The notes beneath the pieces are model-generated. The model ran no database searches and was not told the DNA's origin. It worked only from the letters and a program-made list of their open reading frames with translations. The position numbers were made by a program, and so were the translations under genes. From assembly GCF_010747475.1 (NCBI RefSeq), contig NZ_VSLZ01000001.1, positions 806,001 to 870,000 of the forward strand: a stretch of DNA of 64,000 bases, in the 5' to 3' direction. This DNA is from Halorussus sp. MSC15.2 (GTDB lineage Archaea > Halobacteriota > Halobacteria > Halobacteriales > Haladaptataceae). This document shows, in pieces, positions 1-64,000 of this stretch. Positions within the stretch are counted from its first letter, which is position 1. Every line of letters starts with the position of its first letter.

Positions 1-249
1 GTTGGCGTCGTTCTCCACGACGTCCTCGATTTCGGCCTCGACGGTCTCGCCGTCGATGGCGACGCTGGCGACGTTGGTCGAGAGCGCGCGGATTTTCTGG
101 GTGTTTCCGCGGGAGTCGGTGGTACGGAGTCGGGTCTCGCCGACGGTGGTTTCGGTGGGTTCACGGCCCAGTTCGTGCTTCTTCTTCTTTCGCGAGTGTC
201 GGAGTCGGCCGCCGGTACGCTTACGCGTGGAGCCTCCTTGGTCTTTCAT
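1..249 (-). CDS. rps8e: 30S ribosomal protein S8e (C-terminus cut by window edge)
   Basis: The reading frame gives 83 residues from ATG at 249 down to the window edge. It starts MKDQGGSTRKRTGGRLRHSR, followed by a run of four lysines, typical of archaeal S8e. Family members are about 125 residues, so roughly the last third lies outside the window. S8e is a small-subunit ribosomal protein shared by archaea and eukaryotes. A TATA-like element sits about 28 bases before the ATG, which suggests a leaderless mRNA. It is divergent from the MFS gene. Confidence 0.93.
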   Translation of the reverse strand, partial: MKDQGGSTRKRTGGRLRHSRKKKKHELGREPTETTVGETRLRTTDSRGNTQKIRALSTNVASVAIDGETVEAEIEDVVENDAN

Positions 250-273
250 ACCCGAAAAATCCGCCACGCGCGT

Positions 274-284
274 ACTTATATCCA
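274..284 (-). promoter_or_regulatory. TATA box of rps8e
   Basis: On the minus strand the sequence reads GGATATAAGTA, centred about 29 bases before the rps8e ATG at 249. That spacing places transcription start at or next to the start codon, the common leaderless arrangement in haloarchaea. This is inferred from position and sequence only. Confidence 0.6.
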
Positions 285-431
285 ACCTTTTGGCCCCGGC
301 TCTGCACCGAAGGGCACTCACCGCCAGCCGCCACTGTTGAAGAGAAAAGTTCTCCAATACACCCGAATGTAGTCTATATCCTCATCTTTAAGTATTGTCG
401 ATTGTGAACTACCACAACGGAGAGTCACAGG

Positions 432-1865
432 ATGGCAGACGGAGTAACCACGGAAGAACGCGTGACCGTCTCGCAAGTGATGGACCGAATCCCCGTCGGC
501 CGGTTCCACCGGCGCTTACTGGCGATTTGCGGGAGCGCGTGGGCGTTCGACGGCATGGAGGTCATCATCATCAGCTTCACGCTCCCGGTCCTCATCTCGG
601 CGTGGGGACTCTCGGGGCTGAGCGCCGGACTGCTCGGGAGCGCGAGCCTGATGGGGATGATAGCCGGTAACTGGGCGTGGGGCTGGTACGCCGACGAACA
701 CGGCCGGAAGGACGCCTTCCAGTGGACGGTCCTGACCTACTCGCTGTTCGCCGGGTTGACCGCGTTCGCCACCGGGTTCTACTCCGGGTTCGCGCTGCGG
801 TTCCTGACCGGCGTCGGTCTCGGCGGCGCGCTCGCGGTGGACACGTCCTACCTCTCGGAGCACCTGCCGACCGAGCGACGCGGGCGCTATCTGGTCTACC
901 TCGACGCGTTCTGGCCGCTCGGCAACGTCCTCGCGGTCGTGCTGGCGTGGCTGTTCCTCTCGGTGCTCTCGACCGGGGGGACCGTCGCGGTCCCCGTCCT
1001 CGGCGCTGTCGCCGGGTGGCGACTCCTGTTCGCCAGCGCGGCGTTCCCGGCCCTGCTCGTGTTCGTCATCCGGAGCCAACTCCGGGAGACGCCCTACTAC
1101 CTCGCCCGGACGGGCGACGTCGAGGGCGCGAACGACCGCATCCGAGCCATCGCAGAGGAGAACGACGAGGAGTTCACCCCCATCACCGCCGAGTCGGTCG
1201 AGACCGGCGACTCGGCGGGCTACGCTCGCCTGTTCGAGACCGACCTCCGCAAGCGCACGGTGATGATAGCCGCGGCGTGGTTCGCGGTCAACTTCGGCTA
1301 CTACGGCGTGTTCATCTGGCTCCCGGACACGGTCGGGGCCGCGGGCGTGGTCGAGAGCTTCTCGGTCGGCGGAGTGACGATAGAGGGTCTCTACGTCTAC
1401 TTCCTGCTCATCGGGCTGGTCCAGTTCCCCGGCTACTTCAGCGCGGCCTACCTCGTGGAGAAAATCGGCCGAAAGCCGACGCTCGGGAGCTATCTCGTCC
1501 TGTCTGGCGTGTTCACCTTCGTCTTCGCGGCGTCGATGCCGGGCGTGTCGCTGTTCGGTGCCGGACTCTCGGGGTTCTGGCCGTTCTTCGGCGGCCTGCT
1601 CGCGGCGAGTTTCTTCACGCTCGGCGCGTGGGGAGCCATCTACGCCTACACGCCGGAACTGTTCCCGACCGAAGTTCGGGGCACCGGAAACGGGTTCGCG
1701 GGCGGCGTCGGTAAAATCGGCGCGGTCGTCGGTCCGATTCTGGCGGGCGCGCTGGTCGAAGTCGGCTACCTCGCCGCGCTCGCGCCCCTCGCGGTCGCGT
1801 TCGTCCTCGGCGGACTGGTCGTCCTCGCGTTCGGCCGTGAGACGATGGGCGAACCGCTGTTCTGA
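432..1865 (+). CDS. MFS transporter, sugar/aromatic-acid porter type
   Basis: A 477-residue membrane protein with about 12 predicted helices. Major-facilitator signatures are visible: a loop 2-3 motif near GWYADEHGRKDAF and a second-half copy near LVEKIGRKPTLGSY. The segment PELFPTEVRGTGNG resembles the helix 10-11 loop signature of sugar/metabolite porters. It should move a small organic solute by ion coupling. The substrate cannot be read from sequence. The ATG at 432 is preferred because the start MADGVTTEERVTVSQVMDR is typical of haloarchaeal members. It stands alone, divergent from rps8e. Confidence 0.85.
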   Translation: MADGVTTEERVTVSQVMDRIPVGRFHRRLLAICGSAWAFDGMEVIIISFTLPVLISAWGLSGLSAGLLGSASLMGMIAGNWAWGWYADEHGRKDAFQWTVLTYSLFAGLTAFATGFYSGFALRFLTGVGLGGALAVDTSYLSEHLPTERRGRYLVYLDAFWPLGNVLAVVLAWLFLSVLSTGGTVAVPVLGAVAGWRLLFASAAFPALLVFVIRSQLRETPYYLARTGDVEGANDRIRAIAEENDEEFTPITAESVETGDSAGYARLFETDLRKRTVMIAAAWFAVNFGYYGVFIWLPDTVGAAGVVESFSVGGVTIEGLYVYFLLIGLVQFPGYFSAAYLVEKIGRKPTLGSYLVLSGVFTFVFAASMPGVSLFGAGLSGFWPFFGGLLAASFFTLGAWGAIYAYTPELFPTEVRGTGNGFAGGVGKIGAVVGPILAGALVEVGYLAALAPLAVAFVLGGLVVLAFGRETMGEPLF

Positions 1866-1922
1866 GACGGGGACTCCGCCGGTCCCCCGAGCGACTTACG
1901 TCTGGACACCTAACGTCCGGGT

Positions 1923-3206
1923 ATGAGCTGGGTACGAGAGTTCTCCTTCGACCGCGAGCGACTGGCGTGGTGGCTGGTCGCGGTCGGGTTAGCGCTCGCG
2001 CTGGGGTACATCGTCGCCTCGTTCCTCGGGACCTTCCTGCTCGGCCTGTTCGTCTACTACGCGACCCGGCCGATGTACCGGCGACTGCTCGACCGGTTGC
2101 ACCAACCGACGCTGACCGCTATCACCGCGCTGTTCGGGCTGGCGCTGCCCGGACTCGTCCTGCTCGGATACACCGTGGTCGTCAGCGTCCGCGAACTGAG
2201 TTCGCTGGCCGGAGTCGGCTTCGAGGAACTCGAAGGCGTCCTCGGAACGCAGATGAACCTGTCGCAACTGCTCGACCCCCAGCAACTGCTGGCACTCCTG
2301 CAGACGACCCCCCAACAACTGCAGGCGGACCTCCAGCAGTTCGCCGCCCAGCGCGGGGCCGAGACGGTCCGCGAAATTCTGGGGTCGGTGTTCACCGTGC
2401 TCGGCGTTCTCGCCAGCACCGCGCTCGGTATCGTCATCACGCTCGTGGTCGCGTTCTACCTGCTTCGGGACGACTACCGACTCGCGTCGTGGTTCAGCAC
2501 GGAGGTCGCGGGCGAAGACAGTCCGACGGTGGCGTTCGCGCAGGCGGTGGACGCCGACCTCGAAACCGTCTACTTCGGCAACATCCTGACCGCGTTCGTC
2601 ATCGCAATTCTGGCCGCAGTGGTCTACAACCTGCTCGACGTAGTGGCCCCGGCCGTGATATCCGTGCCCTCGCCGACCCTCCTCGGGTTGCTGACCGGAC
2701 TCGCCAGCCTCATCCCGGTGGTCGGAATGAAACTGGTGTACGTCCCCCTCGGAATCGTGTTGGCCGCGGTGGCCGCGCTCAACGACCCGGCCTTACTGTG
2801 GTTCCCGGTGGTGTTCCTCCTCGCGGCGTTCGTCGTCGTAGACACGATTCCCGAACTCCTCCTGCGTCCGTACGTCTCCGGCAGGGACCTCCACACCGGT
2901 CTCGTCATGCTGGCGTACGTCCTCGGCCCGGTGCTGTTCGGCTGGTACGGACTCTTCCTCGGCCCGCTACTCCTCGTGCTGCTCGTCCACTTCGTGCAGG
3001 TCATCGTGCCGGAACTGGTCGAACGCGACGAGTTCCGCGTCGGCGACCGTCGGACGGAGTCCGGCGCGACAGACGAGACAGCGACCGGACCGCAACTCCG
3101 AATCCGCGCTCCCGTCGCGGCGTTCGCCCGCCGGGAACGGACTCCCGACGGCGGGTCGAGTCACGGCCCCGAGTCCGGCGGTTCGAGCCACGGCACGGAG
3201 GAGTAG
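1923..3206 (+). CDS. AI-2E family transporter (PF01594 type)
   Basis: A 427-residue protein with about seven to eight hydrophobic segments and a soluble stretch (about residues 85-150) between the second and third, the usual PF01594 layout. The block LIPVVGMKLVYVPLGIVLA and the block VDTIPELLLRPYVSGRDLH are family hallmarks. The last 70 residues are a hydrophilic acidic and basic tail. Members export small molecules or act in ion/proton antiport, and the name should not be taken as proof of autoinducer-2 transport. A second, shorter member lies at 28907-30013. Confidence 0.85.
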   Translation: MSWVREFSFDRERLAWWLVAVGLALALGYIVASFLGTFLLGLFVYYATRPMYRRLLDRLHQPTLTAITALFGLALPGLVLLGYTVVVSVRELSSLAGVGFEELEGVLGTQMNLSQLLDPQQLLALLQTTPQQLQADLQQFAAQRGAETVREILGSVFTVLGVLASTALGIVITLVVAFYLLRDDYRLASWFSTEVAGEDSPTVAFAQAVDADLETVYFGNILTAFVIAILAAVVYNLLDVVAPAVISVPSPTLLGLLTGLASLIPVVGMKLVYVPLGIVLAAVAALNDPALLWFPVVFLLAAFVVVDTIPELLLRPYVSGRDLHTGLVMLAYVLGPVLFGWYGLFLGPLLLVLLVHFVQVIVPELVERDEFRVGDRRTESGATDETATGPQLRIRAPVAAFARRERTPDGGSSHGPESGGSSHGTEE

Positions 3207-3218
3207 GCCGGGCGTCGG

Positions 3219-4649
3219 CTACTCGCGTCGCTCGAAGATGGGCGTCCCCGAGTTCCCGGTGTCCTCGTACCCTCGTCGCCGAAGAGCGAACAGAACCTCG
3301 CTCAGTGCGCACTTCCCCTCCAGAATCGGCTCGCCGCCCTCCGTGAACGCGGCGGTCGCTCGATTCAAGTCGTCGAGCGCGACCCGGCCGTCGTCCGCCG
3401 CCTCGGCCAGCGCGTCCCCGACGAGTTCGTCATTGCGGTCCGGTTCGTAGGCGTCCACCTTCTCGGCGACGCGCTCGGCCGCGTCGTCGTAGGTGCGCCG
3501 CCCCGACCGCACCGGGTCCCGAATCTCCGCGACGTACTCCAGCATCCGCCTGCTCTCGGCGACCGCCTCGTCCCAGTTCTCGACCGCCCACACCGCGACG
3601 TCCGGCAGTTCCTCGATGGTCCCGGCCAACTCGTAGTCCCGCGGGATGGCGTCGTATATCCACGGCTGGTTCCGGGCTATCAGGACCTGCCCGCTCCCGG
3701 CCTGCTCGAACCACGTCCGGGCCAGCGTCTCGTACTCGGTCGCCGAGACGCAGAGGTCGCCAGTCCGGAGCGCGGCCTCGAACTCCTCGCGGGACGCCTT
3801 CGGATAGGCCTCGACCCACGGCAGGTCGGCGTACTCGTCGGGAATCGCGCTCATGCTCGTCATCACGGTCCGGATGCCGAACCTGTCGTGGAGCAGTTCT
3901 GCAATTTCCATCACGGTCCCGACCTGCTTCTTGTCCCAGATGGACCCCGCGACGTGGAGGTACTCGGGTTCGTCGGCGTACTCGGCGTCGAACCGCGAGA
4001 AGTCGATGGGACTTCCGGTCAGGACCGCGTCGTCCAGCGCCCGGTCTACCACCGACTCCTGCATGAACTCGTGGCCGTGCTCGCGCATGCCCTCCACGTC
4101 GATGGCGGCCTTGAACCACATTCCGTCGCTCAGGACCGCGTCGGCGATTTCGGTCTCGCGCTGGAACTCGTTTCGCCACCCGGTGTTCGCGTACTTGAAC
4201 GGGAGTTGCAGGTCGTGGACGTTCGCGACGATATCGACCGGGGACGGGTGGCCGACCCGGTGGCCGTCGAGCGCGAGCAGCCACTTGTAGAGGTCCGCCC
4301 GTCCCCTGCGAAGTTGGTCCACCACCACGTCCACGTAGCCCAGTTGGTCGTAGGTCACCGCCGCGAGCGCCTCCAGTTGGTCCTCGCTGTACCCCGACTC
4401 CGTGAACGCGTTCTGGTGTCGGCGTCCGTGCATGAACGGTTCGGTCTCAACGAGCGTCACGCGCTCGCGGTCGGCCAGCACGTACTCGCGGTCGTAGTCG
4501 GCCACCTCGGGCGGTGCGAGCAACCAGTAGACGTGGAGGTCCGGGTCGATATCCAACCACTGTTCGACCCAGACCACCGCGTCGTTGAGCGTGCCGTTGG
4601 CGGTGGCGTCGTCGGGTCGGTAGAGTTCGGGAACGATGAGTATGCGCAT
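3219..4649 (-). CDS. Glycosyltransferase-like protein, paralogue A
   Basis: A 476-residue soluble protein that starts MRILIVPELYRPDDATANGT. The ATG at 4649 is chosen because the same start block opens the paralogue at 8174. The N-terminal Rossmann-like strand, the mid-protein segment LHVAGSIWDKKQVGTVMEIA and the later LARTWFEQAGSGQVLIARNQ resemble the donor-binding half of GT-B glycosyltransferases (GT4 type). I do not recognise a characterised member, so the activity is inferred from fold-like motifs. It lies downstream of a broken PQQ-propeller gene on the same strand. Confidence 0.6.
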   Translation of the reverse strand: MRILIVPELYRPDDATANGTLNDAVVWVEQWLDIDPDLHVYWLLAPPEVADYDREYVLADRERVTLVETEPFMHGRRHQNAFTESGYSEDQLEALAAVTYDQLGYVDVVVDQLRRGRADLYKWLLALDGHRVGHPSPVDIVANVHDLQLPFKYANTGWRNEFQRETEIADAVLSDGMWFKAAIDVEGMREHGHEFMQESVVDRALDDAVLTGSPIDFSRFDAEYADEPEYLHVAGSIWDKKQVGTVMEIAELLHDRFGIRTVMTSMSAIPDEYADLPWVEAYPKASREEFEAALRTGDLCVSATEYETLARTWFEQAGSGQVLIARNQPWIYDAIPRDYELAGTIEELPDVAVWAVENWDEAVAESRRMLEYVAEIRDPVRSGRRTYDDAAERVAEKVDAYEPDRNDELVGDALAEAADDGRVALDDLNRATAAFTEGGEPILEGKCALSEVLFALRRRGYEDTGNSGTPIFERRE

Positions 4650-4739
4650 GCGGAGTCCTCCGAGTGGCACGCAAAACGGGAGACGCGACCTTGAATCTAT
4701 GTCCGGGCGAGGAGACACGCTCCGCGCTCGGGACTGCTC

Positions 4740-5949
4740 CTATCTGAACGCGTACACCGTTCCTGCGCGACTCCCGGCGAACACGTTGTCGCCCGCGGGG
4801 GCCAGCGCGTCGGTGTCGGCGTCGGTCTCGACGGTCCACCGCTCCGCTCCCGAGTCGGCGTCGAGCGCGGTCACGCCGGGCGTTCCGCGGTTGCCACCGC
4901 CGACCAGCAGGGAGTCGCCCGCACCGAACGCGCCCGAGGGCCACCGCGGGAGTCGGGCGGACCACCGGACCGACCCGGTTCGGGCGTCGAGTGCGCGGAC
5001 GACGCCAACCTCCCGAACGTCGTCGTAGGTGAATCCCGGCGCGAACACGGTGTCGCCGCGCGCGGCGGGCGCGAGCGCGTTCATCTCGACCTTCTGTTGC
5101 CACCGCTCCTCGCCGGTGTCGGGGTCGAAGGCGTACAGTCGGCCGGAATTGATTTCGTGCGGACCGTCCGAACCGTCGGGGACCACGACGACGTCGCCGA
5201 CTCGAACTGGCGCGAGACCGAACGAGGGGCCGCGACTCCGCCACGCGACGCGGGGCCGGTCGCGGGTGAGTTCCCCGAGCAGTGACCGGGATTCGAGCGC
5301 GACGCGGACCGGGTTGGCCGACGTACGCCCGGCCGTCAGCCAGCGCGACGGCGTGGTTCCCGAGTCCGTTCGGGAACCGCCAGCGAACGCCCCCGTCGTC
5401 GACGGACAGCGCGAGGACCGCACCGTGCGTGCCGACGAAGAGCCACCCGTCCGCCGGGAGGAGGTGGTAGCACCGTTCGAGTCCCCTGTCGAGGGACCAC
5501 TCGACGCTCCCGTCGGTCGCGTCGAGCGCCCTGACGCTACTGCCGTCGTCGTAGTCGTTCGCCGCGAAGACCGTGCCGCCACGGACCGCGACGGTCATCG
5601 CGTCTCGGCCGTGTCGCCAGCGCTCGTTCCCCGTCGCGGCGTCGAGGGCGACCACTTCCTCGTCGCTGCCGACGAATACCGTCTCGTCGGCGACTGCCAA
5701 CGACCGGACTTCGGTGCCGACGGTTGCGGTCCACGCGGCGGTCGGCGATTCGGTCGGGGGCGTCGCGTCCGGGGCGTAGGCCGCGTTCTTCGGACCGAAC
5801 CGCCGGGTCGGCCACGTCCCGGTGTCCGGGTCCCACGGGTCCGGCAACCGCCGCCCCGGCAGTGCGCTCCCGGCGGCGGTCCCCGCGAGTCCGGCACCGA
5901 CCCCCAGACCGACTCCCTTCAGGTAGTCGCGCCGGCCGAGTTCGTCCAT
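4740..5949 (-). pseudogene. Tat-exported PQQ-type beta-propeller protein, frameshifted
   Basis: The first frame starts at ATG 5949 with a twin-arginine signal (GRRDYLKGVGLGVGAGLAG). It then shows propeller repeats of the form VVALDAATGNERWRHG up to the block GRAYVG. The repeats continue in another frame from NPVRVALESRS to the stop at 4740, with further blades such as LYAFDPDTGEERWQQK. The break falls at about 5311-5320 (GGTTGGCC on the plus strand) and fits one extra base. Both halves keep good propeller sequence, so a read error or a very recent mutation is likelier than old decay. Proteins of this family are usually surface-exposed propellers, sometimes quinone-binding. Confidence 0.8.
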
Positions 5950-6068
5950 CACTCGCCGCGTGGCGTCGGGTACTGATAAATGCTCTGTGAGAGGCCTCCA
6001 CGCCGCTGAAGGCCGGTCGCGCTTCGGACTACAACAACCGATTTACCACGTCGCGGCGTACCCCCGTC

Positions 6069-6791
6069 GTGCGACCTGCCATACAACTCTACACGCTTCG
6101 GGAGTTGGACGAACCGCTCCCCGACCTCCTCCGGCGCGTCGGCGACACCGCGTTCGAGGGCGTCGAGTTCGCGGGACTCGGCGACTCGGACCCCGACGAG
6201 ATTCGGAACGCGCTGGACGACGCCGGACTCGACGCCGCCGCGGCCCACGTCGGCGTCGAGGCCCTCGAATCCGACCTCGACGGCGTGGTCGAGAGCTACG
6301 AGTCGCTGGACTGCGACCGCGTCGTCGTGCCGTATCTGGACGAGACCCAGTTCGCCAGCGAGGCGGCCGTCACCGACACCGCCCGCAGACTCGAAACGCT
6401 CGCGGGCCGACTGGACGAGCGCGGTATCGCGCTGGGCTATCACAACCACGACCACGAGTTCGCCGCCCTCGGCGGCCGGACGGCCTTCGACCTGCTCGCC
6501 GACGAGACCGACTTCGACCTCGAACTCGACGTGGGGTGGGCGACCGCCGCGGGCCGCGACCCCATCGACCTGCTCGGACACCTCCGCGGGCGCGTCCCGT
6601 TGGTCCACCTCAAGGACGTGGCGGGCGACCGGCCGGTCGAGTTGGGCGAGGGAGACGTGGACGCGGAGGCCTGCGTCCGCGCCGCGCGGGAGGCCGGGAC
6701 CGAGTGGCTGGTCTACGAACACGACGACCCCGAAGACCCCGAGGCGTCGCTGGCGCACGGCGCAGAGACGCTGGCGGGACTGCTATCCTGA
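6069..6791 (+). CDS. Sugar phosphate isomerase/epimerase, xylose-isomerase-like TIM barrel
   Basis: A 240-residue TIM-barrel protein of the AP-endonuclease-2 fold. Likely metal ligands lie in the segments YHNHDHEF, ELDVGWAT, VHLKDV and YEHDD, the usual Glu/His/Asp positions of this family. The start codon is GTG at 6069 (MRPAIQLYTLRELDE). It should isomerise or epimerise a sugar or polyol; the substrate is not evident. Its 3' end overlaps the convergent paralogue B gene by 9 bases. Confidence 0.85.
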   Translation: MRPAIQLYTLRELDEPLPDLLRRVGDTAFEGVEFAGLGDSDPDEIRNALDDAGLDAAAAHVGVEALESDLDGVVESYESLDCDRVVVPYLDETQFASEAAVTDTARRLETLAGRLDERGIALGYHNHDHEFAALGGRTAFDLLADETDFDLELDVGWATAAGRDPIDLLGHLRGRVPLVHLKDVAGDRPVELGEGDVDAEACVRAAREAGTEWLVYEHDDPEDPEASLAHGAETLAGLLS

Positions 6792-8174
6792 GGCGACGAA
6801 CACCGGCGTCCCGGGATTCCCCGCGTCCGCGTAGCCGAGCGACCGCAGGGCGTACACGAGGTCGGATATCGGGGTGCCCTCGCCCGCGCGCTCTCGGAGG
6901 TCGTCCAGCGGAATCTCTCCGTCGAACTCCGAGGCGGCCGTCGCCACGTCGTCCCGGACTGCGGTCCCGTCGACCGGCGAGATTCGACGTTCGACGCGCT
7001 GGGCGAGGTCGCGGTGGGTCCGCCGCCCGCAGCGCTCCGGGCCGCGGACCTCCCGGACGCGCTCGACCATCCGTCGGTTCTCGGCGACCGCCTCGTCCCA
7101 GTTCTCGACCGTACGGACCGCGAGGGCTTCGAGGTCCCCGAGGTCGCCCGCGAGTCGGTAGTCCTCGGGCACGCAGTCGTAGGCCCACGGTTCGTCGCGA
7201 ACGACCAGCACCTGCCCGCTGGCGGCCTGTTCGAAGGGTGTCCGGGGCATCGTCTCGTGGTCCGAAGCGCAGACCGCGATGTCGCCCGTTCGGAGCGCCG
7301 TCTCGTAGCGTTCCCGGGAACACTCCGGGTAGGCGTCCACGAACTCGCGGTCGGCCATCCCCTCGGGAATCGGGTCCATGTTCGTCATCAGCGTGCGAAT
7401 CCCGAACTCCTCGTGGAGGGTCTCTGCCGCGTCCAGTACCACGTCGAGATTCTTCTTGCCCCACCCGGACCCCGCGACGTGGAGTCGCTCGGGGTCGTCG
7501 GCGTACGACTCCTCGTACTCGCCGAAGTCGAGCGGACTCCCGGTCTCCAGCGCGTCGTCCAGCAGGTCGTCCAAGAACGCCTCGTCGAGGACGGCGGTCC
7601 CGTACTCCCGCATGCGCTCGGCGTCCACCCCGGCCTTGAACCAGAGGCCGTCGGCGTAGGTCGCGGCAGACAGCTCTACTTTCACCGGGGCGTCGTCGGG
7701 CATCTCCCGGCCGTGGCGCTTGAAGGGGAGTCGCAGGTCGTGGACGTAGCCGACGACTTCCGTCGGGCGCACCTCGGCCGCCGGACCGCCGCCGAGTCGG
7801 TGAAGCCACTTCGAGAGGTCGTACCGGCCCGTCACCTGCTGGTCGATAGCCACGTCTACGTAGCCGGAAACGTCGAAAATCGTCTCCTCGATGGCTCGGA
7901 ACTGGTCCTCGGTGTACCCCGTCTCGGAGAAGGCGTCCTCGTGTTCGTGGCCGTGCATGAACGGTTCGGCCTCGACGAGCGTCACGCGCTCGCGGTCGGC
8001 CAGCACGTACCCATGGTCGTAGTTCGCGGTCTCCGGGGGCGCGAGCAGCCAGTAGACGTGGAGGTTGGGGTCGATGTCGAGCCACTGCTCGACCAGCGCC
8101 ACGGCGTCGTTGAGCGTGCCGTTGGCGGTGGCGTCGTCGGGCCGGTAGAGTTCGGGGACGAAGAGGACGCGCAT
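6783..8174 (-). CDS. Glycosyltransferase-like protein, paralogue B
   Basis: A 463-residue protein starting MRVLFVPELYRPDDATANGT, clearly homologous along its whole length to the product of 3219-4649. Shared blocks include VEQWLDIDP, HVYWLLAPPE, LADRERVTLVE and the mid-protein VAGSGWGKKNLDVVLDAAE. The C-terminal half looks like a GT-B donor-binding domain (FEQAASGQVLVVRDEPW). The function is inferred, with no signal peptide or membrane segment. The two copies flank a propeller gene and a sugar isomerase, which suggests a shared surface-glycan or glycoconjugate role, but nothing here proves it. Confidence 0.6.
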   Translation of the reverse strand: MRVLFVPELYRPDDATANGTLNDAVALVEQWLDIDPNLHVYWLLAPPETANYDHGYVLADRERVTLVEAEPFMHGHEHEDAFSETGYTEDQFRAIEETIFDVSGYVDVAIDQQVTGRYDLSKWLHRLGGGPAAEVRPTEVVGYVHDLRLPFKRHGREMPDDAPVKVELSAATYADGLWFKAGVDAERMREYGTAVLDEAFLDDLLDDALETGSPLDFGEYEESYADDPERLHVAGSGWGKKNLDVVLDAAETLHEEFGIRTLMTNMDPIPEGMADREFVDAYPECSRERYETALRTGDIAVCASDHETMPRTPFEQAASGQVLVVRDEPWAYDCVPEDYRLAGDLGDLEALAVRTVENWDEAVAENRRMVERVREVRGPERCGRRTHRDLAQRVERRISPVDGTAVRDDVATAASEFDGEIPLDDLRERAGEGTPISDLVYALRSLGYADAGNPGTPVFVASG

Positions 8175-8246
8175 TCGTTCCGCACCGACCGACGACGGAA
8201 GCTGTCTTTACCGTGACGGCCGGACCGACCTCGACGCCGTATCAAC

Positions 8247-8304
8247 TTTCGGTAACGACACTTCCGTAAACAGTTCTGCTGACGACAGGTATTTCAGTAA
8301 CGAC
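8247..8304. repeat. Direct repeat pair between paralogue B and dnaG
   Basis: TTTCGGTAACGAC (8247-8259) and TTTCAGTAACGAC (8292-8304) match in 12 of 13 bases and are 45 bases apart. They lie in the divergent promoter region, just upstream of a TTTAAAA element (8311-8317) that could be a TATA box. They could be regulator sites; no regulator is implied by the sequence. Confidence 0.4.
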
Positions 8305-8383
8305 GTGTGATTTAAAACATCCATGGCCGCGCCGCTCATGGACACATCACCATCCAGCCCCTCACCGGGGCAGTTCACCACTC

Positions 8384-9898
8384 ATGGACGACACAGCAAA
8401 ATACGTCATTCACGCCGATATCACCGCCGACGGGGTGGTAGAACGGAGTGACGTCGTCGGGGCCGTCTTCGGGCAGACCGAGGGGCTACTCGGCGACGAC
8501 TTGGACCTCCGAGACCTCCAGCAGTCGTCGAAACTCGGCCGCATAGACGTCGATATCGACAGCGAGAACGGACAGTCGTTCGGCACGATAACCATCGCGT
8601 CGAGCCTCGACAAGGTAGAGACCTCCATCCTCGCCGCGGCGTTGGAGACCATCAGTCGCGTCGGTCCCTGCCGGGCCACCGTCTCCGTCGCTAGCATCGA
8701 GGACGTGCGCGCCGCCAAGCGCCGCAAGGTGGTCGAGCGCGCCAAGCAACTCCTCTCGGACTCGTTCGACGAGGACGTGATGACCAGTCGGGAGATTCTG
8801 GAGGAGGTGCGCCAGAGCGTCCGCGTCGAGGACATCGTAGAGTACGAGGGCCTGCCAGCGGGTCCGCGCGTCGCCGACAGCGACGCCATCATCGTCGTCG
8901 AGGGGCGGGCGGACGTGCTGAACCTCCTGAAGTACGGCGTCAAGAACGCCGTCGCGGTCGAAGGCACCAACGTCCCCAACGCGGTGGCCGAACTCACCCA
9001 GAACCGCACCGTCACCGTCTTCCTCGACGGCGACCGGGGCGGCGACCTCATCCGGAAGGAACTCGCACAGGTCGGCGACATCGACTACGTCGCGTTCGCG
9101 CCGTCGAACAAGTCGGTCGAAGACCTCGCACGTCACGAGGTCATGTCGGCACTCAGGAGCAAACGCTCCTTCGAAGAGTCGATGAACGACGAGTCGTCGC
9201 CCGACTCCGACGCGACAGACTCGGGTGCGACCGACCTCGATTCGACCGACCGCGACCCGACGCCGCCCGAGTCGAGTGCGAACGAGGCCGGCCCCGCCGC
9301 GACCGACGGGAGCGCGCGTCCCGCACCCGAGAGCGACGAGACCGCGGGACCTGACGGTCCCGTGACGCCAGCCCCGGAGACCGCAGGGCCGGGTGCAGGT
9401 GCCGAGAGCGCTGACTCCGCCAGTCCCGACGCCGCGACCGAATCGACAGAGACCGGCCCGGCGGAGGCTCCCGAGGTGACGGACGACGCGGACGAACCGA
9501 CCGGCGAATCGACAATCGACCCTGCCGTCCGGACTGCTTCGGCGTCGGAAACCGGCGACTCCGACCCGTCGGAGGGAGACGCCGCCGAGGAGGATTCGGA
9601 GTCGGGACCGGTGACCCTGCGCGGTCACGTCGAGACCGTCGTGGACGCCGAGACGGGGACCGCTCGCCTGCTGGACGAGTCGTTCGAGACCGTCGCCGAG
9701 GTGGCGGCCGAGAACGCCTTCGACGCCGTGGAGAGCGCCGAGGAAGCGCCCTACGCGGTGGTCGTGGACGGGACGCTCGAACAGCGCGTCCTCGACGTGT
9801 CGGCCCAGCGCGGCGTTCGACAGGTCGTCGCCCGCGACCTCGGGGAGTTCGTCAAGCAGCCCGCGGACGTGCGGGTGCAGACCGCCGACAAGTTCTGA
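8384..9898 (+). CDS. dnaG: Archaeal DnaG-type primase
   Basis: A 504-residue protein. The N-terminal domain is followed by a Toprim domain with its two acidic motifs visible: [13 protein letters not shown] (Glu motif) and [12 protein letters not shown] (DxD motif). The conserved archaeal start ([20 protein letters not shown]) supports the ATG at 8384. Archaeal DnaG has primase activity in some species and also binds the exosome, acting in RNA decay. Residues of about 267-406 form a low-complexity linker rich in Asp, Glu, Ser, Thr and Pro. A globular C-terminal domain of about 95 residues follows. Confidence 0.95.
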
Positions 9899-9982
9899 CG
9901 GCCCACCGCCGACGCGGACTTCGGAACTCGCTGTTTGTATCGTGTGGTTCGAGAGGACACAGTACGTCGCGACGGACTCGAC

Positions 9983-10405
9983 TCAGAGGTCTCGACTCAT
10001 CGTTATCGCCTCGCTCCCGTCGTCGTAGTAGTCGGTCTCTCGGCCGACTTCCTCGAAGCCCATCGACGCGTAGAGCGCCCTCGCGGCGTCGTTCTCGGGG
10101 TGGACCGCGAGTCGGACGCGGGAACACTCGGCGTCTCGAAGACGCTCGAAGGCGGCCGCGAGGAGACGACGCGCCCGGCCCTCGCGCCGGTGGGACGGTT
10201 CGACGGCGATTTCGGCGACGTAGCCCGCCTCCTCGTCGTGAAAGGCGACGAGGTAGCCGACCGGGTCGTCGTCCGGCGCGGCGGAGACGAGGGTGAGTGG
10301 GGGGCCGTCGATGGCGTACACCAGCAGCGCCGGATTGGGTTCGCTGAGGTGAGTCTGTACCTCGCGCAGGCGCTCGCGGTCGTCCGGCCGGGCGGGACGA
10401 ATCAC
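9983..10405 (-). CDS. GNAT family N-acetyltransferase
   Basis: A 140-residue single-domain GNAT protein. The acetyl-CoA motif appears as VEPSHRREGRARRLLAAAFE, and the C-terminal strand as LYASMGFEEVGRETDYY, as in RimI-like enzymes. The start is set at GTG 10405, which overlaps the stop of the upstream DUF92 gene by 4 bases (GTGA), a sign of translational coupling. The preceding in-frame extension is arginine-rich shadow sequence. The acceptor is unknown. Confidence 0.85.
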   Translation of the reverse strand: MIRPARPDDRERLREVQTHLSEPNPALLVYAIDGPPLTLVSAAPDDDPVGYLVAFHDEEAGYVAEIAVEPSHRREGRARRLLAAAFERLRDAECSRVRLAVHPENDAARALYASMGFEEVGRETDYYDDGSEAITMSRDL

Positions 10406-11706
10406 GACAGGACGAGCACCGCGAGACCCGCGCCGACGAGCGCCCCGGTGAGGGTGGCGAGGAAGTTGACGCTCTGGTTGCCGAGGCGGTCGCCCTCCAT
10501 CGTCGCGCCGAGCAGACTGTCCATCGTCATGCCGCCCGCACCGGCGAGCGTGATGACGGCCGCGCCGGTAGTGCCGACGCTCTCGAACAGCAGGGCCGCG
10601 ATGCCCGCGACGACCGCCGCGCCCGCGATGCCCGCGAGTTCGCCCTGCCACGTCACCCCGCCGTCGGTGCCGGGTTCGACGCGTTCGAACGTGGTGATGA
10701 GCCGCGGGTCGTCGAAGACGCCGCCAATCTCCGACGAGAGCGTGTCGCTCATCGCGGTGGCGATGGACCCGGCGAACGCGAACAGGAAGACGTGGCCCGA
10801 GACAGCGAACTTATCGTGGGCGGCGTAGGCGAGGACGGCCACGAGCGCCACCGCCGCGTTCCCGAGGACGTTGCCGCTCCCGCGCGCGCCCTCGTTGTCC
10901 TCGGCGACGCCGCGGGCGGCCTTCTGCTCGTACCGGAACTTGGTCGAGAGGCTCCCGATGCTGAAGAAGGCGATGAGGACCGCGAACCAACCGTACCCGC
11001 CGAGAACGATGGTCAGCATCGCCAGCAGCGCACCGGTCATCATCCCCGGAATCGACGCGGCGTCGAGCGCCCACGAGACGTAGCCGAACAGCGCGGTCAC
11101 GGCGATGGCGACCGCGATGCCGTCCACCGTCACGACGACGGTGAGGTCCGCGAACAGCCACAGCAGGAAGGCGACCGACAGCATCACGAGGGGGTCGTCG
11201 CGGGCGAACAGGACCGAGCGGAGCAGTCCGGCGAGGAGCGCGCCGCTGGCCGCGAGGAAGACGACTTCGGGGAGCGCGACCGGCACGCTCTCGGCGCGGA
11301 GCGCGAGGACTTGTCCGAGGACGGCGGCCACGAGTCCGCCGGTGACGAACGCGCCGGTCCTGAGGATGGGTTCGGCGTCGAACCGCCACGCAATCTGTTG
11401 GGCGATGTTGCCGTAGCCGACGACGAGGACGCTGGCGACGAGGACGTGGCTCGGCAGTCCCGCGAACGAGGTCAGGAGCGCGATTGCGGCCGCCGCGAAG
11501 CCGAAGGCGGCCAGACCGTGGAGGCGACCCTCCTGCCGGTCGGCAGGTCGGGCGAACAACTCGAACACCGGTCCGTCGGTGACCGAGAGCGCGCCCACGG
11601 CGACCGCACCGAACGCGATAGCCGACGCCCACTCCAGTATCGGAGCCGCGAGCGCCAGCGTCGAGACGGCGGCGTACGCCGCCGCACGCCGAACTCTGGT
11701 AGTCAC
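10402..11706 (-). CDS. DUF92 family membrane protein
   Basis: A 434-residue protein with about ten hydrophobic helices. The C-terminal half carries DUF92 hallmarks: FFSIGSLSTKFRYEQKAARG, a DTLSSEIGGVF block and the terminal VNFLATLTGALVGAGLA. DUF92 proteins include plant phytyl-phosphate kinases (VTE6) and are thought to act on prenyl-type lipids, but archaeal members are uncharacterised. It is coupled to the downstream acetyltransferase by a 4-base overlap. Confidence 0.85.
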   Translation of the reverse strand: MTTRVRRAAAYAAVSTLALAAPILEWASAIAFGAVAVGALSVTDGPVFELFARPADRQEGRLHGLAAFGFAAAAIALLTSFAGLPSHVLVASVLVVGYGNIAQQIAWRFDAEPILRTGAFVTGGLVAAVLGQVLALRAESVPVALPEVVFLAASGALLAGLLRSVLFARDDPLVMLSVAFLLWLFADLTVVVTVDGIAVAIAVTALFGYVSWALDAASIPGMMTGALLAMLTIVLGGYGWFAVLIAFFSIGSLSTKFRYEQKAARGVAEDNEGARGSGNVLGNAAVALVAVLAYAAHDKFAVSGHVFLFAFAGSIATAMSDTLSSEIGGVFDDPRLITTFERVEPGTDGGVTWQGELAGIAGAAVVAGIAALLFESVGTTGAAVITLAGAGGMTMDSLLGATMEGDRLGNQSVNFLATLTGALVGAGLAVLVLS

Positions 11707-11861
11707 GTTAGTCGTCCGTTCCGCCGACGCCCACTTAATCCTCCCGAAGCGAGAGACCGCGTCCGGCGTCGAACCGTCTGACGAGCGTCCGACGACCAGC
11801 GAAAGCGGACTCGCCGGAACGCGGCGCGCAGGTCGGAACTCCGTCCGTGACGTTTAGGACG

Positions 11862-12491
11862 ATGGGCCGCGAATCGTCGCCAGTGGGACTGTACGACAGG
11901 TATCTCGCCGCCCGCCTCCGGAGACACGAGGCCGACTCGCCCAGTCACGTCGCCGTCAACATCACCGAGCGTGACTTGCTCGAACAGGGCGCGTACACGA
12001 CGCTCGAAGCCTTCTTCGAGTGGGCGTTCGAGTACGGGGCCGAACGCATCACCGTCTACGTCAGCGTCCTCGACCCCGAAGCGGCCCCGACGCTCCGGCG
12101 CGAGTTGGACCAAGTGTCTGCCCCGCGCCAGTTGGCGGTCCGGGGTCCCGACGACACCCAGCGCGCCGACGCCCCGATTCAGGTCTCCATCGGCTTGGGC
12201 GGCAAACACGAGTTCGCAGGCGCAGTGCGGAAGATAGCCGAGAACGTCCGCGACGGCGAGTTGACCGCCGAGCAGGTGGACGAGTCCGACGTGGAGGAGC
12301 ATCTGGTGTTCCCCGAGAACCCCGACCTCGTGCTGAAGACCGGCGCGGAGCGACTCTCGGACTTCATGATATGGCAGTCGGTGTACTCGGAACTCTATTT
12401 CACCGACGTGAACTGGCGGGACTTCCGGAAGCGAGAGTACCTTCGGGCGCTGCTCGACTACAAGAATCGCCAGCGACGGTTCGGCCGGTAA
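11862..12491 (+). CDS. Non-catalytic cis-prenyltransferase paralogue (Nus1/NgBR-like)
   Basis: A 209-residue protein that aligns through its length with the UppS encoded opposite. SHVAVNITERD (28-38) matches UppS THVAVIQDGNRR, and IQVSIGLGGKHEFAGAVRKI matches LNVALAYGGRNELLNATRDV. The catalytic Asp and the DGNRR motif are missing (Asp33 of UppS becomes Thr35). The very C-terminus reads NRQRRFGR, an RxG motif (206-208) that the UppS neighbour lacks. This is the pattern of the accessory subunit in heteromeric cis-prenyltransferases. ATG 11862 is preferred over an in-frame GTG at 11847. It is convergent with uppS. Confidence 0.75.
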   Translation: MGRESSPVGLYDRYLAARLRRHEADSPSHVAVNITERDLLEQGAYTTLEAFFEWAFEYGAERITVYVSVLDPEAAPTLRRELDQVSAPRQLAVRGPDDTQRADAPIQVSIGLGGKHEFAGAVRKIAENVRDGELTAEQVDESDVEEHLVFPENPDLVLKTGAERLSDFMIWQSVYSELYFTDVNWRDFRKREYLRALLDYKNRQRRFGR

Positions 12492-12492
12492 C

Positions 12493-13446
12493 TCACTCCA
12501 CAGACGACCGCTCGCCCTCCACGTCCAACTCCTCGATACCTAACTCCTCGGCCCCCAGTTCCTCGACGTTCGACTCCTCGGGCAGCGTCCCGCGGAATCG
12601 GTCGATTATCCGGCGGGCCTCCTCCAGTTCCACGCCGCCGAGTTCCCGGACCAGCGCCAGCGCGCGCTTGGCCTTCGCGCGACGCCACGACTCCTCGCGC
12701 GACTCGTAGGTCCGAATGCCTCGGAGGAAGTCCACCTTCGAGAACTCGGGCCAGTAGGGCGTGCAGAAGAAGACCGCCGCCTCGTTGCCGTTGGCGTGCC
12801 ACGGCAGGAAGTTAGAGGTGCGCTCGTCGCCGCCGGTCCGGATGATGAGGTCCACGTCGCGGACCGGACTGTCGTACAGCCGATTCTCTATCTCGGAAAC
12901 GTCGATGTCCGCGGGGTCCAACTCGTCGTCTTCGACCGCGCTCGCCACGTCGCGGGTAGCGTTGAGGAGTTCGTTCCGACCGCCGTAGGCCAGCGCGACG
13001 TTGAGGGTGAACGAGTCGTAGTCCGCAGTCCGGCCCTCGGCGTAGTCGATGGCCTCCCGGACGCGCTCGGGAAGCGCCTCCCGGTCGCCGATGGCACGGA
13101 TGCAGACCTCGCCGTCGTGGACGCGGTCGTCGTCGCCGAAGTCGTACAACTTCTCCTCCAGCAGGTCGAACAGCGCTTCGTTCTCGTGGTCGGGGCGGTC
13201 GAAGTTCTCGGTCGAGAACGCGTACAGCGTCAACTCCTCGACGCCCATGTCCTGACACCAGTTCAGCACTCGCTCTGTCGTCTGAGCACCAGCGCGGTGG
13301 CCGTCGGGCGCGTCTTCGCCCTGCTTGCTGGCGTACCGTCTGTTACCGTCTTGAATGACCGCGACGTGCGTCGGCGCGCCGGATATCTCTCGTCTGAGAA
13401 GACGTTCGTATGCGGCCTGAACTCGCCGCTGTACCCACTGGAACAT
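12493..13446 (-). CDS. uppS: Polyprenyl diphosphate synthase, catalytic cis-prenyltransferase
   Basis: A 317-residue protein with the catalytic signature HVAVIQDGNRRYA (Asp33 is the predicted Mg/pyrophosphate ligand), YAFSTENFDRP, LNVALAYGGR and RTGGDERTSNFLPW. It should condense isopentenyl diphosphate into the long polyprenyl/dolichyl carrier for N-glycosylation. Where canonical homodimeric enzymes read RERRFGG near the C-terminus, this protein reads REESWRRAKAKR, with no RxG. About 70 further residues end in a Glu-rich tail. It ends 2 bases from the convergent paralogue. Confidence 0.92.
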   Translation of the reverse strand: MFQWVQRRVQAAYERLLRREISGAPTHVAVIQDGNRRYASKQGEDAPDGHRAGAQTTERVLNWCQDMGVEELTLYAFSTENFDRPDHENEALFDLLEEKLYDFGDDDRVHDGEVCIRAIGDREALPERVREAIDYAEGRTADYDSFTLNVALAYGGRNELLNATRDVASAVEDDELDPADIDVSEIENRLYDSPVRDVDLIIRTGGDERTSNFLPWHANGNEAAVFFCTPYWPEFSKVDFLRGIRTYESREESWRRAKAKRALALVRELGGVELEEARRIIDRFRGTLPEESNVEELGAEELGIEELDVEGERSSVE

Positions 13447-13580
13447 CCGTTGTTGGGACGGACACGACCGAGAGCAATTAGCCTTTTGACCCCGAACCCT
13501 CCGGGACGCGACCTGTCGGCCCTATAGCTTCAGCTAGTTGCATACCTTTTTAAGCATGGGGCGACTTGAACCAGAACGCA

Positions 13581-13775
13581 ATGGCGAAAGGTACGGTCGA
13601 TTTCTTCAACGACACTGGCGGTTACGGTTTCATCGACACTGAGGATGCCGACGAAGACGTGTTCTTCCACATGGAAGACATCGGCGGTCCGGACCTCGAA
13701 GAGGGGCAGGAAGTCGAGTTCGAAATAGAGCAGGCGGACAAGGGTCCGCGAGCGAAGAACCTCAAACGCCTGTAA
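13581..13775 (+). CDS. cspA: Cold-shock domain protein
   Basis: A 64-residue single cold-shock domain starting [22 protein letters not shown]1 (GGYGFI) and RNP2-like (DVFFHM) motifs are intact. It binds single-stranded nucleic acid and acts as an RNA chaperone. ATG 13581 is used because the upstream in-frame TTG only adds five residues. A TTTTTAAG element about 31 bases upstream is a plausible TATA box. The protein is very acidic, as expected in a salt-in cytoplasm. Confidence 0.93.
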
Positions 13776-13877
13776 AACGTAACGCGCGAAATTGAGCTTT
13801 TATTGACGCAGACCGGATAGCGACAGCGTTATCGGCGAACCGTAGCGCGTTTAACCGGCGGACGGCTTGCTCCACAC

Positions 13878-14279
13878 ATGGACGACGCAGTCGACGAGGA
13901 CCTCTACCGTCGGACCGAGCAGTTACTCGAACCGGGCGACATCGAACTCAACGGGGCCATCGTTCGGACCGACCTCGGCAGCGACGAGGAGACCGAGATG
14001 CATCAAGCGACCGTCGATATCGGCGAGATAATCGCCGAACACGCGGGCTACGACTCGAAGGACACGTTCGTCTACTCCGGGACCGACGACACCGACTTCG
14101 CCTCGAACCAGCATCAGGGACTGACGCTCGACGACGAGTCGTTCGTCTGGGAGTGCCAGCAACTCCTCCGCGACGGCACCTTCGACGTGGTGTTCTACTA
14201 CGAGGCCAGCGCCGACCACGAGTCCATCCTCGAAGATGTGCGCGACCTCGGGTTCGACGTCGTCGGTGTCGAGGGGTGA
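13878..14279 (+). CDS. Haloarchaeal conserved hypothetical protein (DUF5778-like)
   Basis: A 133-residue soluble acidic protein, starting MDDAVDEDLYRRTEQLLEPG. I see no signal peptide, membrane segment or catalytic motif. It resembles a haloarchaea-restricted family that I recall as DUF5778, but I could not check this. It sits between the cold-shock gene and hemA on the same strand. Confidence 0.7.
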   Translation: MDDAVDEDLYRRTEQLLEPGDIELNGAIVRTDLGSDEETEMHQATVDIGEIIAEHAGYDSKDTFVYSGTDDTDFASNQHQGLTLDDESFVWECQQLLRDGTFDVVFYYEASADHESILEDVRDLGFDVVGVEG

Positions 14280-14440
14280 CCCGACACTTGCAGATTCCAG
14301 CAGAATGTGTCTCGTTTGGAAGGGTTTACGTACCGTCCGAACTTAGCTCCCGACAACAACGGTGCGATGGGTGCATTACAGGGTGAAATCATGAATATCG
14401 AACTCTCTCTCTCTGACACACGAACCGGGGGTCGATTCCC

Positions 14441-15808
14441 GTGAGTGCGGCGACGGGCGTCGTCTCGGGGATTCGTATCAGCCACGACCGCGCGAGTCTG
14501 GACGCGGTCGAAGCGGCCTGCCACCCCGACGAAGAGGCGATTCTCCAGCGACTGCTGGACGTGCCGGGCGTCCACGAGGCGTTCGTACTCCAGACGTGCA
14601 ACCGCTTCGAGGCTTACGTCGTCACCGACGCCGACGCGGCCGGACAGGCGGTATTGGACGATTTCGCGCCCGACGTGGGCGGCCACTCGGTCGTGGAGAT
14701 GGGCCACGAGCAGAGTCTCCGCCACCTGCTGCGGGTGGCGGCCGGACTCGAATCGCTCGTCCTCGGCGAGGACCAGATTCTCGGACAGATTCGAGACGCC
14801 TACACGCTGGCCCACGAGAGCGGCGCGCTCGGCCCGATGCTCGACGTGGCCGTGACCAAGGCCATCCACGTCGGCGAACGCGCCCGGACCGAGACCGACA
14901 TCAACGACGGCGCGGTGTCGGTCGGGAGCGCGGCGGTGAAACTGCTGGCCGCCGAGTCCGACCTCGAGGACGCCACCGCGCTCGTCGTCGGCGCGGGCGA
15001 GATGGGAACCATCGCCGCCCACGCGCTCGCCGACACCGATATCCAGAGGCTCTACGTCGCCAATCGGTCGTTCGACGGTGCTGTCGAGGTGACGGACGTC
15101 GTGGACCACGACGACGTCCGCGCGGTCACCCTCGACGAACTCGGCGAGACGCTCGACGCCGCAGACGTGGTGGTCTCCGCGACGGGGAGCGAGAGTCACG
15201 TCATCGACGCCGACGACTTCCACGACACGGGCGAAGTGCGGGTCGTAGACATCGCCCAACCCCGGGACGTTTCGCCCGCGGCCAACGCCGTGAACGGCGT
15301 GACCGTCCACGGGATGGCCGCGCTGGAGTCGGTCACCGACGAGACCGAGCGCCGACGCCGGGCCGCCGCCGAGTCCGTGGAGGCGATGATAGACCGGGAG
15401 TTCGACCACCTGCTGGAGAGTTACAAGCGCAAGCGCGCCGACGAGGTCATCTCGGCGATGTACGAGAGCGCCGAACGCGTCAAGGAGCGCCAGCTCTCGG
15501 AGGCGTTCTCGAAACTCGACGCCCACGGCGACCTCAACGACGACCAGCGCGAGGTCGTCTCGTCGCTGGCCGACGCGCTGGTCTCGCAACTGCTCGCGCC
15601 GCCGACGAGCAGTCTCCGGGACGCCGCCGCCGAGGACGACTGGGGGACCATCAACACGGCGCTCCAACTGTTCGACCCGGACTTCGGCGAGGACGGGGGA
15701 CCGCCGGAGTTCGTGCGCGAGCAGTTCGACGACGGCGACGTTCCCGACGAGGTGGCCGAGCAGATGCCCGACGACGTCCGGACGATGATAGCTGGCGACG
15801 ACGACTGA
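14441..15808 (+). CDS. hemA: Glutamyl-tRNA reductase
   Basis: A 455-residue protein. The catalytic cysteine is Cys53 in LQTCNRFEAY. The next block, GLESLVLGEDQILGQIRDAY, is the family signature, and the NADPH site is GAGEMGTIAAHAL. It reduces glutamyl-tRNA to glutamate-1-semialdehyde, the first step of C5 tetrapyrrole synthesis. The start is GTG 14441. In many haloarchaea a precorrin-2 dehydrogenase gene precedes hemA; here only a 17-codon open frame (14390-14443) lies upstream. Confidence 0.95.
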   Translation: MSAATGVVSGIRISHDRASLDAVEAACHPDEEAILQRLLDVPGVHEAFVLQTCNRFEAYVVTDADAAGQAVLDDFAPDVGGHSVVEMGHEQSLRHLLRVAAGLESLVLGEDQILGQIRDAYTLAHESGALGPMLDVAVTKAIHVGERARTETDINDGAVSVGSAAVKLLAAESDLEDATALVVGAGEMGTIAAHALADTDIQRLYVANRSFDGAVEVTDVVDHDDVRAVTLDELGETLDAADVVVSATGSESHVIDADDFHDTGEVRVVDIAQPRDVSPAANAVNGVTVHGMAALESVTDETERRRRAAAESVEAMIDREFDHLLESYKRKRADEVISAMYESAERVKERQLSEAFSKLDAHGDLNDDQREVVSSLADALVSQLLAPPTSSLRDAAAEDDWGTINTALQLFDPDFGEDGGPPEFVREQFDDGDVPDEVAEQMPDDVRTMIAGDDD

Positions 15809-15889
15809 GGGACGATTCGGCGGTTCCGGGGCCGCGCCGGGGGTACCACGTCACCGAACTTTATCTGCGATAACGCCGAACACCCACGC

Positions 15890-16165
15890 ATGGCAGACCT
15901 ACTTTCCGACGACGAGATAGCGGCCAAACTACCCGACGGGTGGGAGCGCGTCGACGACGAAATCGTCCGCGTGTTCGAGTTCGACGACTACCTCGAAGGC
16001 GTCGCCTTCGCCACCGAAGTCGGCGAACTCGCCGAGGAGGAGTTCCATCACCCCACGATAGAGATTCGCTACGAGGAGGTCGAGGTCCGGTTCACCAGCC
16101 ACGAGGAGGGCGGCATCACCGACGACGACGTACACATGGCCGAACTGACCGACGACCTGCGCTAA
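15890..16165 (+). CDS. 4a-hydroxytetrahydrobiopterin dehydratase (pterin-4a-carbinolamine dehydratase)
   Basis: A 91-residue full-length PCD. The family core EFHHPTIEIRYEEVEVRF is present, with the paired histidines and the later THGG-like region reading SHEEGGITDDD. It dehydrates pterin-4a-carbinolamine after aromatic hydroxylation. No hydroxylase is seen nearby. It lies 13 bases before the LWR-salt gene and may share a transcript. Confidence 0.9.
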   Translation: MADLLSDDEIAAKLPDGWERVDDEIVRVFEFDDYLEGVAFATEVGELAEEEFHHPTIEIRYEEVEVRFTSHEEGGITDDDVHMAELTDDLR

Positions 16166-16178
16166 CCGGGGCCGAGGC

Positions 16179-16553
16179 ATGGACGCCAGATACGTCTTCG
16201 CCGTGCGGTTCCGACTCGAAGCCGAGACCGAGGGCGTCTCGGTCGGACCCGACGAGTTCGAGACCCGTCTCTACCGGGCGGCGGACCCGCCCGGCGAGGA
16301 CGGGTGGCTGTTCTTCCGCGACAACCTCTGGCGCGGGGAGATAAACGACGACCGTCACTTCCGGCGACTGGTCGAGGAGGAACTGGGCGTGAACGTAGTG
16401 TCGGCGGAGTACCGCGCGCTGGAGACCGACGAGGAGTATTTGGCCGCGCTGAAAGACGAGATACGCGACGACCTCGCGACGTTCAAGGCGGACTCCGTCT
16501 CGGAGGTGCTGAACAAGTATCTCGGCAGTTCGCTGGAGGTCGATAAGGGGTAG
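16179..16553 (+). CDS. LWR-salt family protein (unknown function)
   Basis: A 124-residue soluble protein with the motif DNLWRGEINDD that gives the halophile-restricted LWR-salt family its name. It opens MDARYVFAVRFRLEAE. No catalytic residues or membrane segments are evident. It is closely spaced after the pterin dehydratase. The function is unknown. Confidence 0.8.
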   Translation: MDARYVFAVRFRLEAETEGVSVGPDEFETRLYRAADPPGEDGWLFFRDNLWRGEINDDRHFRRLVEEELGVNVVSAEYRALETDEEYLAALKDEIRDDLATFKADSVSEVLNKYLGSSLEVDKG

Positions 16554-16691
16554 CGCCTCGGGTGAGGCAGTTTGGAGACCGCCGTCGCGTGTCGGGGTTT
16601 CGGTGCCGAACTTCGGTTCGGTCGTCCGCGACGGTCGTCCCACGTACCCGGAAAACGCTTAACTTTACCGAGTGCCTACACATCTGTCCCT

Positions 16692-17342
16692 ATGGTCGCC
16701 CGCGAGTACGATTACTGGTTGCTCGACTTGGACGGGACGCTCATCGACGTGGACTGGTCGTATCCGCGGTCGGTGTTCGACCGAGTAGGCGACCGTCTCG
16801 GTCGGGAGTTCACCGACCGGGAGGCGGAAATCCTCTGGCACGGACTCGGGGGGAACCGCAACGAGCAGTTGCGCGAGTGGGGCATCGACCCAGAGGAGTT
16901 CTGGCCCGCGTTCCACGACATCGAGGACCCCCAGCGCCGGGCGGAGGAGACGTACCTCTACGACGACGCGGCGTTCGTGGGCGAGTTAGACTGTCCGGTC
17001 GGTCTGGTGACCCACTGCCAACCGTTCCTCGCCAACCCCGTGCTCGACGAACTCGACATCCGCGACTGGTTCGACACTGTCATCTGCTGCGACGAGGAGT
17101 TGGGGTGGAAACCCGACCCCGCGCCCCTCCACCACGCGATGGAGCAGATAGGCGTCCATCACGACGGTCACGATGGCGTGTACGCCGGCGACGGCGCGAG
17201 CGACGTCGGCGCGGCGTGGAACGCGGGTCTCGACGCGATTCACGTCGAGCGCCACGGTCACCACCGACGCGAGCAGTGCGTCCTCGGCGACTACCGAGTC
17301 GAGACGTTCGACGAACTGCTGGCGACCGCCGGCGCGGACTGA
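16692..17342 (+). CDS. HAD family hydrolase
   Basis: A 216-residue HAD phosphatase. Motif I is DLDGTLID (Asp12 and Asp14), motif II is LVTHCQ, the Lys motif is WKPDPAP, and motif IV is AGDGASDVGAA. The cap between motifs I and II is helical, as in phosphoglycolate phosphatase-like enzymes. ATG 16692 directly precedes the conserved N-terminus, and the upstream in-frame extension is not protein-like. The substrate is not known. Confidence 0.88.
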   Translation: MVAREYDYWLLDLDGTLIDVDWSYPRSVFDRVGDRLGREFTDREAEILWHGLGGNRNEQLREWGIDPEEFWPAFHDIEDPQRRAEETYLYDDAAFVGELDCPVGLVTHCQPFLANPVLDELDIRDWFDTVICCDEELGWKPDPAPLHHAMEQIGVHHDGHDGVYAGDGASDVGAAWNAGLDAIHVERHGHHRREQCVLGDYRVETFDELLATAGAD

Positions 17343-17425
17343 GTTCGGCCGTCGTGGTGGTCGTACGCCGCGGGTGAACCGATAACGGTATCTTTTCCCC
17401 GTCGCCACGGATACAAACTCAAAAG

Positions 17426-18127
17426 ATGTACATCGTAATCGTCGGCGCTGGCAATATCGGCACGCCGCTCATCGAGATTGCAACGGCCGGTGGTAACGAG
17501 GTCGTCGTCATCGAGAAAGACGAGAAGAAGGCCGAGCGGGCCGCCTCGACGCACGATTGTCTCGTTCTCAACGACGATGCGACGATAAAGGACACGCTGG
17601 TCGATGCCGGTATCGACCGCGCGGACGCTCTCATCTCTACGACCGACCAAGACGCGACCAACATCATGGTCTCGCTGCTCGGACAGGAACTCGAGGTTCC
17701 CAACATCGTCTCGGTGGTTCACGACGCCGACCACATGGAACTGTTCCGCCGAATCGGCGTCCACACGATGCAGAACCCGCAGCGACTCATCGCCGAGTAT
17801 CTCTACCGGGCGGTCAAGCGACCGTCCATCATCGACTACATGCGCATCGGCGACGAGGCCGAAGTGTTCGAAATCAGCGTGGGTTCGGACGCCGCCATCG
17901 CCGGGAAGACCATCCAGCAGGCCGCCACGGAGGGCCTGCTCCCCGACGACATGCTCATCGTCGCCGTCGAACGCGACGACTCGAACAAGCCCGTCACGCC
18001 GCGCGGGAACACGGAAGTCCGTGCCGGTGACGTCCTGACGGTGTACTCCGAACGAGGTGCGACGCCGGAAGTGACCGACGTGTTCGGTCACTTCGAGGAC
18101 CACGATACCCACCCGGACGACGCCTGA
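17426..18127 (+). CDS. trkA: Trk potassium system regulatory subunit TrkA
   Basis: A 233-residue protein with one RCK-N nucleotide-binding domain (VGAGNIG, residues 6-12, then VVVIEKDEKKAE) and one RCK-C domain (about 145-225). It gates TrkH in response to bound nucleotide. It lies one base before trkH, so the two almost certainly share an operon. Potassium uptake is central to salt-in osmotic balance in haloarchaea. Confidence 0.93.
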   Translation: MYIVIVGAGNIGTPLIEIATAGGNEVVVIEKDEKKAERAASTHDCLVLNDDATIKDTLVDAGIDRADALISTTDQDATNIMVSLLGQELEVPNIVSVVHDADHMELFRRIGVHTMQNPQRLIAEYLYRAVKRPSIIDYMRIGDEAEVFEISVGSDAAIAGKTIQQAATEGLLPDDMLIVAVERDDSNKPVTPRGNTEVRAGDVLTVYSERGATPEVTDVFGHFEDHDTHPDDA

Positions 18128-18128
18128 T

Positions 18129-19814
18129 ATGTCGGCGAACAGAACTGTCCGCCGGATTCCGGCGGACCTCTCCATCATCGCGCGAGACGTGGGTTCGCTG
18201 CTCGCCATGGAGGCGGGACTGATGGCCATCAGCGTCGGCGTTGCCCTCGTCTTCACCGAGTGGTACGGCGCGCTGTCGTTCCTCCTCGCCGCCGGTATCA
18301 CCGCCGCGGTCGGTCTGGGCGCGCGCCGGGCCTTCGCGGACGCCCCCGAACCCCGGATGAAACACGGGATGATAATCGCGGCCACCGGGTGGTTCTGCGT
18401 CGCGGTCTTCGGCGCGCTTCCGTTCCTGCTGATGGCGTATCTCACCCCGTCGCAGGTCATGCAGTCGTACGTCTCCTCGGCCCCCGAATCGGCCACCTAC
18501 GAGGCCGTGACGGTCTTCGGCGCGACGTCGCGCTCCAGTCTGGTCTACTTCAGGAACCCGCTCCACGCCTTCTTCGAGAGCATGAGCGGGTGGACCGGGT
18601 CGGGACTGACGATGGCCGTCCACGAACCGACGCTCCCGCGGACGATTCAGTGGTGGCGGTCGTTCATGCAGTGGGTCGGCGGCGTGGGCGTCATCGTCCT
18701 CACCACCGCCATCCTCGCGCGTCCGGGAAGCGGGAGCTACGCGCTCTACCGGAGCGAGGCCCGCGAGGAGAAGATTCACCCGAGCATCATCTCGACGGTC
18801 CAGACGGTCTGGAAGATATTCGTCCTCTACACCGCGCTCGCGGTCCTCGCCATGTTCGTCGCCATCTCGCTGTCGGACTACGGGTCGCAGTTACCGACGT
18901 GGCAGGCGTTCTGGCAGGCGCTCAATCACGCCATGACCGGGCTATCGACCGGCGGGTTCTCGGTCACGGACAACTCCATCGCCACCTACGACTCGCCGCT
19001 CATCGAGACGGTGCTGCTCCCGATAATGGCGCTCGGAGCCATCGCCTTCCCGATTCACTACGTGGTCCTCTCGAACCGCGACGCCGAACCCCTGTGGGAG
19101 GACCTCCAGACGCGGTGGCTGTTCATCCTGTTCGGCGTCGGCATCGTCGTCCTCTCGCTCCAGAACGCGGCGGCCGTCACGTCGGCGTTCGAAGCGACGA
19201 ACTACGCCGGACTCCAGACGGTCGGTCTCTCGGCGGCGCAGGCCACCGCAATCCGCGATTCGGTGTTCCAGTGGGTGAGCGCCCTCTCGTGTACCGGCTT
19301 CCAGTCGTCGGGCATCGGCGACTGGAAACCCGGCGGAAAGCTCCTCCTCTCGATTGCGATGGTCGTCGGCGGGGCCGCCGGTTCGACGGTGGGCGGTATC
19401 AAAATCATCCGCGCGTACACCATCGGTCGCGGTATCGTCTGGCAGTTCTCCCGGGTGTTCCTGCCCGAGAGCGCGGTCGTCACTGCGAACATAAACGGTC
19501 GGAACCTCGGTCGAAACGAGATGGAACGGGAGTTCAGCGAGGCGGCCATCGTCAGTCTGCTTTGGATAGGGCTACTGGTCGCTAGTTCCATCGTGCTGGT
19601 GAACGTCGCCGACCCCAGTTACGGCCTGTCGGACGTACTGTTCGAGGTGGCGAGCGCGCAGGGCAACGTGGGCCTGTCGTCGGGCATCACCGGTCCCGCC
19701 ATGCCGTCGCTGGCCGAGGGTATGTTCATCCTCAACATGTGGGTCGGCCGCCTCGAAATCATCCCCGTGCTGGTGTTCGCCCGCTCGATTCTCTACGGGC
19801 TGAACCCGCGGTGA
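18129..19814 (+). CDS. trkH: Trk potassium transporter membrane subunit TrkH
   Basis: A 561-residue membrane protein. It shows the four pore-loop selectivity segments of the Trk/Ktr family, such as SMSGWTGSGLT, MTGLSTGGFS and SALSCTGFQS. It also has the strongly conserved GGAAGSTVGGIKIIR block before the last helices. It imports potassium with TrkA. ATG 18129 follows the TrkA stop by one base. Confidence 0.93.
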   Translation: MSANRTVRRIPADLSIIARDVGSLLAMEAGLMAISVGVALVFTEWYGALSFLLAAGITAAVGLGARRAFADAPEPRMKHGMIIAATGWFCVAVFGALPFLLMAYLTPSQVMQSYVSSAPESATYEAVTVFGATSRSSLVYFRNPLHAFFESMSGWTGSGLTMAVHEPTLPRTIQWWRSFMQWVGGVGVIVLTTAILARPGSGSYALYRSEAREEKIHPSIISTVQTVWKIFVLYTALAVLAMFVAISLSDYGSQLPTWQAFWQALNHAMTGLSTGGFSVTDNSIATYDSPLIETVLLPIMALGAIAFPIHYVVLSNRDAEPLWEDLQTRWLFILFGVGIVVLSLQNAAAVTSAFEATNYAGLQTVGLSAAQATAIRDSVFQWVSALSCTGFQSSGIGDWKPGGKLLLSIAMVVGGAAGSTVGGIKIIRAYTIGRGIVWQFSRVFLPESAVVTANINGRNLGRNEMEREFSEAAIVSLLWIGLLVASSIVLVNVADPSYGLSDVLFEVASAQGNVGLSSGITGPAMPSLAEGMFILNMWVGRLEIIPVLVFARSILYGLNPR

Positions 19815-19888
19815 GTTCGGTCTCGTTATCCTTCGTCGCTCTCCCTCGCCGGTCTCGGTCTATCCCGTCGATTTCGATTCTCGTCCCG

Positions 19889-21841
19889 TCACCGGCCGAA
19901 TCCCGGTAGCGCCGACAGGACTGCGTCCAACTCGTCGTCGAGCGCCGCCGCGAGTTCGCTGACGCCCGGCTTGGACTCGCGGTCGGGGTTCGCCAGCACG
20001 CGGACCGTCTCGGTTCCGACGTGGACGAACCCGAGGTCCAGTTTCTCGGCGGTCGCCCGCAGACCGAGTCCGGCGTCGGCCTGCCCGTCCGCGACCTTTC
20101 TGGCGGGACTCTCGTGGGCCTTCGCTGCCAGCTCGAACCCCTCGATGGCGTCCACGAGGTCGTGGCGGGTCACGCCGCGCTCGTCGGCGAGGTCGGCGAG
20201 CGCCTCGCCGAGACTGGTCCGCAGGCCCGAGTCCGACCCTCGATTGACGAACCGCAGGTCGCGGTCGGCGAGGTCCGCGAGGCCGGAGATTCCCTCGGGG
20301 TTACCCGCGGGGACGACCAGCCCCCAGTCGCGCTCGTAGGAGCCGAGTTCCGTCGCCGCGACGCCGCGGTCGTCGTCCGACTCGCCGGTCGTCACCGCGA
20401 AGTCGGGGACGCCGTCGCGGAGTCGCCGGAGGCCCTCGCGCGACCCGACCGAGAGGTACCGCGGTCGGTCGAGCGCGTCCAGCAGGCGCGCCAAGGCGGG
20501 GTCGTCCTCGCCGACGCCGAGGACCGTCGGCGGGCGCACGTCGGGCGAGAACAACTGGACCTCCACCGTCTCGCCCTCGGCGACGTAGGCGGTGTCGGCC
20601 GGGACCTCGACCACGCCGTCGGCCTCCACGAGACTGGTGGTCGCGCCGCTTCCCTTGTCCACGACGTAAGCCAGCAGGTCGTCTTCTTCACCGCCGGTCT
20701 CGGTCAGGCCCACGGGCATCATCCGCATCCGGCCCTCGCCGTAGCGTTCCTCGGTCGCCATCCGGGCCTCGACGGTCGCGGTGGCGGGTTCCGGTACCCC
20801 CGCGGCGCGACGAATCGCGGGCGCGACGAACGTCCGGAAGATGGTGAGCGCCGAGACGGGGTAGCCCGGCAGACCGACGTAGGCGGAGTCGCCGGAGCTC
20901 CGCTCGTCTTCCGAGCCGTCCGAGCGTGGCTCGGAGACGTCGAGTCGGCCGACGAGCATCGGCTTGCCGGGTTTGACCGCCACGCCGTGGACGAGCAGTT
21001 CGCCCCGCTCCTCGATGACTTCGTAGATGACGTCCACTGCGCTCGCGCTGGTGGACCCCGACGACAGCACGAGGTCGCACTCCTCGGCGGCCGTCCGGAG
21101 GACGCGCTCCATCTCCTCGTAGTCGTCTCCGGCGTGGGGGTAGAGTTCGGGGTCCCCGCCCGCCTCCGCGACGGCAGCGGCGACGGTGTAGCTGTTCACG
21201 TCGTAAATCTGGCCCGCCGCGCTGTCTATCTCGTCGCCGGGCCGGACCAACTCGTCGCCGGTCGAGACGATGCCGACCGTCGGCTTGCCGCGGACCGGGA
21301 CCGACTCGACGCCGAGCGCCGACAGCAGGCCGATTTCGCGGGCCGTGAGTCGAGTTCCGGGGCCGAGCGCTCGCTCGCCCGCGGCCACGTCCGCGCCCGC
21401 GAGCATCACGTGGTCGCCCGGCGCGACGGCGGTGCGGACCGCCACGGTCTCGCCGTCGTCTCGCTCGTCGGTTCGCTCGACCATCACCACGCTGTCCGCA
21501 CCCTCAGGCATCACCGCGCCGGTCGAGATTTCGGCGGCTTGGCCCTCGCTGACCGCCACATCGGGTTCCTCGCCCGCGTGGACCGTCCCGGCGAGTTCGA
21601 GGACCGCGGGGTCGGTCTCGTCCGCGCCGAAGGTGTCGCGCGCCCGCACGGCGTAGCCGTCCATGCTCGCACGGTCGAACCCCGGCACGTCGAGGGCGGC
21701 GTCGATTCGCTCGGCGAGGACTCGGCCGCGGGCCTCGGCGAGCGGAACCCGTTCCGGTTCGGGAGCGAGGTCGAGCGATGCGATTGCGTCTCTGGCGTCG
21801 TCCGGGTCGGCGAGGTCTCTGAACTCCTTTCGGTCGGTCAT
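19889..21841 (-). CDS. moeA: MoeA-type molybdopterin protein fused to a periplasmic-binding-like domain
   Basis: A 650-residue protein. Residues 1 to about 410 are a full MoeA: VPGFDRASMDGYAVRA, VSTGDELVRPGDE, SSGSTSASAVD and the terminal beta domain. Residues of about 425-640 form a PBP/LysR-substrate-like domain (GNPEGISGLADLADRDLRFV, KVADGQADAGLGLRATAEKL), as in archaeal MoeA-LysR fusions. MoeA inserts molybdate or tungstate into adenylated molybdopterin, and the fused domain may bind the oxyanion or a ligand. A second moeA lies upstream on the same strand. Confidence 0.9.
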   Translation of the reverse strand: MTDRKEFRDLADPDDARDAIASLDLAPEPERVPLAEARGRVLAERIDAALDVPGFDRASMDGYAVRARDTFGADETDPAVLELAGTVHAGEEPDVAVSEGQAAEISTGAVMPEGADSVVMVERTDERDDGETVAVRTAVAPGDHVMLAGADVAAGERALGPGTRLTAREIGLLSALGVESVPVRGKPTVGIVSTGDELVRPGDEIDSAAGQIYDVNSYTVAAAVAEAGGDPELYPHAGDDYEEMERVLRTAAEECDLVLSSGSTSASAVDVIYEVIEERGELLVHGVAVKPGKPMLVGRLDVSEPRSDGSEDERSSGDSAYVGLPGYPVSALTIFRTFVAPAIRRAAGVPEPATATVEARMATEERYGEGRMRMMPVGLTETGGEEDDLLAYVVDKGSGATTSLVEADGVVEVPADTAYVAEGETVEVQLFSPDVRPPTVLGVGEDDPALARLLDALDRPRYLSVGSREGLRRLRDGVPDFAVTTGESDDDRGVAATELGSYERDWGLVVPAGNPEGISGLADLADRDLRFVNRGSDSGLRTSLGEALADLADERGVTRHDLVDAIEGFELAAKAHESPARKVADGQADAGLGLRATAEKLDLGFVHVGTETVRVLANPDRESKPGVSELAAALDDELDAVLSALPGFGR

Positions 21842-22063
21842 CGTGTATCAGCTCCTGACGTTCGGAATGTAGTCGGTGATTCTGTGAGTTGTTCGGGGAA
21901 CACGATAGCCGCTTCTCGCGGCGGACGGCTATTTGGACCGGCAGAAACGAACGAGCTAGCGACAGACTCGAACCTATGAGAACCGCACTGCGACCGCACC
22001 GAACTGCGCCTCACACCTCCCCATCCTCTTGCGCTTCTCGGCCTTCGGCCTGCGATGCTCGTC

Positions 22064-22090
22064 CCTCGCGCGGTTTGGCGCGACACGAGG
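22064..22090. repeat. GC-rich imperfect hairpin between the two moeA genes
   Basis: CCTCGCGCG and CGCGACACGAGG can pair around a GTTTGG loop, with a three-base bulge (ACA). It lies in the 283-base gap between the two tandem moeA genes (21842-22124). The gap holds no convincing gene. The hairpin might be a processing or termination signal for the first gene, or part of a dispersed repeat. Confidence 0.4.
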
Positions 22091-22124
22091 TCGCGCCTGC
22101 ACGCGCCGACCATTGGGAGACGAT

Positions 22125-23357
22125 TCACGCCGACCACTCCCAGTCCTGAACCTCGACGGTTTCGCCCTCCGGAATCCCTTCTCGCTCTTCCGGCACCTCG
22201 ACCCACCCGTCCGCGAGCGCGACGCTCGACAGCACGCCGGACCCGGAGGCCCGGGTCGGCGTGGCGCTCGTCTCACCGTCTCCGCCCTCGTCGTTCTCCA
22301 GTTGGACTCGGGCGAACGTCCGAATTCCGGGTTCGCTCCGAATTTTCCGGTCGAGGCGCGCCTCGGTCGTCGGGAACCCCTGTTCGGGAAGTCCGCCGAC
22401 CCGCTTGAGGGCGGGCCGGAGGAACTGCACCGCGTTGACGATGCAGGCCACGGGATAGCCCGGCAACATCACGACGGGCGTCTCCTCGACCACGCCCACG
22501 GCGACCGGGTGGCCGGGCTTGAGTGCGACTCCGTGGAACAGAATCTCGCCGAGGTCCGAGACGACTTCGGGGAGTAAGTCGCGCTCGCCGACCGACGACC
22601 CGCCCGTCGTCACCACCACGTCTTTCGTCAGGTCGCGCTGAATCGCCGCCCGGAGCGCGTCCGGGTCGTCGGTCACCACGTCGCGGTAGGTCGCCTCGCC
22701 GCCCCACCGCTCGACGTAGCGCGAGACCGTCAGGCCGTTGGTCTCGACGACTTCGCCCGGACCGGGGTCGGACTGGACCAGTTCCTCGCCCGTCGGAATT
22801 ACCCCGACCGTCGGTCGCTCGCGGACTTCGACGGTATCGACCCCGACCGACTTGAGCAGTCCCAAATCGGAGGGCCGCAGGCGGTGGCCGGGGTCGTAGA
22901 GGCGCTGGCCCGACTCCACGTCCTCGCCGACCGGCGCGACGTTCTCGCCCTCGGCCACGGCGTCGAAGACTTCGACCTCGGAACCGAACTCGTCCGTCTG
23001 CTCTATCATCACCACGGCGTCCGCGCCCGCGGGGAGTTCGCTCCCGGTGTGGACCCGGACCGCGGCGTTCGGGTGGACTTCGTCCGTGTCTCGAAGCACC
23101 TCGGGCGACCGGTCGCTCGCGCCGAAGGTGTCCTCGGCGCGGACCGCGTAGCCGTCCATCGCGGCCCGCGGGTAGTGGGGGACGTTCCGCGCGGCGACGA
23201 CCTCCTCGGCCAGCACCCGGCCGTCGGCGGCGGCGAGTCGCACCTCCTCGGTCCGGTCGTGGGGCGCAATCGCGTCGAGGAGGCGCTCGCGGGCCTCGGC
23301 GACGCGAGTTTTGTCCTTGAATCCGGACTCCTTTCGGTCCGGTTGCTCTTCGCTCAT
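22125..23357 (-). CDS. moeA: Molybdopterin molybdotransferase MoeA
   Basis: A 410-residue protein with MoeA signatures: VPHYPRAAMDGYAVRAED, VGVIPTGEELV, TTGGSSVGERD and the domain IV end ETVEVQDWEWSA. ATG 23357 (MSEEQPDRKESGF) is preferred over the first in-frame start at 23420. It inserts Mo or W into molybdopterin. Two MoeA paralogues in tandem are common in archaea and may serve Mo and W separately, which is an inference. Confidence 0.92.
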   Translation of the reverse strand: MSEEQPDRKESGFKDKTRVAEARERLLDAIAPHDRTEEVRLAAADGRVLAEEVVAARNVPHYPRAAMDGYAVRAEDTFGASDRSPEVLRDTDEVHPNAAVRVHTGSELPAGADAVVMIEQTDEFGSEVEVFDAVAEGENVAPVGEDVESGQRLYDPGHRLRPSDLGLLKSVGVDTVEVRERPTVGVIPTGEELVQSDPGPGEVVETNGLTVSRYVERWGGEATYRDVVTDDPDALRAAIQRDLTKDVVVTTGGSSVGERDLLPEVVSDLGEILFHGVALKPGHPVAVGVVEETPVVMLPGYPVACIVNAVQFLRPALKRVGGLPEQGFPTTEARLDRKIRSEPGIRTFARVQLENDEGGDGETSATPTRASGSGVLSSVALADGWVEVPEEREGIPEGETVEVQDWEWSA

Positions 23358-23416
23358 GTCTGGAAATCGGCCGTCCGCGGGCAAAAACGTGTGGGAGTAT
23401 CCTCTCGACGGAGAAA

Positions 23417-23782
23417 TCACCGACTCTTGACGGCTCGATAGCCGAATATCACGGAGACACCGAGGAAACTGACTATACTAAGAACCATTTCGTCGGTGAG
23501 TTCGACATTCTCTACGATGGCGGCGACGACCACGAGAACGCCCGAAAGTGCGAACAATCCCCACTCCTGCGGACCGGTCAGGTGCCGTTCGATTCGGTCA
23601 CGAAACATCCAGTACACCGAAAAGGCTGCTAGTGTGATGCCGAGGGGGAGACCCCATTTGCCGGGTGTCGCCCCGACTACGACGAATAGAACTACGAAGG
23701 CGATTGCGAGTATTATTTGTAATCCGAGTCGGAGTTGCGCTAAACTGTTTCCCCTAGCGCTGTCCTCTTCAGTTGTTTTCAT
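23417..23782 (-). CDS. Small four-helix membrane protein beside the halocin-like gene
   Basis: A 121-residue protein with four hydrophobic segments and a conserved-looking FRDRIERHLTGPQEWG loop. I do not recognise the family. ATG 23782 is preferred over 23806. It lies in the AT-rich island and is transcribed divergently from the ten-cysteine Tat substrate. That position makes an immunity or export role possible but unproven. It ends 59 bases before moeA on the same strand. Confidence 0.7.
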   Translation of the reverse strand: MKTTEEDSARGNSLAQLRLGLQIILAIAFVVLFVVVGATPGKWGLPLGITLAAFSVYWMFRDRIERHLTGPQEWGLFALSGVLVVVAAIVENVELTDEMVLSIVSFLGVSVIFGYRAVKSR

Positions 23783-23966
23783 TGACGTATCTCTACTTCT
23801 CCACACTATACCATATTTCTGTCGTGCTTCAGCATTCTCGCTATTAGATACTTCATTAATATTATCATCGATTGTGGTTAAAGATTATTTTTCATCATAT
23901 AAATAGGGGCTTTCATCGTTATAGAAGCGTGAACTATGAGCAATGATAGTTAATTCATAGTCCCAA

Positions 23967-24011
23967 AATTTAATTTAATATGGTATTTAGCTCCATTTGC
24001 ACTACGGAGGT
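23967..24011 (+). promoter_or_regulatory. TATA-like element and strong Shine-Dalgarno of the halocin-like gene
   Basis: An AT-rich TTTAATTTAATA element spans about 23969-23980. A perfect GGAGGT lies at 24006-24011, six bases before ATG 24018. Most genes in this window lack a clear Shine-Dalgarno, so this gene has a leadered mRNA and its start is well fixed. Confidence 0.6.
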
Positions 24012-24017
24012 AATCAA

Positions 24018-25115
24018 ATGTCGAAGAAAGATAATGGTTCGGATGGTCTAAATCGGCGAAACATGCTCCGGAAGAGTGCTGCAGGTGCAACCGGCGGACT
24101 TCTCGGTTTGAGCCAAGCTACGGTAACGTGGGCAAAACCTACTGAGTCAGAGATAGAGCAACTGGAAAGCGAACCGAGTGTCCAAGCCGTTCTCAACAAA
24201 ATCAATCGGTCAGAACTACCAAGTGATACGGAGAAAGTCTCTGGTACACTTGGAAAAGGTGAAGGTGAAAGTAAAATAGAATTTTGGGAAGGAAGCGTTG
24301 AATATGGGACGCTCACCGTCGGCAAAGTGAGCAATCACATCAACGTCATTTTCAGTTTTGATTATGATTCGATTTCGGAAGCCCCAGAACAGTTCCGCTC
24401 TATTCCTGCGGGGACGGACCCAATCGTGACCGCTCTTGGAGACAGAGCAATCGTGAAGCGGTCAACAACTGACCGAGAAGAACAGGCGATTCGAGCAACA
24501 CTTCCCGTGACGGGAAGTGAAATGATTAGCTATACAACTTCCCTCTCCAGAGGATTCCTCGCCGAGGTTTTCACCAACATCGAAGGAGATGACGAACTGA
24601 ATCGGCGACGGTTTATGATTAGGACTACCAACGCGGGGACTCATCCAGTCTATCAAGAATCCTCTGGAGCAATCGTAGAAGCAGACCCTGCAATCCAAGC
24701 AGAGGGAATAATCGATGACGTTGCAGACCTCATCGAGGACGGAGTGAACACCGATGCGGTCGAAGGCATCAAAGGAAGTCTCGGTGTCAAACCCTGGAAG
24801 CAGATACCAGATTCGGCGAAGAAAATAGAAAATCTCGGTAAAAGTGGTGTCAAAAGTGTCGTCGCGGCATCTATCCCGATGGCCTTAGATTCCGCCGGTG
24901 CTCACTGTGGTGCCGACTGCGCGGATTGTGCCATCTCGATTAAAACCTTGGCAACTGACTGCACTAAGTGTCGTATTTTCCTTACGACCTCAGTCTCAGC
25001 AATCGGTGCTGTGTCCGCAGTTCTTCTCATTGTTTGCATGTGGAACTTCTGTAATGTTCCGCGGGCGATAAACAAGTGCGACAAATGTCTTGACTGCGCC
25101 ACCGAAAAAGTATAG
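24018..25115 (+). CDS. Halocin C8-like precursor (Tat-exported, ten-cysteine C-terminal domain)
   Basis: A 365-residue protein. It has a twin-arginine signal (LNRRNMLRKSAAGATGG, Arg13-Arg14), then a hydrophilic pro-region of about 250 residues. The last 70 residues form a domain with ten cysteines (297, 301, 304, 315, 318, 340, 345, 354, 357, 360) around one hydrophobic segment (about 320-342). The known halocin C8 precursor has the same order: Tat signal, a pro-region that acts as immunity protein, and a C-terminal peptide of 76 residues with ten cysteines. The cysteine spacing differs, so this is at best a divergent relative. Codon use and GC are far lower than in flanking genes, pointing to transfer. 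Confidence 0.72.
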   Translation: MSKKDNGSDGLNRRNMLRKSAAGATGGLLGLSQATVTWAKPTESEIEQLESEPSVQAVLNKINRSELPSDTEKVSGTLGKGEGESKIEFWEGSVEYGTLTVGKVSNHINVIFSFDYDSISEAPEQFRSIPAGTDPIVTALGDRAIVKRSTTDREEQAIRATLPVTGSEMISYTTSLSRGFLAEVFTNIEGDDELNRRRFMIRTTNAGTHPVYQESSGAIVEADPAIQAEGIIDDVADLIEDGVNTDAVEGIKGSLGVKPWKQIPDSAKKIENLGKSGVKSVVAASIPMALDSAGAHCGADCADCAISIKTLATDCTKCRIFLTTSVSAIGAVSAVLLIVCMWNFCNVPRAINKCDKCLDCATEKV

Positions 25116-25158
25116 ATAATCTCTAAATACAGCTCATACAGATTGTTTTATCGCTTCT

Positions 25159-25173
25159 TAACCTATCGGGTTA
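25159..25173. repeat. Small inverted repeat after the halocin-like gene
   Basis: TAACC-TATCG-GGTTA is a perfect five-base stem with a five-base loop, 44 bases after the stop codon. A TTTT run precedes it at about 25146-25149. It may help end transcription, but the stem is short. Confidence 0.25.
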
Positions 25174-25271
25174 TCTTGAGAACTCTTCACGCGTCTTCAA
25201 CCCGGTCAACTCTACGAGGACACGAGTAGTCGACCACACCCTTTTTCGCCCCTCCGTCCTAACACGCAAGT

Positions 25272-25627
25272 ATGTCAGCGCTTCGTGAGGCCATGCGGGA
25301 GTTGCCGGACGCGGTGTTCGCCGACCTGCTGGAGAGCGACGACGCCTACCTGCTGGTCGTCGATCTCCCGGGTGCGAACGAGGAGACGGTGGACGTGAGC
25401 GTCACCGACGGGCGACTCGAAATCGAGCGCGCCGGGAGAAGGACGTACCGATGGAGTTCTCGTACCTACAGGAGGAGCGGTCGCTGTTTCTCGACGCCGA
25501 CCTCCCGTTGCCGCCGGACGCCACCGGTGCGGGTGCGGAAGCGTCCATCGACCGGGGCGTGCTGGAACTGCGCCTACCCAAGCGCGACGCCACCCCGGAG
25601 CAGGAAATCCACATCGAGAGTCGGTGA
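25272..25627 (+). pseudogene. hsp20: Hsp20-type small heat-shock protein, frameshifted
   Basis: The first frame reads YLLVVDLPGANEETVDVSVTD up to LEIERAG. The alpha-crystallin domain then continues in another frame as REKDVPMEFSYLQEERSLFL and ends ELRLPKRDATPEQEIHIESR at the stop 25625-25627. One base is missing at about 25433-25436 in CCGGGAGAA, within a GGG run. Restored, the protein would be about 118 residues, a normal small Hsp20 chaperone. A read error is as likely as a true lesion. Confidence 0.8.
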
Positions 25628-25636
25628 CCCCGCGGG

Positions 25637-27310
25637 GTGGTCACACTGGCTAACCTCCGTGCGTACCGGCGGTTCTTCGTCGTCGCGTACCACTTCCTGC
25701 CGCTCCTGCTGAGCTACGCCCGCGACAGACGCCGGTACTTGCTGTTCGGCAGTCCCCGCCGCGTCGATAGTCAGACGCGCATCGAGCGCGCCAACACCCT
25801 GCTGGAGTCGCTGCTGACGCTCGGCCCGACGTTCATCAAACTCGGCCAACTCCTCTCGACGCGTCCCGACGTCCTGCCGCCCGAGTACGTGGACGTGCTG
25901 TCGAAGCTACAGGACGAGGTGCCGCCAGCGCCGTGGGCCGGGGCGCGGGCCGTCCTCGAAGACGAACTCGGACCGGTCGAGGAACACTTCGACAACTTCG
26001 ACACCGACGCCATCTCCGGCGCGAGTCTGGGGCAGGTCTACACCGCCGAGATAGACGGCGAGGAAGTGGCCGTGAAGATTCGACGGCCGAACATCGAGGA
26101 GTTGGTGAACGCCGACCTGCGCGTGATACGGTGGTCGCTGCCCGTTCTGCTCCGATTCCTCGGTCAGGCCCGGGCGTTCTCGCTGGAGAACCTCGCCGAC
26201 GAGTTCGCCCGCACGATTCGACAGGAGATGGACTACGAACGGGAGGCCGCCATGCTCGAAGAGATTCGTTCGAACTTCGAGGGCGACGACGCCGTGGCGA
26301 TTCCGTCGGTCTTCGACTCCCACTCCGGGCCGCGCGTGCTGACGATGGAGTACGTCTCCGGGACCAAGATAAACGACGTGGAGCAACTCGACGCCATGGG
26401 GGTGGACCGCCACGAACTCGCGGTCAACCTCCAGCGGGCCTACCTCCAGATGCTGCTCGAAGACGGGGTGTTCCACGCCGACCCGCACCCCGGTAACCTC
26501 TCGGTGCGCGACGACGGCACCATCGTCTTCTACGACTTCGGCATGTCGGGCCGGGTGGACGAGTTCGTCCAGAACAAGATTATCGACTTCTACATCGCCG
26601 TCGCCAATCAGGACATCGACGGGATTCTGGACGCCCTCGTCGAGATGGGCACGCTCAGTCCCGAGGCCGACCGGGCGACGATGGGGAAGGTGATGGAACT
26701 CGCCATCGAGGACGCCCGCGGCGAGGACATCGAGACCTACCGGGTCCAGCAGATAGTCGGACAGGTCGAGGACACCATCTACGAGTTCCCCCTGCGTCTC
26801 CCCTCGAACCTCGCGCTGGTCCTGCGCGTCGCCACCGTGGTCGAGGGCGTCTGCGTCACGCTCGACCCCGACTTCGACTTCATCTCGGTGGCGACCGACT
26901 ACCTGACCGAGCAGGGCTACCGCGAGGAGTCGATAAAGCAGTTCGCCAGCGAGACCGGCGACCAGATTCAGCGGTCGGTTCAGTCGTCGGTCCGCGTCCC
27001 GCCGAAACTGGAGAGCGCGCTGGACCGCATCGACCGCGAGGACTTCCACATCCGGGCCGACGTCGAGGACGGGAGCGACGTGTTCGAGGTGCTGGCCAAG
27101 CGCCTCGTCTACGGGATGCTGTTGGCCTCCGGCGCGTTCTCGACCGCGTTCCTCTACGCGCTCACGAACGTCGAGGCCGCGGCGGTCGCGGCCGTCTTCT
27201 CGGTGGGCGTCGCGGCCCTGCTCTACCGGACCTTCCGCGAGCGCAGGGGAACGCGAGTGACCCCGCAGTTCACGCGCCACGAGATGCGACAGCGTCGGGG
27301 CGGGGACTGA
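25637..27310 (+). CDS. ABC1/AarF/UbiB atypical kinase family protein
   Basis: A 557-residue protein with the KxGQ motif (FIKLGQLLSTRPDVLPPEY), the nucleotide-site Lys in EVAVKIRRP, the ADPHPGN catalytic block (FHADPHPGNL) and the metal-binding DFGMSG. Two hydrophobic segments at the C-terminus would anchor it to the membrane. UbiB-type proteins are ATPases that assist isoprenoid-quinone or other lipid handling. The start is GTG 25637, only 9 bases after the broken hsp20. It overlaps the next gene by one base. Confidence 0.9.
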   Translation: MVTLANLRAYRRFFVVAYHFLPLLLSYARDRRRYLLFGSPRRVDSQTRIERANTLLESLLTLGPTFIKLGQLLSTRPDVLPPEYVDVLSKLQDEVPPAPWAGARAVLEDELGPVEEHFDNFDTDAISGASLGQVYTAEIDGEEVAVKIRRPNIEELVNADLRVIRWSLPVLLRFLGQARAFSLENLADEFARTIRQEMDYEREAAMLEEIRSNFEGDDAVAIPSVFDSHSGPRVLTMEYVSGTKINDVEQLDAMGVDRHELAVNLQRAYLQMLLEDGVFHADPHPGNLSVRDDGTIVFYDFGMSGRVDEFVQNKIIDFYIAVANQDIDGILDALVEMGTLSPEADRATMGKVMELAIEDARGEDIETYRVQQIVGQVEDTIYEFPLRLPSNLALVLRVATVVEGVCVTLDPDFDFISVATDYLTEQGYREESIKQFASETGDQIQRSVQSSVRVPPKLESALDRIDREDFHIRADVEDGSDVFEVLAKRLVYGMLLASGAFSTAFLYALTNVEAAAVAAVFSVGVAALLYRTFRERRGTRVTPQFTRHEMRQRRGGD

Positions 27311-27738
27311 TGTCCGAGGTCACGGCCGAAACCTCCTCGAACACCGACGCCACCACGGGGACTGCCGACGTTGCAGAGACCGACACTAGCGCGGATACCG
27401 ACGACAGCGAGACCACTACCGACACCGCCGACTGGTGGTGGACGCTCGTGGCCCTGAACCTCGCGGTGTTCGCCGGGTTGTTCCTCGGGAACCAAACGGC
27501 CCTCACGGTTCCGCCGTCGCTCGAATGGGTGCAGTTCCCGCTGAGTATCGTCGCGTTGACCGCTCCGGCGGTCGTCGCTATCGCCGTCCACTTCGACCGG
27601 AAGTTCGTCGCCGCGGTGTCCGACTGGGAACCCCGGTCGGAGTACGTCCTGCTCGGCGTGGCGATGTGGGTCGGTATCGGCGTTCCGCTCGCCGCGCTGT
27701 ACCTCTATCGACGCCGCCAGTACGTCGGCGTCCCGTGA
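27310..27738 (+). CDS. Membrane protein, three helices, translationally coupled to the ABC1 gene
   Basis: A 142-residue protein. The first 40 residues are a Thr/Asp/Glu-rich cytoplasmic-like tail, followed by three hydrophobic segments. Its ATG overlaps the ABC1 kinase stop (TGATG), so the two are translated together and may act together at the membrane. No known domain is recognised. Confidence 0.75.
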   Translation: MSEVTAETSSNTDATTGTADVAETDTSADTDDSETTTDTADWWWTLVALNLAVFAGLFLGNQTALTVPPSLEWVQFPLSIVALTAPAVVAIAVHFDRKFVAAVSDWEPRSEYVLLGVAMWVGIGVPLAALYLYRRRQYVGVP

Positions 27739-27924
27739 TGTAATCGCGTCCTGAACCGTCTTCCGTCGCGGCCCCTCGCACCGTTCTCCGGCGGACCGTT
27801 CGGCGGTAGTCGCCCGAGTGAACTCGCCGTCGGTCACGTTATCCACCGGTCGTATTTTTAGGATAGCCAAAAACAGATTCATGTTTTGGAAACTCTTTTT
27901 TGCCAGTAGTGGGAATAGTCGCAC

Positions 27925-28836
27925 ATGGGACTACTGCAGAACCTCGTGTTGGTGTTCGTCGCGGGCCTCGTGACGGCACTTGCGACGGGACTCGGCGCGC
28001 TCCCGTTCTTCGTGGTCGACGACTTCAGTGACCGGTGGAACGTGGCGCTGTGGGGCCTCGCGTCGGGCATCATGGTGTCGGCGTCGCTGTTCGGACTCGT
28101 GAACGAGGGGCTGGCCTACGCGTCCGGCGGGTTCCCGACCCTGATGGTCGGCGGCCTGCTCGCGGGCGTCGCGCTCGTAGAAGTCGCCGACTGGGCGCTC
28201 GACGCCGTCGATATAGAAGGTAGTGACGAGCGCGGCCACGCCGCGGACGACGAACACGCTCACGAGACCGAAGCGGTCCACACCGACGGCGGTGGTCACG
28301 GCCACGACGACCACGCGCTGGAGGCTGAGGCGTTCGCGGAGGGCGACCTCCGGAAACTCGTCCTCATCCTCGGCATCCTGACCGTCCACAGTTTCCCCGA
28401 GGGGGTCGCGGTGGGCGTCTCGTTCGCGGAGTTGGGTCTCGAAGGCGGCATCCCCGTCCTCGGATTCTCGGTGCCTCTGCTGGCGGTGTTTATGACCATC
28501 GCCATCTCCATCCACAACGTCCCGGAGGGACTGGCGGTCTCCATCCCGATGCGCGCGATGGACGTGAGCAAGTGGCGGATGGTCGGCGCGGCGGTGTTCT
28601 CGAGTCTCCCCCAACCCATCGGCGCGGTCGTCGCCTTCGCGTTCGTCCGGTGGGCCAAGGAGTTCCTCCCCTTCGGTTTCGGATTCGCCGCGGGTGCGAT
28701 GATATATCTGGTCGTCACGGAGTTCGTTCCCGAGGCGCTGGAGACCGGTGAGGAACTTCCGGGCGAGGGGCACAAGGAACTGCTGGCGGGACTCGCTCTC
28801 GGCGTCGCGGCGATGGTCCCGCTGATGTACGTCTGA
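27925..28836 (+). CDS. ZIP family metal transporter
   Basis: A 303-residue membrane protein. The two metal-site helices carry TVHSFPEGVAVGVSF and SIHNVPEGLAVSIP, the ZIP HxxPEG motifs. A His-rich cytoplasmic loop lies between helices 3 and 4 (about residues 100-130, with HAADDEHAHE and GGGHGHDDHA). It should import zinc or a similar divalent metal. It is one of three ZIP-type genes in the window (others at 56860 and 63117). Confidence 0.92.
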   Translation: MGLLQNLVLVFVAGLVTALATGLGALPFFVVDDFSDRWNVALWGLASGIMVSASLFGLVNEGLAYASGGFPTLMVGGLLAGVALVEVADWALDAVDIEGSDERGHAADDEHAHETEAVHTDGGGHGHDDHALEAEAFAEGDLRKLVLILGILTVHSFPEGVAVGVSFAELGLEGGIPVLGFSVPLLAVFMTIAISIHNVPEGLAVSIPMRAMDVSKWRMVGAAVFSSLPQPIGAVVAFAFVRWAKEFLPFGFGFAAGAMIYLVVTEFVPEALETGEELPGEGHKELLAGLALGVAAMVPLMYV

Positions 28837-28906
28837 GCCGTCTTCGCCTGCGCTCGCGGCGACGGTGGCCAGCGAGCCTTTTGCCGGAACCGTCGTCGCT
28901 GTGAGC

Positions 28907-30013
28907 ATGGAGTTCGATTGGGGACTCGACCGCAATCAGGTCGCGTGGGGACTACTCGGCGTACTCGTGGTGTCCGTACTCGTCATAGTCGTGTTGGAGT
29001 TGGTCGGGACGCTGGGGTTCGCGGTGTTCCTATACTACGCCCTGCGACCCGCCGAGGAGCGGTTCGAGGAGCGGTTCGGCGACCACCCGGACGTCCCGCC
29101 GACGCTGTCGCTGTTGCTCGTCGGCATCCCGTTCCTGCTCATCGTGGGGTACACCGGACTGGTCGCGTTCCGGGAGGTCTGTCAGGTCATCAACTCCCGC
29201 CAGATTCAGTGGGCACAGCAGTACCTCAGACCGTTCACGTCCGGGGCGTCGTGTATCAACATACAGGGGGCCGCGAGACAGCTAATCGGTGTCCCTGCCG
29301 GTCAGGGCGGCCCACAGGCCGCCGGGCAGGGCGGCGCGCAAGCTACCGCCGGGTTCACTGATACCCTCAGGCAGTACGCCACGCTCCTATTCAAAATTCT
29401 CGTTCGGGTGTTCATCGTGGTGGTCGTGGCGTTCTACCTCCTGCGCGACGACGAGGAGATAGCGGGGTGGTTCCGGAAGAGCTTCGACTACGACGACGCG
29501 GTGATGGACTTCACAGAACGGGTGGACCGCGACCTCGAACACATCTTCTTCGGCAACCTGCTCACTATCGTCGTGACCACGGTCATCGCAGTCGCCGTCT
29601 ACCTCGCCCTCGATATGGTCGTCCCCGCGGGCGACATCGCGCGTCCGATTCTGCTCGGGTTGGCGACCGGCGTCGCCGTCATCATCCCCATCGTCGGAAT
29701 GAAAATCGTCTACGTCCCCTACGCCGTCTGGCTGTTGATACAGGCGACCGGGAAGGGGAGTGCGATGCCCGTCTGGTTTCCCGTCCTCTACTTCGCGGTC
29801 ACGTTCGTCGTCGTCGATACAATTCCGGACTTCTGGATTCGGTCGTTCCTCTCGGCGGGCCGACTCACGCTCGGGATGATTATGCTCGCGTACGTCCTCG
29901 GCACCGTGGTGTTCGGCTGGTCGGGGCTGTTCATCGGTCCCATCGTCCTCACGGTCGGCTATCACTTCGCCGACGCGGTCTTCCCGAAACTGGTGGCGGG
30001 TCACGCGGTGTAA
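28907..30013 (+). CDS. AI-2E family transporter
   Basis: A 368-residue protein, paralogous to the one at 1923-3206: LRDDEEIAGWF, VIIPIVGMKIVYVPYAVWLL and VDTIPDFWIRSFLSAGRL match the same blocks there. It has about seven to eight helices and a soluble insert with a Gly/Gln/Ala-rich stretch (about residues 125-145). It lacks the long C-terminal tail of the first copy. ATG 28907 is preferred over an in-frame start at 28865. The substrate is unknown. Confidence 0.85.
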   Translation: MEFDWGLDRNQVAWGLLGVLVVSVLVIVVLELVGTLGFAVFLYYALRPAEERFEERFGDHPDVPPTLSLLLVGIPFLLIVGYTGLVAFREVCQVINSRQIQWAQQYLRPFTSGASCINIQGAARQLIGVPAGQGGPQAAGQGGAQATAGFTDTLRQYATLLFKILVRVFIVVVVAFYLLRDDEEIAGWFRKSFDYDDAVMDFTERVDRDLEHIFFGNLLTIVVTTVIAVAVYLALDMVVPAGDIARPILLGLATGVAVIIPIVGMKIVYVPYAVWLLIQATGKGSAMPVWFPVLYFAVTFVVVDTIPDFWIRSFLSAGRLTLGMIMLAYVLGTVVFGWSGLFIGPIVLTVGYHFADAVFPKLVAGHAV

Positions 30014-30082
30014 CGCGCCCGTCACCGACCCCGGTGCTGCCCCTTTCCGTAACTTTACGCCCTCGGACATCGACTCCCGCCC

Positions 30083-31201
30083 ATGGACATCGCACCGTTC
30101 GAACTCGAACGCTGGTTCGCCGAGTACGAACACGAGGCCGACATCATGCTCGCCGAGAGCGGAATCCGGAGTCTGGAGGCCGACCGATTCGACCTCGACC
30201 CCGGCAAACTCGACTACGTCATCCCGACCGACGGCGACCCCGAACTGCGGGCCGAACTGGCCGACCGGTACGACAGGGAGGCCGACGAAGTGCTGTTCAC
30301 CTGCGGGGCGCAGGAGGCCAACTTCCTCGCGTTCCTCTCGCTGATGGGCGAAGACGAGGCGCTCGGCGGTGACGCCGCCGCATCCGGGTCCGCCGAGCAG
30401 ACTCCCCACGCCGTCGTCGTCACGCCGACCTATCAGGCGCTCCACGCCGTACCGGAGGCCCTCGGCGACGTGAGTCGCGTCTGGCTCGAACCGCCCGAGT
30501 GGGAACTCGACGTGGACGCCGTGGCCGACGCGATTCGGCCCGAAACCTCGGTCGTCGTCCTCAACAATCCGAACAATCCGACCGGGCGTTACCACCCCGA
30601 GGAGAAGGTCCGGGAACTCTACGACGTCGCGGCCGACAACGACGCCTACCTGCTCTGCGACGAGGTGTACCGACTCCTCTCCGACGACCCGCTTCCGCCG
30701 GTCGCGAGCATGGGCGAGTACGGCATCAGTACCGCGAGTCTCACGAAGGCCTACGGTCTCGCTGGCCTGCGGTTCGGTTGGATAGTCGGTCCGGAGGCGG
30801 TCGTCGAACGGGCGTGGCAGTGGAAGGACTACACCACAATCTCGCCGTCCATCTTCGGGCAGCATCTCGCCGAGCAGGCGCTCGGCGAGCGCGAGCAACC
30901 CATCCTCGACGAGAACCGCACGTTGGCCGCACACAACTGCGAGCGCGTCCGGGAGTTCGTCACCGAGTACGACCTGTCGTGGTACGACCCCGTCGGCGTT
31001 AACGGTTTCGTGTCGATTCCGGCCGGGTTCGACGGGAGCAAGGAGTTCTGTCGAACGGTCGTCGAAGAGGAGAGCGTCGTCCTCGCGCCGGGCGACCTGT
31101 TCGGCTACGACGACTACTTCCGCATCGGATTCGGGCTGCCGACGGACGAACTCGAAGAGGGCCTGTCCCGCGTCGGCGACTGCATCGAGCGCCACTCGTA
31201 G
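30083..31201 (+). CDS. Pyridoxal phosphate-dependent aminotransferase, class I/II
   Basis: A 372-residue fold-type I enzyme. It has LNNPNNPTGRY (substrate/PLP contact), CDEVYRLL (the Asp that binds the pyridine nitrogen), and SLTKAYGLAGLRFGW with the Schiff-base lysine at Lys222. The C-terminal FRIGFGLP supplies the carboxylate-binding Arg. The amino acid substrate cannot be told. Confidence 0.9.
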   Translation: MDIAPFELERWFAEYEHEADIMLAESGIRSLEADRFDLDPGKLDYVIPTDGDPELRAELADRYDREADEVLFTCGAQEANFLAFLSLMGEDEALGGDAAASGSAEQTPHAVVVTPTYQALHAVPEALGDVSRVWLEPPEWELDVDAVADAIRPETSVVVLNNPNNPTGRYHPEEKVRELYDVAADNDAYLLCDEVYRLLSDDPLPPVASMGEYGISTASLTKAYGLAGLRFGWIVGPEAVVERAWQWKDYTTISPSIFGQHLAEQALGEREQPILDENRTLAAHNCERVREFVTEYDLSWYDPVGVNGFVSIPAGFDGSKEFCRTVVEEESVVLAPGDLFGYDDYFRIGFGLPTDELEEGLSRVGDCIERHS

Positions 31202-31243
31202 GCCGACCCGACTCTGCAACCGCTGGGATTCGGGAAACGGCCT

Positions 31244-31276
31244 CAGAACCGATTTTAAAAATTCTAGTCGGTTCTG
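31244..31276. repeat. Nine-base inverted repeat downstream of the aminotransferase
   Basis: CAGAACCGA (31244-31252) and TCGGTTCTG (31268-31276) are perfect complements with a 15-base AT-rich centre. It starts 43 bases after the aminotransferase stop and 131 bases before the next ATG. It could be a transcript-end hairpin or a dimeric operator; the AT-rich centre fits either. Confidence 0.45.
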
Positions 31277-31406
31277 GTACCTTAATAAAACGTCCTCGCC
31301 CCTCCGTGAAACGACGGGAAACCAGGGCGCTGGGAGTAAAACCCGCGAAATATCTCTAACGCTCTCACCGTTATATGGTGTCGGGACGCCAAGGGATGAA
31401 CAAGCA

Positions 31407-31679
31407 ATGTCGAACGCGCCCTCCCCACTCGGTAACGAACGAACGATTCGGCTTCCAGACGACACTCGCTCCGAACTGCGAAACGGCGTGACGTCCACGC
31501 TCGGACGACTCGGCGCTCCGCTCCAGTTCGCGGGGTTCTGGTCCGCCGTGGTCCTCCCGCTGGCGTATCTCCCGATGCTCACTGGCGGTTTCACCGCCGG
31601 GGAGCGCTCGACGTTCGCCGTCCTGCTCGCTGTCCACGCCCTCGCACTCGTCGCAGGTCACGGCTACCGAGACGACTGA
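31407..31679 (+). CDS. Small membrane protein, two helices
   Basis: A 90-residue protein with a polar N-terminus (about 35 residues) and two hydrophobic segments, ending in HGYRDD. A TTATATGG element about 33 bases before the ATG may be a TATA box. The family is not recognised. It stands alone between the aminotransferase and eIF5A. Confidence 0.6.
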
Positions 31680-31857
31680 CGACCGACTCCTCCGAGTGGT
31701 TGACGGTCCCTTCGCACTCTCACGCCCTCTGCTACATGCAGTGCACTACTGCCCGCCCTGTCTAGGCGACACGTTCCTCGAACTACTGGGTTCTCAACTT
31801 TCTGATGCTCTGCGTCGCTGCGACACCCCGTATCCGGGGAAATCCCATTCCAAACGG

Positions 31858-31884
31858 TTTATACTATCCCGGACGCTATCCGGG
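31858..31884 (+). promoter_or_regulatory. TATA box and start-site inverted repeat of eIF5A
   Basis: TTTATACTA (31858-31866) lies about 26 bases before ATG 31888, so the mRNA is probably leaderless. A perfect inverted repeat CCCGGA-CGCTA-TCCGGG (31868-31884) fills the space between TATA box and start codon, where a repressor could block initiation. Confidence 0.5.
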
Positions 31885-31887
31885 CGT

Positions 31888-32268
31888 ATGGCAAAAGAGC
31901 AGAAGGAAGTACGGGACCTGCAGGAAGGCAACTACGTGATGATTGACGATGCGGCGTGCGAAATCAACTCCTACAGCACGGCCAAACCGGGTAAGCACGG
32001 CAGTGCCAAGGCTCGTATCGAGGCCGAAGGCGTCTTCGACGGCAAGAAGCGAAGCCTCTCCCAGCCAGTCGACGCCAAGATTTGGGTCCCCATCATCAAC
32101 CGCAAACAGGGTCAGGTCGTCTCCGTCGAGAGCGACAACGTGGCGCAGGTCATGGACCTCGAAACCTACGAGACCATTACCATCAAGACGCCCGACGACG
32201 TGGACCTCTCGCCCGACGACGAAATCGAGTACCTCCAATTGGAAGAACAGCGGAAGATTCTCCAGTAG
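31888..32268 (+). CDS. eif5a: Translation factor eIF5A (aIF5A)
   Basis: A 126-residue protein with the SH3-like domain and the modification loop [12 protein letters not shown]. Lys36, in GKHG, is the predicted deoxyhypusine/hypusine site. The C-terminal OB domain follows. It relieves ribosome stalling at poor peptide-bond formers. The agmatinase ATG follows its stop with no gap, so both are on one mRNA. Deoxyhypusine synthase is encoded about 6.6 kb away. Confidence 0.95.
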
Positions 32269-33087
32269 ATGTTCCCCGGCGCGTCCGCCGACCGCGAGGA
32301 AGCGGCCTACGTGGTGGTGGGTGCGCCGCTCGACGTTTCGACGACGTTCCAACCCGGGACGCGGTTCGGTCCCGACCGAATCCGCCGATTCTCGCGGACG
32401 TACGACGACTACGACGCCCGAACCGACCTGTACTTCTCTCAACTCTCCGTCCACGACCACGGCGACGTCCGGGCGTGGGACGACGCCGCGGAGTATCTGG
32501 AGTATCTGGAAGGAGTGTTGACCGACGTGCGATGGGACGACGCCGTCCCGCTCACGCTCGGGGGCGAACACACGGTCACGCTCGCGGGCGTCCGGGCGGC
32601 CGCCCCCGACACCTTCGTCTGTCTCGACGCCCACCTCGACCTGCGCGAGGAGTACGACGGCAACGAACTCAGTCACGCCACCGTGACTCGTCACGTCCTC
32701 GACATCGCCGACGAAGCCGTGATTCTCGGCGTGAGAACCGGGAGCGAAGCGGAGTACGAGCGCGCCGGCGAGTCGGACGTGACGGTCGTCCCGCCGGAAG
32801 CGGTGGCCGACTGGACGCCGGCGTTCGGCGACGACGAGTCGGTCTATCTCAGCGTCGACATCGACGGCGCCGACCCCGGTTTCGCGCCCGGGACGGGGAC
32901 GATGGAACCGTTCGGACTGAACCCCAGAGAGATGCGCGACGTGGTACGCGACGTAGCCGAGACCGGGTCTGTCGCCGGTTTCGACGTGGTCGAGGTCAAC
33001 GACCGCGACGACGGACAGGCCGCGGCGCTCGCCGGGAAGTTGCTCCGGGAGTTCGTCTTCTCGGACGCCGCGAAGTCGGACGAGTAG
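32269..33087 (+). CDS. speB: Agmatinase-type ureohydrolase
   Basis: A 272-residue arginase-fold enzyme. The metal ligands are in LGGEHTVT, CLDAHLDLR and SVDIDGADPGFAPGTG, the three arginase signatures. Agmatinase makes putrescine and urea. In Haloferax a gene of this family has been tied to eIF5A modification through agmatine, and the immediate eIF5A neighbour supports the same role here. It has no separate promoter. Confidence 0.92.
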   Translation: MFPGASADREEAAYVVVGAPLDVSTTFQPGTRFGPDRIRRFSRTYDDYDARTDLYFSQLSVHDHGDVRAWDDAAEYLEYLEGVLTDVRWDDAVPLTLGGEHTVTLAGVRAAAPDTFVCLDAHLDLREEYDGNELSHATVTRHVLDIADEAVILGVRTGSEAEYERAGESDVTVVPPEAVADWTPAFGDDESVYLSVDIDGADPGFAPGTGTMEPFGLNPREMRDVVRDVAETGSVAGFDVVEVNDRDDGQAAALAGKLLREFVFSDAAKSDE

Positions 33088-33372
33088 GCCCCTCGATTCC
33101 GCATGCCAGAAGCCGTCGTAATCGACAGCCGATACGTTTTTCCGACTCTAATCGGCCAACCGGGACTCCTCCTAGTGTGAGACCGTGGCGGAGCGGTGCT
33201 GTGCGGTTGCTGTCTCACTGGCTCACGCAATAGCTAGCTCTTTCCACCTATCCACTCGGTCTCCCCTTCGAATCCCAACTACCTCCACAGCACCAACTCC
33301 ACCTCCGACGACTGGTCGAACGCGAAGAGATACAGATACAAGCCGCTCCGCGACTCACACCGAACCAGACCA

Positions 33373-34140
33373 ATGAACCTCGCCGAACTCACCGCGCGAT
33401 ACGACGACGAGTTACGGACCAGCGACTTCGCCGACGTAGACGCCAGCGCCAACGGCCTACAGGTCGGTCCCGACCACCGCGAGGTCGAGACGGTCGCGTT
33501 CGCGGTGGACGCCGCCGAACAGACCGTCGAGGCCGCGGCCGAGCGCGGGGCGGACGCGCTGGTCACCCACCACGGTCTCTCGTGGGGCGGCATCGAGCGC
33601 GTGACCGGCCGCCAGTACGACCGCATCGCGCCCCTGATAGAGAACGACGTGGCGCTGTACGTCTCGCACCTCCCGCTCGACGCCCACCCCGAACTGGGCA
33701 ACGCCGCGGGACTGGCCGACCTGCTCGGCCTCGAAGACCGCGAGCCGTTCGGCCGGATGGGTCCCGAACACGTCGGCCAGCGCGGCCGCGCGCCGGACCC
33801 GATTCCGACCGACCGCCTGCGCGAGACGCTGAAAACCGAACTCGACCACTTCGGACAGGGCGTGCGCGTCCTCGACTTCGGTCCCGAGCGAATCGAGGAC
33901 GTGGCCATCGTGACCGGGAGCGGCGTCGATTGGCTGGACGAGGCGGTCGAGAACGACGTGGACGCCCTCGTCACGGGGGAAGGCAAGCAGAAGGCCTACC
34001 ACGAGGCGCGCGAGGCCGGACTCACCGTCTTCCTCGCCGGCCACTACGCGACCGAGACGTTCGGCGTGCAGTCGCTCCAGACGCTGGCCGAGGAGTGGGG
34101 TCTCGAAACGACCTACGTCGATGCGCCGACCGGGTTGTGA
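33373..34140 (+). CDS. Nif3-like dinuclear metal-centre protein
   Basis: A 255-residue protein of the NIF3/DUF34 family. Metal-ligand segments are VTHHGLSWGG near the N-terminus and AGHYATETFGV near the C-terminus. The N-terminal ASANGLQVG is also a family mark. Members are hexameric, and some hydrolyse cyclic or damaged metabolites; the substrate here is unknown. Confidence 0.9.
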   Translation: MNLAELTARYDDELRTSDFADVDASANGLQVGPDHREVETVAFAVDAAEQTVEAAAERGADALVTHHGLSWGGIERVTGRQYDRIAPLIENDVALYVSHLPLDAHPELGNAAGLADLLGLEDREPFGRMGPEHVGQRGRAPDPIPTDRLRETLKTELDHFGQGVRVLDFGPERIEDVAIVTGSGVDWLDEAVENDVDALVTGEGKQKAYHEAREAGLTVFLAGHYATETFGVQSLQTLAEEWGLETTYVDAPTGL

Positions 34141-34147
34141 CGGCGCG

Positions 34148-34342
34148 ATGAACCTCGATGCGCTCCGTTCGACTCGTCGAGGACGGTGGATGCGGGCGGC
34201 GCTGACGGTGGCGCTGCTCGGACTGGCCGCCGCCGTCGCGCTCACGCAGGGCGGCGTCTTACCCGCCTCGCTGGGGGTCGTCCTCGGCCTGTTCGCCTCG
34301 GTCGCGCTGTACCGCTATTTGGCCCGGAATCGCGGCGAGTAG
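34148..34342 (+). CDS. Small membrane protein, two helices
   Basis: A 64-residue protein with a basic N-terminus (MNLDALRSTRRGRWMR), two hydrophobic segments and a basic end (RYLARNRGE). It starts 7 bases after the Nif3-like stop and probably shares its transcript. The function is unknown. Confidence 0.6.
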   Translation: MNLDALRSTRRGRWMRAALTVALLGLAAAVALTQGGVLPASLGVVLGLFASVALYRYLARNRGE

Positions 34343-34384
34343 CAGTGTCCGAACTGCGCGATACGTGCCCGAACTGAGCGGCGT

Positions 34385-35289
34385 TCAGGCGCTGTGCCGT
34401 TCGAGGAACCGCCGAACCGGCGCGACGAGGTCCGGACCGACCTCCTCGGGGACGAAGTGGCCGACCCGGTCGTAAACGACCCGTGAGGCGTCCGGGAACA
34501 GCGCCTCCCACCGCCGGAGAAGCGGTCCCTGAATCGGGTCGCGCGCCCCCCAGAGGAGCAACGCCGGGGTTCCGGTGAGAGCCGACCGGCGGTCCCAGAG
34601 GTCGGCGAGCCAGTCGCCCGACGCGAGGAGTTCCCGGAGGAACGTCCACGACCCGACGCGGTCCGCGGGCGACCCCAGCGGCGCGGTGTACTGGCGGTAC
34701 GCCGTCTCGTCCACGCCGAGACCCGCGATGTGGGGGAGACCGACTGCCGCCCGGGCGAAAGCGTTGTGCCTGAGTACGAGGTGTTTCCCACGGGATTGGC
34801 GGCGGTCCGTCCGATAATCCGTGGGAGCAGGCGCTCGCGCGGCCACATCCACGTGTTCATCAGCACTATCTCCGAGACCGCGTCCGGGTTGCGCGTGGCG
34901 TAGTCGAGTCCGAGCGGGCCGCCCCAGTCGTGACCGACGACGACCGCGTCTTGCAGGTCCAGCGCGTCGAACAGGCGTTCGACGACCCGGGCGTGGTCGG
35001 CCGGGCGGTACGAGAACGACGACGGCGATGGCTTCTCCGAGAGACCGAATCCGAGCAGGTCGGGCACGACGCACCGGTACTCGTCGGAGAGACCGCCGAG
35101 GAGGTGGCGATAGAGGAACGACCACGTCGGGTTACCGTGGAGCATCACCACCGGGCGACCCTCCCCCTCGTCGGCGTAGTGGACCCGACCCTCCGGGAGG
35201 TCGAGCCAGTTCGCGTCGAACGGATACCGAGTTCGGTCGAGCCAGTCCGGACGGCGGTGTCGGTCGGTCTCGGTCGGCGAGTCGCTCAT
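34385..35289 (-). pseudogene. Haloalkane-dehalogenase-like alpha/beta hydrolase, frameshifted
   Basis: From ATG 35289 the first frame has VVMLHGNPTWSFLYRHLLGG (oxyanion region) and VVVGHDWGGPLGLDYA (nucleophile elbow, Asp). After TAANPVG the reading frame breaks at about 34784-34789 (TTTCCC on the plus strand). It resumes as GKHLVLRHNAFARA through ALLLWGARDPIQGP (acid) to VYDRVGHFVPEEVG (catalytic His) and the stop at 34385. One base is missing. All catalytic parts survive, so restoration would give a normal enzyme of about 300 residues. Confidence 0.82.
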
Positions 35290-35767
35290 GCTCTCGCCCA
35301 TGACGCGGCGAAACAACTCTCTTATCGCTCCGCTCCGACTATCGTCGGCGCTGGTCGCTCGAACTGCTCGACTCCGAACCGGGACGATGTCGGGGAACGA
35401 CCACGACCCACCCGCAAAGGGATAATATTAAAAGCCCCCCGTTCAACTTGAAATACGTGTCCGCCGGGTTTCAACGACCCGCGAAGGTCGCCGAAGCTAC
35501 GGTCACGCGACGGTTCTCGGCGGAGACGGGCCGCGGCCAACCGGCCCCGACAGCCGACCCTCGGGTACGGCTAATTGAACCGCCGCTGGCGCTCGACCAC
35601 CGTCACGCGGGCCCCCGCGGTAGTTGGCATTACAGTTTTTAGCGTACAACCGTGTAAGCTTACACGTGTATACCATCCGACGGGTATCAGACTGCGATTA
35701 TCAGCGTTGATACGAACACCTACGCTTATTTTTCTACGATTCATATTCGTTTTCGAGAACAACCAAG
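35290..35767. other. 478-base intergenic region upstream of the transducer gene
   Basis: No convincing gene. The left part is ordinary GC-rich sequence with a TAATATTAAAAG stretch (about 35422-35433) that could be a promoter without a visible gene. The right part (from about 35630) is AT-rich and holds a 16-base palindrome and a further inverted GTATCA/TGATAC pair. It probably contains the transducer-opsin promoter. Confidence 0.6.
35651..35666. promoter_or_regulatory. Perfect 16-base palindrome upstream of the transducer-opsin operon
   Basis: CGTGTAAGCTTACACG is its own reverse complement over 16 bases. It lies 101 bases before ATG 35768. A weaker pair, GTATCA (35684-35689) and TGATAC (35708-35713), follows. 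The position fits an operator controlling the phototaxis operon; this is inferred. Confidence 0.55.
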
Positions 35768-38089
35768 ATGGGACACACATGGCCATTTCTGGGAAAGATA
35801 CGACGCAGCTACGCACTTAAACTCGCTATCGCACTGGTATCAATCGTCGCAGTTACTGTCGCAGTCGGCGCGCTGGTACAGGCCCAGACCGCCGACGAGG
35901 TTCGGGCCGACGTGCAGGAGGAGTTGACGACCCTCTCGAACTCGCGGGCCGACAACCTCGACACTTGGCTGTCGAGCGTGAAGGTACAGACGAAACTGAC
36001 TTCTCGTGACGCCGCGTTACGGAGCGGCGACACCGACCGCATCCGGGGGCATCTGAAGGGGATGGTCGCCGACGGGAACGTCCCCGATGGCGTCGTCGCT
36101 GTCCACTACTACGACGCCGCCGAGGGAACCATCGTGACCAGTTCGAACGACGCAATGGCCGGGGTCAGTCCGGCCGAGCAGGGCGCGCCGTTCGCCGCCG
36201 ACCCGCCGACGTTCGACGGCCGGAACGACGTGTACGTCTCTAAACCGTTTCGAGTGCCGGTCGTCGATTTCCCGGTCGTCGCGGTGATGTCGCCGGTTCC
36301 CAATCAGTCGGACAAACGAGTTATCTACATGATAAACATCGAGAACCGGACCAAATCGCTGACCGGCGGCGTCGAAGGCGGTTACACGGTCGTTCTCAAC
36401 TCGACCGGCCACTACCTCGCTCACCCCAACGAGAGCAAACTGCTGTCGAGTCACCACGGCGGGGCGGACAACCCCGCGGTGCGGGCCGGTCGCGCCGGGA
36501 AGTCCGGATTCACCCGGATGGACGGCGGCATGCTGATGGGGTACTCCCCGATGGAGTCGTCCGACTGGGTGGTCGTCGTCCACGCGCCGGCGAGCGAGGC
36601 GTACGCCCTGAGCGACTCGGTCACTTCGAACATCATCGGTCTCATCCTGCTGGCGGTCGTGAGCCTCGCGCTCGTCGGGGTCACCATCGGCAGTAACACC
36701 GTCATCGCGCTCCGGCAACTCTCCAGCAAAGCAGACGCGATGGCCGGTGGTGACTTGCAGGTGGACTTGGAGACCAAGCGGCGCGACGAGTTCGGGTCGC
36801 TGTACGACTCGTTCGCTCGGATGCGCGACTCGCTACACGAGCAGATACGCGAGGCCGAAACCGCGCGCGACGAGGCCGAAGAGGCCCGAGAGAGCGCCGA
36901 GGAGGCCCGCCGAGAGGCCGAGAGTCGCCGCGAGGAGGCCGAGGCGCTGTCGGGGCACCTCGAAACCAAGGCCAACCACTACGAGAACGTGATGGACGCG
37001 GCCGCAGACGGCGACCTCAGCGTTCGGGTCGACACCGAGAGCCGGAGCGACGCGATGGTCGCCATCGGTTCCTCGCTCAACGACATGCTGGACGACATCG
37101 AGCGGACCGTGGCGAACGTCAAGCGGTTCGCCTCCCACGTCTCGAACGCGGTCGTGGACGTGGAGAGCAGCGCCGAGGAGGTGATGGCGACCGGCGAGGA
37201 GGTCAGCGACTCGGTGGGTGAAATCTCCGAGGGTGCGGCCCACCAGACCGAGCAACTCGGCGACGTCGCCAGCGAGATGAACACCCTGTCGGCCAGCGCC
37301 CAGCAGGTCGCCGCGACCGTGGACGACGTGGCCGCCACCTCCGAGCAGGCCGCGGCCGCCGGCGAACTCGGCAAGGGGGCCGCCGAGGAGGCGCTCTCGG
37401 AGATGGACGCGGTCGAGGCCGCGACCGAGCGGACCGCCGCCGAAATCGAGGAACTCGACGCCGAGATGGAGGCCATCGGCGACATCGTGGAGGTCATCAC
37501 CGAAATCGCCGAGCAGACCAACATGCTCGCGCTCAACGCCTCCATCGAGGCCGCGCGGACCGACGCCGAAGGCGACGGGTTCGCCGTGGTCGCCGACGAG
37601 GTGAAGAACCTCGCGGAGGAGACCAAGGAGTCGGCGGCCGAAATCGAGGGCCGCATCGAACGCGTCCAAGAGAAGACCGCCCAGTCCGTGGAGGGGATGA
37701 CCGAGACCAGCGAGCGCATCAGCGCCGGGGTCGAGACGGTCGAAGGTGCCATCGACGCGCTGGAGGAGATAGCGGAGTACGTCGAGGAGACCGACAGTCG
37801 GATTCAGGAGATTCAGTCGGCGACCGAGAATCAGGCCGAGTCCTCGAGCGCGGTCGTCCAGATGGTGGACGAGGTGGCGTCGATTAGCGAGGAGACGACG
37901 AGTCAGGCCGAGTCCGTCTCGGAGGCCGCCGAGGCCCAGACAGAGACGCTGGCGGACGTTCGCGACGACGCCGACGACCTCGCGGAGCGAGCGGCCGAAC
38001 TCTCGCAGTTGCTCGACGACTTCCGGGTCACGCGCGGGGCCGGGCCGATGGACGACACCGACTTCCAGACCGCGGAGGTGAACGACTGA
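35768..38089 (+). CDS. htrII: Methyl-accepting transducer HtrII-like, with extracellular sensor domain
   Basis: A 773-residue protein. Helix 1 is at about 16-38, an extracellular domain of about 235 residues follows (Cache-like), and helix 2 is near 281-303. HAMP repeats come next, then the signalling hairpin with tip EQTNMLALNASIEAART. The opsin ATG overlaps its stop (TGATG), the usual transducer-opsin pairing. Its length and large outer domain match the Halobacterium HtrII, which also senses serine, rather than the short Natronomonas type. It should pass light and perhaps amino-acid signals to CheA through CheW, neither of which is in the window. Confidence 0.9.
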   Translation: MGHTWPFLGKIRRSYALKLAIALVSIVAVTVAVGALVQAQTADEVRADVQEELTTLSNSRADNLDTWLSSVKVQTKLTSRDAALRSGDTDRIRGHLKGMVADGNVPDGVVAVHYYDAAEGTIVTSSNDAMAGVSPAEQGAPFAADPPTFDGRNDVYVSKPFRVPVVDFPVVAVMSPVPNQSDKRVIYMINIENRTKSLTGGVEGGYTVVLNSTGHYLAHPNESKLLSSHHGGADNPAVRAGRAGKSGFTRMDGGMLMGYSPMESSDWVVVVHAPASEAYALSDSVTSNIIGLILLAVVSLALVGVTIGSNTVIALRQLSSKADAMAGGDLQVDLETKRRDEFGSLYDSFARMRDSLHEQIREAETARDEAEEARESAEEARREAESRREEAEALSGHLETKANHYENVMDAAADGDLSVRVDTESRSDAMVAIGSSLNDMLDDIERTVANVKRFASHVSNAVVDVESSAEEVMATGEEVSDSVGEISEGAAHQTEQLGDVASEMNTLSASAQQVAATVDDVAATSEQAAAAGELGKGAAEEALSEMDAVEAATERTAAEIEELDAEMEAIGDIVEVITEIAEQTNMLALNASIEAARTDAEGDGFAVVADEVKNLAEETKESAAEIEGRIERVQEKTAQSVEGMTETSERISAGVETVEGAIDALEEIAEYVEETDSRIQEIQSATENQAESSSAVVQMVDEVASISEETTSQAESVSEAAEAQTETLADVRDDADDLAERAAELSQLLDDFRVTRGAGPMDDTDFQTAEVND

Positions 38090-38820
38090 TGATAGAACTC
38101 ATCGACGTCTGGTTCCTGCTCGGCACGCTCGGCATGACTGTCGGAACCGTCTACCCGCTGTGGCGTCTCGCCACCGAGCGCCGGTACGGGTCTCACTACG
38201 CAGTACTGGCTGCCGTGACGGGATTCGCGGCCGTGGCGTACCTCGCGATGGCACTCGGGATGGGGAAGGTACAGGCCAACGGCAGTGCGCTGTACCTCCC
38301 GCGGTATCTCGACTGGCTGGTGACGACGCCGCTGTTGGTGCTGTACCTCGGAATGCTGTGTCGGCCCGAGCGCAAGGTCTACGCCGCGCTGGTCGGCGTG
38401 GACGTTCTCGTCATCGGGTCGGGCGTGGTCGCGGGCCTGCTCGCGGCACCGTACAACTACGTCGCGTATCTCGTCGGCTGTGTGGCCTACGTGGGTCTGC
38501 TCTACCTGCTGCTCAGCGTGCTTCCCCGGCAGGCGACCCTGCACGGGGACCGCGTTGACGCGGTGTTCACGAAGCTACGGAACCTGACCGTGGTGTTGTG
38601 GACGCTCTACCCCGTCGTGTGGATTCTCGGCCCGCTCGGGGTCGGCCTGCTCCAGACGGGGACCGAAGTGATGGTCGTCACGTACCTCGACCTCATCAGT
38701 AAGGTCGGGTTCGTGTTCATGGCCGTCAACGGGTCGGACGCGCTCGACCAACTCCGGACGGGGGCGGCGCTGGCCGACCCCGCGGACGCGGGCGACGAGC
38801 GCGCTCCGGCGGCGGACTGA
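38089..38820 (+). CDS. sopII: Sensory rhodopsin, SRII type
   Basis: A 243-residue seven-helix opsin. The retinal lysine is Lys205 (TYLDLISKVGF), the Schiff-base counter-ion is Asp75 (PRYLDWLVTTPL), and Tyr174 is in LYPVVWILGP. These numbers are the same as in Natronomonas SRII. The proton-donor position (BR Asp96) is Tyr86, as expected for a sensor rather than a pump. Position 204, a threonine needed for signalling in known SRII, is Ser here. It is coupled to its transducer and should drive photophobic swimming responses. Confidence 0.92.
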   Translation: MIELIDVWFLLGTLGMTVGTVYPLWRLATERRYGSHYAVLAAVTGFAAVAYLAMALGMGKVQANGSALYLPRYLDWLVTTPLLVLYLGMLCRPERKVYAALVGVDVLVIGSGVVAGLLAAPYNYVAYLVGCVAYVGLLYLLLSVLPRQATLHGDRVDAVFTKLRNLTVVLWTLYPVVWILGPLGVGLLQTGTEVMVVTYLDLISKVGFVFMAVNGSDALDQLRTGAALADPADAGDERAPAAD

Positions 38821-38901
38821 CGGACGCCGTTCGAGTGCGGTCCCTTTCTCGCTGCTTCCGTAATCGCGGCGTTCAAGCGTCTGGACCGACCAGCACTCCA
38901 C

Positions 38902-39939
38902 ATGACCGACGACCACGACGGCCACGAAGACGGCCACCGCGAAGCGTTCCACCACGACCCCATCGGCCACGCCGAGGTCCGGGCGGGCATGACCGTCGGC
39001 GAGTTGGCCGAATCGTACGGCGACGCCGGTATCGGTGCGGCCGACATCCACGAGGCGGTGGACATCTACGCCGAGATGCTGGGCGACGACGACGTGACCA
39101 ACTTCTTCGGTCTCGCGGGCGCGATGGTGCCGACCGGGATGCGCCGCATCGTCGCCGAACTCATCCGCGACGGTCACATCGACGCGCTGGTGACGACCGG
39201 CGCGAACCTGACCCACGACGCCATCGAGGCCATCGGCGGCAAGCACCACCACGGGCAGGTTCACGCCGAGGACAAGACCGAGCGCGAGCACGACGAGCAA
39301 CTGCGCGACGAGGAGGTGGACCGGATTTACAACGTCTACCTCCCGCAGGAACACTTCGCGCTGTTCGAGAACCATCTGCGCTCGGCAGTCTTCCCCGAAC
39401 TGGAGGACGAGGACGGCGGTGCGGTCAGCATCCAGCGACTGACGGCGGAACTGGGCCGAGCGAACAGCGAGGTCAACGAGAGCGAGAGTGTCGAGGAGGA
39501 CGCGGGGGTCGCGGCCGCGGCCTACGAGAACGACGTGCCGATTTACTGCCCGGCGATTCAGGACTCGGTGCTGGGCTTGCAGGCGTGGATGTACTCCCAG
39601 ACCGCCGACTTCACGCTCGACGCGCTGGCCGACATGACGACCATCACCGACCAGGCCTTCGAAGCCGAGAAAGCGGGTGCGATGGTGGTCGGCGGGGGCG
39701 TGCCCAAGAACTACGTCCTCCAGACCATGCTGGTCTCGCCGGAGGCCTACGACTACGCGGTCCAGTTGACGATGGACCCGCCCCAGACCGGCGGTCTCTC
39801 GGGCGCGACGCTGGACGAGGCCCGGTCGTGGGGCAAACTGGAGAAGGCCGCGCGCAACGCCTCGGTCTACGCCGACGCGACGATTACGCTCCCCCTCGTG
39901 GTCGCGGCGGCCCGCGAGCGAATCGAAGACGCGGAGTGA
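38902..39939 (+). CDS. dys: Deoxyhypusine synthase
   Basis: A 345-residue protein. NAD and spermidine-site blocks are visible: TTGANLTHDAIEAIGG, PIYCPAIQDSVLG and VVGGGVPKNYVLQ. The catalytic lysine is Lys312 in SWGKLEKAARN. It transfers the aminobutyl (or agmatine-derived) group to the eIF5A lysine. The N-terminus is His- and Asp-rich. It is not in an operon with eIF5A but lies in the same 8-kb stretch. Confidence 0.95.
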   Translation: MTDDHDGHEDGHREAFHHDPIGHAEVRAGMTVGELAESYGDAGIGAADIHEAVDIYAEMLGDDDVTNFFGLAGAMVPTGMRRIVAELIRDGHIDALVTTGANLTHDAIEAIGGKHHHGQVHAEDKTEREHDEQLRDEEVDRIYNVYLPQEHFALFENHLRSAVFPELEDEDGGAVSIQRLTAELGRANSEVNESESVEEDAGVAAAAYENDVPIYCPAIQDSVLGLQAWMYSQTADFTLDALADMTTITDQAFEAEKAGAMVVGGGVPKNYVLQTMLVSPEAYDYAVQLTMDPPQTGGLSGATLDEARSWGKLEKAARNASVYADATITLPLVVAAARERIEDAE

Positions 39940-39967
39940 GCGGACCGTCGCTGTTGGCGGCCAGTAC

Positions 39968-40294
39968 TCAGTCCCGCTCGTCGTCCCCGCCGGGGAGTCG
40001 ACGGACCGCCTTCTCCCAGCGGTCTCGGGCCGCCTGCCCGGGGTCCGCAAACGGGTCGTACGTGATGTCTTCGGCCGTACCGAGACTAGTCCGCCCGTCG
40101 CTGTCCGTCGTCGTCCGCCATAGACCGAACGCGGTCACGGCCGCTAACAACCCGAACAAGGACGCTAACAGGACACTGGCGGAACTATCGAGGGGGAGTA
40201 CCACGAAGAGCAAGACCAGCAGAAGCGCGGCTAATTGAAACGCGTAGAGGAGGAGACGGAACCAGCCACCGGAGAACTCGATAGTCCGACCCAT
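39968..40294 (-). CDS. Small membrane protein, two helices
   Basis: A 108-residue protein with two hydrophobic segments (about 10-32 and 38-58) and a soluble acidic/basic C-terminal half (DPFADPGQAARDRWEKA). The family is not recognised. It is convergent with the deoxyhypusine synthase gene, 28 bases apart. Confidence 0.65.
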   Translation of the reverse strand: MGRTIEFSGGWFRLLLYAFQLAALLLVLLFVVLPLDSSASVLLASLFGLLAAVTAFGLWRTTTDSDGRTSLGTAEDITYDPFADPGQAARDRWEKAVRRLPGGDDERD

Positions 40295-40477
40295 CTTTCT
40301 TTCTGACAGTGGAGTTCCAGACGAATAATCTTTTACGAGCGCGATTCAGCGAGTCGTCCGACACGGTGGCGGCGCAGTCGAGAAGGCCGGACACCGGCGC
40401 TCCGGGGAGATTCGACGTCCGGACGCACGCTCGGTTCAAACGGATAAATAGCATCGCAGCGCGCGAGCGGGGACGGC

Positions 40478-40780
40478 TCAAATCGGGTCGTCGGGGTCGC
40501 GCTCCGCGGCGACCCGCGATGCCTCGGCCGCGTACTGCTCGCACTCCTCGGGGTCGTCCACGGTACCGAGGTTGTCCGCCGACACGTCGAGCGCCGCGGT
40601 GGTGTCGCGCTCGTCGGTGAAACTGGTGAGCGCCCGCTCCTTGCGGAAGTACCGCTTCCCGTCGGGGGTCGCGTAGACGAGGATGACGAGGTTCTGCTCG
40701 TCGTCGGAGTACGTGCGCTCGACCAGCCATACCCGGACCTCCTCGCCGGTCTCGTCGTCCGCGTCGGCGTCTGTTGCCAT
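40478..40780 (-). CDS. Haloarchaeal conserved hypothetical protein
   Basis: A 100-residue acidic soluble protein. The core reads VWLVERTYSDDEQNLVILVYATPDGKRYF in two adjacent strands, followed by a helical C-terminus. No catalytic motif is seen. It is divergent from the SprT-like gene. Confidence 0.7.
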   Translation of the reverse strand: MATDADADDETGEEVRVWLVERTYSDDEQNLVILVYATPDGKRYFRKERALTSFTDERDTTAALDVSADNLGTVDDPEECEQYAAEASRVAAERDPDDPI

Positions 40781-40866
40781 GACCGACTAGTCGGCGGACG
40801 CGAAGTTAGTCGTTCGGGACACTCTTGAGGGAGGCGTTCGTCGGAGTCGCCAAGGAGAGACACGAC

Positions 40867-41502
40867 GTGTCCGAGTCGCGCCGACTCTCGCCCGACGACG
40901 ACCCCGAGCAGTCCCCGACGGTCCGGGCGCTGGCCCACGCAGAGACCCACGAGGAGTTGATTCTGGGGTCGCGGGCCTACTGCCGGGAGGCGGCCCGCGA
41001 GTACGACTTCGACGTCGAGTTCTCGCGGGTCGAGTGGGAGGTCTCGACCCGCGCGAAGCGCCGGGCCGCCGCGGTCAAGCGCCCCAAGATTCCCGACGCA
41101 GAGGTGGGCGACCCGATAGACTGGCGCGCGGCGGCCGACCGCGTGGGGTCATCGCCCGAGGACCTCCGGACCTGCACGCTCTCGCTGACGTGGGCCGCGT
41201 TCGAGTCGTTCGACGTGGGCGAGTGGACCACGACGCTCCGCCACGAACTGATTCACGTCGAGCAGTTCCAGCGCTACGGAACGACCGACCACGGCTCGGC
41301 GTTCGAGACCCGGGCCGAGTCGGTGGACGCGTCGGTCAGGTGCCCACCGTTCGCCGACCCGAAGTACGTCCTGACCTGCGCCGACTGCGGCGCGGTGGTC
41401 GGACGCCGCTACCGCGAATGTAAACTGGTCCGCCAACACGACCAGTACCGGTCGTCGTGCTGCGGCGCGTCGGTGGCGTGTTCGGGACCGGACGGGGAGT
41501 GA
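40867..41502 (+). CDS. SprT-like zinc metalloprotease
   Basis: A 211-residue protein with the active site LRHELIHVEQ (HExxH) and a C-terminal zinc ribbon (CADC and CCGAS with the intervening CKL). SprT/Spartan-like proteins act on DNA-protein crosslinks in eukaryotes, while the archaeal role is not established. GTG 40867 is chosen because GGAGAGA lies just before it and the upstream TTG start (40825) adds an unlikely leader. Confidence 0.82.
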   Translation: MSESRRLSPDDDPEQSPTVRALAHAETHEELILGSRAYCREAAREYDFDVEFSRVEWEVSTRAKRRAAAVKRPKIPDAEVGDPIDWRAAADRVGSSPEDLRTCTLSLTWAAFESFDVGEWTTTLRHELIHVEQFQRYGTTDHGSAFETRAESVDASVRCPPFADPKYVLTCADCGAVVGRRYRECKLVRQHDQYRSSCCGASVACSGPDGE

Positions 41503-41581
41503 CCCGAATGCGAGGCGAACTGGACGGGGAGTGACCCGGTCGCCGTCCGGCGACGGCGGTCGGTCGGAATCGCTCATAGCG

Positions 41582-42274
41582 TCAGTACTCCGCCCGGAGG
41601 CGACGCCAGTCGAGTTTCAGGTAGTGGTACAAGGTCCCCGTCAGCCCGGACCGCGCGATTCGACGCCCGGAGGTCGCCACCAGCACATCCGGGTGGTAGC
41701 CGGTCGGCCACTCGCGGCCCAACTCCCGACTGAACGCGGTGTCCTCGTTGGGCACGTCCGGGAAGCCGCCGGTCTCGAAGTAGGCGTCCCTGCGCACGAA
41801 GCAGTTGAACCCCGGCAGGACCGGCCGGTCGAGTCGCGGGAACGCGTGGTTGATGGTCGCCTCCATCGCCTTGGCCCGCGCCGGGCCGACCAGCCGACAG
41901 CGCGAGGACGCCGCCGCCAGCCCCTCGCGTCGCGCGAATCCGAGCATCGAATCGAGGTACTCCGGACGGACCACCGTGTCGGCGTCCACGAAGGCTATCC
42001 AGTCGCCGTCGGCCCGCTCCGCGCCGCGGTGGCGCGCGTCGCCGATGCCGGGTGCGAAGCCAGTCCCCCCGTCGGCGGCGGCCTGTGGCTGGTGAACTAC
42101 CGCGGCGTCGTATCGCCGGGCGACTGCTGGGGTGGCGTCGTCGCTGTCGCCGTCCACGACGATGGTCTCGTACTCGCGGTCGGTCCGCTGGTCCCGGACG
42201 CTCGCCAGCGTCGCGGGCAGCGACGCCTGTTCGTCCTTCGCGGGGACGACGAAGCTCACTGTGGGGTCTGTCAT
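41582..42274 (-). CDS. Family 2 glycosyltransferase
   Basis: A 230-residue GT-A fold protein. It has the N-terminal SFVVPAKDEQASLPATL, the nucleotide-binding DGDSDD, and the DxD motif in WIAFVDADTVVRPEY. Later, VPNEDTAFSREL is the acceptor-side acidic block. It lacks membrane helices. The sugar and acceptor are unknown. Confidence 0.88.
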   Translation of the reverse strand: MTDPTVSFVVPAKDEQASLPATLASVRDQRTDREYETIVVDGDSDDATPAVARRYDAAVVHQPQAAADGGTGFAPGIGDARHRGAERADGDWIAFVDADTVVRPEYLDSMLGFARREGLAAASSRCRLVGPARAKAMEATINHAFPRLDRPVLPGFNCFVRRDAYFETGGFPDVPNEDTAFSRELGREWPTGYHPDVLVATSGRRIARSGLTGTLYHYLKLDWRRLRAEY

Positions 42275-42781
42275 GGTTGACGGGTCGGGCGAGCGCCGTG
42301 ATACCGGCCGGGGAGTTCACCCGCGAGGAGTAAGGGTCTTTTCGCCGGAGCGGATAGGTCCAAACGGCCGATGACGAGGCGCTTGCTCCGAACTGGTCTC
42401 GGCAACCAGTCGTGACGAGCCCTATGAGTGCCGAGGCCTTTCGTACCCGACCGCGATATCGAGAGAACCGGTAGTCGCGACGACCCGTTTTCACTTCTGT
42501 ATCTAAGGAGTCACCGAGCGCGCGCGAGTCGTTCGACACGGTGTGACTCTCCGTGACAGTTTACCGTACGAACGCCGTTTTCTCCGTATCTCACTTTAAA
42601 ATTACTTCAGTTTATCATTATTTATTCATCGGATGCCGCCGGCGACATCGAGGTGTCAAGCGACTCCTCGACTTCCGTGCCCGAGAGTATTCAGATTCTA
42701 AGCTCCGGATTTAAACAGTATGAATTCCGTAAAAAGAGTCATCCATTGAAGTATCACCGGGCTACCAGCGCCGACTGTAGC
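42275..42781. other. 507-base intergenic region before the secreted propeller gene
   Basis: No convincing gene on either strand. GC falls sharply from about 42570, and a CTTTAAAATTAC element (about 42591-42602) could be a distant TATA box. The in-frame extension of the propeller gene to 42653 is not protein-like and carries no signal peptide. I see no repeats of note. Confidence 0.6.
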
Positions 42782-44227
42782 ATGAGCGAACGCAATCCGA
42801 CGAGACGGCGATTCCTCCAGTTGAGTGGCGCGACTGTCGCGGCCTCCGCGCTCGGCGCGAGTTCGGCCGCCGCGGAGTCCGCTTCGTGGGAGTCCGTCAA
42901 GAGTCCGGTCGACGTGACGCTCTACGACGTCGAGAAGACCGCGCGCAACAACTTCGCGGTCGGCGGTTCCGGTATCGTGGTCGAACGAACTGACGAGGGC
43001 TGGAAGAAGGTCCTCGACGGCGGCCCGACGGGGAACGGTAACTCGCTGTTCGGCGCGGACGTGACCGACGACGGCAAGCGCCTCTGGTTCGTCGGGTCCT
43101 CCGGCGCGATAGGCGAGTACGACGTCGAGACCGGCAACCTCCAGAGCCACTCCGCGCCCAACGACGCCACGAACAACTTCAACGACGTGGCGGTGACCGG
43201 CAACGCGGGCGCGGCGAACGTCTACGTCGCGGGCGACTCCGGAAACGTCTTCTACTCCTTCGAGAACGGTGCCAGCGGGACGTGGAACTACGTCACCGTC
43301 GGTCAGGGCGCGGCCATTCGGGCCATCGACTTCTTCGGCGCGCGGAAGGGCCACCTCGTCAACGGCAACGGCAAGGTGTTCTACACGGGCGACGGTACGA
43401 CGTGGAACCGTATCGGCATCGCCGACGCCGACGTGTCGATGTACGGCATCGACTCGGACGCGAAAGACGACGTCTGGGTCGTCGGCGGTAGCGGCGTCGT
43501 CTACCACTACACGCTCGACGCCGAAGGGACGCCCAAGTGGTTCCGGACGAAGGTCGGCAAGCCCGGTCTCCGCGACGTCGAAATCGAGAACGGTGCCGGG
43601 TACGCGGTCGGCAACTCCGGTGCCGTTTTCGACCGCGAGAGCGGCGAGTGGACGAGAGACGCCACCCCGGCCGGGCAGAACCTCCGGGCGGTCGTCGAGC
43701 AGGAGAACAACGACATCGCCGTGGGTAACTCCGGCACTATCTACGAGACCAACCCGAGCGCCAGCGCCGACCCGGGTTCCGGCGGCGGCGGACAGGATGG
43801 CGACGCGGGCCGAATCGCTCGCGCGTCCACCGAGACCTCCGGTTCGAAGAGCCTGACGTTCACGCTGGAAAACGTCGGCGACCAGTCGGTCAGTATCGAC
43901 CAGTTCGCGCTGGAGACCGACGTGCAGGTCGAGACTATCGCTCGGTCGGGTGCCGAGGTCGAACTCGCCGGTGACGCGGTCGGCACCGCCGACAGCACCG
44001 ACGGGTTCCCGGTCGACGGGACGCTCCGCGCGCTCGACACCAGTGCGGTCTACGACGCGGGTACGACGGGGCAGGCCGACTTCGGTCTCTACGACGGCGG
44101 TAACGTCGCGCTGACGGTCGAACCGGTGCAGGACAAGCCCAGCGGTAACTACCTCTCGGCCACGCTGGTCTACGGCGACGGGACGCAGGAGACGTTCCAC
44201 TTCAAGGTGACCAACGTCAACTCGTAA
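42782..44227 (+). CDS. Tat-exported WD40/YCF48-like beta-propeller protein
   Basis: A 481-residue protein with a twin-arginine signal ([20 protein letters not shown]). It then has about six to seven repeats of the type [32 protein letters not shown] and [16 protein letters not shown], as in the YCF48/sialidase-like propeller group. A Gly-rich hinge at about 335-345 leads to a C-terminal beta domain of about 130 residues. ATG 42782 is chosen to place the signal at the N-terminus. The role is unknown; it is likely anchored or released at the cell surface. Confidence 0.83.
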
Positions 44228-44327
44228 ACCTCGACCCGCGAGGACTCGTAAGTCCCGAACCGCGAAGGGTCGTCGGTCCCGTGCGGAGAGCGAACCGTTT
44301 TTGCCACCGTTGTGCCCAACACACGTC

Positions 44328-44885
44328 ATGGAGAAGCTCCTCGAGTCTCTGCACGAAGCGCCCATCGTGGACAAAGACGGCTACCAGTATCTCGTCCACC
44401 CGATAAGCAACGGCGTGCCGATGCTCGAACCCGAACTCCTCCGCGAGGTCGTGGTCGGCGTCACGCAGGCCGCGGACCTCGACGTGGACAAGATAGTCGC
44501 GCCCGAGGCGATGGGCATCCACATCGCCACCGCGCTCTCGCTCCAGACCGACGTTCCCCTCGTGGTCATCCGCAAGCGCGAGTACGGACTCGACGGCGAG
44601 GTGGCGCTCCACCAGACCACCGGCTACTCCGAATCGGAGATGTACATCAACGATATCGAGGAGGGCGACCGCGTCCTCATCGTGGACGACCTCCTCTCGA
44701 CCGGCGGGACGCTGGCGGCCATCACCGACGCGATGGACGAAATCGGCGCGGAAATCGTGGACATCGCGGTCGTCATCCGGAAGGTCGGCGAGACCGCCCT
44801 CGACGAGACCGACTACGAGGCGACGAGTCTCGTGGACATCTCGGTCGAGGACTACGAGGTCACGATTCACGAGGCCAGAGACTGA
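44328..44885 (+). CDS. Purine phosphoribosyltransferase (hypoxanthine/adenine type)
   Basis: A 185-residue PRTase. The PRPP loop is [16 protein letters not shown] (two Asp and TGGT), and a [12 protein letters not shown] block lies at the N-terminus. Haloarchaeal members are annotated as hypoxanthine or adenine PRTase, and sequence alone does not decide. ATG 44328 is preferred over 44301. The purine permease follows on the same strand. Confidence 0.9.
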
Positions 44886-45189
44886 TTCGTCGCCGTCGAT
44901 GGCGTCGCCAGCGGCTAGTTCTCTCTCAGTAGTACGACCGGAATCGACGGCGACCACCGGACGAAAAACGCCCGCCGGCCACGCTCGACGCGTAGTTCGC
45001 ACCGCCGAACGTCTTTCTCGTTCCCGACTCCTCTCGCACAGCGAAGGTGCCGTCGTAGCGCGCCGGAAGGCAACCCGCGTCGCCCGGCCGATTTGATGCA
45101 CATTCGTGCATATTATGGCCTCTTCTAATCCGGATATGCGCTCGAACGCGAAACTATTATTGGCCGCGACTCGCACCTCCGGGTATAGA
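44886..45189. other. 304-base region with the permease promoter
   Basis: No gene is supported. It contains an inverted repeat ATGCAC-ATTC-GTGCAT at 45096-45111 and an ACTATTATT element (about 45153-45161) about 30 bases before ATG 45190, a plausible TATA box of a leaderless transcript. Confidence 0.55.
45096..45111. promoter_or_regulatory. Inverted repeat upstream of the nucleobase permease
   Basis: ATGCAC and GTGCAT are perfect complements around ATTC. The site is centred about 54 bases before the putative TATA element. It fits a dimeric regulator site, possibly purine-responsive given the neighbours, but this is inference. Confidence 0.5.
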
Positions 45190-46572
45190 ATGACGACCGA
45201 TACGGACGGCGAAATCGAACTCGAATACGAACTCGACGACAAACCGCCGTGGCTGAAGTCGCTGCTGCTCGGGATTCAGCACGTCGCGGTGATGATAGTC
45301 CCGGCGACCGCGGTGGCGTACATCGTCGCCGGTGCGGTCGGCCTGAGCGCGGCCGACACCGCCTACATCGTCCAGATGGTTCTGCTGTTCTCCGGACTGG
45401 CGACCGTCGTGCAGGCGTACACCGTCGGCCCGGTCGGCGCGCGACTCCCCATCGTGATGGGGACGAGTTTCACCTTCGTCGGCGCGGCCACGAGCATCGG
45501 CGCGAGCGCCGGACTCGGTGCCGTCTTCGGCGCGATACTCGTCGCCGGATTCGTCGTCGAAGGTCTCATCGGCTGGCAGTTCGAGCGCATCAAGCCCTTC
45601 TTCCCGCCGCTGGTCACCGGACTCGTCGTCGTCATCATCGGTCTCTACCTGATTCCCGTCGCCATCGACTACTCGGCGGGCGGCGTCGGCGCGAGCGACT
45701 ACGGCGCGATGCACAACGTCGGTCTCGCCGCGCTCGTCCTGTTCGTCTCGGTCGTCCTCAACCTCTTCACCTCGGGCGTCACGCGACTGCTGAGCACGCT
45801 CGTCGGCATCACCGTCGGCTACGCGGCCGCGGTCGCGTTCGGTCTCGTGAACTTCGCCCCCGTCGCCGAGGCGTCGTGGGTCGCGGTCCCGCGACCCGGC
45901 GCGTTCGGGTTCGCCTTCGAACCGGTCCCCATCGTCACGTTCGCGTTCCTGTTTCTGGTGTCGGCGATGGAGACCGTCGGCGACATGTCCTCGGTCACGG
46001 CCGCGGAGGGCCGGACCCCGACCGACGAGGAGTTCCGCGGCGGCCTGTTCACCGACGGACTACTGAGTTCGGTCGGTGCGGCGTTCGGCGCGTTCCCCGT
46101 CACGTCGTTCTCGCAGAACGCGGGCATCGTCAACTTCACCGGCGTGATGAGTCGTCACGTCGTCGGCGTCGCGGGCGTCATCCTCGCGCTACTCGGTTTC
46201 AGCCCCAAGGTCGGTGCCGCGGTCACCACCATCCCGAGCGCGGTGTTCGGCGGTGCGGTCCTGCTGATGGCCGGGATGGTCGCCGCGAGCGGCGTTCGTC
46301 TGGTCTTCTTGCACACCGACCTCGACCGCCGCAACATGGTCATCGTCGGGGTCTCGCTCGGACTCGGTCTCGGCGTCGCCACCCGCCCCGAGGCGCTTCA
46401 AGGTCTCCCGTCGGCCGCCCGGACCTTCTTCGGCGAACCCGTCATCATGACCGCGCTGACCGCGCTGGTCCTGAACACGCTCACGCCGGGCGAGCAGAGT
46501 CCGCTCTTCGACGCCGCGCCCGACGAGACGCCCGCCGAGTCGCCGACCGTCGCCGCGTCCGGCGAGGACTGA
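45190..46572 (+). CDS. Uracil-xanthine permease family transporter
   Basis: A 460-residue NCS2/NAT-type membrane protein with about 14 helices. The substrate-site segments include TSFSQNAGIVNFTGV (the family QNxG motif) and the helix 8 acidic block SAMETVGDMSS. It imports a nucleobase, xanthine or uracil type. ATG 45190 follows the putative TATA by about 30 bases; the upstream extension is not protein-like. Confidence 0.9.
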   Translation: MTTDTDGEIELEYELDDKPPWLKSLLLGIQHVAVMIVPATAVAYIVAGAVGLSAADTAYIVQMVLLFSGLATVVQAYTVGPVGARLPIVMGTSFTFVGAATSIGASAGLGAVFGAILVAGFVVEGLIGWQFERIKPFFPPLVTGLVVVIIGLYLIPVAIDYSAGGVGASDYGAMHNVGLAALVLFVSVVLNLFTSGVTRLLSTLVGITVGYAAAVAFGLVNFAPVAEASWVAVPRPGAFGFAFEPVPIVTFAFLFLVSAMETVGDMSSVTAAEGRTPTDEEFRGGLFTDGLLSSVGAAFGAFPVTSFSQNAGIVNFTGVMSRHVVGVAGVILALLGFSPKVGAAVTTIPSAVFGGAVLLMAGMVAASGVRLVFLHTDLDRRNMVIVGVSLGLGLGVATRPEALQGLPSAARTFFGEPVIMTALTALVLNTLTPGEQSPLFDAAPDETPAESPTVAASGED

Positions 46573-46613
46573 AACCGCCGTTTCGCTCCGGTCTCACCGT
46601 CGTTACTGTCCCG

Positions 46614-46874
46614 CTATCTGAGCGCGTCCGTATCGACCAGTCGCTTCCCGTGATGTTCCCGGAAGTGACGCACGCGGAGTTTCCACGCGTTGTTCTCGTC
46701 GGGTGACGGGAGTTCCATCCGACAGAGCGCGCAGGTGTGGGTACCGTCGCGCCGGACGCTCACCAGCGACTCGTCGTGGAGCATCTCGTAGTGGTGGAGC
46801 AGCGACCGGACCCGCACGTCCCGAGAACAGCGAGCGCAGGGGTACATCCGGTCGCGGAAGGGCGTCTCGTTCAT
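46614..46874 (-). CDS. Small double zinc-finger protein
   Basis: An 86-residue protein with two Cys2His2-like units: CARC with HHYEMLH, and CALC with HFREHH. ATG 46874 (MNETPFRDRMYPCARC) is preferred over 46901. It may bind nucleic acid or protein; the function is unknown. Confidence 0.8.
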   Translation of the reverse strand: MNETPFRDRMYPCARCSRDVRVRSLLHHYEMLHDESLVSVRRDGTHTCALCRMELPSPDENNAWKLRVRHFREHHGKRLVDTDALR

Positions 46875-46988
46875 GCGTGAACGATAGCGCCGCGATTCCA
46901 AAAGGGTACCTCGACCCCTCGTCGCCCCGAGAGACCAGTACCGACGCGCCCGCTCGGTCCGTGTGACGGTCGGAACTGGCGCGTCTCG

Positions 46989-47354
46989 CTACGCGACGAG
47001 ACCTCGGAGGAACGAAGAGAGTCGGTGGAGCTTCGTGTTCTGCTCGTAGTGTCGCCAGCCCCTGTAGCCGCACGCGAGCGTCGTGGCCTCGTAGCCCCGC
47101 TCGTGCAGGTGGCTAGTCGCCTCCTCGGCCACCACGCCGGCCTTACAGACGGTGACGACCTCGACGTCGTCGGGAACGTGGTCGAGAAACGGGTCGAGCG
47201 CCTCGGCGTCGCCGTCCCGGAGGTCGTCGTAGACCGGCGCGTTGTGGCTCCCGTCGATGTGGTCGCGCTCGTAGTCGCCGAGCGGCCGGAGGTCGAGGAC
47301 GAACGCGTCGTCGGGGAGCCGGTCGTCGAGTTCCGACGGTCGAATTTTGTCCAT
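46989..47354 (-). CDS. Rhodanese-like domain protein
   Basis: A 121-residue single rhodanese domain. It shows FVLDLRPLGDYERDHIDGSHN and the active-site loop VCKAGVV with Cys70 in place. It would carry sulfane sulfur. The start at ATG 47354 is chosen. It is adjacent to the small membrane protein gene at 47431, on the same strand. Confidence 0.9.
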   Translation of the reverse strand: MDKIRPSELDDRLPDDAFVLDLRPLGDYERDHIDGSHNAPVYDDLRDGDAEALDPFLDHVPDDVEVVTVCKAGVVAEEATSHLHERGYEATTLACGYRGWRHYEQNTKLHRLSSFLRGLVA

Positions 47355-47430
47355 ACTATGCAATACTGCCGGGTGCACTTAGACCCCTCGCTCGGCCACG
47401 TTCCTGCCGAATCCGACGCTCGACCCCGCC

Positions 47431-47745
47431 CTACACGTCGTAGATTCCCGCGGCTATCAGCGCGACGGTGCCGACCAGCACGCCCCCGACGAGCGCGAAG
47501 TAGGGGCGCGTCGGCGGCGCGGGAAACGGGACCGCCCCGAACCAGAGCGCGACGACGGGAATCAGCGCGAACACGACCACGAACGCGAGGAAGGCGGCCC
47601 AGATAACTCTCCCGACGGTCGCGAGTCGGTCGAACAGCGTCGGCGAACTCGACTCGCCTCCGGACCCGGAGGCGGACTCGTCTGACCGGAATTCGGACCT
47701 GCCCCGACTCGCGGACCGGGATTCGGCGTTCGATGCACTCGCCAT
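47431..47745 (-). CDS. Small membrane protein, two helices
   Basis: A 104-residue protein with a Ser/Arg-rich N-terminal 40 residues and two hydrophobic segments. ATG 47745 is used. It is divergent from the short-chain dehydrogenase, 112 bases apart. The family is unknown. Confidence 0.6.
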   Translation of the reverse strand: MASASNAESRSASRGRSEFRSDESASGSGGESSSPTLFDRLATVGRVIWAAFLAFVVVFALIPVVALWFGAVPFPAPPTRPYFALVGGVLVGTVALIAAGIYDV

Positions 47746-47857
47746 GCGCGAACAGTCGTCGCCCGGACAAATCGGTCTGTCGGTGGCGCTCGGACCCGGC
47801 ATCGGTGACTCTCCTTCGGCCCACAGTCGTTTTTCGCCCGCGCCCGAACGCCGGGAC

Positions 47858-48835
47858 ATGGGGGAGACAGTTCTCGTGACTGGGTGTTCGACTGGCATCG
47901 GCCGCGCCACCGCCCAGCGATTCCTCGACGCCGGGTGGACGGTGTACGCCACCGCGCGCGACACGGCGGAACTCCGGGACCTCGCCGAACGGGGTGCGCG
48001 GACGGCGGAACTCGACGTGACCGACGACGAACGAGCGACCGCGGTGGTCGAGAGCGTCTTCGCGGAGACCGACCGCCTCGACTGCCTCGTCAACAACGCG
48101 GGGTACGGCCAGTTCGGTCCGGTCGAGGACGTGCCGATGTCGGCCGTCTACCGCCAGTTCGAGGTCAACACCTTCGGTCCGCTCCGACTGATTCGGGCCG
48201 CGCTGCCGCGGATGCGCGAGCGGGGCCGGGGGACGATAATCAACGTCACCGCGGGAGTCGGCGGTCTCACGGTGCCCGGACTCGGGGTCTACACCGCCTC
48301 GAAGTTCGCGCTGGAGTCGCTGACCGACGCGCTCAGACAGGAGGTGGCCGACCACGGGGTGGACGCGGTCGTCGTCGAACCCGGCATCGTCGCCACCGAC
48401 TTCTACGACCGGGCGCTCGACGAAATCGAGTCCATCGACCACACGGCGGCGTACGACGACCTCTACGCCGTGTTGGACGACATCGGCGTCGTGGAGGCGG
48501 GCGGACCGGGCATCAATCCGCCCGACCGCGTGGCCGAGACGATACTCCGGGCGGCGACCGTCGCCAGTCCGGACGCGACGTACCGGGTCGGTCCCGCCGC
48601 GACGCTGGGGACCTACGCCGCGGCCGCGGTTCGCGGGCGGACCCGGGACAGGGCCTCGCGACTGGGTCTCGGCGTCCTCTCCGACGAGCGCGCCCAGCGA
48701 CTCCTCCGGAAGCGCGACCCGGTGGACCGACCGGACGGACTCGAAGCGGGCGACCGACCCGGGAGGCGCGACGCGGAGACGCCGACCGGGGAGCGAGACG
48801 CCAGCGACCGAACCGGGGGACAGACCGATGAGTGA
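47858..48835 (+). CDS. Short-chain dehydrogenase/reductase
   Basis: A 325-residue SDR. It has the NAD(P) motif TGCSTGIGRAT, NNAG (LVNNAGYGQFG), and the catalytic YTASK (Tyr and Lys) after INVTAGVGG. The C-terminal 60 residues are an Arg-rich extension of the Rossmann domain. ATG 47858 is preferred over the long in-frame extension from 47744. The ATG of the beta-helix gene overlaps its end by 8 bases. Confidence 0.88.
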   Translation: MGETVLVTGCSTGIGRATAQRFLDAGWTVYATARDTAELRDLAERGARTAELDVTDDERATAVVESVFAETDRLDCLVNNAGYGQFGPVEDVPMSAVYRQFEVNTFGPLRLIRAALPRMRERGRGTIINVTAGVGGLTVPGLGVYTASKFALESLTDALRQEVADHGVDAVVVEPGIVATDFYDRALDEIESIDHTAAYDDLYAVLDDIGVVEAGGPGINPPDRVAETILRAATVASPDATYRVGPAATLGTYAAAAVRGRTRDRASRLGLGVLSDERAQRLLRKRDPVDRPDGLEAGDRPGRRDAETPTGERDASDRTGGQTDE

Positions 48836-50578
48836 CCCGTCGCGGCGTGACCTGCTCTCGGGCCTGCTGGCGGCCGCGGGGTGGCGCGCGACGACCGGGG
48901 CGGCGGACGCGGCCCGCCGCGGCCCCCAGCAGTCGGCGGTCCCGGACACCGTGGTCACCACTACCGAGCAACTCCATCGAGCGTTCCGGAATCTCTCGCC
49001 GGGCGAGAACGTCTGGATAAGCGACGAGGGCGCGCCCTATCGCACGACCGAGTGGTTGGACGTGGACGTGGACGGGGTGACCGTGGACGGGCCGAGCGTC
49101 AGGCGACTCGTGATGCCCGCCGACGGCGCGAACGCCGGCGGGATTCGCGTCGGGCACGACAGTCACTGCGAGAACGTCGAGATTCGCGGCGTCGGCTACC
49201 ACGGGAATCCGGGCGGCCAGCGCGCGAGCGCCAAGCGACTCCACGGGTTCGTCGTCCGCGACGCGAGCGAGATTCTGCTCGCGGGCAACTCCGTGACCCG
49301 GACTCATCCGTACCACGAACACAACTCCGGCGGGAGCGGCATCAGCGTCGAGCGCCGGGCGACCGACGTACGGGTGGTGAACAACTACGTCTACGACGTC
49401 GGCGACCGGGGAATCCAGCTCGCTGGCGACCGCATCGCGGTGGTCGGCAACACCCTCGTGAACGGGTTCGACCACGCCGTCGCGCTGGACGCGTGGGTGC
49501 CGAACGAGCGCCACGCCCGGAACGTCACGGTCCGGGGAAACGTGATGGGCGGCAACCCGGAGGGCGCGCTGGTGGGTGCGAGCGGAGGACGACAGAAGCC
49601 GAACGCCGGGTTCTTCGACATCTCGAACAACCTCGGCTTCGGCGAACACAAATCGCTCTGTCTCGTCGGGTTCGGGCAGGCGCTCCGGGGCATCCAGATA
49701 GCGGGCAACGTCAGCGTCCAATCGGACAAAGAGAAGTTCTCGGGCATCTCCTTGGAGATAGAGCGCGCCGAGGACGTGACCATCCGGGACAACGACCTCT
49801 ACGACTACGCCGGACGCGGTATCTTCGTCGGCGGCGGCGTCGAGGACTTCAGCGTCACCGACAACGCGGTCTACGACGCCGGGCAGGCGGGGGTGCGGGT
49901 CGCGGGCGCGACCGACGGCGTCGTCCTGAACAACTACGTGGACGGGGCCGCGGGGAGGGCGTCGTCCTCGACGACGCCCGGTCCGTCACAGTCAGCGGGA
50001 ACCGCGTGCGCCGGGTCGGCGGCGCGGGCGTCGTCTCGCGGAACGCCTCGGACCTCGCGCGCCACGAAATCGCCGACAACTACCTCAAGGAGTTCGGCCT
50101 GCGCACCGAGTCGGGCGGCGACGCCGACTCGCGGTCGGCGTCGCCCGGCATCCTCGTCGCGGACTCGGGCGTGAACGTCCGGCAGAACTACGTCCTCCAG
50201 CCGGGCGCGCCGGCAATCGTGGAGACCGGCGGCGCGGGCCGGAACCGATACGAGGGCAACTGGGCCGACGGCGACGGGCCGGACCCGTGGCGAATCGGGT
50301 CGCCGACCTCGGCGGTCGAGGACCAGACGCCGCCAGTGGACGCCTATCCCGGTCTCACGCCCGGCGGAGACGGGTCGGAGGGCCGGGGGAACCGGACGGT
50401 CCGGGTCGAGTTCGACAAGCCCTACGCCGACCCGCCGAAGGTCGCGTTCGGGCGGTGCGGCGGCGGCATCCGGAACGTCGCGTACGCGACCGACGAGAAC
50501 GGCGACTTCGTGGCCGCGACGGTGACGGTCGCGGAGGGGGACGGCGCGGCGGTGGACCTGTTCGTCGAATCGGCGTAG
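48828..50578 (+). pseudogene. Right-handed parallel beta-helix repeat protein, frameshifted
   Basis: The first frame opens with a Tat-like signal (MSDPSRRDLLSGLLAAAGW). It has many beta-helix repeats, such as VEIRGVGYHGNPGGQ, VRVVNNYVYDVGDRGIQLAG and VTIRDNDLYDYAGRGIFVGG, up to NNYVDGAAG. The frame then breaks at about 49951-49957 (GGGGAGGG, one base missing). It continues as GVVLDDARSVTVSGNRVR to a beta-sandwich end and stop 50576-50578. Restored, it would be about 583 residues, a surface or secreted glycan-binding or lyase-like fold. Confidence 0.82.
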
Positions 50579-50665
50579 GAGGGCGTCGCGGACCCCGCCG
50601 GACCGCGAACCGACGACTGCCGGGCGGCCACACGACCTAACAGCGCGGCCGCCGACCCTCTATCC

Positions 50666-51082
50666 ATGCCCGACTACGACCGACTCGGCGGCGCGTCAGT
50701 CAGCGGCGACTCGCAGGAGCTACCGGTCCCGCAGAAGGCGGTCAACCTCGAACTGGTGAAGTCCGGCGGCGAGGCCTACTGGGGCGTCCGCGAGGCTGAC
50801 GGCGCGGTCGTCGTCTCACAGCTCTACGACCCCATACAGGACGACCCTGGAATCCGGTTCCTGACCAGCACCGCCATCCCCGACGACAGCCGGCAGTTGC
50901 GAGTTCCCGACGCGGTCTACGACCACTGGGACGACGTGGCGGGCGGCGGCACCGGGGTGACCGGCGGCGACCGCCTCGAATTCGTGACGACCGCGGAGAT
51001 GGCCGAGAACGAGCAGATGATGCTCCTCCCCGAGTGGCAGGTAGACGACGTGTTGGACGGGACCGCAGTGGACGAGGGGTAG
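50666..51082 (+). CDS. Haloarchaeal conserved hypothetical protein
   Basis: A 138-residue acidic soluble protein, starting MPDYDRLGGASVSGDSQELP. I recognise no domain. It probably folds mainly into beta strands (VNLELVKSGGEAYWGVREAD). It has no signal or helix. It stands alone between the beta-helix gene and the nucleotidyltransferase. Confidence 0.65.
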   Translation: MPDYDRLGGASVSGDSQELPVPQKAVNLELVKSGGEAYWGVREADGAVVVSQLYDPIQDDPGIRFLTSTAIPDDSRQLRVPDAVYDHWDDVAGGGTGVTGGDRLEFVTTAEMAENEQMMLLPEWQVDDVLDGTAVDEG

Positions 51083-51098
51083 CGCCCGGTGTGGTGGT

Positions 51099-51956
51099 TC
51101 ACCGCAGGTCCCACAGCGCCCAGAAGTGAATGACTGTTATCCCGACGGGAGCGAGGAGCGCGAACACGAGGTCGTTCGCGTCCTCCTCTCGCTGTCGCAG
51201 AAAGCGCTTGTGAAGGTCCAAAACCTCCGGAAACGGGCGTAGAATCGACTCGAAGCTGTCGGAGAAGCGCGTCCGCCCCGTGTAATACGACACGTTGTAG
51301 ACGCACTTCTTGTACGCCATCGTCGCGTACAGCGCGTTGGGCGTCGCGGTCAGGAACAGCGGAAACTGCAACACGGCCAGCGAGAGCGTACTCGCGTAAC
51401 TTCGGAGCATCTCGCGGTGGACCCGGTCGCTCGGTCGCCCGACGCGGTCCCACTCGGGCGTCGTCTCATCCCCGTAGACGAAGAGTCCCTCGTCGAACTT
51501 CTGCTTGAGAATCGTGCGCCACGGCACGAACAGATACGACAGCGCGCTCTTTCCGAAGATGGCGTGATACGAACCACGGGTCACGTCGTCGGCGCGACAG
51601 ACGTTACCGTTGCTCACGGAGCCAATCTGGTGCTGGAACCACCGCTCGAAGACGCCCAGCGCCGACCGCTCGGTGAAGTGTTCGTTCTCGATTCGGTGGT
51701 GGCGCTCCCTCGCGCGGTCTACCACCTCGTCCGGAACCTCCGGTTCGAGGACGACCAGTACGTCCACGTCGCTGTTCTCGGTCACGCGTTCGGAGACGCT
51801 GCTCCCGTATAGCATCACAGCGCGGACGGTCCGGGGGTTCAGAGACTCGGACACGTCCGCGAGGAAATCTTCCGCCGCCGGGGTGAGGTTGTCCGAGACG
51901 TCGGGAGGAATATCCAGTTCGACCGCCACGGGAGACTCATACCCACGGTGTAACAT
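51099..51956 (-). CDS. Nucleotidyltransferase-domain protein
   Basis: A 285-residue protein. The pol-beta-type motif is LYGSSVSERVTENSDVDVLV, with the GSS and the DVD catalytic aspartates, as in MNT toxin partners and kanamycin nucleotidyltransferases. The C-terminal 180 residues are helical with two hydrophobic stretches (LSLAVLQFPLFL and the terminal LAPVGITVIHFWALW). I see no HEPN partner beside it, so a toxin-antitoxin role is not supported. Confidence 0.78.
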   Translation of the reverse strand: MLHRGYESPVAVELDIPPDVSDNLTPAAEDFLADVSESLNPRTVRAVMLYGSSVSERVTENSDVDVLVVLEPEVPDEVVDRARERHHRIENEHFTERSALGVFERWFQHQIGSVSNGNVCRADDVTRGSYHAIFGKSALSYLFVPWRTILKQKFDEGLFVYGDETTPEWDRVGRPSDRVHREMLRSYASTLSLAVLQFPLFLTATPNALYATMAYKKCVYNVSYYTGRTRFSDSFESILRPFPEVLDLHKRFLRQREEDANDLVFALLAPVGITVIHFWALWDLR

Positions 51957-52029
51957 AAACGTACCTGATAGTATGGCGGCGGTCGGCCGACTTCGCGATT
52001 GGTCCCCGGGTCACGTGCGTGGCGATTCG

Positions 52030-52296
52030 CTACTGCTCACGGCTCTCGCGCCCCTCTCGGCGCTCGCGGCCGTGGTCACCGCAGAGTACGTCGCCGGTCT
52101 CGGTATCGAAGAAGAACTCGTCGCCCGCTTCGATTCGTTCGCCGCCCTCCTCGCATCCGTCCTCGTGGTCGAGGAAGTACTTCCCGTCGGCGCGGCCGGT
52201 TTCGAGGCGGTCGGCCTGCCGCGCGAACTTGACGATTCCCTCGCCGATTTGGGTGCGCTCGGCGGAATCGGCCTCCTCGAAGTGGATGACGGGCAT
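52030..52296 (-). CDS. Small acidic hypothetical protein
   Basis: An 88-residue protein starting MPVIHFEEADSAERTQIGEG, with the later EFFFDTETGDVLCGDHG. ATG 52296 is preferred to the first in-frame start at 52320. It has a single Cys in DGCEEG and another in DVLCG. No known domain is recognised, but codon use and acidity are gene-like. Confidence 0.65.
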   Translation of the reverse strand: MPVIHFEEADSAERTQIGEGIVKFARQADRLETGRADGKYFLDHEDGCEEGGERIEAGDEFFFDTETGDVLCGDHGRERREGRESREQ

Positions 52297-52407
52297 GGTT
52301 CCGGGTCGGGGGTACCACACCGATTCGGATAAGGTCTCGGCCCGTACCGTCGAGAATTGCGGTCGTCGTCCGGCGTTCGGGCGATGCGAATCCGACCCGT
52401 GACCCCC

Positions 52408-52566
52408 CTACTCGTCGTTCAGACTGAGCAGTTGGATTGCTTCCCGAATCTGGTAGTTCTTCTCGTCGCGTTCTTCGGTCTCCAGTGCTTCCTCGAGAGC
52501 TTCGACCGCTCTCTCTCGTTCAGTTACGGGCATCTCTTCGTCGCACGTCGTTCCCCTAGTTGTCAT
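52408..52566 (-). CDS. Small acidic helical protein
   Basis: A 52-residue protein ending AIQLLSLNDE, with a Glu-rich coiled helix (VEALEEALETEERDEKNYQI). ATG 52566 is chosen; a shorter start at MPVTERE is possible. It resembles short haloarchaeal proteins of unknown function. It lies between the acidic protein gene and the Bat-like regulator. Confidence 0.6.
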   Translation of the reverse strand: MTTRGTTCDEEMPVTERERAVEALEEALETEERDEKNYQIREAIQLLSLNDE

Positions 52567-52745
52567 CTGTCGAGATACGAGACGAGAGTGTAGTCTGAGC
52601 GAGACGGACGATACGACTGCGTTCGTGTCGGCGCGACTGTCGGACCGCGCCGGAATCGGCGGACGTCCCAACCATTAGGACACCGTAGACTGTCTGTCCG
52701 TTTCACCTCTGTTTTTTAGAGTACAACCCTTTTTTTATTGCACCC

Positions 52746-53402
52746 TCACTCCGGGGGTCGCAGTCCGGACAGCGTCGTCCCGAGTATCGAACTGATTCCG
52801 CGGCGGAGTCGGGACGCGACCGCCTGTTGTGAGATATCGAGTTCGTCGCCGAGGTCCGCCATCGTCACCTCGCGCGGCGTGTCGAAGTATCCCCGTTCGT
52901 ACGCGAGAACCAGCGCCTCTTGCTGGGTGTCGGTGAGCGACGCTTCGGTCTCCGACTCCAACGGCGTGAGCGCGTGGAGTTTCGTCACCGTGATGGGGAT
53001 GTCGAGTTCCCGACAGCGTTCCTGGAACAGCGCGATGTCTCGCCGGTCGTCGCCGCGGATGTCGAACGTCCACTGTCGGTTCGTCCCGACGGCCTCGATG
53101 AGCGCGATTTTCGTCTCGGTCAGCGTGGTCAACACGTCGTCGTACTCCAGCGACCACTCGACGCGCAACAGGTACTGGTCTGCGACGGAATCGACGAGTC
53201 GGATGTTCTCCACGCCCGGATGGTCGAGAAACGCGTCCTCGATGTCGTCGACCTCGGTCCCTCGAACCCAGAAGTACGGAATCACGACGTCCTGTGCCGG
53301 GATGATTCGCTCCAGTTCGACTGTCACCTCGGGTAACTGCTCGAAGATAGTTCCCAACGGGAACTGGTCGGACGGAACCGTGAATGTCGCCTCGGTAGCC
53401 AT
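52746..53402 (-). CDS. Bat-like HTH-10 domain regulator
   Basis: A 218-residue protein. The N-terminal beta-rich sensor-like domain is about 150 residues. The C-terminal HTH-10 (bacterio-opsin activator type) reads LTDTQQEALVLAYERGYFDTP followed by LGDELDISQQAVASRLRRG. It should bind DNA as a transcription regulator; its target is unknown. ATG 53402 is preferred over the long upstream extension. Confidence 0.88.
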   Translation of the reverse strand: MATEATFTVPSDQFPLGTIFEQLPEVTVELERIIPAQDVVIPYFWVRGTEVDDIEDAFLDHPGVENIRLVDSVADQYLLRVEWSLEYDDVLTTLTETKIALIEAVGTNRQWTFDIRGDDRRDIALFQERCRELDIPITVTKLHALTPLESETEASLTDTQQEALVLAYERGYFDTPREVTMADLGDELDISQQAVASRLRRGISSILGTTLSGLRPPE

Positions 53403-53636
53403 CGTCCCACCCGTCGAGTTCCGCCAGTAAAGGACTGGCGTCTGCACGAGGAGACCGAGGACGTTCCGGAAAACGGGAACTGGACGGGCCGTACTCACCG
53501 CAGACTCTCGGGGAGGGACTTCAGGGACGCCCTCGGCCCAAACCCTCAATCCGGCGCGACTCGTACTCGACTTCGACTACGGGGGTTTCCGTCGCTGGCG
53601 ACCCCGAAACTGCCCTGCCGGCGACCACACTTCACG

Positions 53637-54758
53637 ATGGATATCGATGCCTACGAACGCCACGACCGAATCGAACGCGTCGAGAACGCCGAAGCGACCG
53701 ACAACGACCTCGTGACTGTCGCGATTCCGCCGGACAAACCCCTCGGCGAGGCGCTGGAGCGCGTCGAGGAGGACCGGGCCGAGGCCGAGTACCTCGACAG
53801 CGAAGGCGAGGATTCGGCGTACATAGACGCCATCGAAGCCGTCCAGCACGCCCTCCAGCACCGCGACTCCACGCCCGAGAACGGACTGGTGGTCTACGCC
53901 GGCGTCGTGAACGGCGAGGTGGTCGAGTACGTCTTCGACGACCTGCCGACGCCGGTCTCGGAGTTCGTCTACGAGCGCGGTAACGAGTTCGAGACCGAGG
54001 TGCTGGACGCGGCCGACCGCTCCTCGAAGACGTTCGGTCTGCTCGTCGTCGAACGCGGCGGGGCGGCGCTCGGTCTGACCGAGAACGACGAGGTCCGGGT
54101 GGTCGAGACGTTCGACAGCGACGTGATGGGCAAGACCAAGGCCGGGGGCCAGTCGGCCCAGCGGTTCGAGCGTGAACGCGAGCGCCAGAAGGAGGAATTC
54201 TTCGAGTCGGTCGGCGAGGAGGCCGAGCGCGCGTTTCTGGGCGACCACGACGCGGAGTCGGCCAGCGCGAGCACCGACGTGGACGGTCTGCTGCTCGGCG
54301 GCACCTCTGTGACGGTGGACGACTTCCTCGACGGTGACCACCTCGACTACCGCCTCGAAGACCGACTCGTCGGCGACCCGATTTCCGTCGAGTACGCCTC
54401 CGAACAGGGCCTTCGCCAGTTGGTCGAGAAGGCCGGCGACCGCATCGAGGACGAGGAGCGACGAGAGATGCACGAGCGACTCGACGAGTTCTTCGACGCG
54501 CTGAACGACGCCGGGAGCGACGACGGCGACGACGTGGTCTACGGCCGCGAGCAGGTCGAGGAGGCGCTGGAGTACGACGCGGTGGAGACGGTGCTGGTCT
54601 CGGCGGACCTGTCGTTCGACGCAGTCCAGCAGTTCGAGGACCGGGCGAACGAGGAGGGCGGGGACTGTCTGGTCGTTCCCACGGACTTCGACCGCGGCAG
54701 GCAGTTCCGCGAGGCGTTCGGCGGCGTGGCGGCCATCCTGCGGTTCCCCATCGAGTAG
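53637..54758 (+). CDS. aRF1-like GGQ protein lacking the NIKS motif (Vms1/VLRF1-like)
   Basis: A 373-residue protein. It has an eRF1-type middle domain with the peptidyl-tRNA hydrolysis motif GGQ at 170-172 (MGKTKAGGQSAQRFER). It ends with the PELOTA-like third domain (VETVLVSADLSFDAV). The N-terminal stop-codon recognition part is shortened, and the NIKS motif is absent before the PENGLVVYAG block. That fits the archaeal Vms1-like release-factor clade, which frees stalled peptidyl-tRNA, and not canonical aRF1 (about 415 residues). Confidence 0.8.
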   Translation: MDIDAYERHDRIERVENAEATDNDLVTVAIPPDKPLGEALERVEEDRAEAEYLDSEGEDSAYIDAIEAVQHALQHRDSTPENGLVVYAGVVNGEVVEYVFDDLPTPVSEFVYERGNEFETEVLDAADRSSKTFGLLVVERGGAALGLTENDEVRVVETFDSDVMGKTKAGGQSAQRFERERERQKEEFFESVGEEAERAFLGDHDAESASASTDVDGLLLGGTSVTVDDFLDGDHLDYRLEDRLVGDPISVEYASEQGLRQLVEKAGDRIEDEERREMHERLDEFFDALNDAGSDDGDDVVYGREQVEEALEYDAVETVLVSADLSFDAVQQFEDRANEEGGDCLVVPTDFDRGRQFREAFGGVAAILRFPIE

Positions 54759-54786
54759 CCGCCGGTGTCTCCCTATCAAGCGGCCC

Positions 54787-55176
54787 TCAGTACGTCTGGT
54801 AGTTCGCCGACCCGACCTCGACGCGAACCAGCACGTTCTCGGGGTACTCGTCGGCGGTCGCGCCGTACTTCGGGTTGATGCGCTCGGCCGCCTTCCGCGT
54901 CTCCTCGTCATCTTCGACGACGGTGGCGGTCCCACGCAGGGTCACGTTCCACCGGGCTTGCCCGCCCTCGTCCTTCTGGACCGACACCGCGACGCGGGGG
55001 TTCTCACGGACGTTCGACAGCTTCCGGCCGGTGGTCAGGACCTCGAACACGCCGTCGTCGTAGTGGTACCAGACCGGCGCGACGTGTGGTCTGTCGTCCA
55101 CGCAGGTGGCGAAGTGGGCCATCAGCGGTTCGCTGGTGAGCAGTTCCTCGGCCTCCGGGGGGACTGAATCGGACAC
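54787..55176 (-). CDS. Pyridoxamine 5'-phosphate oxidase-fold FMN-binding protein
   Basis: A 129-residue protein with the split-barrel core: MAHFATCVDDRPHVAPVWYHY and RKLSNVRENPRVAVSVQKDE. GTG 55176 is the chosen start; the upstream frame is Arg/Gly-rich shadow. It likely binds FMN or F420; the substrate is unknown. It is convergent with the GGQ-protein gene. Confidence 0.85.
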   Translation of the reverse strand: MSDSVPPEAEELLTSEPLMAHFATCVDDRPHVAPVWYHYDDGVFEVLTTGRKLSNVRENPRVAVSVQKDEGGQARWNVTLRGTATVVEDDEETRKAAERINPKYGATADEYPENVLVRVEVGSANYQTY

Positions 55177-55282
55177 GGGGAAAATCAGGCCCGCGCGGTG
55201 GAAAGCGTTTCCGCCCGTTCGAGTCGCTCCGGTCGCCCCGGAGTCGGGACGGCCGCCGACAGCGACGGCCACGCTGTCCGAC

Positions 55283-55855
55283 CTACAGCAACAGCCACGC
55301 TATCAGGGCCACGATAATCAGTTTCTTGACGATGATAACCGCGAGGACTAACTGCTTCGTGGTCAGCGTCCGCGAGACACGGGCCAACCGCCGGAGCGCC
55401 TTCGGCGACCGGGCCAGTTCACGCGCGAGCAGTCGGAGTTCGGTCAGGAACGTCTCGGCGACCGACCCTTCGCCTTCCACGTAGGAGACGTGCGCCTCGG
55501 GCACCCACTCCTCGCCGGTGTAGACGACCGACAGCGTCTCGCCCTCCAGAAACGACACCTGCTCGAAGTCGAACCCCTTCGACTCCGCGAGCGCCTCCAG
55601 TTTGAGCACGTCTCGGTCGTCGTCGAGGTCGTAGACGAGTCGCCGGGTGTCGGTCGTCCAGTCGAACCCCACTCTGAGGACGACTCGGTTCTCGCCCACG
55701 AAGACGTCCCGGACCGCGGCCCGCTCGGCGTTGCCCCGCCGCTCTTTCTTCTTCGTCCGGAGTCGCTCGTACTCGGTCGGCGTCGCGTCGGACTCGCCCG
55801 CGTCGAGTGTCGATTCTCCCGCGGTCGTCGTCCCGTCGCTGGCGGTTCGACTCAT
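55283..55855 (-). CDS. Haloarchaeal protein with C-terminal membrane anchor
   Basis: A 190-residue protein. The N-terminal 55 residues are polar. A folded domain of about 110 residues follows (RRLVYDLDDDRDVLKLEAL, VSFLEGETLSVVYTGEEW), and one hydrophobic C-terminal segment (VLAVIIVKKLIIVALIAWLL) anchors it. No family is recognised. ATG 55855 is used. Confidence 0.7.
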   Translation of the reverse strand: MSRTASDGTTTAGESTLDAGESDATPTEYERLRTKKKERRGNAERAAVRDVFVGENRVVLRVGFDWTTDTRRLVYDLDDDRDVLKLEALAESKGFDFEQVSFLEGETLSVVYTGEEWVPEAHVSYVEGEGSVAETFLTELRLLARELARSPKALRRLARVSRTLTTKQLVLAVIIVKKLIIVALIAWLLL

Positions 55856-55977
55856 CGTTCTCGTGGGAGAGTAGTTGCCCGACTGGCATAAGTGTGATTC
55901 GCGGTCGAGCGCGAACGGGACGAACCGACGGACGTCTCGGCCCGAACGCATTCGGACGCCGCGCCCGAGGTTCCGGT

Positions 55978-56214
55978 ATGGCCGACTACTCGGACGACCA
56001 CATCGGCAAGCGAGTCGTCACGCAGGGCGGCGTCGAAATCGGCACGGTGGACGACGTCCGCAACGGCGACATGTACGTGAGCGTCACCACCGACAGCACG
56101 AACGAGACGGTGGACGAACTCGGCTGGGAGGGACCGGTCGAACAGGACGTCCATCACCTCCGCGACCAGTACATCTCGACCATCACGGAGAACACGGTTC
56201 GACTCGGCGTTTGA
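55978..56214 (+). CDS. PRC-barrel-like small protein
   Basis: A 78-residue protein reading HIGKRVVTQGGVEIGTVDDV and then a beta-rich end, like PRC-barrel domains. It may bind a partner or surface lipid; the role is unknown. ATG 55978 is the first good start. It is divergent from the membrane-anchored protein gene. Confidence 0.75.
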   Translation: MADYSDDHIGKRVVTQGGVEIGTVDDVRNGDMYVSVTTDSTNETVDELGWEGPVEQDVHHLRDQYISTITENTVRLGV

Positions 56215-56376
56215 GCGGTCGCCGAGTCCGGTCGGGACGGACTGCCGTACCGAACGGAGAGTATCGACGTTTCTACGCCCGAAACGAATCGGAGAAAGGT
56301 CCCGATTGTAGCGACATCAGGCGTCGGCGTTACCCGCGAAGAACTGGTCGGCGTGAATCACGGGGGACTGTCGGTT

Positions 56377-56808
56377 TCACTCGTCGCTCGACTCGTCTTC
56401 GCCGTCGAAGTCCAGCGCGGCCGAGTTGATGCAGTATCGCTTGCCGGTCGGTTCCGGGCCGTCCTCGAAGACGTGGCCGAGGTGGCCGCCGCAGTTCGCG
56501 CACACCACTTCGACGCGGTCCATCCCGTTGCTGGTGTCGCGTCGGGTCTCGATGCGGTCGTCGTCGGTGTCGTAGAAACTGGGCCACCCGCAGTTGGACT
56601 CGTACTTGGTCTCGGAGTCGAACAGTTCCGCGCCGCACCCCGCGCAGGCGTAGGTGCCGTCGTCCTTGCGGTCCACGTGTTCGCCCGAGAAGGGCCGTTC
56701 GGTCCCGGCCTCCCGGAGGACGTGGTACTCCTCGTCGGAGAGTCGTTCGCGCCACTCGTCGTCCGATTCGGGCAGGTCGTCGCGCGCTCTCTCGTCGTGT
56801 TCGCTCAT
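56377..56808 (-). CDS. msrB: Peptide-methionine (R)-S-oxide reductase
   Basis: A 143-residue MsrB. The zinc ligands are Cys55, Cys58, Cys103 and Cys106 (CAGC and CANC), and the catalytic cysteine is Cys126 in RYCINSAAL. It reduces the R form of methionine sulfoxide in proteins. Length and motifs are normal for the family. The gene ends 163 bases after the PRC-like gene, on the opposite strand. Confidence 0.95.
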
Positions 56809-56859
56809 ACCACCAGTTGGGTCTCGGGAGGGTTAGGGGTTGTGCGTGTCGCGCCGTCG

Positions 56860-57813
56860 CTACCCGGCCAACACGATGTCGAGGTACAGCATCACCGCGA
56901 CGCCGAGCATCGTGCCGAGGGTGGCGATGCGCTCGTGGCCGCGGGCGTGGGTCTCGGGGACGATTTCGTCGCTGATGACGAACAGCATCCCGCCCGCGGC
57001 GAACCCCATCGCGTAGGGGAGAATCGGCGTGGCGACCCCGACCGCGAGGACGCCGAACACCGCCAGCGGAATCTCGACGAGTCCGGCCCTGACGCCCGCG
57101 AGCGTCGCGTAGAACAGCGACCCGAACCCGGCGTTCGCGGCCGCCACCGACACCGCCAGTCCCTCCGGGATGTTCTGGACGCCGATGGCCAGCATCAGCG
57201 CGAGCGCATCGCCGAGATTTCCGGACCCGAAACCGACCCCGACCGCGAGTCCCTCGGGCATGTTGTGGAGCGTGATGGCGACGATGAACAGCAGCACCGA
57301 GGCGGTCCGGGCGTCGTCTGCGTCGAGTCGCTCGCGGCCGGTCGCGGTGTCGGTCTCGATTCGCGCCTCGCCGCCGGACCGCGCGTCGGCCGCGTCCGCG
57401 TCGCTCGCCGCATCAGTACTCGATTCGTCCGCCTCGACGCCCCCTCTACCGGTGATGACCACGTGGATGTGGGGCACCCACTGGTCGGCGCGGTCCAGCA
57501 GGAGGACGCCGACCGCGAACCCGACCAGCACCGGGAGTATACCGGCCAACTCGACCCCGCCGACCGAGAGCGCGGGATACCCCGGTTCGGAGGCCGCCTC
57601 GATTCCCGGCAGGATGAGGCTGGTGAAACTCGCCGACAGCATCACGCCCGCCGCGAACCCGAGCGCACCGTCGAGCGCGCGGTCGGAGGGGTCGGGCCAG
57701 ACCACGACCAGCGCGGCCCCGAGGGTGTTCATCAGCGCGATGATGATTCCTCCCGCCAGACCCTGCATCAGCGGGTCGTGACCCACGATTCGGACGAACC
57801 ACTCGGTCAGCAC
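56860..57813 (-). CDS. ZIP family metal transporter
   Basis: A 317-residue membrane protein. The metal-site helices read ITLHNMPEGLAVGVGF and IGVQNIPEGLAVSVAA, so the second HN is QN here. A long Asp/Glu-rich loop lies between helices 3 and 4 (about residues 125-165). It should move a divalent metal. It is unlike the ZIP gene at 27925 in its loop, which is acidic and not His-rich. Confidence 0.9.
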   Translation of the reverse strand: MLTEWFVRIVGHDPLMQGLAGGIIIALMNTLGAALVVVWPDPSDRALDGALGFAAGVMLSASFTSLILPGIEAASEPGYPALSVGGVELAGILPVLVGFAVGVLLLDRADQWVPHIHVVITGRGGVEADESSTDAASDADAADARSGGEARIETDTATGRERLDADDARTASVLLFIVAITLHNMPEGLAVGVGFGSGNLGDALALMLAIGVQNIPEGLAVSVAAANAGFGSLFYATLAGVRAGLVEIPLAVFGVLAVGVATPILPYAMGFAAGGMLFVISDEIVPETHARGHERIATLGTMLGVAVMLYLDIVLAG

Positions 57814-57947
57814 GGGTCGGTCCCCTCAGTTCGACTGCGGACGCTTCGGATACCCATTACGCGTGCCGTCGAACGACGCGACCAAAAATCCGCCGCTCGC
57901 CGACTGTCGCCCGAGAGATTGAAACCTCCGGGCGGCCAAGTCGAATC

Positions 57948-58094
57948 ATGCGCGTCTGCGACATCTGCGAACAGCGGAAACCCGGCGGGACGCGACTGGT
58001 CTCGCGCACCGGCGGCGACATGTGGGTGTGTCGGGGGTGCATGATGCAGGCGGTCACCAACAAGGCCGACGAACTCTCGTACCGGGAGTGGTGA
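57948..58094 (+). CDS. 48-residue zinc-ribbon protein
   Basis: A complete short gene from ATG 57948 to TGA 58092-58094. The product MRVCDICEQRKPGG has two CxxC pairs (Cys4/Cys7 and Cys28/Cys31) and ends DELSYREW. The pairs would form one zinc ribbon. Such tiny Zn proteins are common in haloarchaea and mostly uncharacterised. It is divergent from the ZIP transporter gene (134 bases between the starts) and lies 125 bases before the winged-helix gene. Confidence 0.75.
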   Translation: MRVCDICEQRKPGGTRLVSRTGGDMWVCRGCMMQAVTNKADELSYREW

Positions 58095-58169
58095 CTGTCT
58101 CCGAACAGCGCCGAACGGACCGGTCGTAGCGCCGCCAGAGAAGTAATAATTCGGACTATTATCGCGTAG

Positions 58170-58189
58170 ATAAATCTCCATAGATTTAT
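58170..58189. promoter_or_regulatory. AT-rich inverted repeat before the winged-helix gene
   Basis: ATAAATCT and AGATTTAT are perfect complements around CCAT. The site ends 31 bases before ATG 58220, where the TATA box should be. A regulator bound here would block the promoter, possibly the gene's own product (autoregulation), which is inference. Confidence 0.55.
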
Positions 58190-58219
58190 GTCGCGAGTGT
58201 GTGAATAACTATCGAGGGC

Positions 58220-58636
58220 ATGAGTCAGGCTCCCTACAACTCGGCGGAGGAACAGGCCACGGGAACGTCGTCCGGGGAGGACCGCAGTTCTGACGCGAGG
58301 TCGCTCGACCGCATCTTCGAGATTCTCGCGGCGGAGCGCCGCCGCCACGCGCTGTACGTGCTGTTCCGTCGCACCGAACCCATCACGCTCACGGACCTCG
58401 CGGTCGAAGTAGCGTCGCTCGAAGCGGCCGACTCCGAGCGCGTCGCCGCCACGCTCCACCACGTCCACCTCCCCAAACTGGTCTCGGCGGACGTGGCCGA
58501 GTACGACGCGGCGACCGGGACCGTGCGCATAGCCGACCCCCCGGACCGATTTCGGAAGTATCTCACGTCTGCCGCCGAGGACGAGCATCGACCGCTCCGT
58601 CGCGCGTCCCAGAGTACGTCGCTCTCCGAGTTCTAA
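58220..58636 (+). CDS. Winged-helix protein (DUF7344-like)
   Basis: A 138-residue protein. A helix-turn-helix region reads LDRIFEILAAERRRHALYVL, and the following LHHVHLPKLVSADVAEYDA is typical of the haloarchaeal winged-helix family DUF7344. It likely binds DNA. The inverted repeat just upstream suggests self-control. The first 28 residues are a polar tail. Confidence 0.82.
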   Translation: MSQAPYNSAEEQATGTSSGEDRSSDARSLDRIFEILAAERRRHALYVLFRRTEPITLTDLAVEVASLEAADSERVAATLHHVHLPKLVSADVAEYDAATGTVRIADPPDRFRKYLTSAAEDEHRPLRRASQSTSLSEF

Positions 58637-58722
58637 TCCGCTCGCCGAGGTTCTCCTCGGTCGTGCGCGGTTCGGTTCACTACGGCAGTGTGGCCGGTCT
58701 GTTTCTCCCCCGATGTCGGTCG

Positions 58723-59253
58723 TTACACCGCTCCACCGGCCAGCAACTTCGCGCCGAGATACGCCGTCGCGGCGGTCGTGAAGATGCCGAGCGCGAACAG
58801 CGCGTAGTTCCAGACCGTGTTGTCGGCGGTGGTCACCGACAGCGTGTAGCGGCGGGACGAAACCGGCCACAGCACCGCCACGCCCATCGGCGTCAGCAGG
58901 TCGGCCGCGAGATGTGCGAGGACGGCCAACGCTCCGACTCCGGCCGCGAACGTCGTCACCCCCACCGGACCCACCGCGTAGTTGCTGACGCCGATTGCCG
59001 GGCCAATCGCGGCCGTTACCGCGGTCGTAACCGCCCACGCGACGCCACCGACAAGCGCCGCGAACGGCAGGGTGTGGGTCGGCCCGCGGTGGGAGACGAA
59101 CGGTAACCGACTGTCCCAGTCCGGGAGCATCGTCAGCCAGAGGACGCCCGCGCCGCCCGCGAGAGCGGCGGTCGGATGGCCGAGCGCGAGGAGCCAGCCG
59201 CCGACCGGAGCGTACAGCACGAGCGCCACGCCGTAGTGACCCGGTCTGAACAT
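58723..59253 (-). CDS. Membrane-bound metal-dependent hydrolase (YdjM-like)
   Basis: A 176-residue protein with about five helices. The likely metal-binding residues are in MLPDWDSRLPFVSHRGPTHT and in LAHLAADLLTPMGV, as in the YdjM/LexA-binding family. The chemical substrate is unknown. It is divergent from the SDR at 59367. Confidence 0.85.
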   Translation of the reverse strand: MFRPGHYGVALVLYAPVGGWLLALGHPTAALAGGAGVLWLTMLPDWDSRLPFVSHRGPTHTLPFAALVGGVAWAVTTAVTAAIGPAIGVSNYAVGPVGVTTFAAGVGALAVLAHLAADLLTPMGVAVLWPVSSRRYTLSVTTADNTVWNYALFALGIFTTAATAYLGAKLLAGGAV

Positions 59254-59366
59254 GCCGAACCGTGGTCGGCGCGGCGACGTAACTGTGGCGGAGTCGGCCG
59301 TCGGTTCGGGCGTCCCCGACCGCCGGTGCAGAAATTGGTTTGGGGCCGGAGACCCTCGTCGGTGGC

Positions 59367-60062
59367 ATGGACGGACAGACTGCGGTGGTGACGGGGGCGA
59401 GTCGGGGTATCGGCGAGGCGGTGGCGCGGCGGTTCGCCGCCGAGGGCGCGCGGGTCGTCGTCTGCGCCCGCGAACGGGACGCGCTGGACCAGACGGTCGA
59501 ACGCATCGAAGCCGACGGCGGCGAAATCGAGGGGCTACGAGCCGACGTGCGCGACGAGTACGACGTGGAGCGCCTGATGGAGACCGCGGCCCGCGCGAGC
59601 GAGGGCGGCATCGACGTAGTCGTCGCCTGCGCCGGTGTCTACCACGGCGACCCCGGGGAGACCCCGCTGGCCGACGACGCCTACTCGGCCTTCGACGATT
59701 CGTTTCGGACGAACGCGCGAGGCGTCTTCGCCACGGTCACGGAGGCCCTGCCCCACCTCACCGACGACGCGCGAGTGCTGGTCCCCTCCGGCAGCGTCGC
59801 CCGCGAGGCGGACGCGGGCTACGGGTCGTACGCGGTCTCGAAGGCGGCGGCCGAGGCGGTCGTCCGGCAGTTCGCCGCCGAAATCGACCAGACCGCTGGC
59901 GTCGTGGACCCCGGCGTGGTCGCCACCGACTTGACCGGCGGGCGGGGCCGGGACCCCGCCGACGCCGCGGACCTCTTTCGCTGGGCCGCGACCGACGCGC
60001 CCGCCGAGGAGGTGGACGGCGGCGTCGTCGGCCTGAAGGAGTTCCGGAAGGCGACCGCGTGA
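59367..60062 (+). CDS. Short-chain dehydrogenase/reductase
   Basis: A 231-residue SDR. It has the TGASRGIGEAV cofactor site, CAGVYHG in the NNAG region, the catalytic Ser (VPSGSVAR) and YAVSK (Tyr and Lys). ATG 59367 is the usual start for this family; an upstream in-frame ATG at 59340 is possible. The substrate is unknown. Confidence 0.9.
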   Translation: MDGQTAVVTGASRGIGEAVARRFAAEGARVVVCARERDALDQTVERIEADGGEIEGLRADVRDEYDVERLMETAARASEGGIDVVVACAGVYHGDPGETPLADDAYSAFDDSFRTNARGVFATVTEALPHLTDDARVLVPSGSVAREADAGYGSYAVSKAAAEAVVRQFAAEIDQTAGVVDPGVVATDLTGGRGRDPADAADLFRWAATDAPAEEVDGGVVGLKEFRKATA

Positions 60063-60087
60063 GAATCGGCCGCTTCGGAACGCGTGG

Positions 60088-61860
60088 TCATCCGCCAGAC
60101 CCCCTACCGTCGGTCGTGTTCTCGGCCACGTAGACGACCGCACTGCTCTTGTGACAACCGCTGTCGTGGAGGTAGCGCTGGACCTCGTGGCGGTCGTAGC
60201 CCGACATGTAGCGGTCGATGTCGCTCGCGTTCGCGGACGCCTCGTCGCAGGTCTCGACTCGACCGAGCGCGACGACGACCGGCGGCTTGTCGCCGTCGAG
60301 TATCTCGGGTTCGGTCGTGCTATCGACCGCCGCACCGTAGTGCTCCAGATACCACGCGAACGGGAGGCGACCGAACCACCCGCCGTGGGTGTCTGCGTTC
60401 GGCGTCCGTAACGCACGCTCGTCGGCGGCGTGGAACGTCGAACCGTAGTACATCACGTCGATTCCCTCGTTCGATTGCACCGCTTCCTGGACCTCCCCGA
60501 GGAGGGGTTTCATCTCGCTGGACGACTGGGCGTACTGGACGAACTCGTTGTCCGCGCTCTGCGGCCGGAGGTAGGAGGTGCCGACCGCTGTCGCGCCGAC
60601 CTGCCCGACCACCACCAGCAGGACCACCGCCGCGGCGGTCGCCGAAATCGCGTCGCCGTCCGCGACGCTCTCAACCCCGAGGCGCGCGACCAGCGCGAGA
60701 CCGACCGCCGCCGGAATCGCCAGCGGGACGACGACGTGGACGAGTTCCCACGGGAAGGGGTTGTCCACGATGACGGGGTAGCCGAGCAGACTGGCGATTC
60801 CCCAGAAGGAGGCGAAGGCCACTACGTCCCGGGGTCGGTCGCGGGCGTAGCGGTCCGCGAGGAACCCGAGCGCGGCGAACGCGAGCACGACCGCGCCGCC
60901 CTCGACCAGCGGCGGCCAGAGCGCCTTCGCGGTCCAGAGGTACGAGTGGTCGTTGCCGCCGACCCACTTCCGGGTGAACGCGCGCCACGACCCGAGCGTC
61001 GCCTCGCCGACCAGCGCGGGGAGCAGGGTCGGGTCGCGAGCGGTCGCGCCGAGCGTGGGCGACGCCCCCGCGCCCTCGCCGCGAGGCGCGTAGAAGAACA
61101 CGAAGACGGCGAGGAACTCGACGACCGCCAGCGCGAAGTGAGTCCGCCAGTTCCGGACGCCGCGAGCGATTCGCCCGAGTCGGTCGCGGACCGCTCCCAG
61201 CGTGTCGTCCGGTCGCTCGACGAGCAGTCTGCGGTCCCAGAGCAGGACCGCGGCCCCGGCCCAGCAGACCGGGTAGACCAGCGCGTTCTCCTTGGTGGTG
61301 AACGCCAGCGCGAGGGCCGCGGTCCCTGCGTAGAGGAAGGCGGGCCGCCGGTGGTCGTACGCCCGGACGAAGAAACCGGACGCGACCAGCGCGAACCCCG
61401 CGAGCAACACGTCGTTGCGGTAGAACCGCGAGAAGTAGAGCAGAAGCGGGTTCGCCGCGAGGACGAGCGCCAGCGCCACCGTCTCGGAGTCCCTGAGTCG
61501 CCCGCGGAATAACAGCGCCGACAGCGGGAGCAGGCCGCCGACGAGCGCGACCACCAGTCGCATCGTGAAGTCAGAGGCACCGAACAGGCCGAACAGGTGG
61601 CCGTCCACGATGGTCAGGAACGGACCGTGGACTACGGGCCGGTACCAGTAGACGCCCGACTCGGCGTATCGGTACGCCCAGTAGGCGACCCGCGCCTCGT
61701 CCTGATGGGCAATCCGCACCCCGAGCGCGAACAGGCGCGCCACCAGCGCGAGGAGGGCCACGGCCGCGACGGCGAGGCGGACGCGGTCGGCGCGGTCCGT
61801 CACGAACTGGCGGACGGTGGCGGGACGACCCGCCGGCGTGGTCTCGGTGTCGGTCGTCAT
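60088..61860 (-). CDS. agl23: Agl23-type membrane protein (flippase-associated, TIGR03663 type)
   Basis: A 590-residue protein with about 12 helices of GT-C type. The first outer loop has HQDEARVAYWAYRYAESGVY, with the acidic DEAR pair characteristic of the family. The C-terminal 130 residues are a soluble outer domain. In Haloferax, Agl23 is linked to the S-layer N-glycosylation flippase step. Its lipid carrier would be the product of the cis-prenyltransferase pair at 12 kb. It is convergent with the SDR. Confidence 0.85.
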   Translation of the reverse strand: MTTDTETTPAGRPATVRQFVTDRADRVRLAVAAVALLALVARLFALGVRIAHQDEARVAYWAYRYAESGVYWYRPVVHGPFLTIVDGHLFGLFGASDFTMRLVVALVGGLLPLSALLFRGRLRDSETVALALVLAANPLLLYFSRFYRNDVLLAGFALVASGFFVRAYDHRRPAFLYAGTAALALAFTTKENALVYPVCWAGAAVLLWDRRLLVERPDDTLGAVRDRLGRIARGVRNWRTHFALAVVEFLAVFVFFYAPRGEGAGASPTLGATARDPTLLPALVGEATLGSWRAFTRKWVGGNDHSYLWTAKALWPPLVEGGAVVLAFAALGFLADRYARDRPRDVVAFASFWGIASLLGYPVIVDNPFPWELVHVVVPLAIPAAVGLALVARLGVESVADGDAISATAAAVVLLVVVGQVGATAVGTSYLRPQSADNEFVQYAQSSSEMKPLLGEVQEAVQSNEGIDVMYYGSTFHAADERALRTPNADTHGGWFGRLPFAWYLEHYGAAVDSTTEPEILDGDKPPVVVALGRVETCDEASANASDIDRYMSGYDRHEVQRYLHDSGCHKSSAVVYVAENTTDGRGSGG

Positions 61861-61869
61861 CGGCGGCCC

Positions 61870-62493
61870 TCAGCAAATCGCATAGATTATCCGGAGCGAC
61901 CCGTCTTCCCCGACGGTCGCGTGAGCGTCGCCGTAGCACTCGCTCGTGTCGATTGTCGCGCAGTCCCGGCGCGAGGAGTCCGCGGTCGTCGCGTCCGACC
62001 CCGCGTCGGCGACGGACTCGCCGTCGCTGTCGCCGACGGTGGCGGTGGCGTTCCCGACGACACCGGCGGTTTCGGTTCCGTCCTTCCCGACAAGTTCGGC
62101 GCAGACCTCGAACGTCTCCACGCCGTCGGGGTTCGCCCGCCGGAGGTCGTACACCGTGAACTCGCCGCCGGGAGAGACGCGCTCGGTCGTCTCGAAGACG
62201 GTCTCGCCCGTCGCCCGCCGGACGACCGCGACCCGGAGCGTCCGGGACTCGGACGCTTCGTTCCGGAGCGAAATCGCGTGGTCGGGGTCGGGACTCTTCG
62301 AAGCGCGCTCTATCCAGTCCCCGGTGGTGGTGTCCGTAGCCGTGGCCGTTTCGGTAGTCGTCGGTTCGGCGTCCGCCGGTTTCCCGGTCGTCGGTTCGGT
62401 CCCATCTCCGCCGGGAGCGTCGGAAAGACAGCCTCCGAGTGCGAGGCTCCCGCCGACCGCTCCGAGGACCGAGCGTCGTGTCTTCTGAGTCAC
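61870..62493 (-). CDS. Lipoprotein with a Thr/Glu-rich linker
   Basis: A 207-residue lipoprotein. GTG 62493 gives a short basic start (MTQKTRRSVLGAVGGSLALG) and a lipobox ending GGC. A Thr/Asp/Glu-rich linker follows (about 35-60), then a beta-sandwich domain (DHAISLRNEASESRTLRVAV). It is likely on the outer face of the membrane. It lies 10 bases before agl23 on the same strand, so the two may be co-transcribed. Confidence 0.8.
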   Translation of the reverse strand: MTQKTRRSVLGAVGGSLALGGCLSDAPGGDGTEPTTGKPADAEPTTTETATATDTTTGDWIERASKSPDPDHAISLRNEASESRTLRVAVVRRATGETVFETTERVSPGGEFTVYDLRRANPDGVETFEVCAELVGKDGTETAGVVGNATATVGDSDGESVADAGSDATTADSSRRDCATIDTSECYGDAHATVGEDGSLRIIYAIC

Positions 62494-62666
62494 ACGTCTG
62501 ACTCCGGACCAGTCGGGGATAAAGCTTCCAGAGGGTGAAAGGCGTCTTTCAGTCTCGGGAGAGCGCGGTCGGACCCTCCAGACTGGGCGTGAGCGACTTC
62601 GTGACCGGTCGAGACGTCTCCGGCCAGTGACAACGGTTTTCTCGAATCGAAGGGAATACCTCGCTG

Positions 62667-63062
62667 ATGAGACGGACCACACTGACCGTCGCCCTCCTCG
62701 GACTGGTGTTGCTCTCCGGCTGTAACGCCCTCCCCCTCGATTCGGGACCTCGGTACGACGTGTCCGTCGAGACGGTCACGGCGAACGACTCGCAGATTCG
62801 GGTGATAGCCGTCTCGCCCCACGACGGCGAGACGTTACCGAAGGGCGCGACGGTGACCGTCGATGGAGGCTACGTCACCTTCACCGAGATGGCGACGATG
62901 CCCCACCGCGACGCGGCGTATCTCACCTACGTCCCCTCCCGGACCAAGTTCGACCTGACCGACCGCGTCCGCGCGGACGACCGCGGACTCGACGCCGCGA
63001 ACTTCAGCGTCCGCGCGGTCCGCATCTCGGCCGACGGTCGGTCGGAGACCCACGAGTTGTAA
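62667..63062 (+). CDS. Small lipoprotein
   Basis: A 131-residue protein with a signal and lipobox (ALLGLVLLSGC, Cys at about residue 19). It has a beta-rich mature part (VETVTANDSQIRVIAVSPHD). No family is recognised. It is divergent from the other lipoprotein gene, with 173 bases between the starts. Confidence 0.75.
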   Translation: MRRTTLTVALLGLVLLSGCNALPLDSGPRYDVSVETVTANDSQIRVIAVSPHDGETLPKGATVTVDGGYVTFTEMATMPHRDAAYLTYVPSRTKFDLTDRVRADDRGLDAANFSVRAVRISADGRSETHEL

Positions 63063-63116
63063 CCGCCGGTCCCGCGAACCGACGGCCTTATTAATTCGGG
63101 CTTTAGTTTTAACAAC

Positions 63117-63947
63117 ATGCCCGTCTCCCGTCTCGGACTGGTCGGTCCGCTCGCACTCCTCGTCCTCACCCCGCTCGCACTCCGGGCGGGACTGACGAAG
63201 GTCCTCGCCATCGCGTGGATAGCGTTCGCCGCGATGGGCGGCGCGGCGTTCGTCGGCGAGCGCACCGGCGCCACGACCGACGCCGGGCGACTGGTCTGGG
63301 GGTACGGTCTCGCCAGCGGCGCGATGATAACCAGCGCGGCCGTGTTCATCGTCCCCGGAGCCATCGACCACCACCCGAAGTTCGGCGGGTTCGGCATCGC
63401 GTTCGGCGTACTGGTAGGGTTCTCGGCCCACACGCTGGGCCACCGCGCGATGCACGCCGACCTCCCCTTCGACCACACCGCGGTCGAACTCACCGCCCAC
63501 TCGCTAGCCGCGGGGTCCATCATCGGTCTGGTGTACGGCAACATGACGGACCTCGGTCTCCTGCTCGGACTGGCTATCGTCTCCCACAAGGGTCCGGCCG
63601 GGTACGCCGCGGCCGACCGACTCCGCCGGGCCGACAAGCCGGTCTCGGTCCTGCTGCTCCCGGCCGCGGGCGTCGGTCTCACCGCGATTCCGGCCGCGCT
63701 CCTGACGCTGCCCTCCAGCGCCCCCGTGAACGCCGTCGTCTTCGGGTTCGCCGCGGGTATCTTCCTCCATATCGCCATGGACTTCCTGCCGCGGTGCGAA
63801 CTCGGCGGCGAGGTGTACGAGGTCGCCCAGATAACCGACGACGCCCACGAACTGCTCGACCGCCTCCGCGCGCAGGCCGTCGTGAGTACGGGTCTCGGTG
63901 CAGTCGCGGTGTTCGTCGCGTGGATGATTCTACGACCAGGACCGTAG
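63117..63947 (+). CDS. ZIP-like membrane transporter
   Basis: A 276-residue protein with about eight helices. Histidine-rich segments are GFSAHTLGHRAMHADLPFDH and ELTAHSLAAGS, and a later FLHIAMDFLP. These fit a ZIP-type metal transporter, though the PEG motif of the other two ZIP genes is not seen. Metal and direction are unknown. ATG 63117 follows an AT-rich stretch with a TTATTAATT element (about 63089-63097). Confidence 0.7.
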   Translation: MPVSRLGLVGPLALLVLTPLALRAGLTKVLAIAWIAFAAMGGAAFVGERTGATTDAGRLVWGYGLASGAMITSAAVFIVPGAIDHHPKFGGFGIAFGVLVGFSAHTLGHRAMHADLPFDHTAVELTAHSLAAGSIIGLVYGNMTDLGLLLGLAIVSHKGPAGYAAADRLRRADKPVSVLLLPAAGVGLTAIPAALLTLPSSAPVNAVVFGFAAGIFLHIAMDFLPRCELGGEVYEVAQITDDAHELLDRLRAQAVVSTGLGAVAVFVAWMILRPGP

Positions 63948-64000
63948 ACCGGCCCAGACGCGAGACCGGTCTACCCGGACGATAGTCCGCCTCGATTGGG

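Follow-up and report, generated by a model that had tools for sequence, protein, structure and literature searches.

An accessory two-gene cassette of Halorussus sp. MSC15.2 that probably encodes a Tat-exported, disulfide-laddered antimicrobial hairpin and its membrane immunity protein

An AT-rich island in the genome of Halorussus sp. MSC15.2 carries two divergent genes that probably form a mobile or accessory antagonism cassette, in which a Tat-exported precursor gives rise to a disulfide-laddered antimicrobial hairpin and a membrane protein provides immunity. The island lies in a stretch of 64,000 nucleotides, here called the window. Judged from its sequence, the most likely products of the cassette are an antimicrobial peptide, secreted and stapled by disulfides, and a membrane protein that would shield the producer. 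The precursor would leave the cell by the Tat pathway, as its signal suggests, and an extracellular protease may then free the Cys-rich C-terminal part. The freed part would fold into a helical hairpin whose nested disulfides form a ladder, as suggested by paired cysteine loss among relatives and by a low-confidence model, and could then attack the membranes of related haloarchaea. In the producer's own membrane the divergent multi-TM protein would block the peptide; we read it as immunity because it is linked to the precursor genes.

The island (positions 23397-25232) lies between moeA and an hsp20-like gene. Its limits were set by aligning the junctions to the empty sites of sister genomes, together with the dip in GC, and they fall close to the 23417-25240 proposed in a sequence-only reading of the same DNA. 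That reading had described the stretch as poorer in GC than both sides, and we recovered the dip in GC (0.47-0.53 at 23.5-25.5 kb, compared with 0.65-0.72 on the flanks) and in GC3 (0.47 for the precursor gene and 0.58 for its partner, compared with 0.77 for moeA and 0.90 for ubiB). The junctions read GTGTGGGA / island / ACCACACCC. Relative to the empty allele, about 16 bp have given way to the cassette, and alignment to the empty sister sites shows no target duplication at its junctions. The window has a second, milder GC dip at 13001-14500 (GC 0.59-0.60). The hsp20-like gene beside the island (25272-25628) occupies two frames, split at about 25440, and is intact in sister genomes; the frameshift is either genuine or an artefact of sequencing.

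The cassette is accessory in sister genomes. The site is empty in 13 of the 16 sister-genus genomes covering the locus, with moeA directly adjoining the hsp20-like gene. This is the accessory AT-rich island that the sequence-only reading had expected, and not a gene universal and syntenic in relatives with ordinary GC. One sister genome (G172) carries at the same site only the small membrane protein gene, 75% identical to the window copy, without the precursor. Another (G391; L184), which shares 98% identity with the window in its UbiB protein, has an unrelated AT-rich insert there, encoding a 284-aa protein with hydrophobic ends. A third (G147; L185) apparently carries yet another insert, since no moeA was found in the 1.5 kb upstream at the corresponding site. 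Because of these different inserts, the moeA/hsp20 junction looks like an insertion-prone site, and its history agrees with gain by transfer, or with gain and partial loss. The partner persisting alone in G172 is suggestive, as this is what orphan immunity genes do. If that is true, the locus would be a clear example of orphan immunity, seen at an insertion site compared across sister genomes.

The precursor gene (24018-25115, plus strand; 365 codons, ATG start) was defined from its open reading frame, the family search and the alignment, and a Shine-Dalgarno-like GGAGGT (24006-24011, plus strand) stands 6 bases 5′ of the ATG. The divergent intergenic region (23783-24017) has a GC of 0.33, and the promoters of both genes are presumed to lie there. 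The protein opens with a Tat signal (NRRNMLRKSA...; residues 1-39, 24018-24134, the end being approximate), which matches TIGR02811 and TIGR01409 weakly, below cut-off; the Tat signal profile PF10518 was matched in seven relatives. A family-conserved pro-domain follows (about residues 40-224; 24135-24689), with two short helices and then a beta-rich domain in the AF2 model, where pLDDT is about 60-80 across most of residues 43-200. The next segment (about residues 225-289; 24690-24884) is predicted to be disordered and is, in the alignment, largely confined to the window protein plus the two relatives nearest to it. The Cys-rich core (residues 297-360; 24906-25097) is a predicted helical hairpin with a hydrophobic tip at about residues 320-339. 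AF2 confidence is low, with a mean pLDDT of 49.9 for the full length and 63.7 for the core.

The precursor has no cysteine before residue 297; all ten fall within its final 69 residues. By our own estimate, ten cysteines within 64 residues have a chance near 1e-9 at about 1% Cys. The Tat-signal protein with ten cysteines in its last 70 residues seen by the sequence-only reading is thus real, and our recount of the spacing (x3, x2, x10, x2, x21, x4, x8, x2, x2, with a tail beyond the last Cys) agrees with its figures exactly.

By sequence, the window protein belongs to a widespread haloarchaeal family of its own, which is not in Pfam, NCBIfam, PHROGs or PADLOC. When 391 haloarchaeal genomes were searched with the window protein, 33 of them, from 21 genera, contained relatives, and a profile search of the same genomes gave about 50 full-length members, leaving out many weak matches to the Tat signal alone. 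In the alignment of 26 members (the window protein and 25 relatives) the RR is invariant (26/26), and the pro-domain and the Cys-rich end are shared. The closest precursors, at 48% (G113) and 44% (G211) identity over the full length, come from Haloferax-type genomes. Family genes are lower in GC than their flanks in 48 of 53 cases. One genome (G113) holds four members with differing Cys types in a cluster of about 7 kb (L076; G113:C17:302000-310000). In Natronolimnohabitans sp. A-GB9 two divergent precursor genes stand back to back (L197, 5993-7929). Genes for M48 (HtpX-like) membrane proteases were seen by eye near three members (L079, 5971-6936; L084, 5168-6424; L092, 5847-6728) and are possible candidates for a maturation factor.

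The suggestion that the family may be new thus stands for those four collections, none of which names a family for the window protein. The 26-member alignment gave nothing credible against Pfam and NCBIfam apart from the Tat signal, and a PDB sequence search gave Tat signals and chance matches only. A metal-binding or transport domain in the precursor, or any other unrelated curated family, was therefore rejected for want of a profile match. A scan of genome collections with the single sequence returned nothing. A scan of genome collections with a degenerate Cys pattern returned ten loci: the four haloarchaeal ones all contain family members, and the six bacterial or metagenomic ones were rejected as chance matches. 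A viral origin was rejected as well, with no protein match in phage records, no Cys-pattern DNA match in IMG/VR and no PHROGs match. The 2019 mBio paper by Makarova et al. is said to expand the halocin C8 family and may already contain some of these proteins.

How the cysteines pair is suggested by the way in which they are lost. The commonest complete form in the family has twelve (c1 to c12), and the cysteines missing from reduced members were assigned blind, by spacing. Loss of a symmetric pair best explains 27 of the 31 reduced members, counted without regard to kinship between them; among the 66 pairs that could be lost at random, 6 are symmetric. The losses fall into five distinct types (c6+c7, c2+c11, c4+c9, c1+c12 and c5+c8), of which c5+c8 occurs together with loss of c2+c11. 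The window protein is of the c6+c7 type, also seen separately in L086 and L144; its innermost rung is missing, and a longer hydrophobic tip stands there instead. Symmetric paired loss is most simply read as disulfides nested like the rungs of a ladder along a helical hairpin. In the AF2 model, of low confidence (core pLDDT about 64), a long helix leads to a tip and then to a second, kinked helix, at positions that match the ladder. From the losses and this model we infer that the core is probably a helical hairpin held by a nested disulfide ladder. A PDB fold search with the same low-confidence model, at E up to 0.001, found no match.

The second gene of the cassette (23417-23782, minus strand) encodes a small multi-TM membrane protein of 121 aa with an L(S/T)xxQE motif, the predicted immunity partner. 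It has three to four hydrophobic segments by Kyte-Doolittle, in line with the divergent small membrane protein described earlier, and it aligns almost without gaps to a family of equal length and pattern in which L14, G37, L68 and Q72 are shared. No curated family in Pfam, NCBIfam, PHROGs or PADLOC matches it. In profile-profile comparison, the relatives grouped around the window's own 121-aa protein match those found beside the precursors of G113 and G211 (probability 96.5%, 117 columns), and unrelated small TM neighbours score far lower. The idea that this protein is a partner of the precursor has held up: relatives of it adjoin the two precursors most similar to that of the window or lie no more than 1.6 kb away, and the two genes are co-located in unrelated genomes (the window, G113, G211 and a Haloferax larsenii plasmid). 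In G211, two partner copies lie about 1.6 kb downstream of the precursor, beyond two intervening genes; by eye, this gene pair resembles a nucleotidyltransferase and a HEPN protein (L077, 8807-9998). In a class-wide search, all partner matches in the window's genome (G000) and in G211, and two strong matches in G113, were near family genes, and a third, weak match in G113 is beside a broken precursor copy. Seven genomes have partner relatives without a nearby precursor (G068, G331, G082, G076, G081, G138 and G282).

The pairing extends across the family. Small ORFs with two or more TM segments lie within 330 bp of 31 of 53 family genes (58%) and of 50 of 193 controls (26%; Fisher p 2e-5), a comparison with crude controls (other genes of the same loci), mechanical gene calls and related loci that are not independent. 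Many of these neighbours are directly downstream on the same strand, and the membrane proteins that adjoin family members are of several unrelated types. We read the family loci as pairs of a precursor and a putative membrane immunity protein, drawn from several unrelated immunity types.

To our knowledge, few halocins have a known gene. According to a review, most halocins have not been fully sequenced (PMC11509114). From the family come about 50 candidate precursors, a predicted disulfide order and possible immunity genes, some of them in a listed halocin producer: H. larsenii NCIM5678 is given as the producer of the 13-kDa halocin HA3 (PMC11509114). Plasmid pHl5678-1 of H. larsenii NCIM 5678 encodes WP_007542122.1, annotated as hypothetical and identical to the G113 precursor. 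It resembles the window protein in sequence (46% identical over residues 33-362), in Cys spacing and in adjoining partner relatives; it differs in being plasmid-borne, with an operon-like gene order and two partner copies, which flank it on both sides in the same orientation. One of these, of 121 aa (L187, 8204-8569), is annotated as a 1,4-dihydroxy-2-naphthoate octaprenyltransferase, most likely a misannotation. A 13-kDa C-terminal fragment of the H. larsenii precursor would start near residue 254, within the extra segment of the subfamily. A TIGR04449 halocin is encoded in this genome type as well. The strain has several candidates, and the link of WP_007542122.1 to HA3, made through the strain, is a lead only. 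On a broader and tentative reading, which we consider possible but short of likely, archaea may have a second, large class of antimicrobial hairpins with disulfide ladders, without sequence kinship to halocin C8, each paired with its own membrane immunity protein from one of several unrelated families, and including the gene for HA3.

A different ancestry would be compatible with the main mechanism. The window protein could truly belong to the halocin C8 superfamily and have drifted too far for profiles to detect, since it has the same layout of Tat signal, pro-region, Cys-rich end and hydrophobic stretch. Small multi-TM ORFs also lie within about 100 bp of 7 of 10 TIGR04449 (halocin_C8_dom) loci (L174-L183), although the two loci of halocin C8 itself or its nearest relative lack one. 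Two reduced TIGR04449 proteins were assigned by the same method: L058 loses the symmetric pair C3+C8, and L049 is best fitted by the non-symmetric loss C4+C6. The profiles speak against such kinship. The mature halocin C8 sequence, as we take it to be, is letter for letter the C-terminal end of protein L034; halocin C8 scores 61.5 bits with TIGR04449, where membership begins above 24 bits, and the window protein and its 25 relatives give no match at all. In full-length profile comparison with halocin C8 precursors the Tat signal alone aligns. Once it is removed, hhalign probability is 2.3% for the cores (4 of 40 shuffled controls score as high) and 0.2% for the pro-regions compared with HalI (2 of 40). 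The proposal of a divergent halocin of the C8 kind is therefore not supported, membership in the halocin C8 family is rejected on these results, and we consider drift from it, with a different Cys spacing besides, unlikely. The window's genome has a true TIGR04449 protein elsewhere (L050), and a halocin C8-type gene of this genome (L182; G000:C4:191504-191707) has an 83-aa, two-TM neighbour. The epimerase-linked halocin family NF040679 had no match in ten genomes, in which its control was silent too.

Other readings concern function. The peptide could be antimicrobial with its immunity in the pro-region, the membrane protein doing something else, such as export or processing. In halocin C8, immunity resides in the N-terminal part of its own precursor, HalI, and a helix-loop-helix at the HalI N-terminus is essential, going by the title of a work cited there (PMC11509114); in the AF2 model of the window protein the pro-region begins with two short helices. 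The two pro-regions share no sequence relation, however, and both the unrelated membrane proteins beside family members and the lone partner in G172 favour a separate immunity gene, which makes this account improbable. We give as little credence to a Cys-rich cell-surface protein with a role in metal binding, redox or adhesion, anchored by its hydrophobic segment. Ten cysteines, several CxxC spacings, one hydrophobic segment and the missing family name would fit such a protein, but the cysteines are lost in symmetric pairs and not in metal-site quartets, there is no relative in Pfam, PHROGs, PADLOC or PDB apart from the Tat signal, and a conflict gene would better account for the accessory spread, the low GC, the diversified copies in tandem and the pairing with membrane proteins. 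A last reading, in which the island would be AT-rich sequence of an ordinary kind and the two genes neighbours by chance, is disfavoured and very improbable: other inserts occupy the site and partner-like genes occur alone, but relatives of the partner recur with the two nearest precursors, adjoining or close by, in another haloarchaeal family and on a plasmid.

The preferred reading, a laddered hairpin paired with a membrane immunity protein, recalls several known systems. Saposin-like pore formers and alpha-hairpinins are helical, with nested disulfides (C1-Cn, C2-Cn-1); the single hairpin predicted here would have five or six rungs compared with their two or three, and its low-confidence core model has no PDB fold match. 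The halocin C8 precursor (ProC8) shares the Tat signal, the long pro-region, the C-terminal ten-Cys peptide with a hydrophobic stretch and an accessory haloarchaeal gene. It differs in Cys spacing (2-7-3-7-13-7-8-8-5 compared with 3-2-10-2-21-4-8-2-2), in ending on its last Cys where the window protein has a tail, in an unrelated pro-region sequence, and in immunity, reported within its own pro-region and here predicted for a separate membrane protein. In bacterial class II bacteriocins, the gene for a small Cys-stabilised peptide stands beside a small membrane immunity gene. The cassette is likened to these pairs by layout, with its peptide gene adjoining a predicted small membrane immunity gene; unlike them, it is archaeal, uses Tat export and has a large folded pro-domain in place of a short leader.
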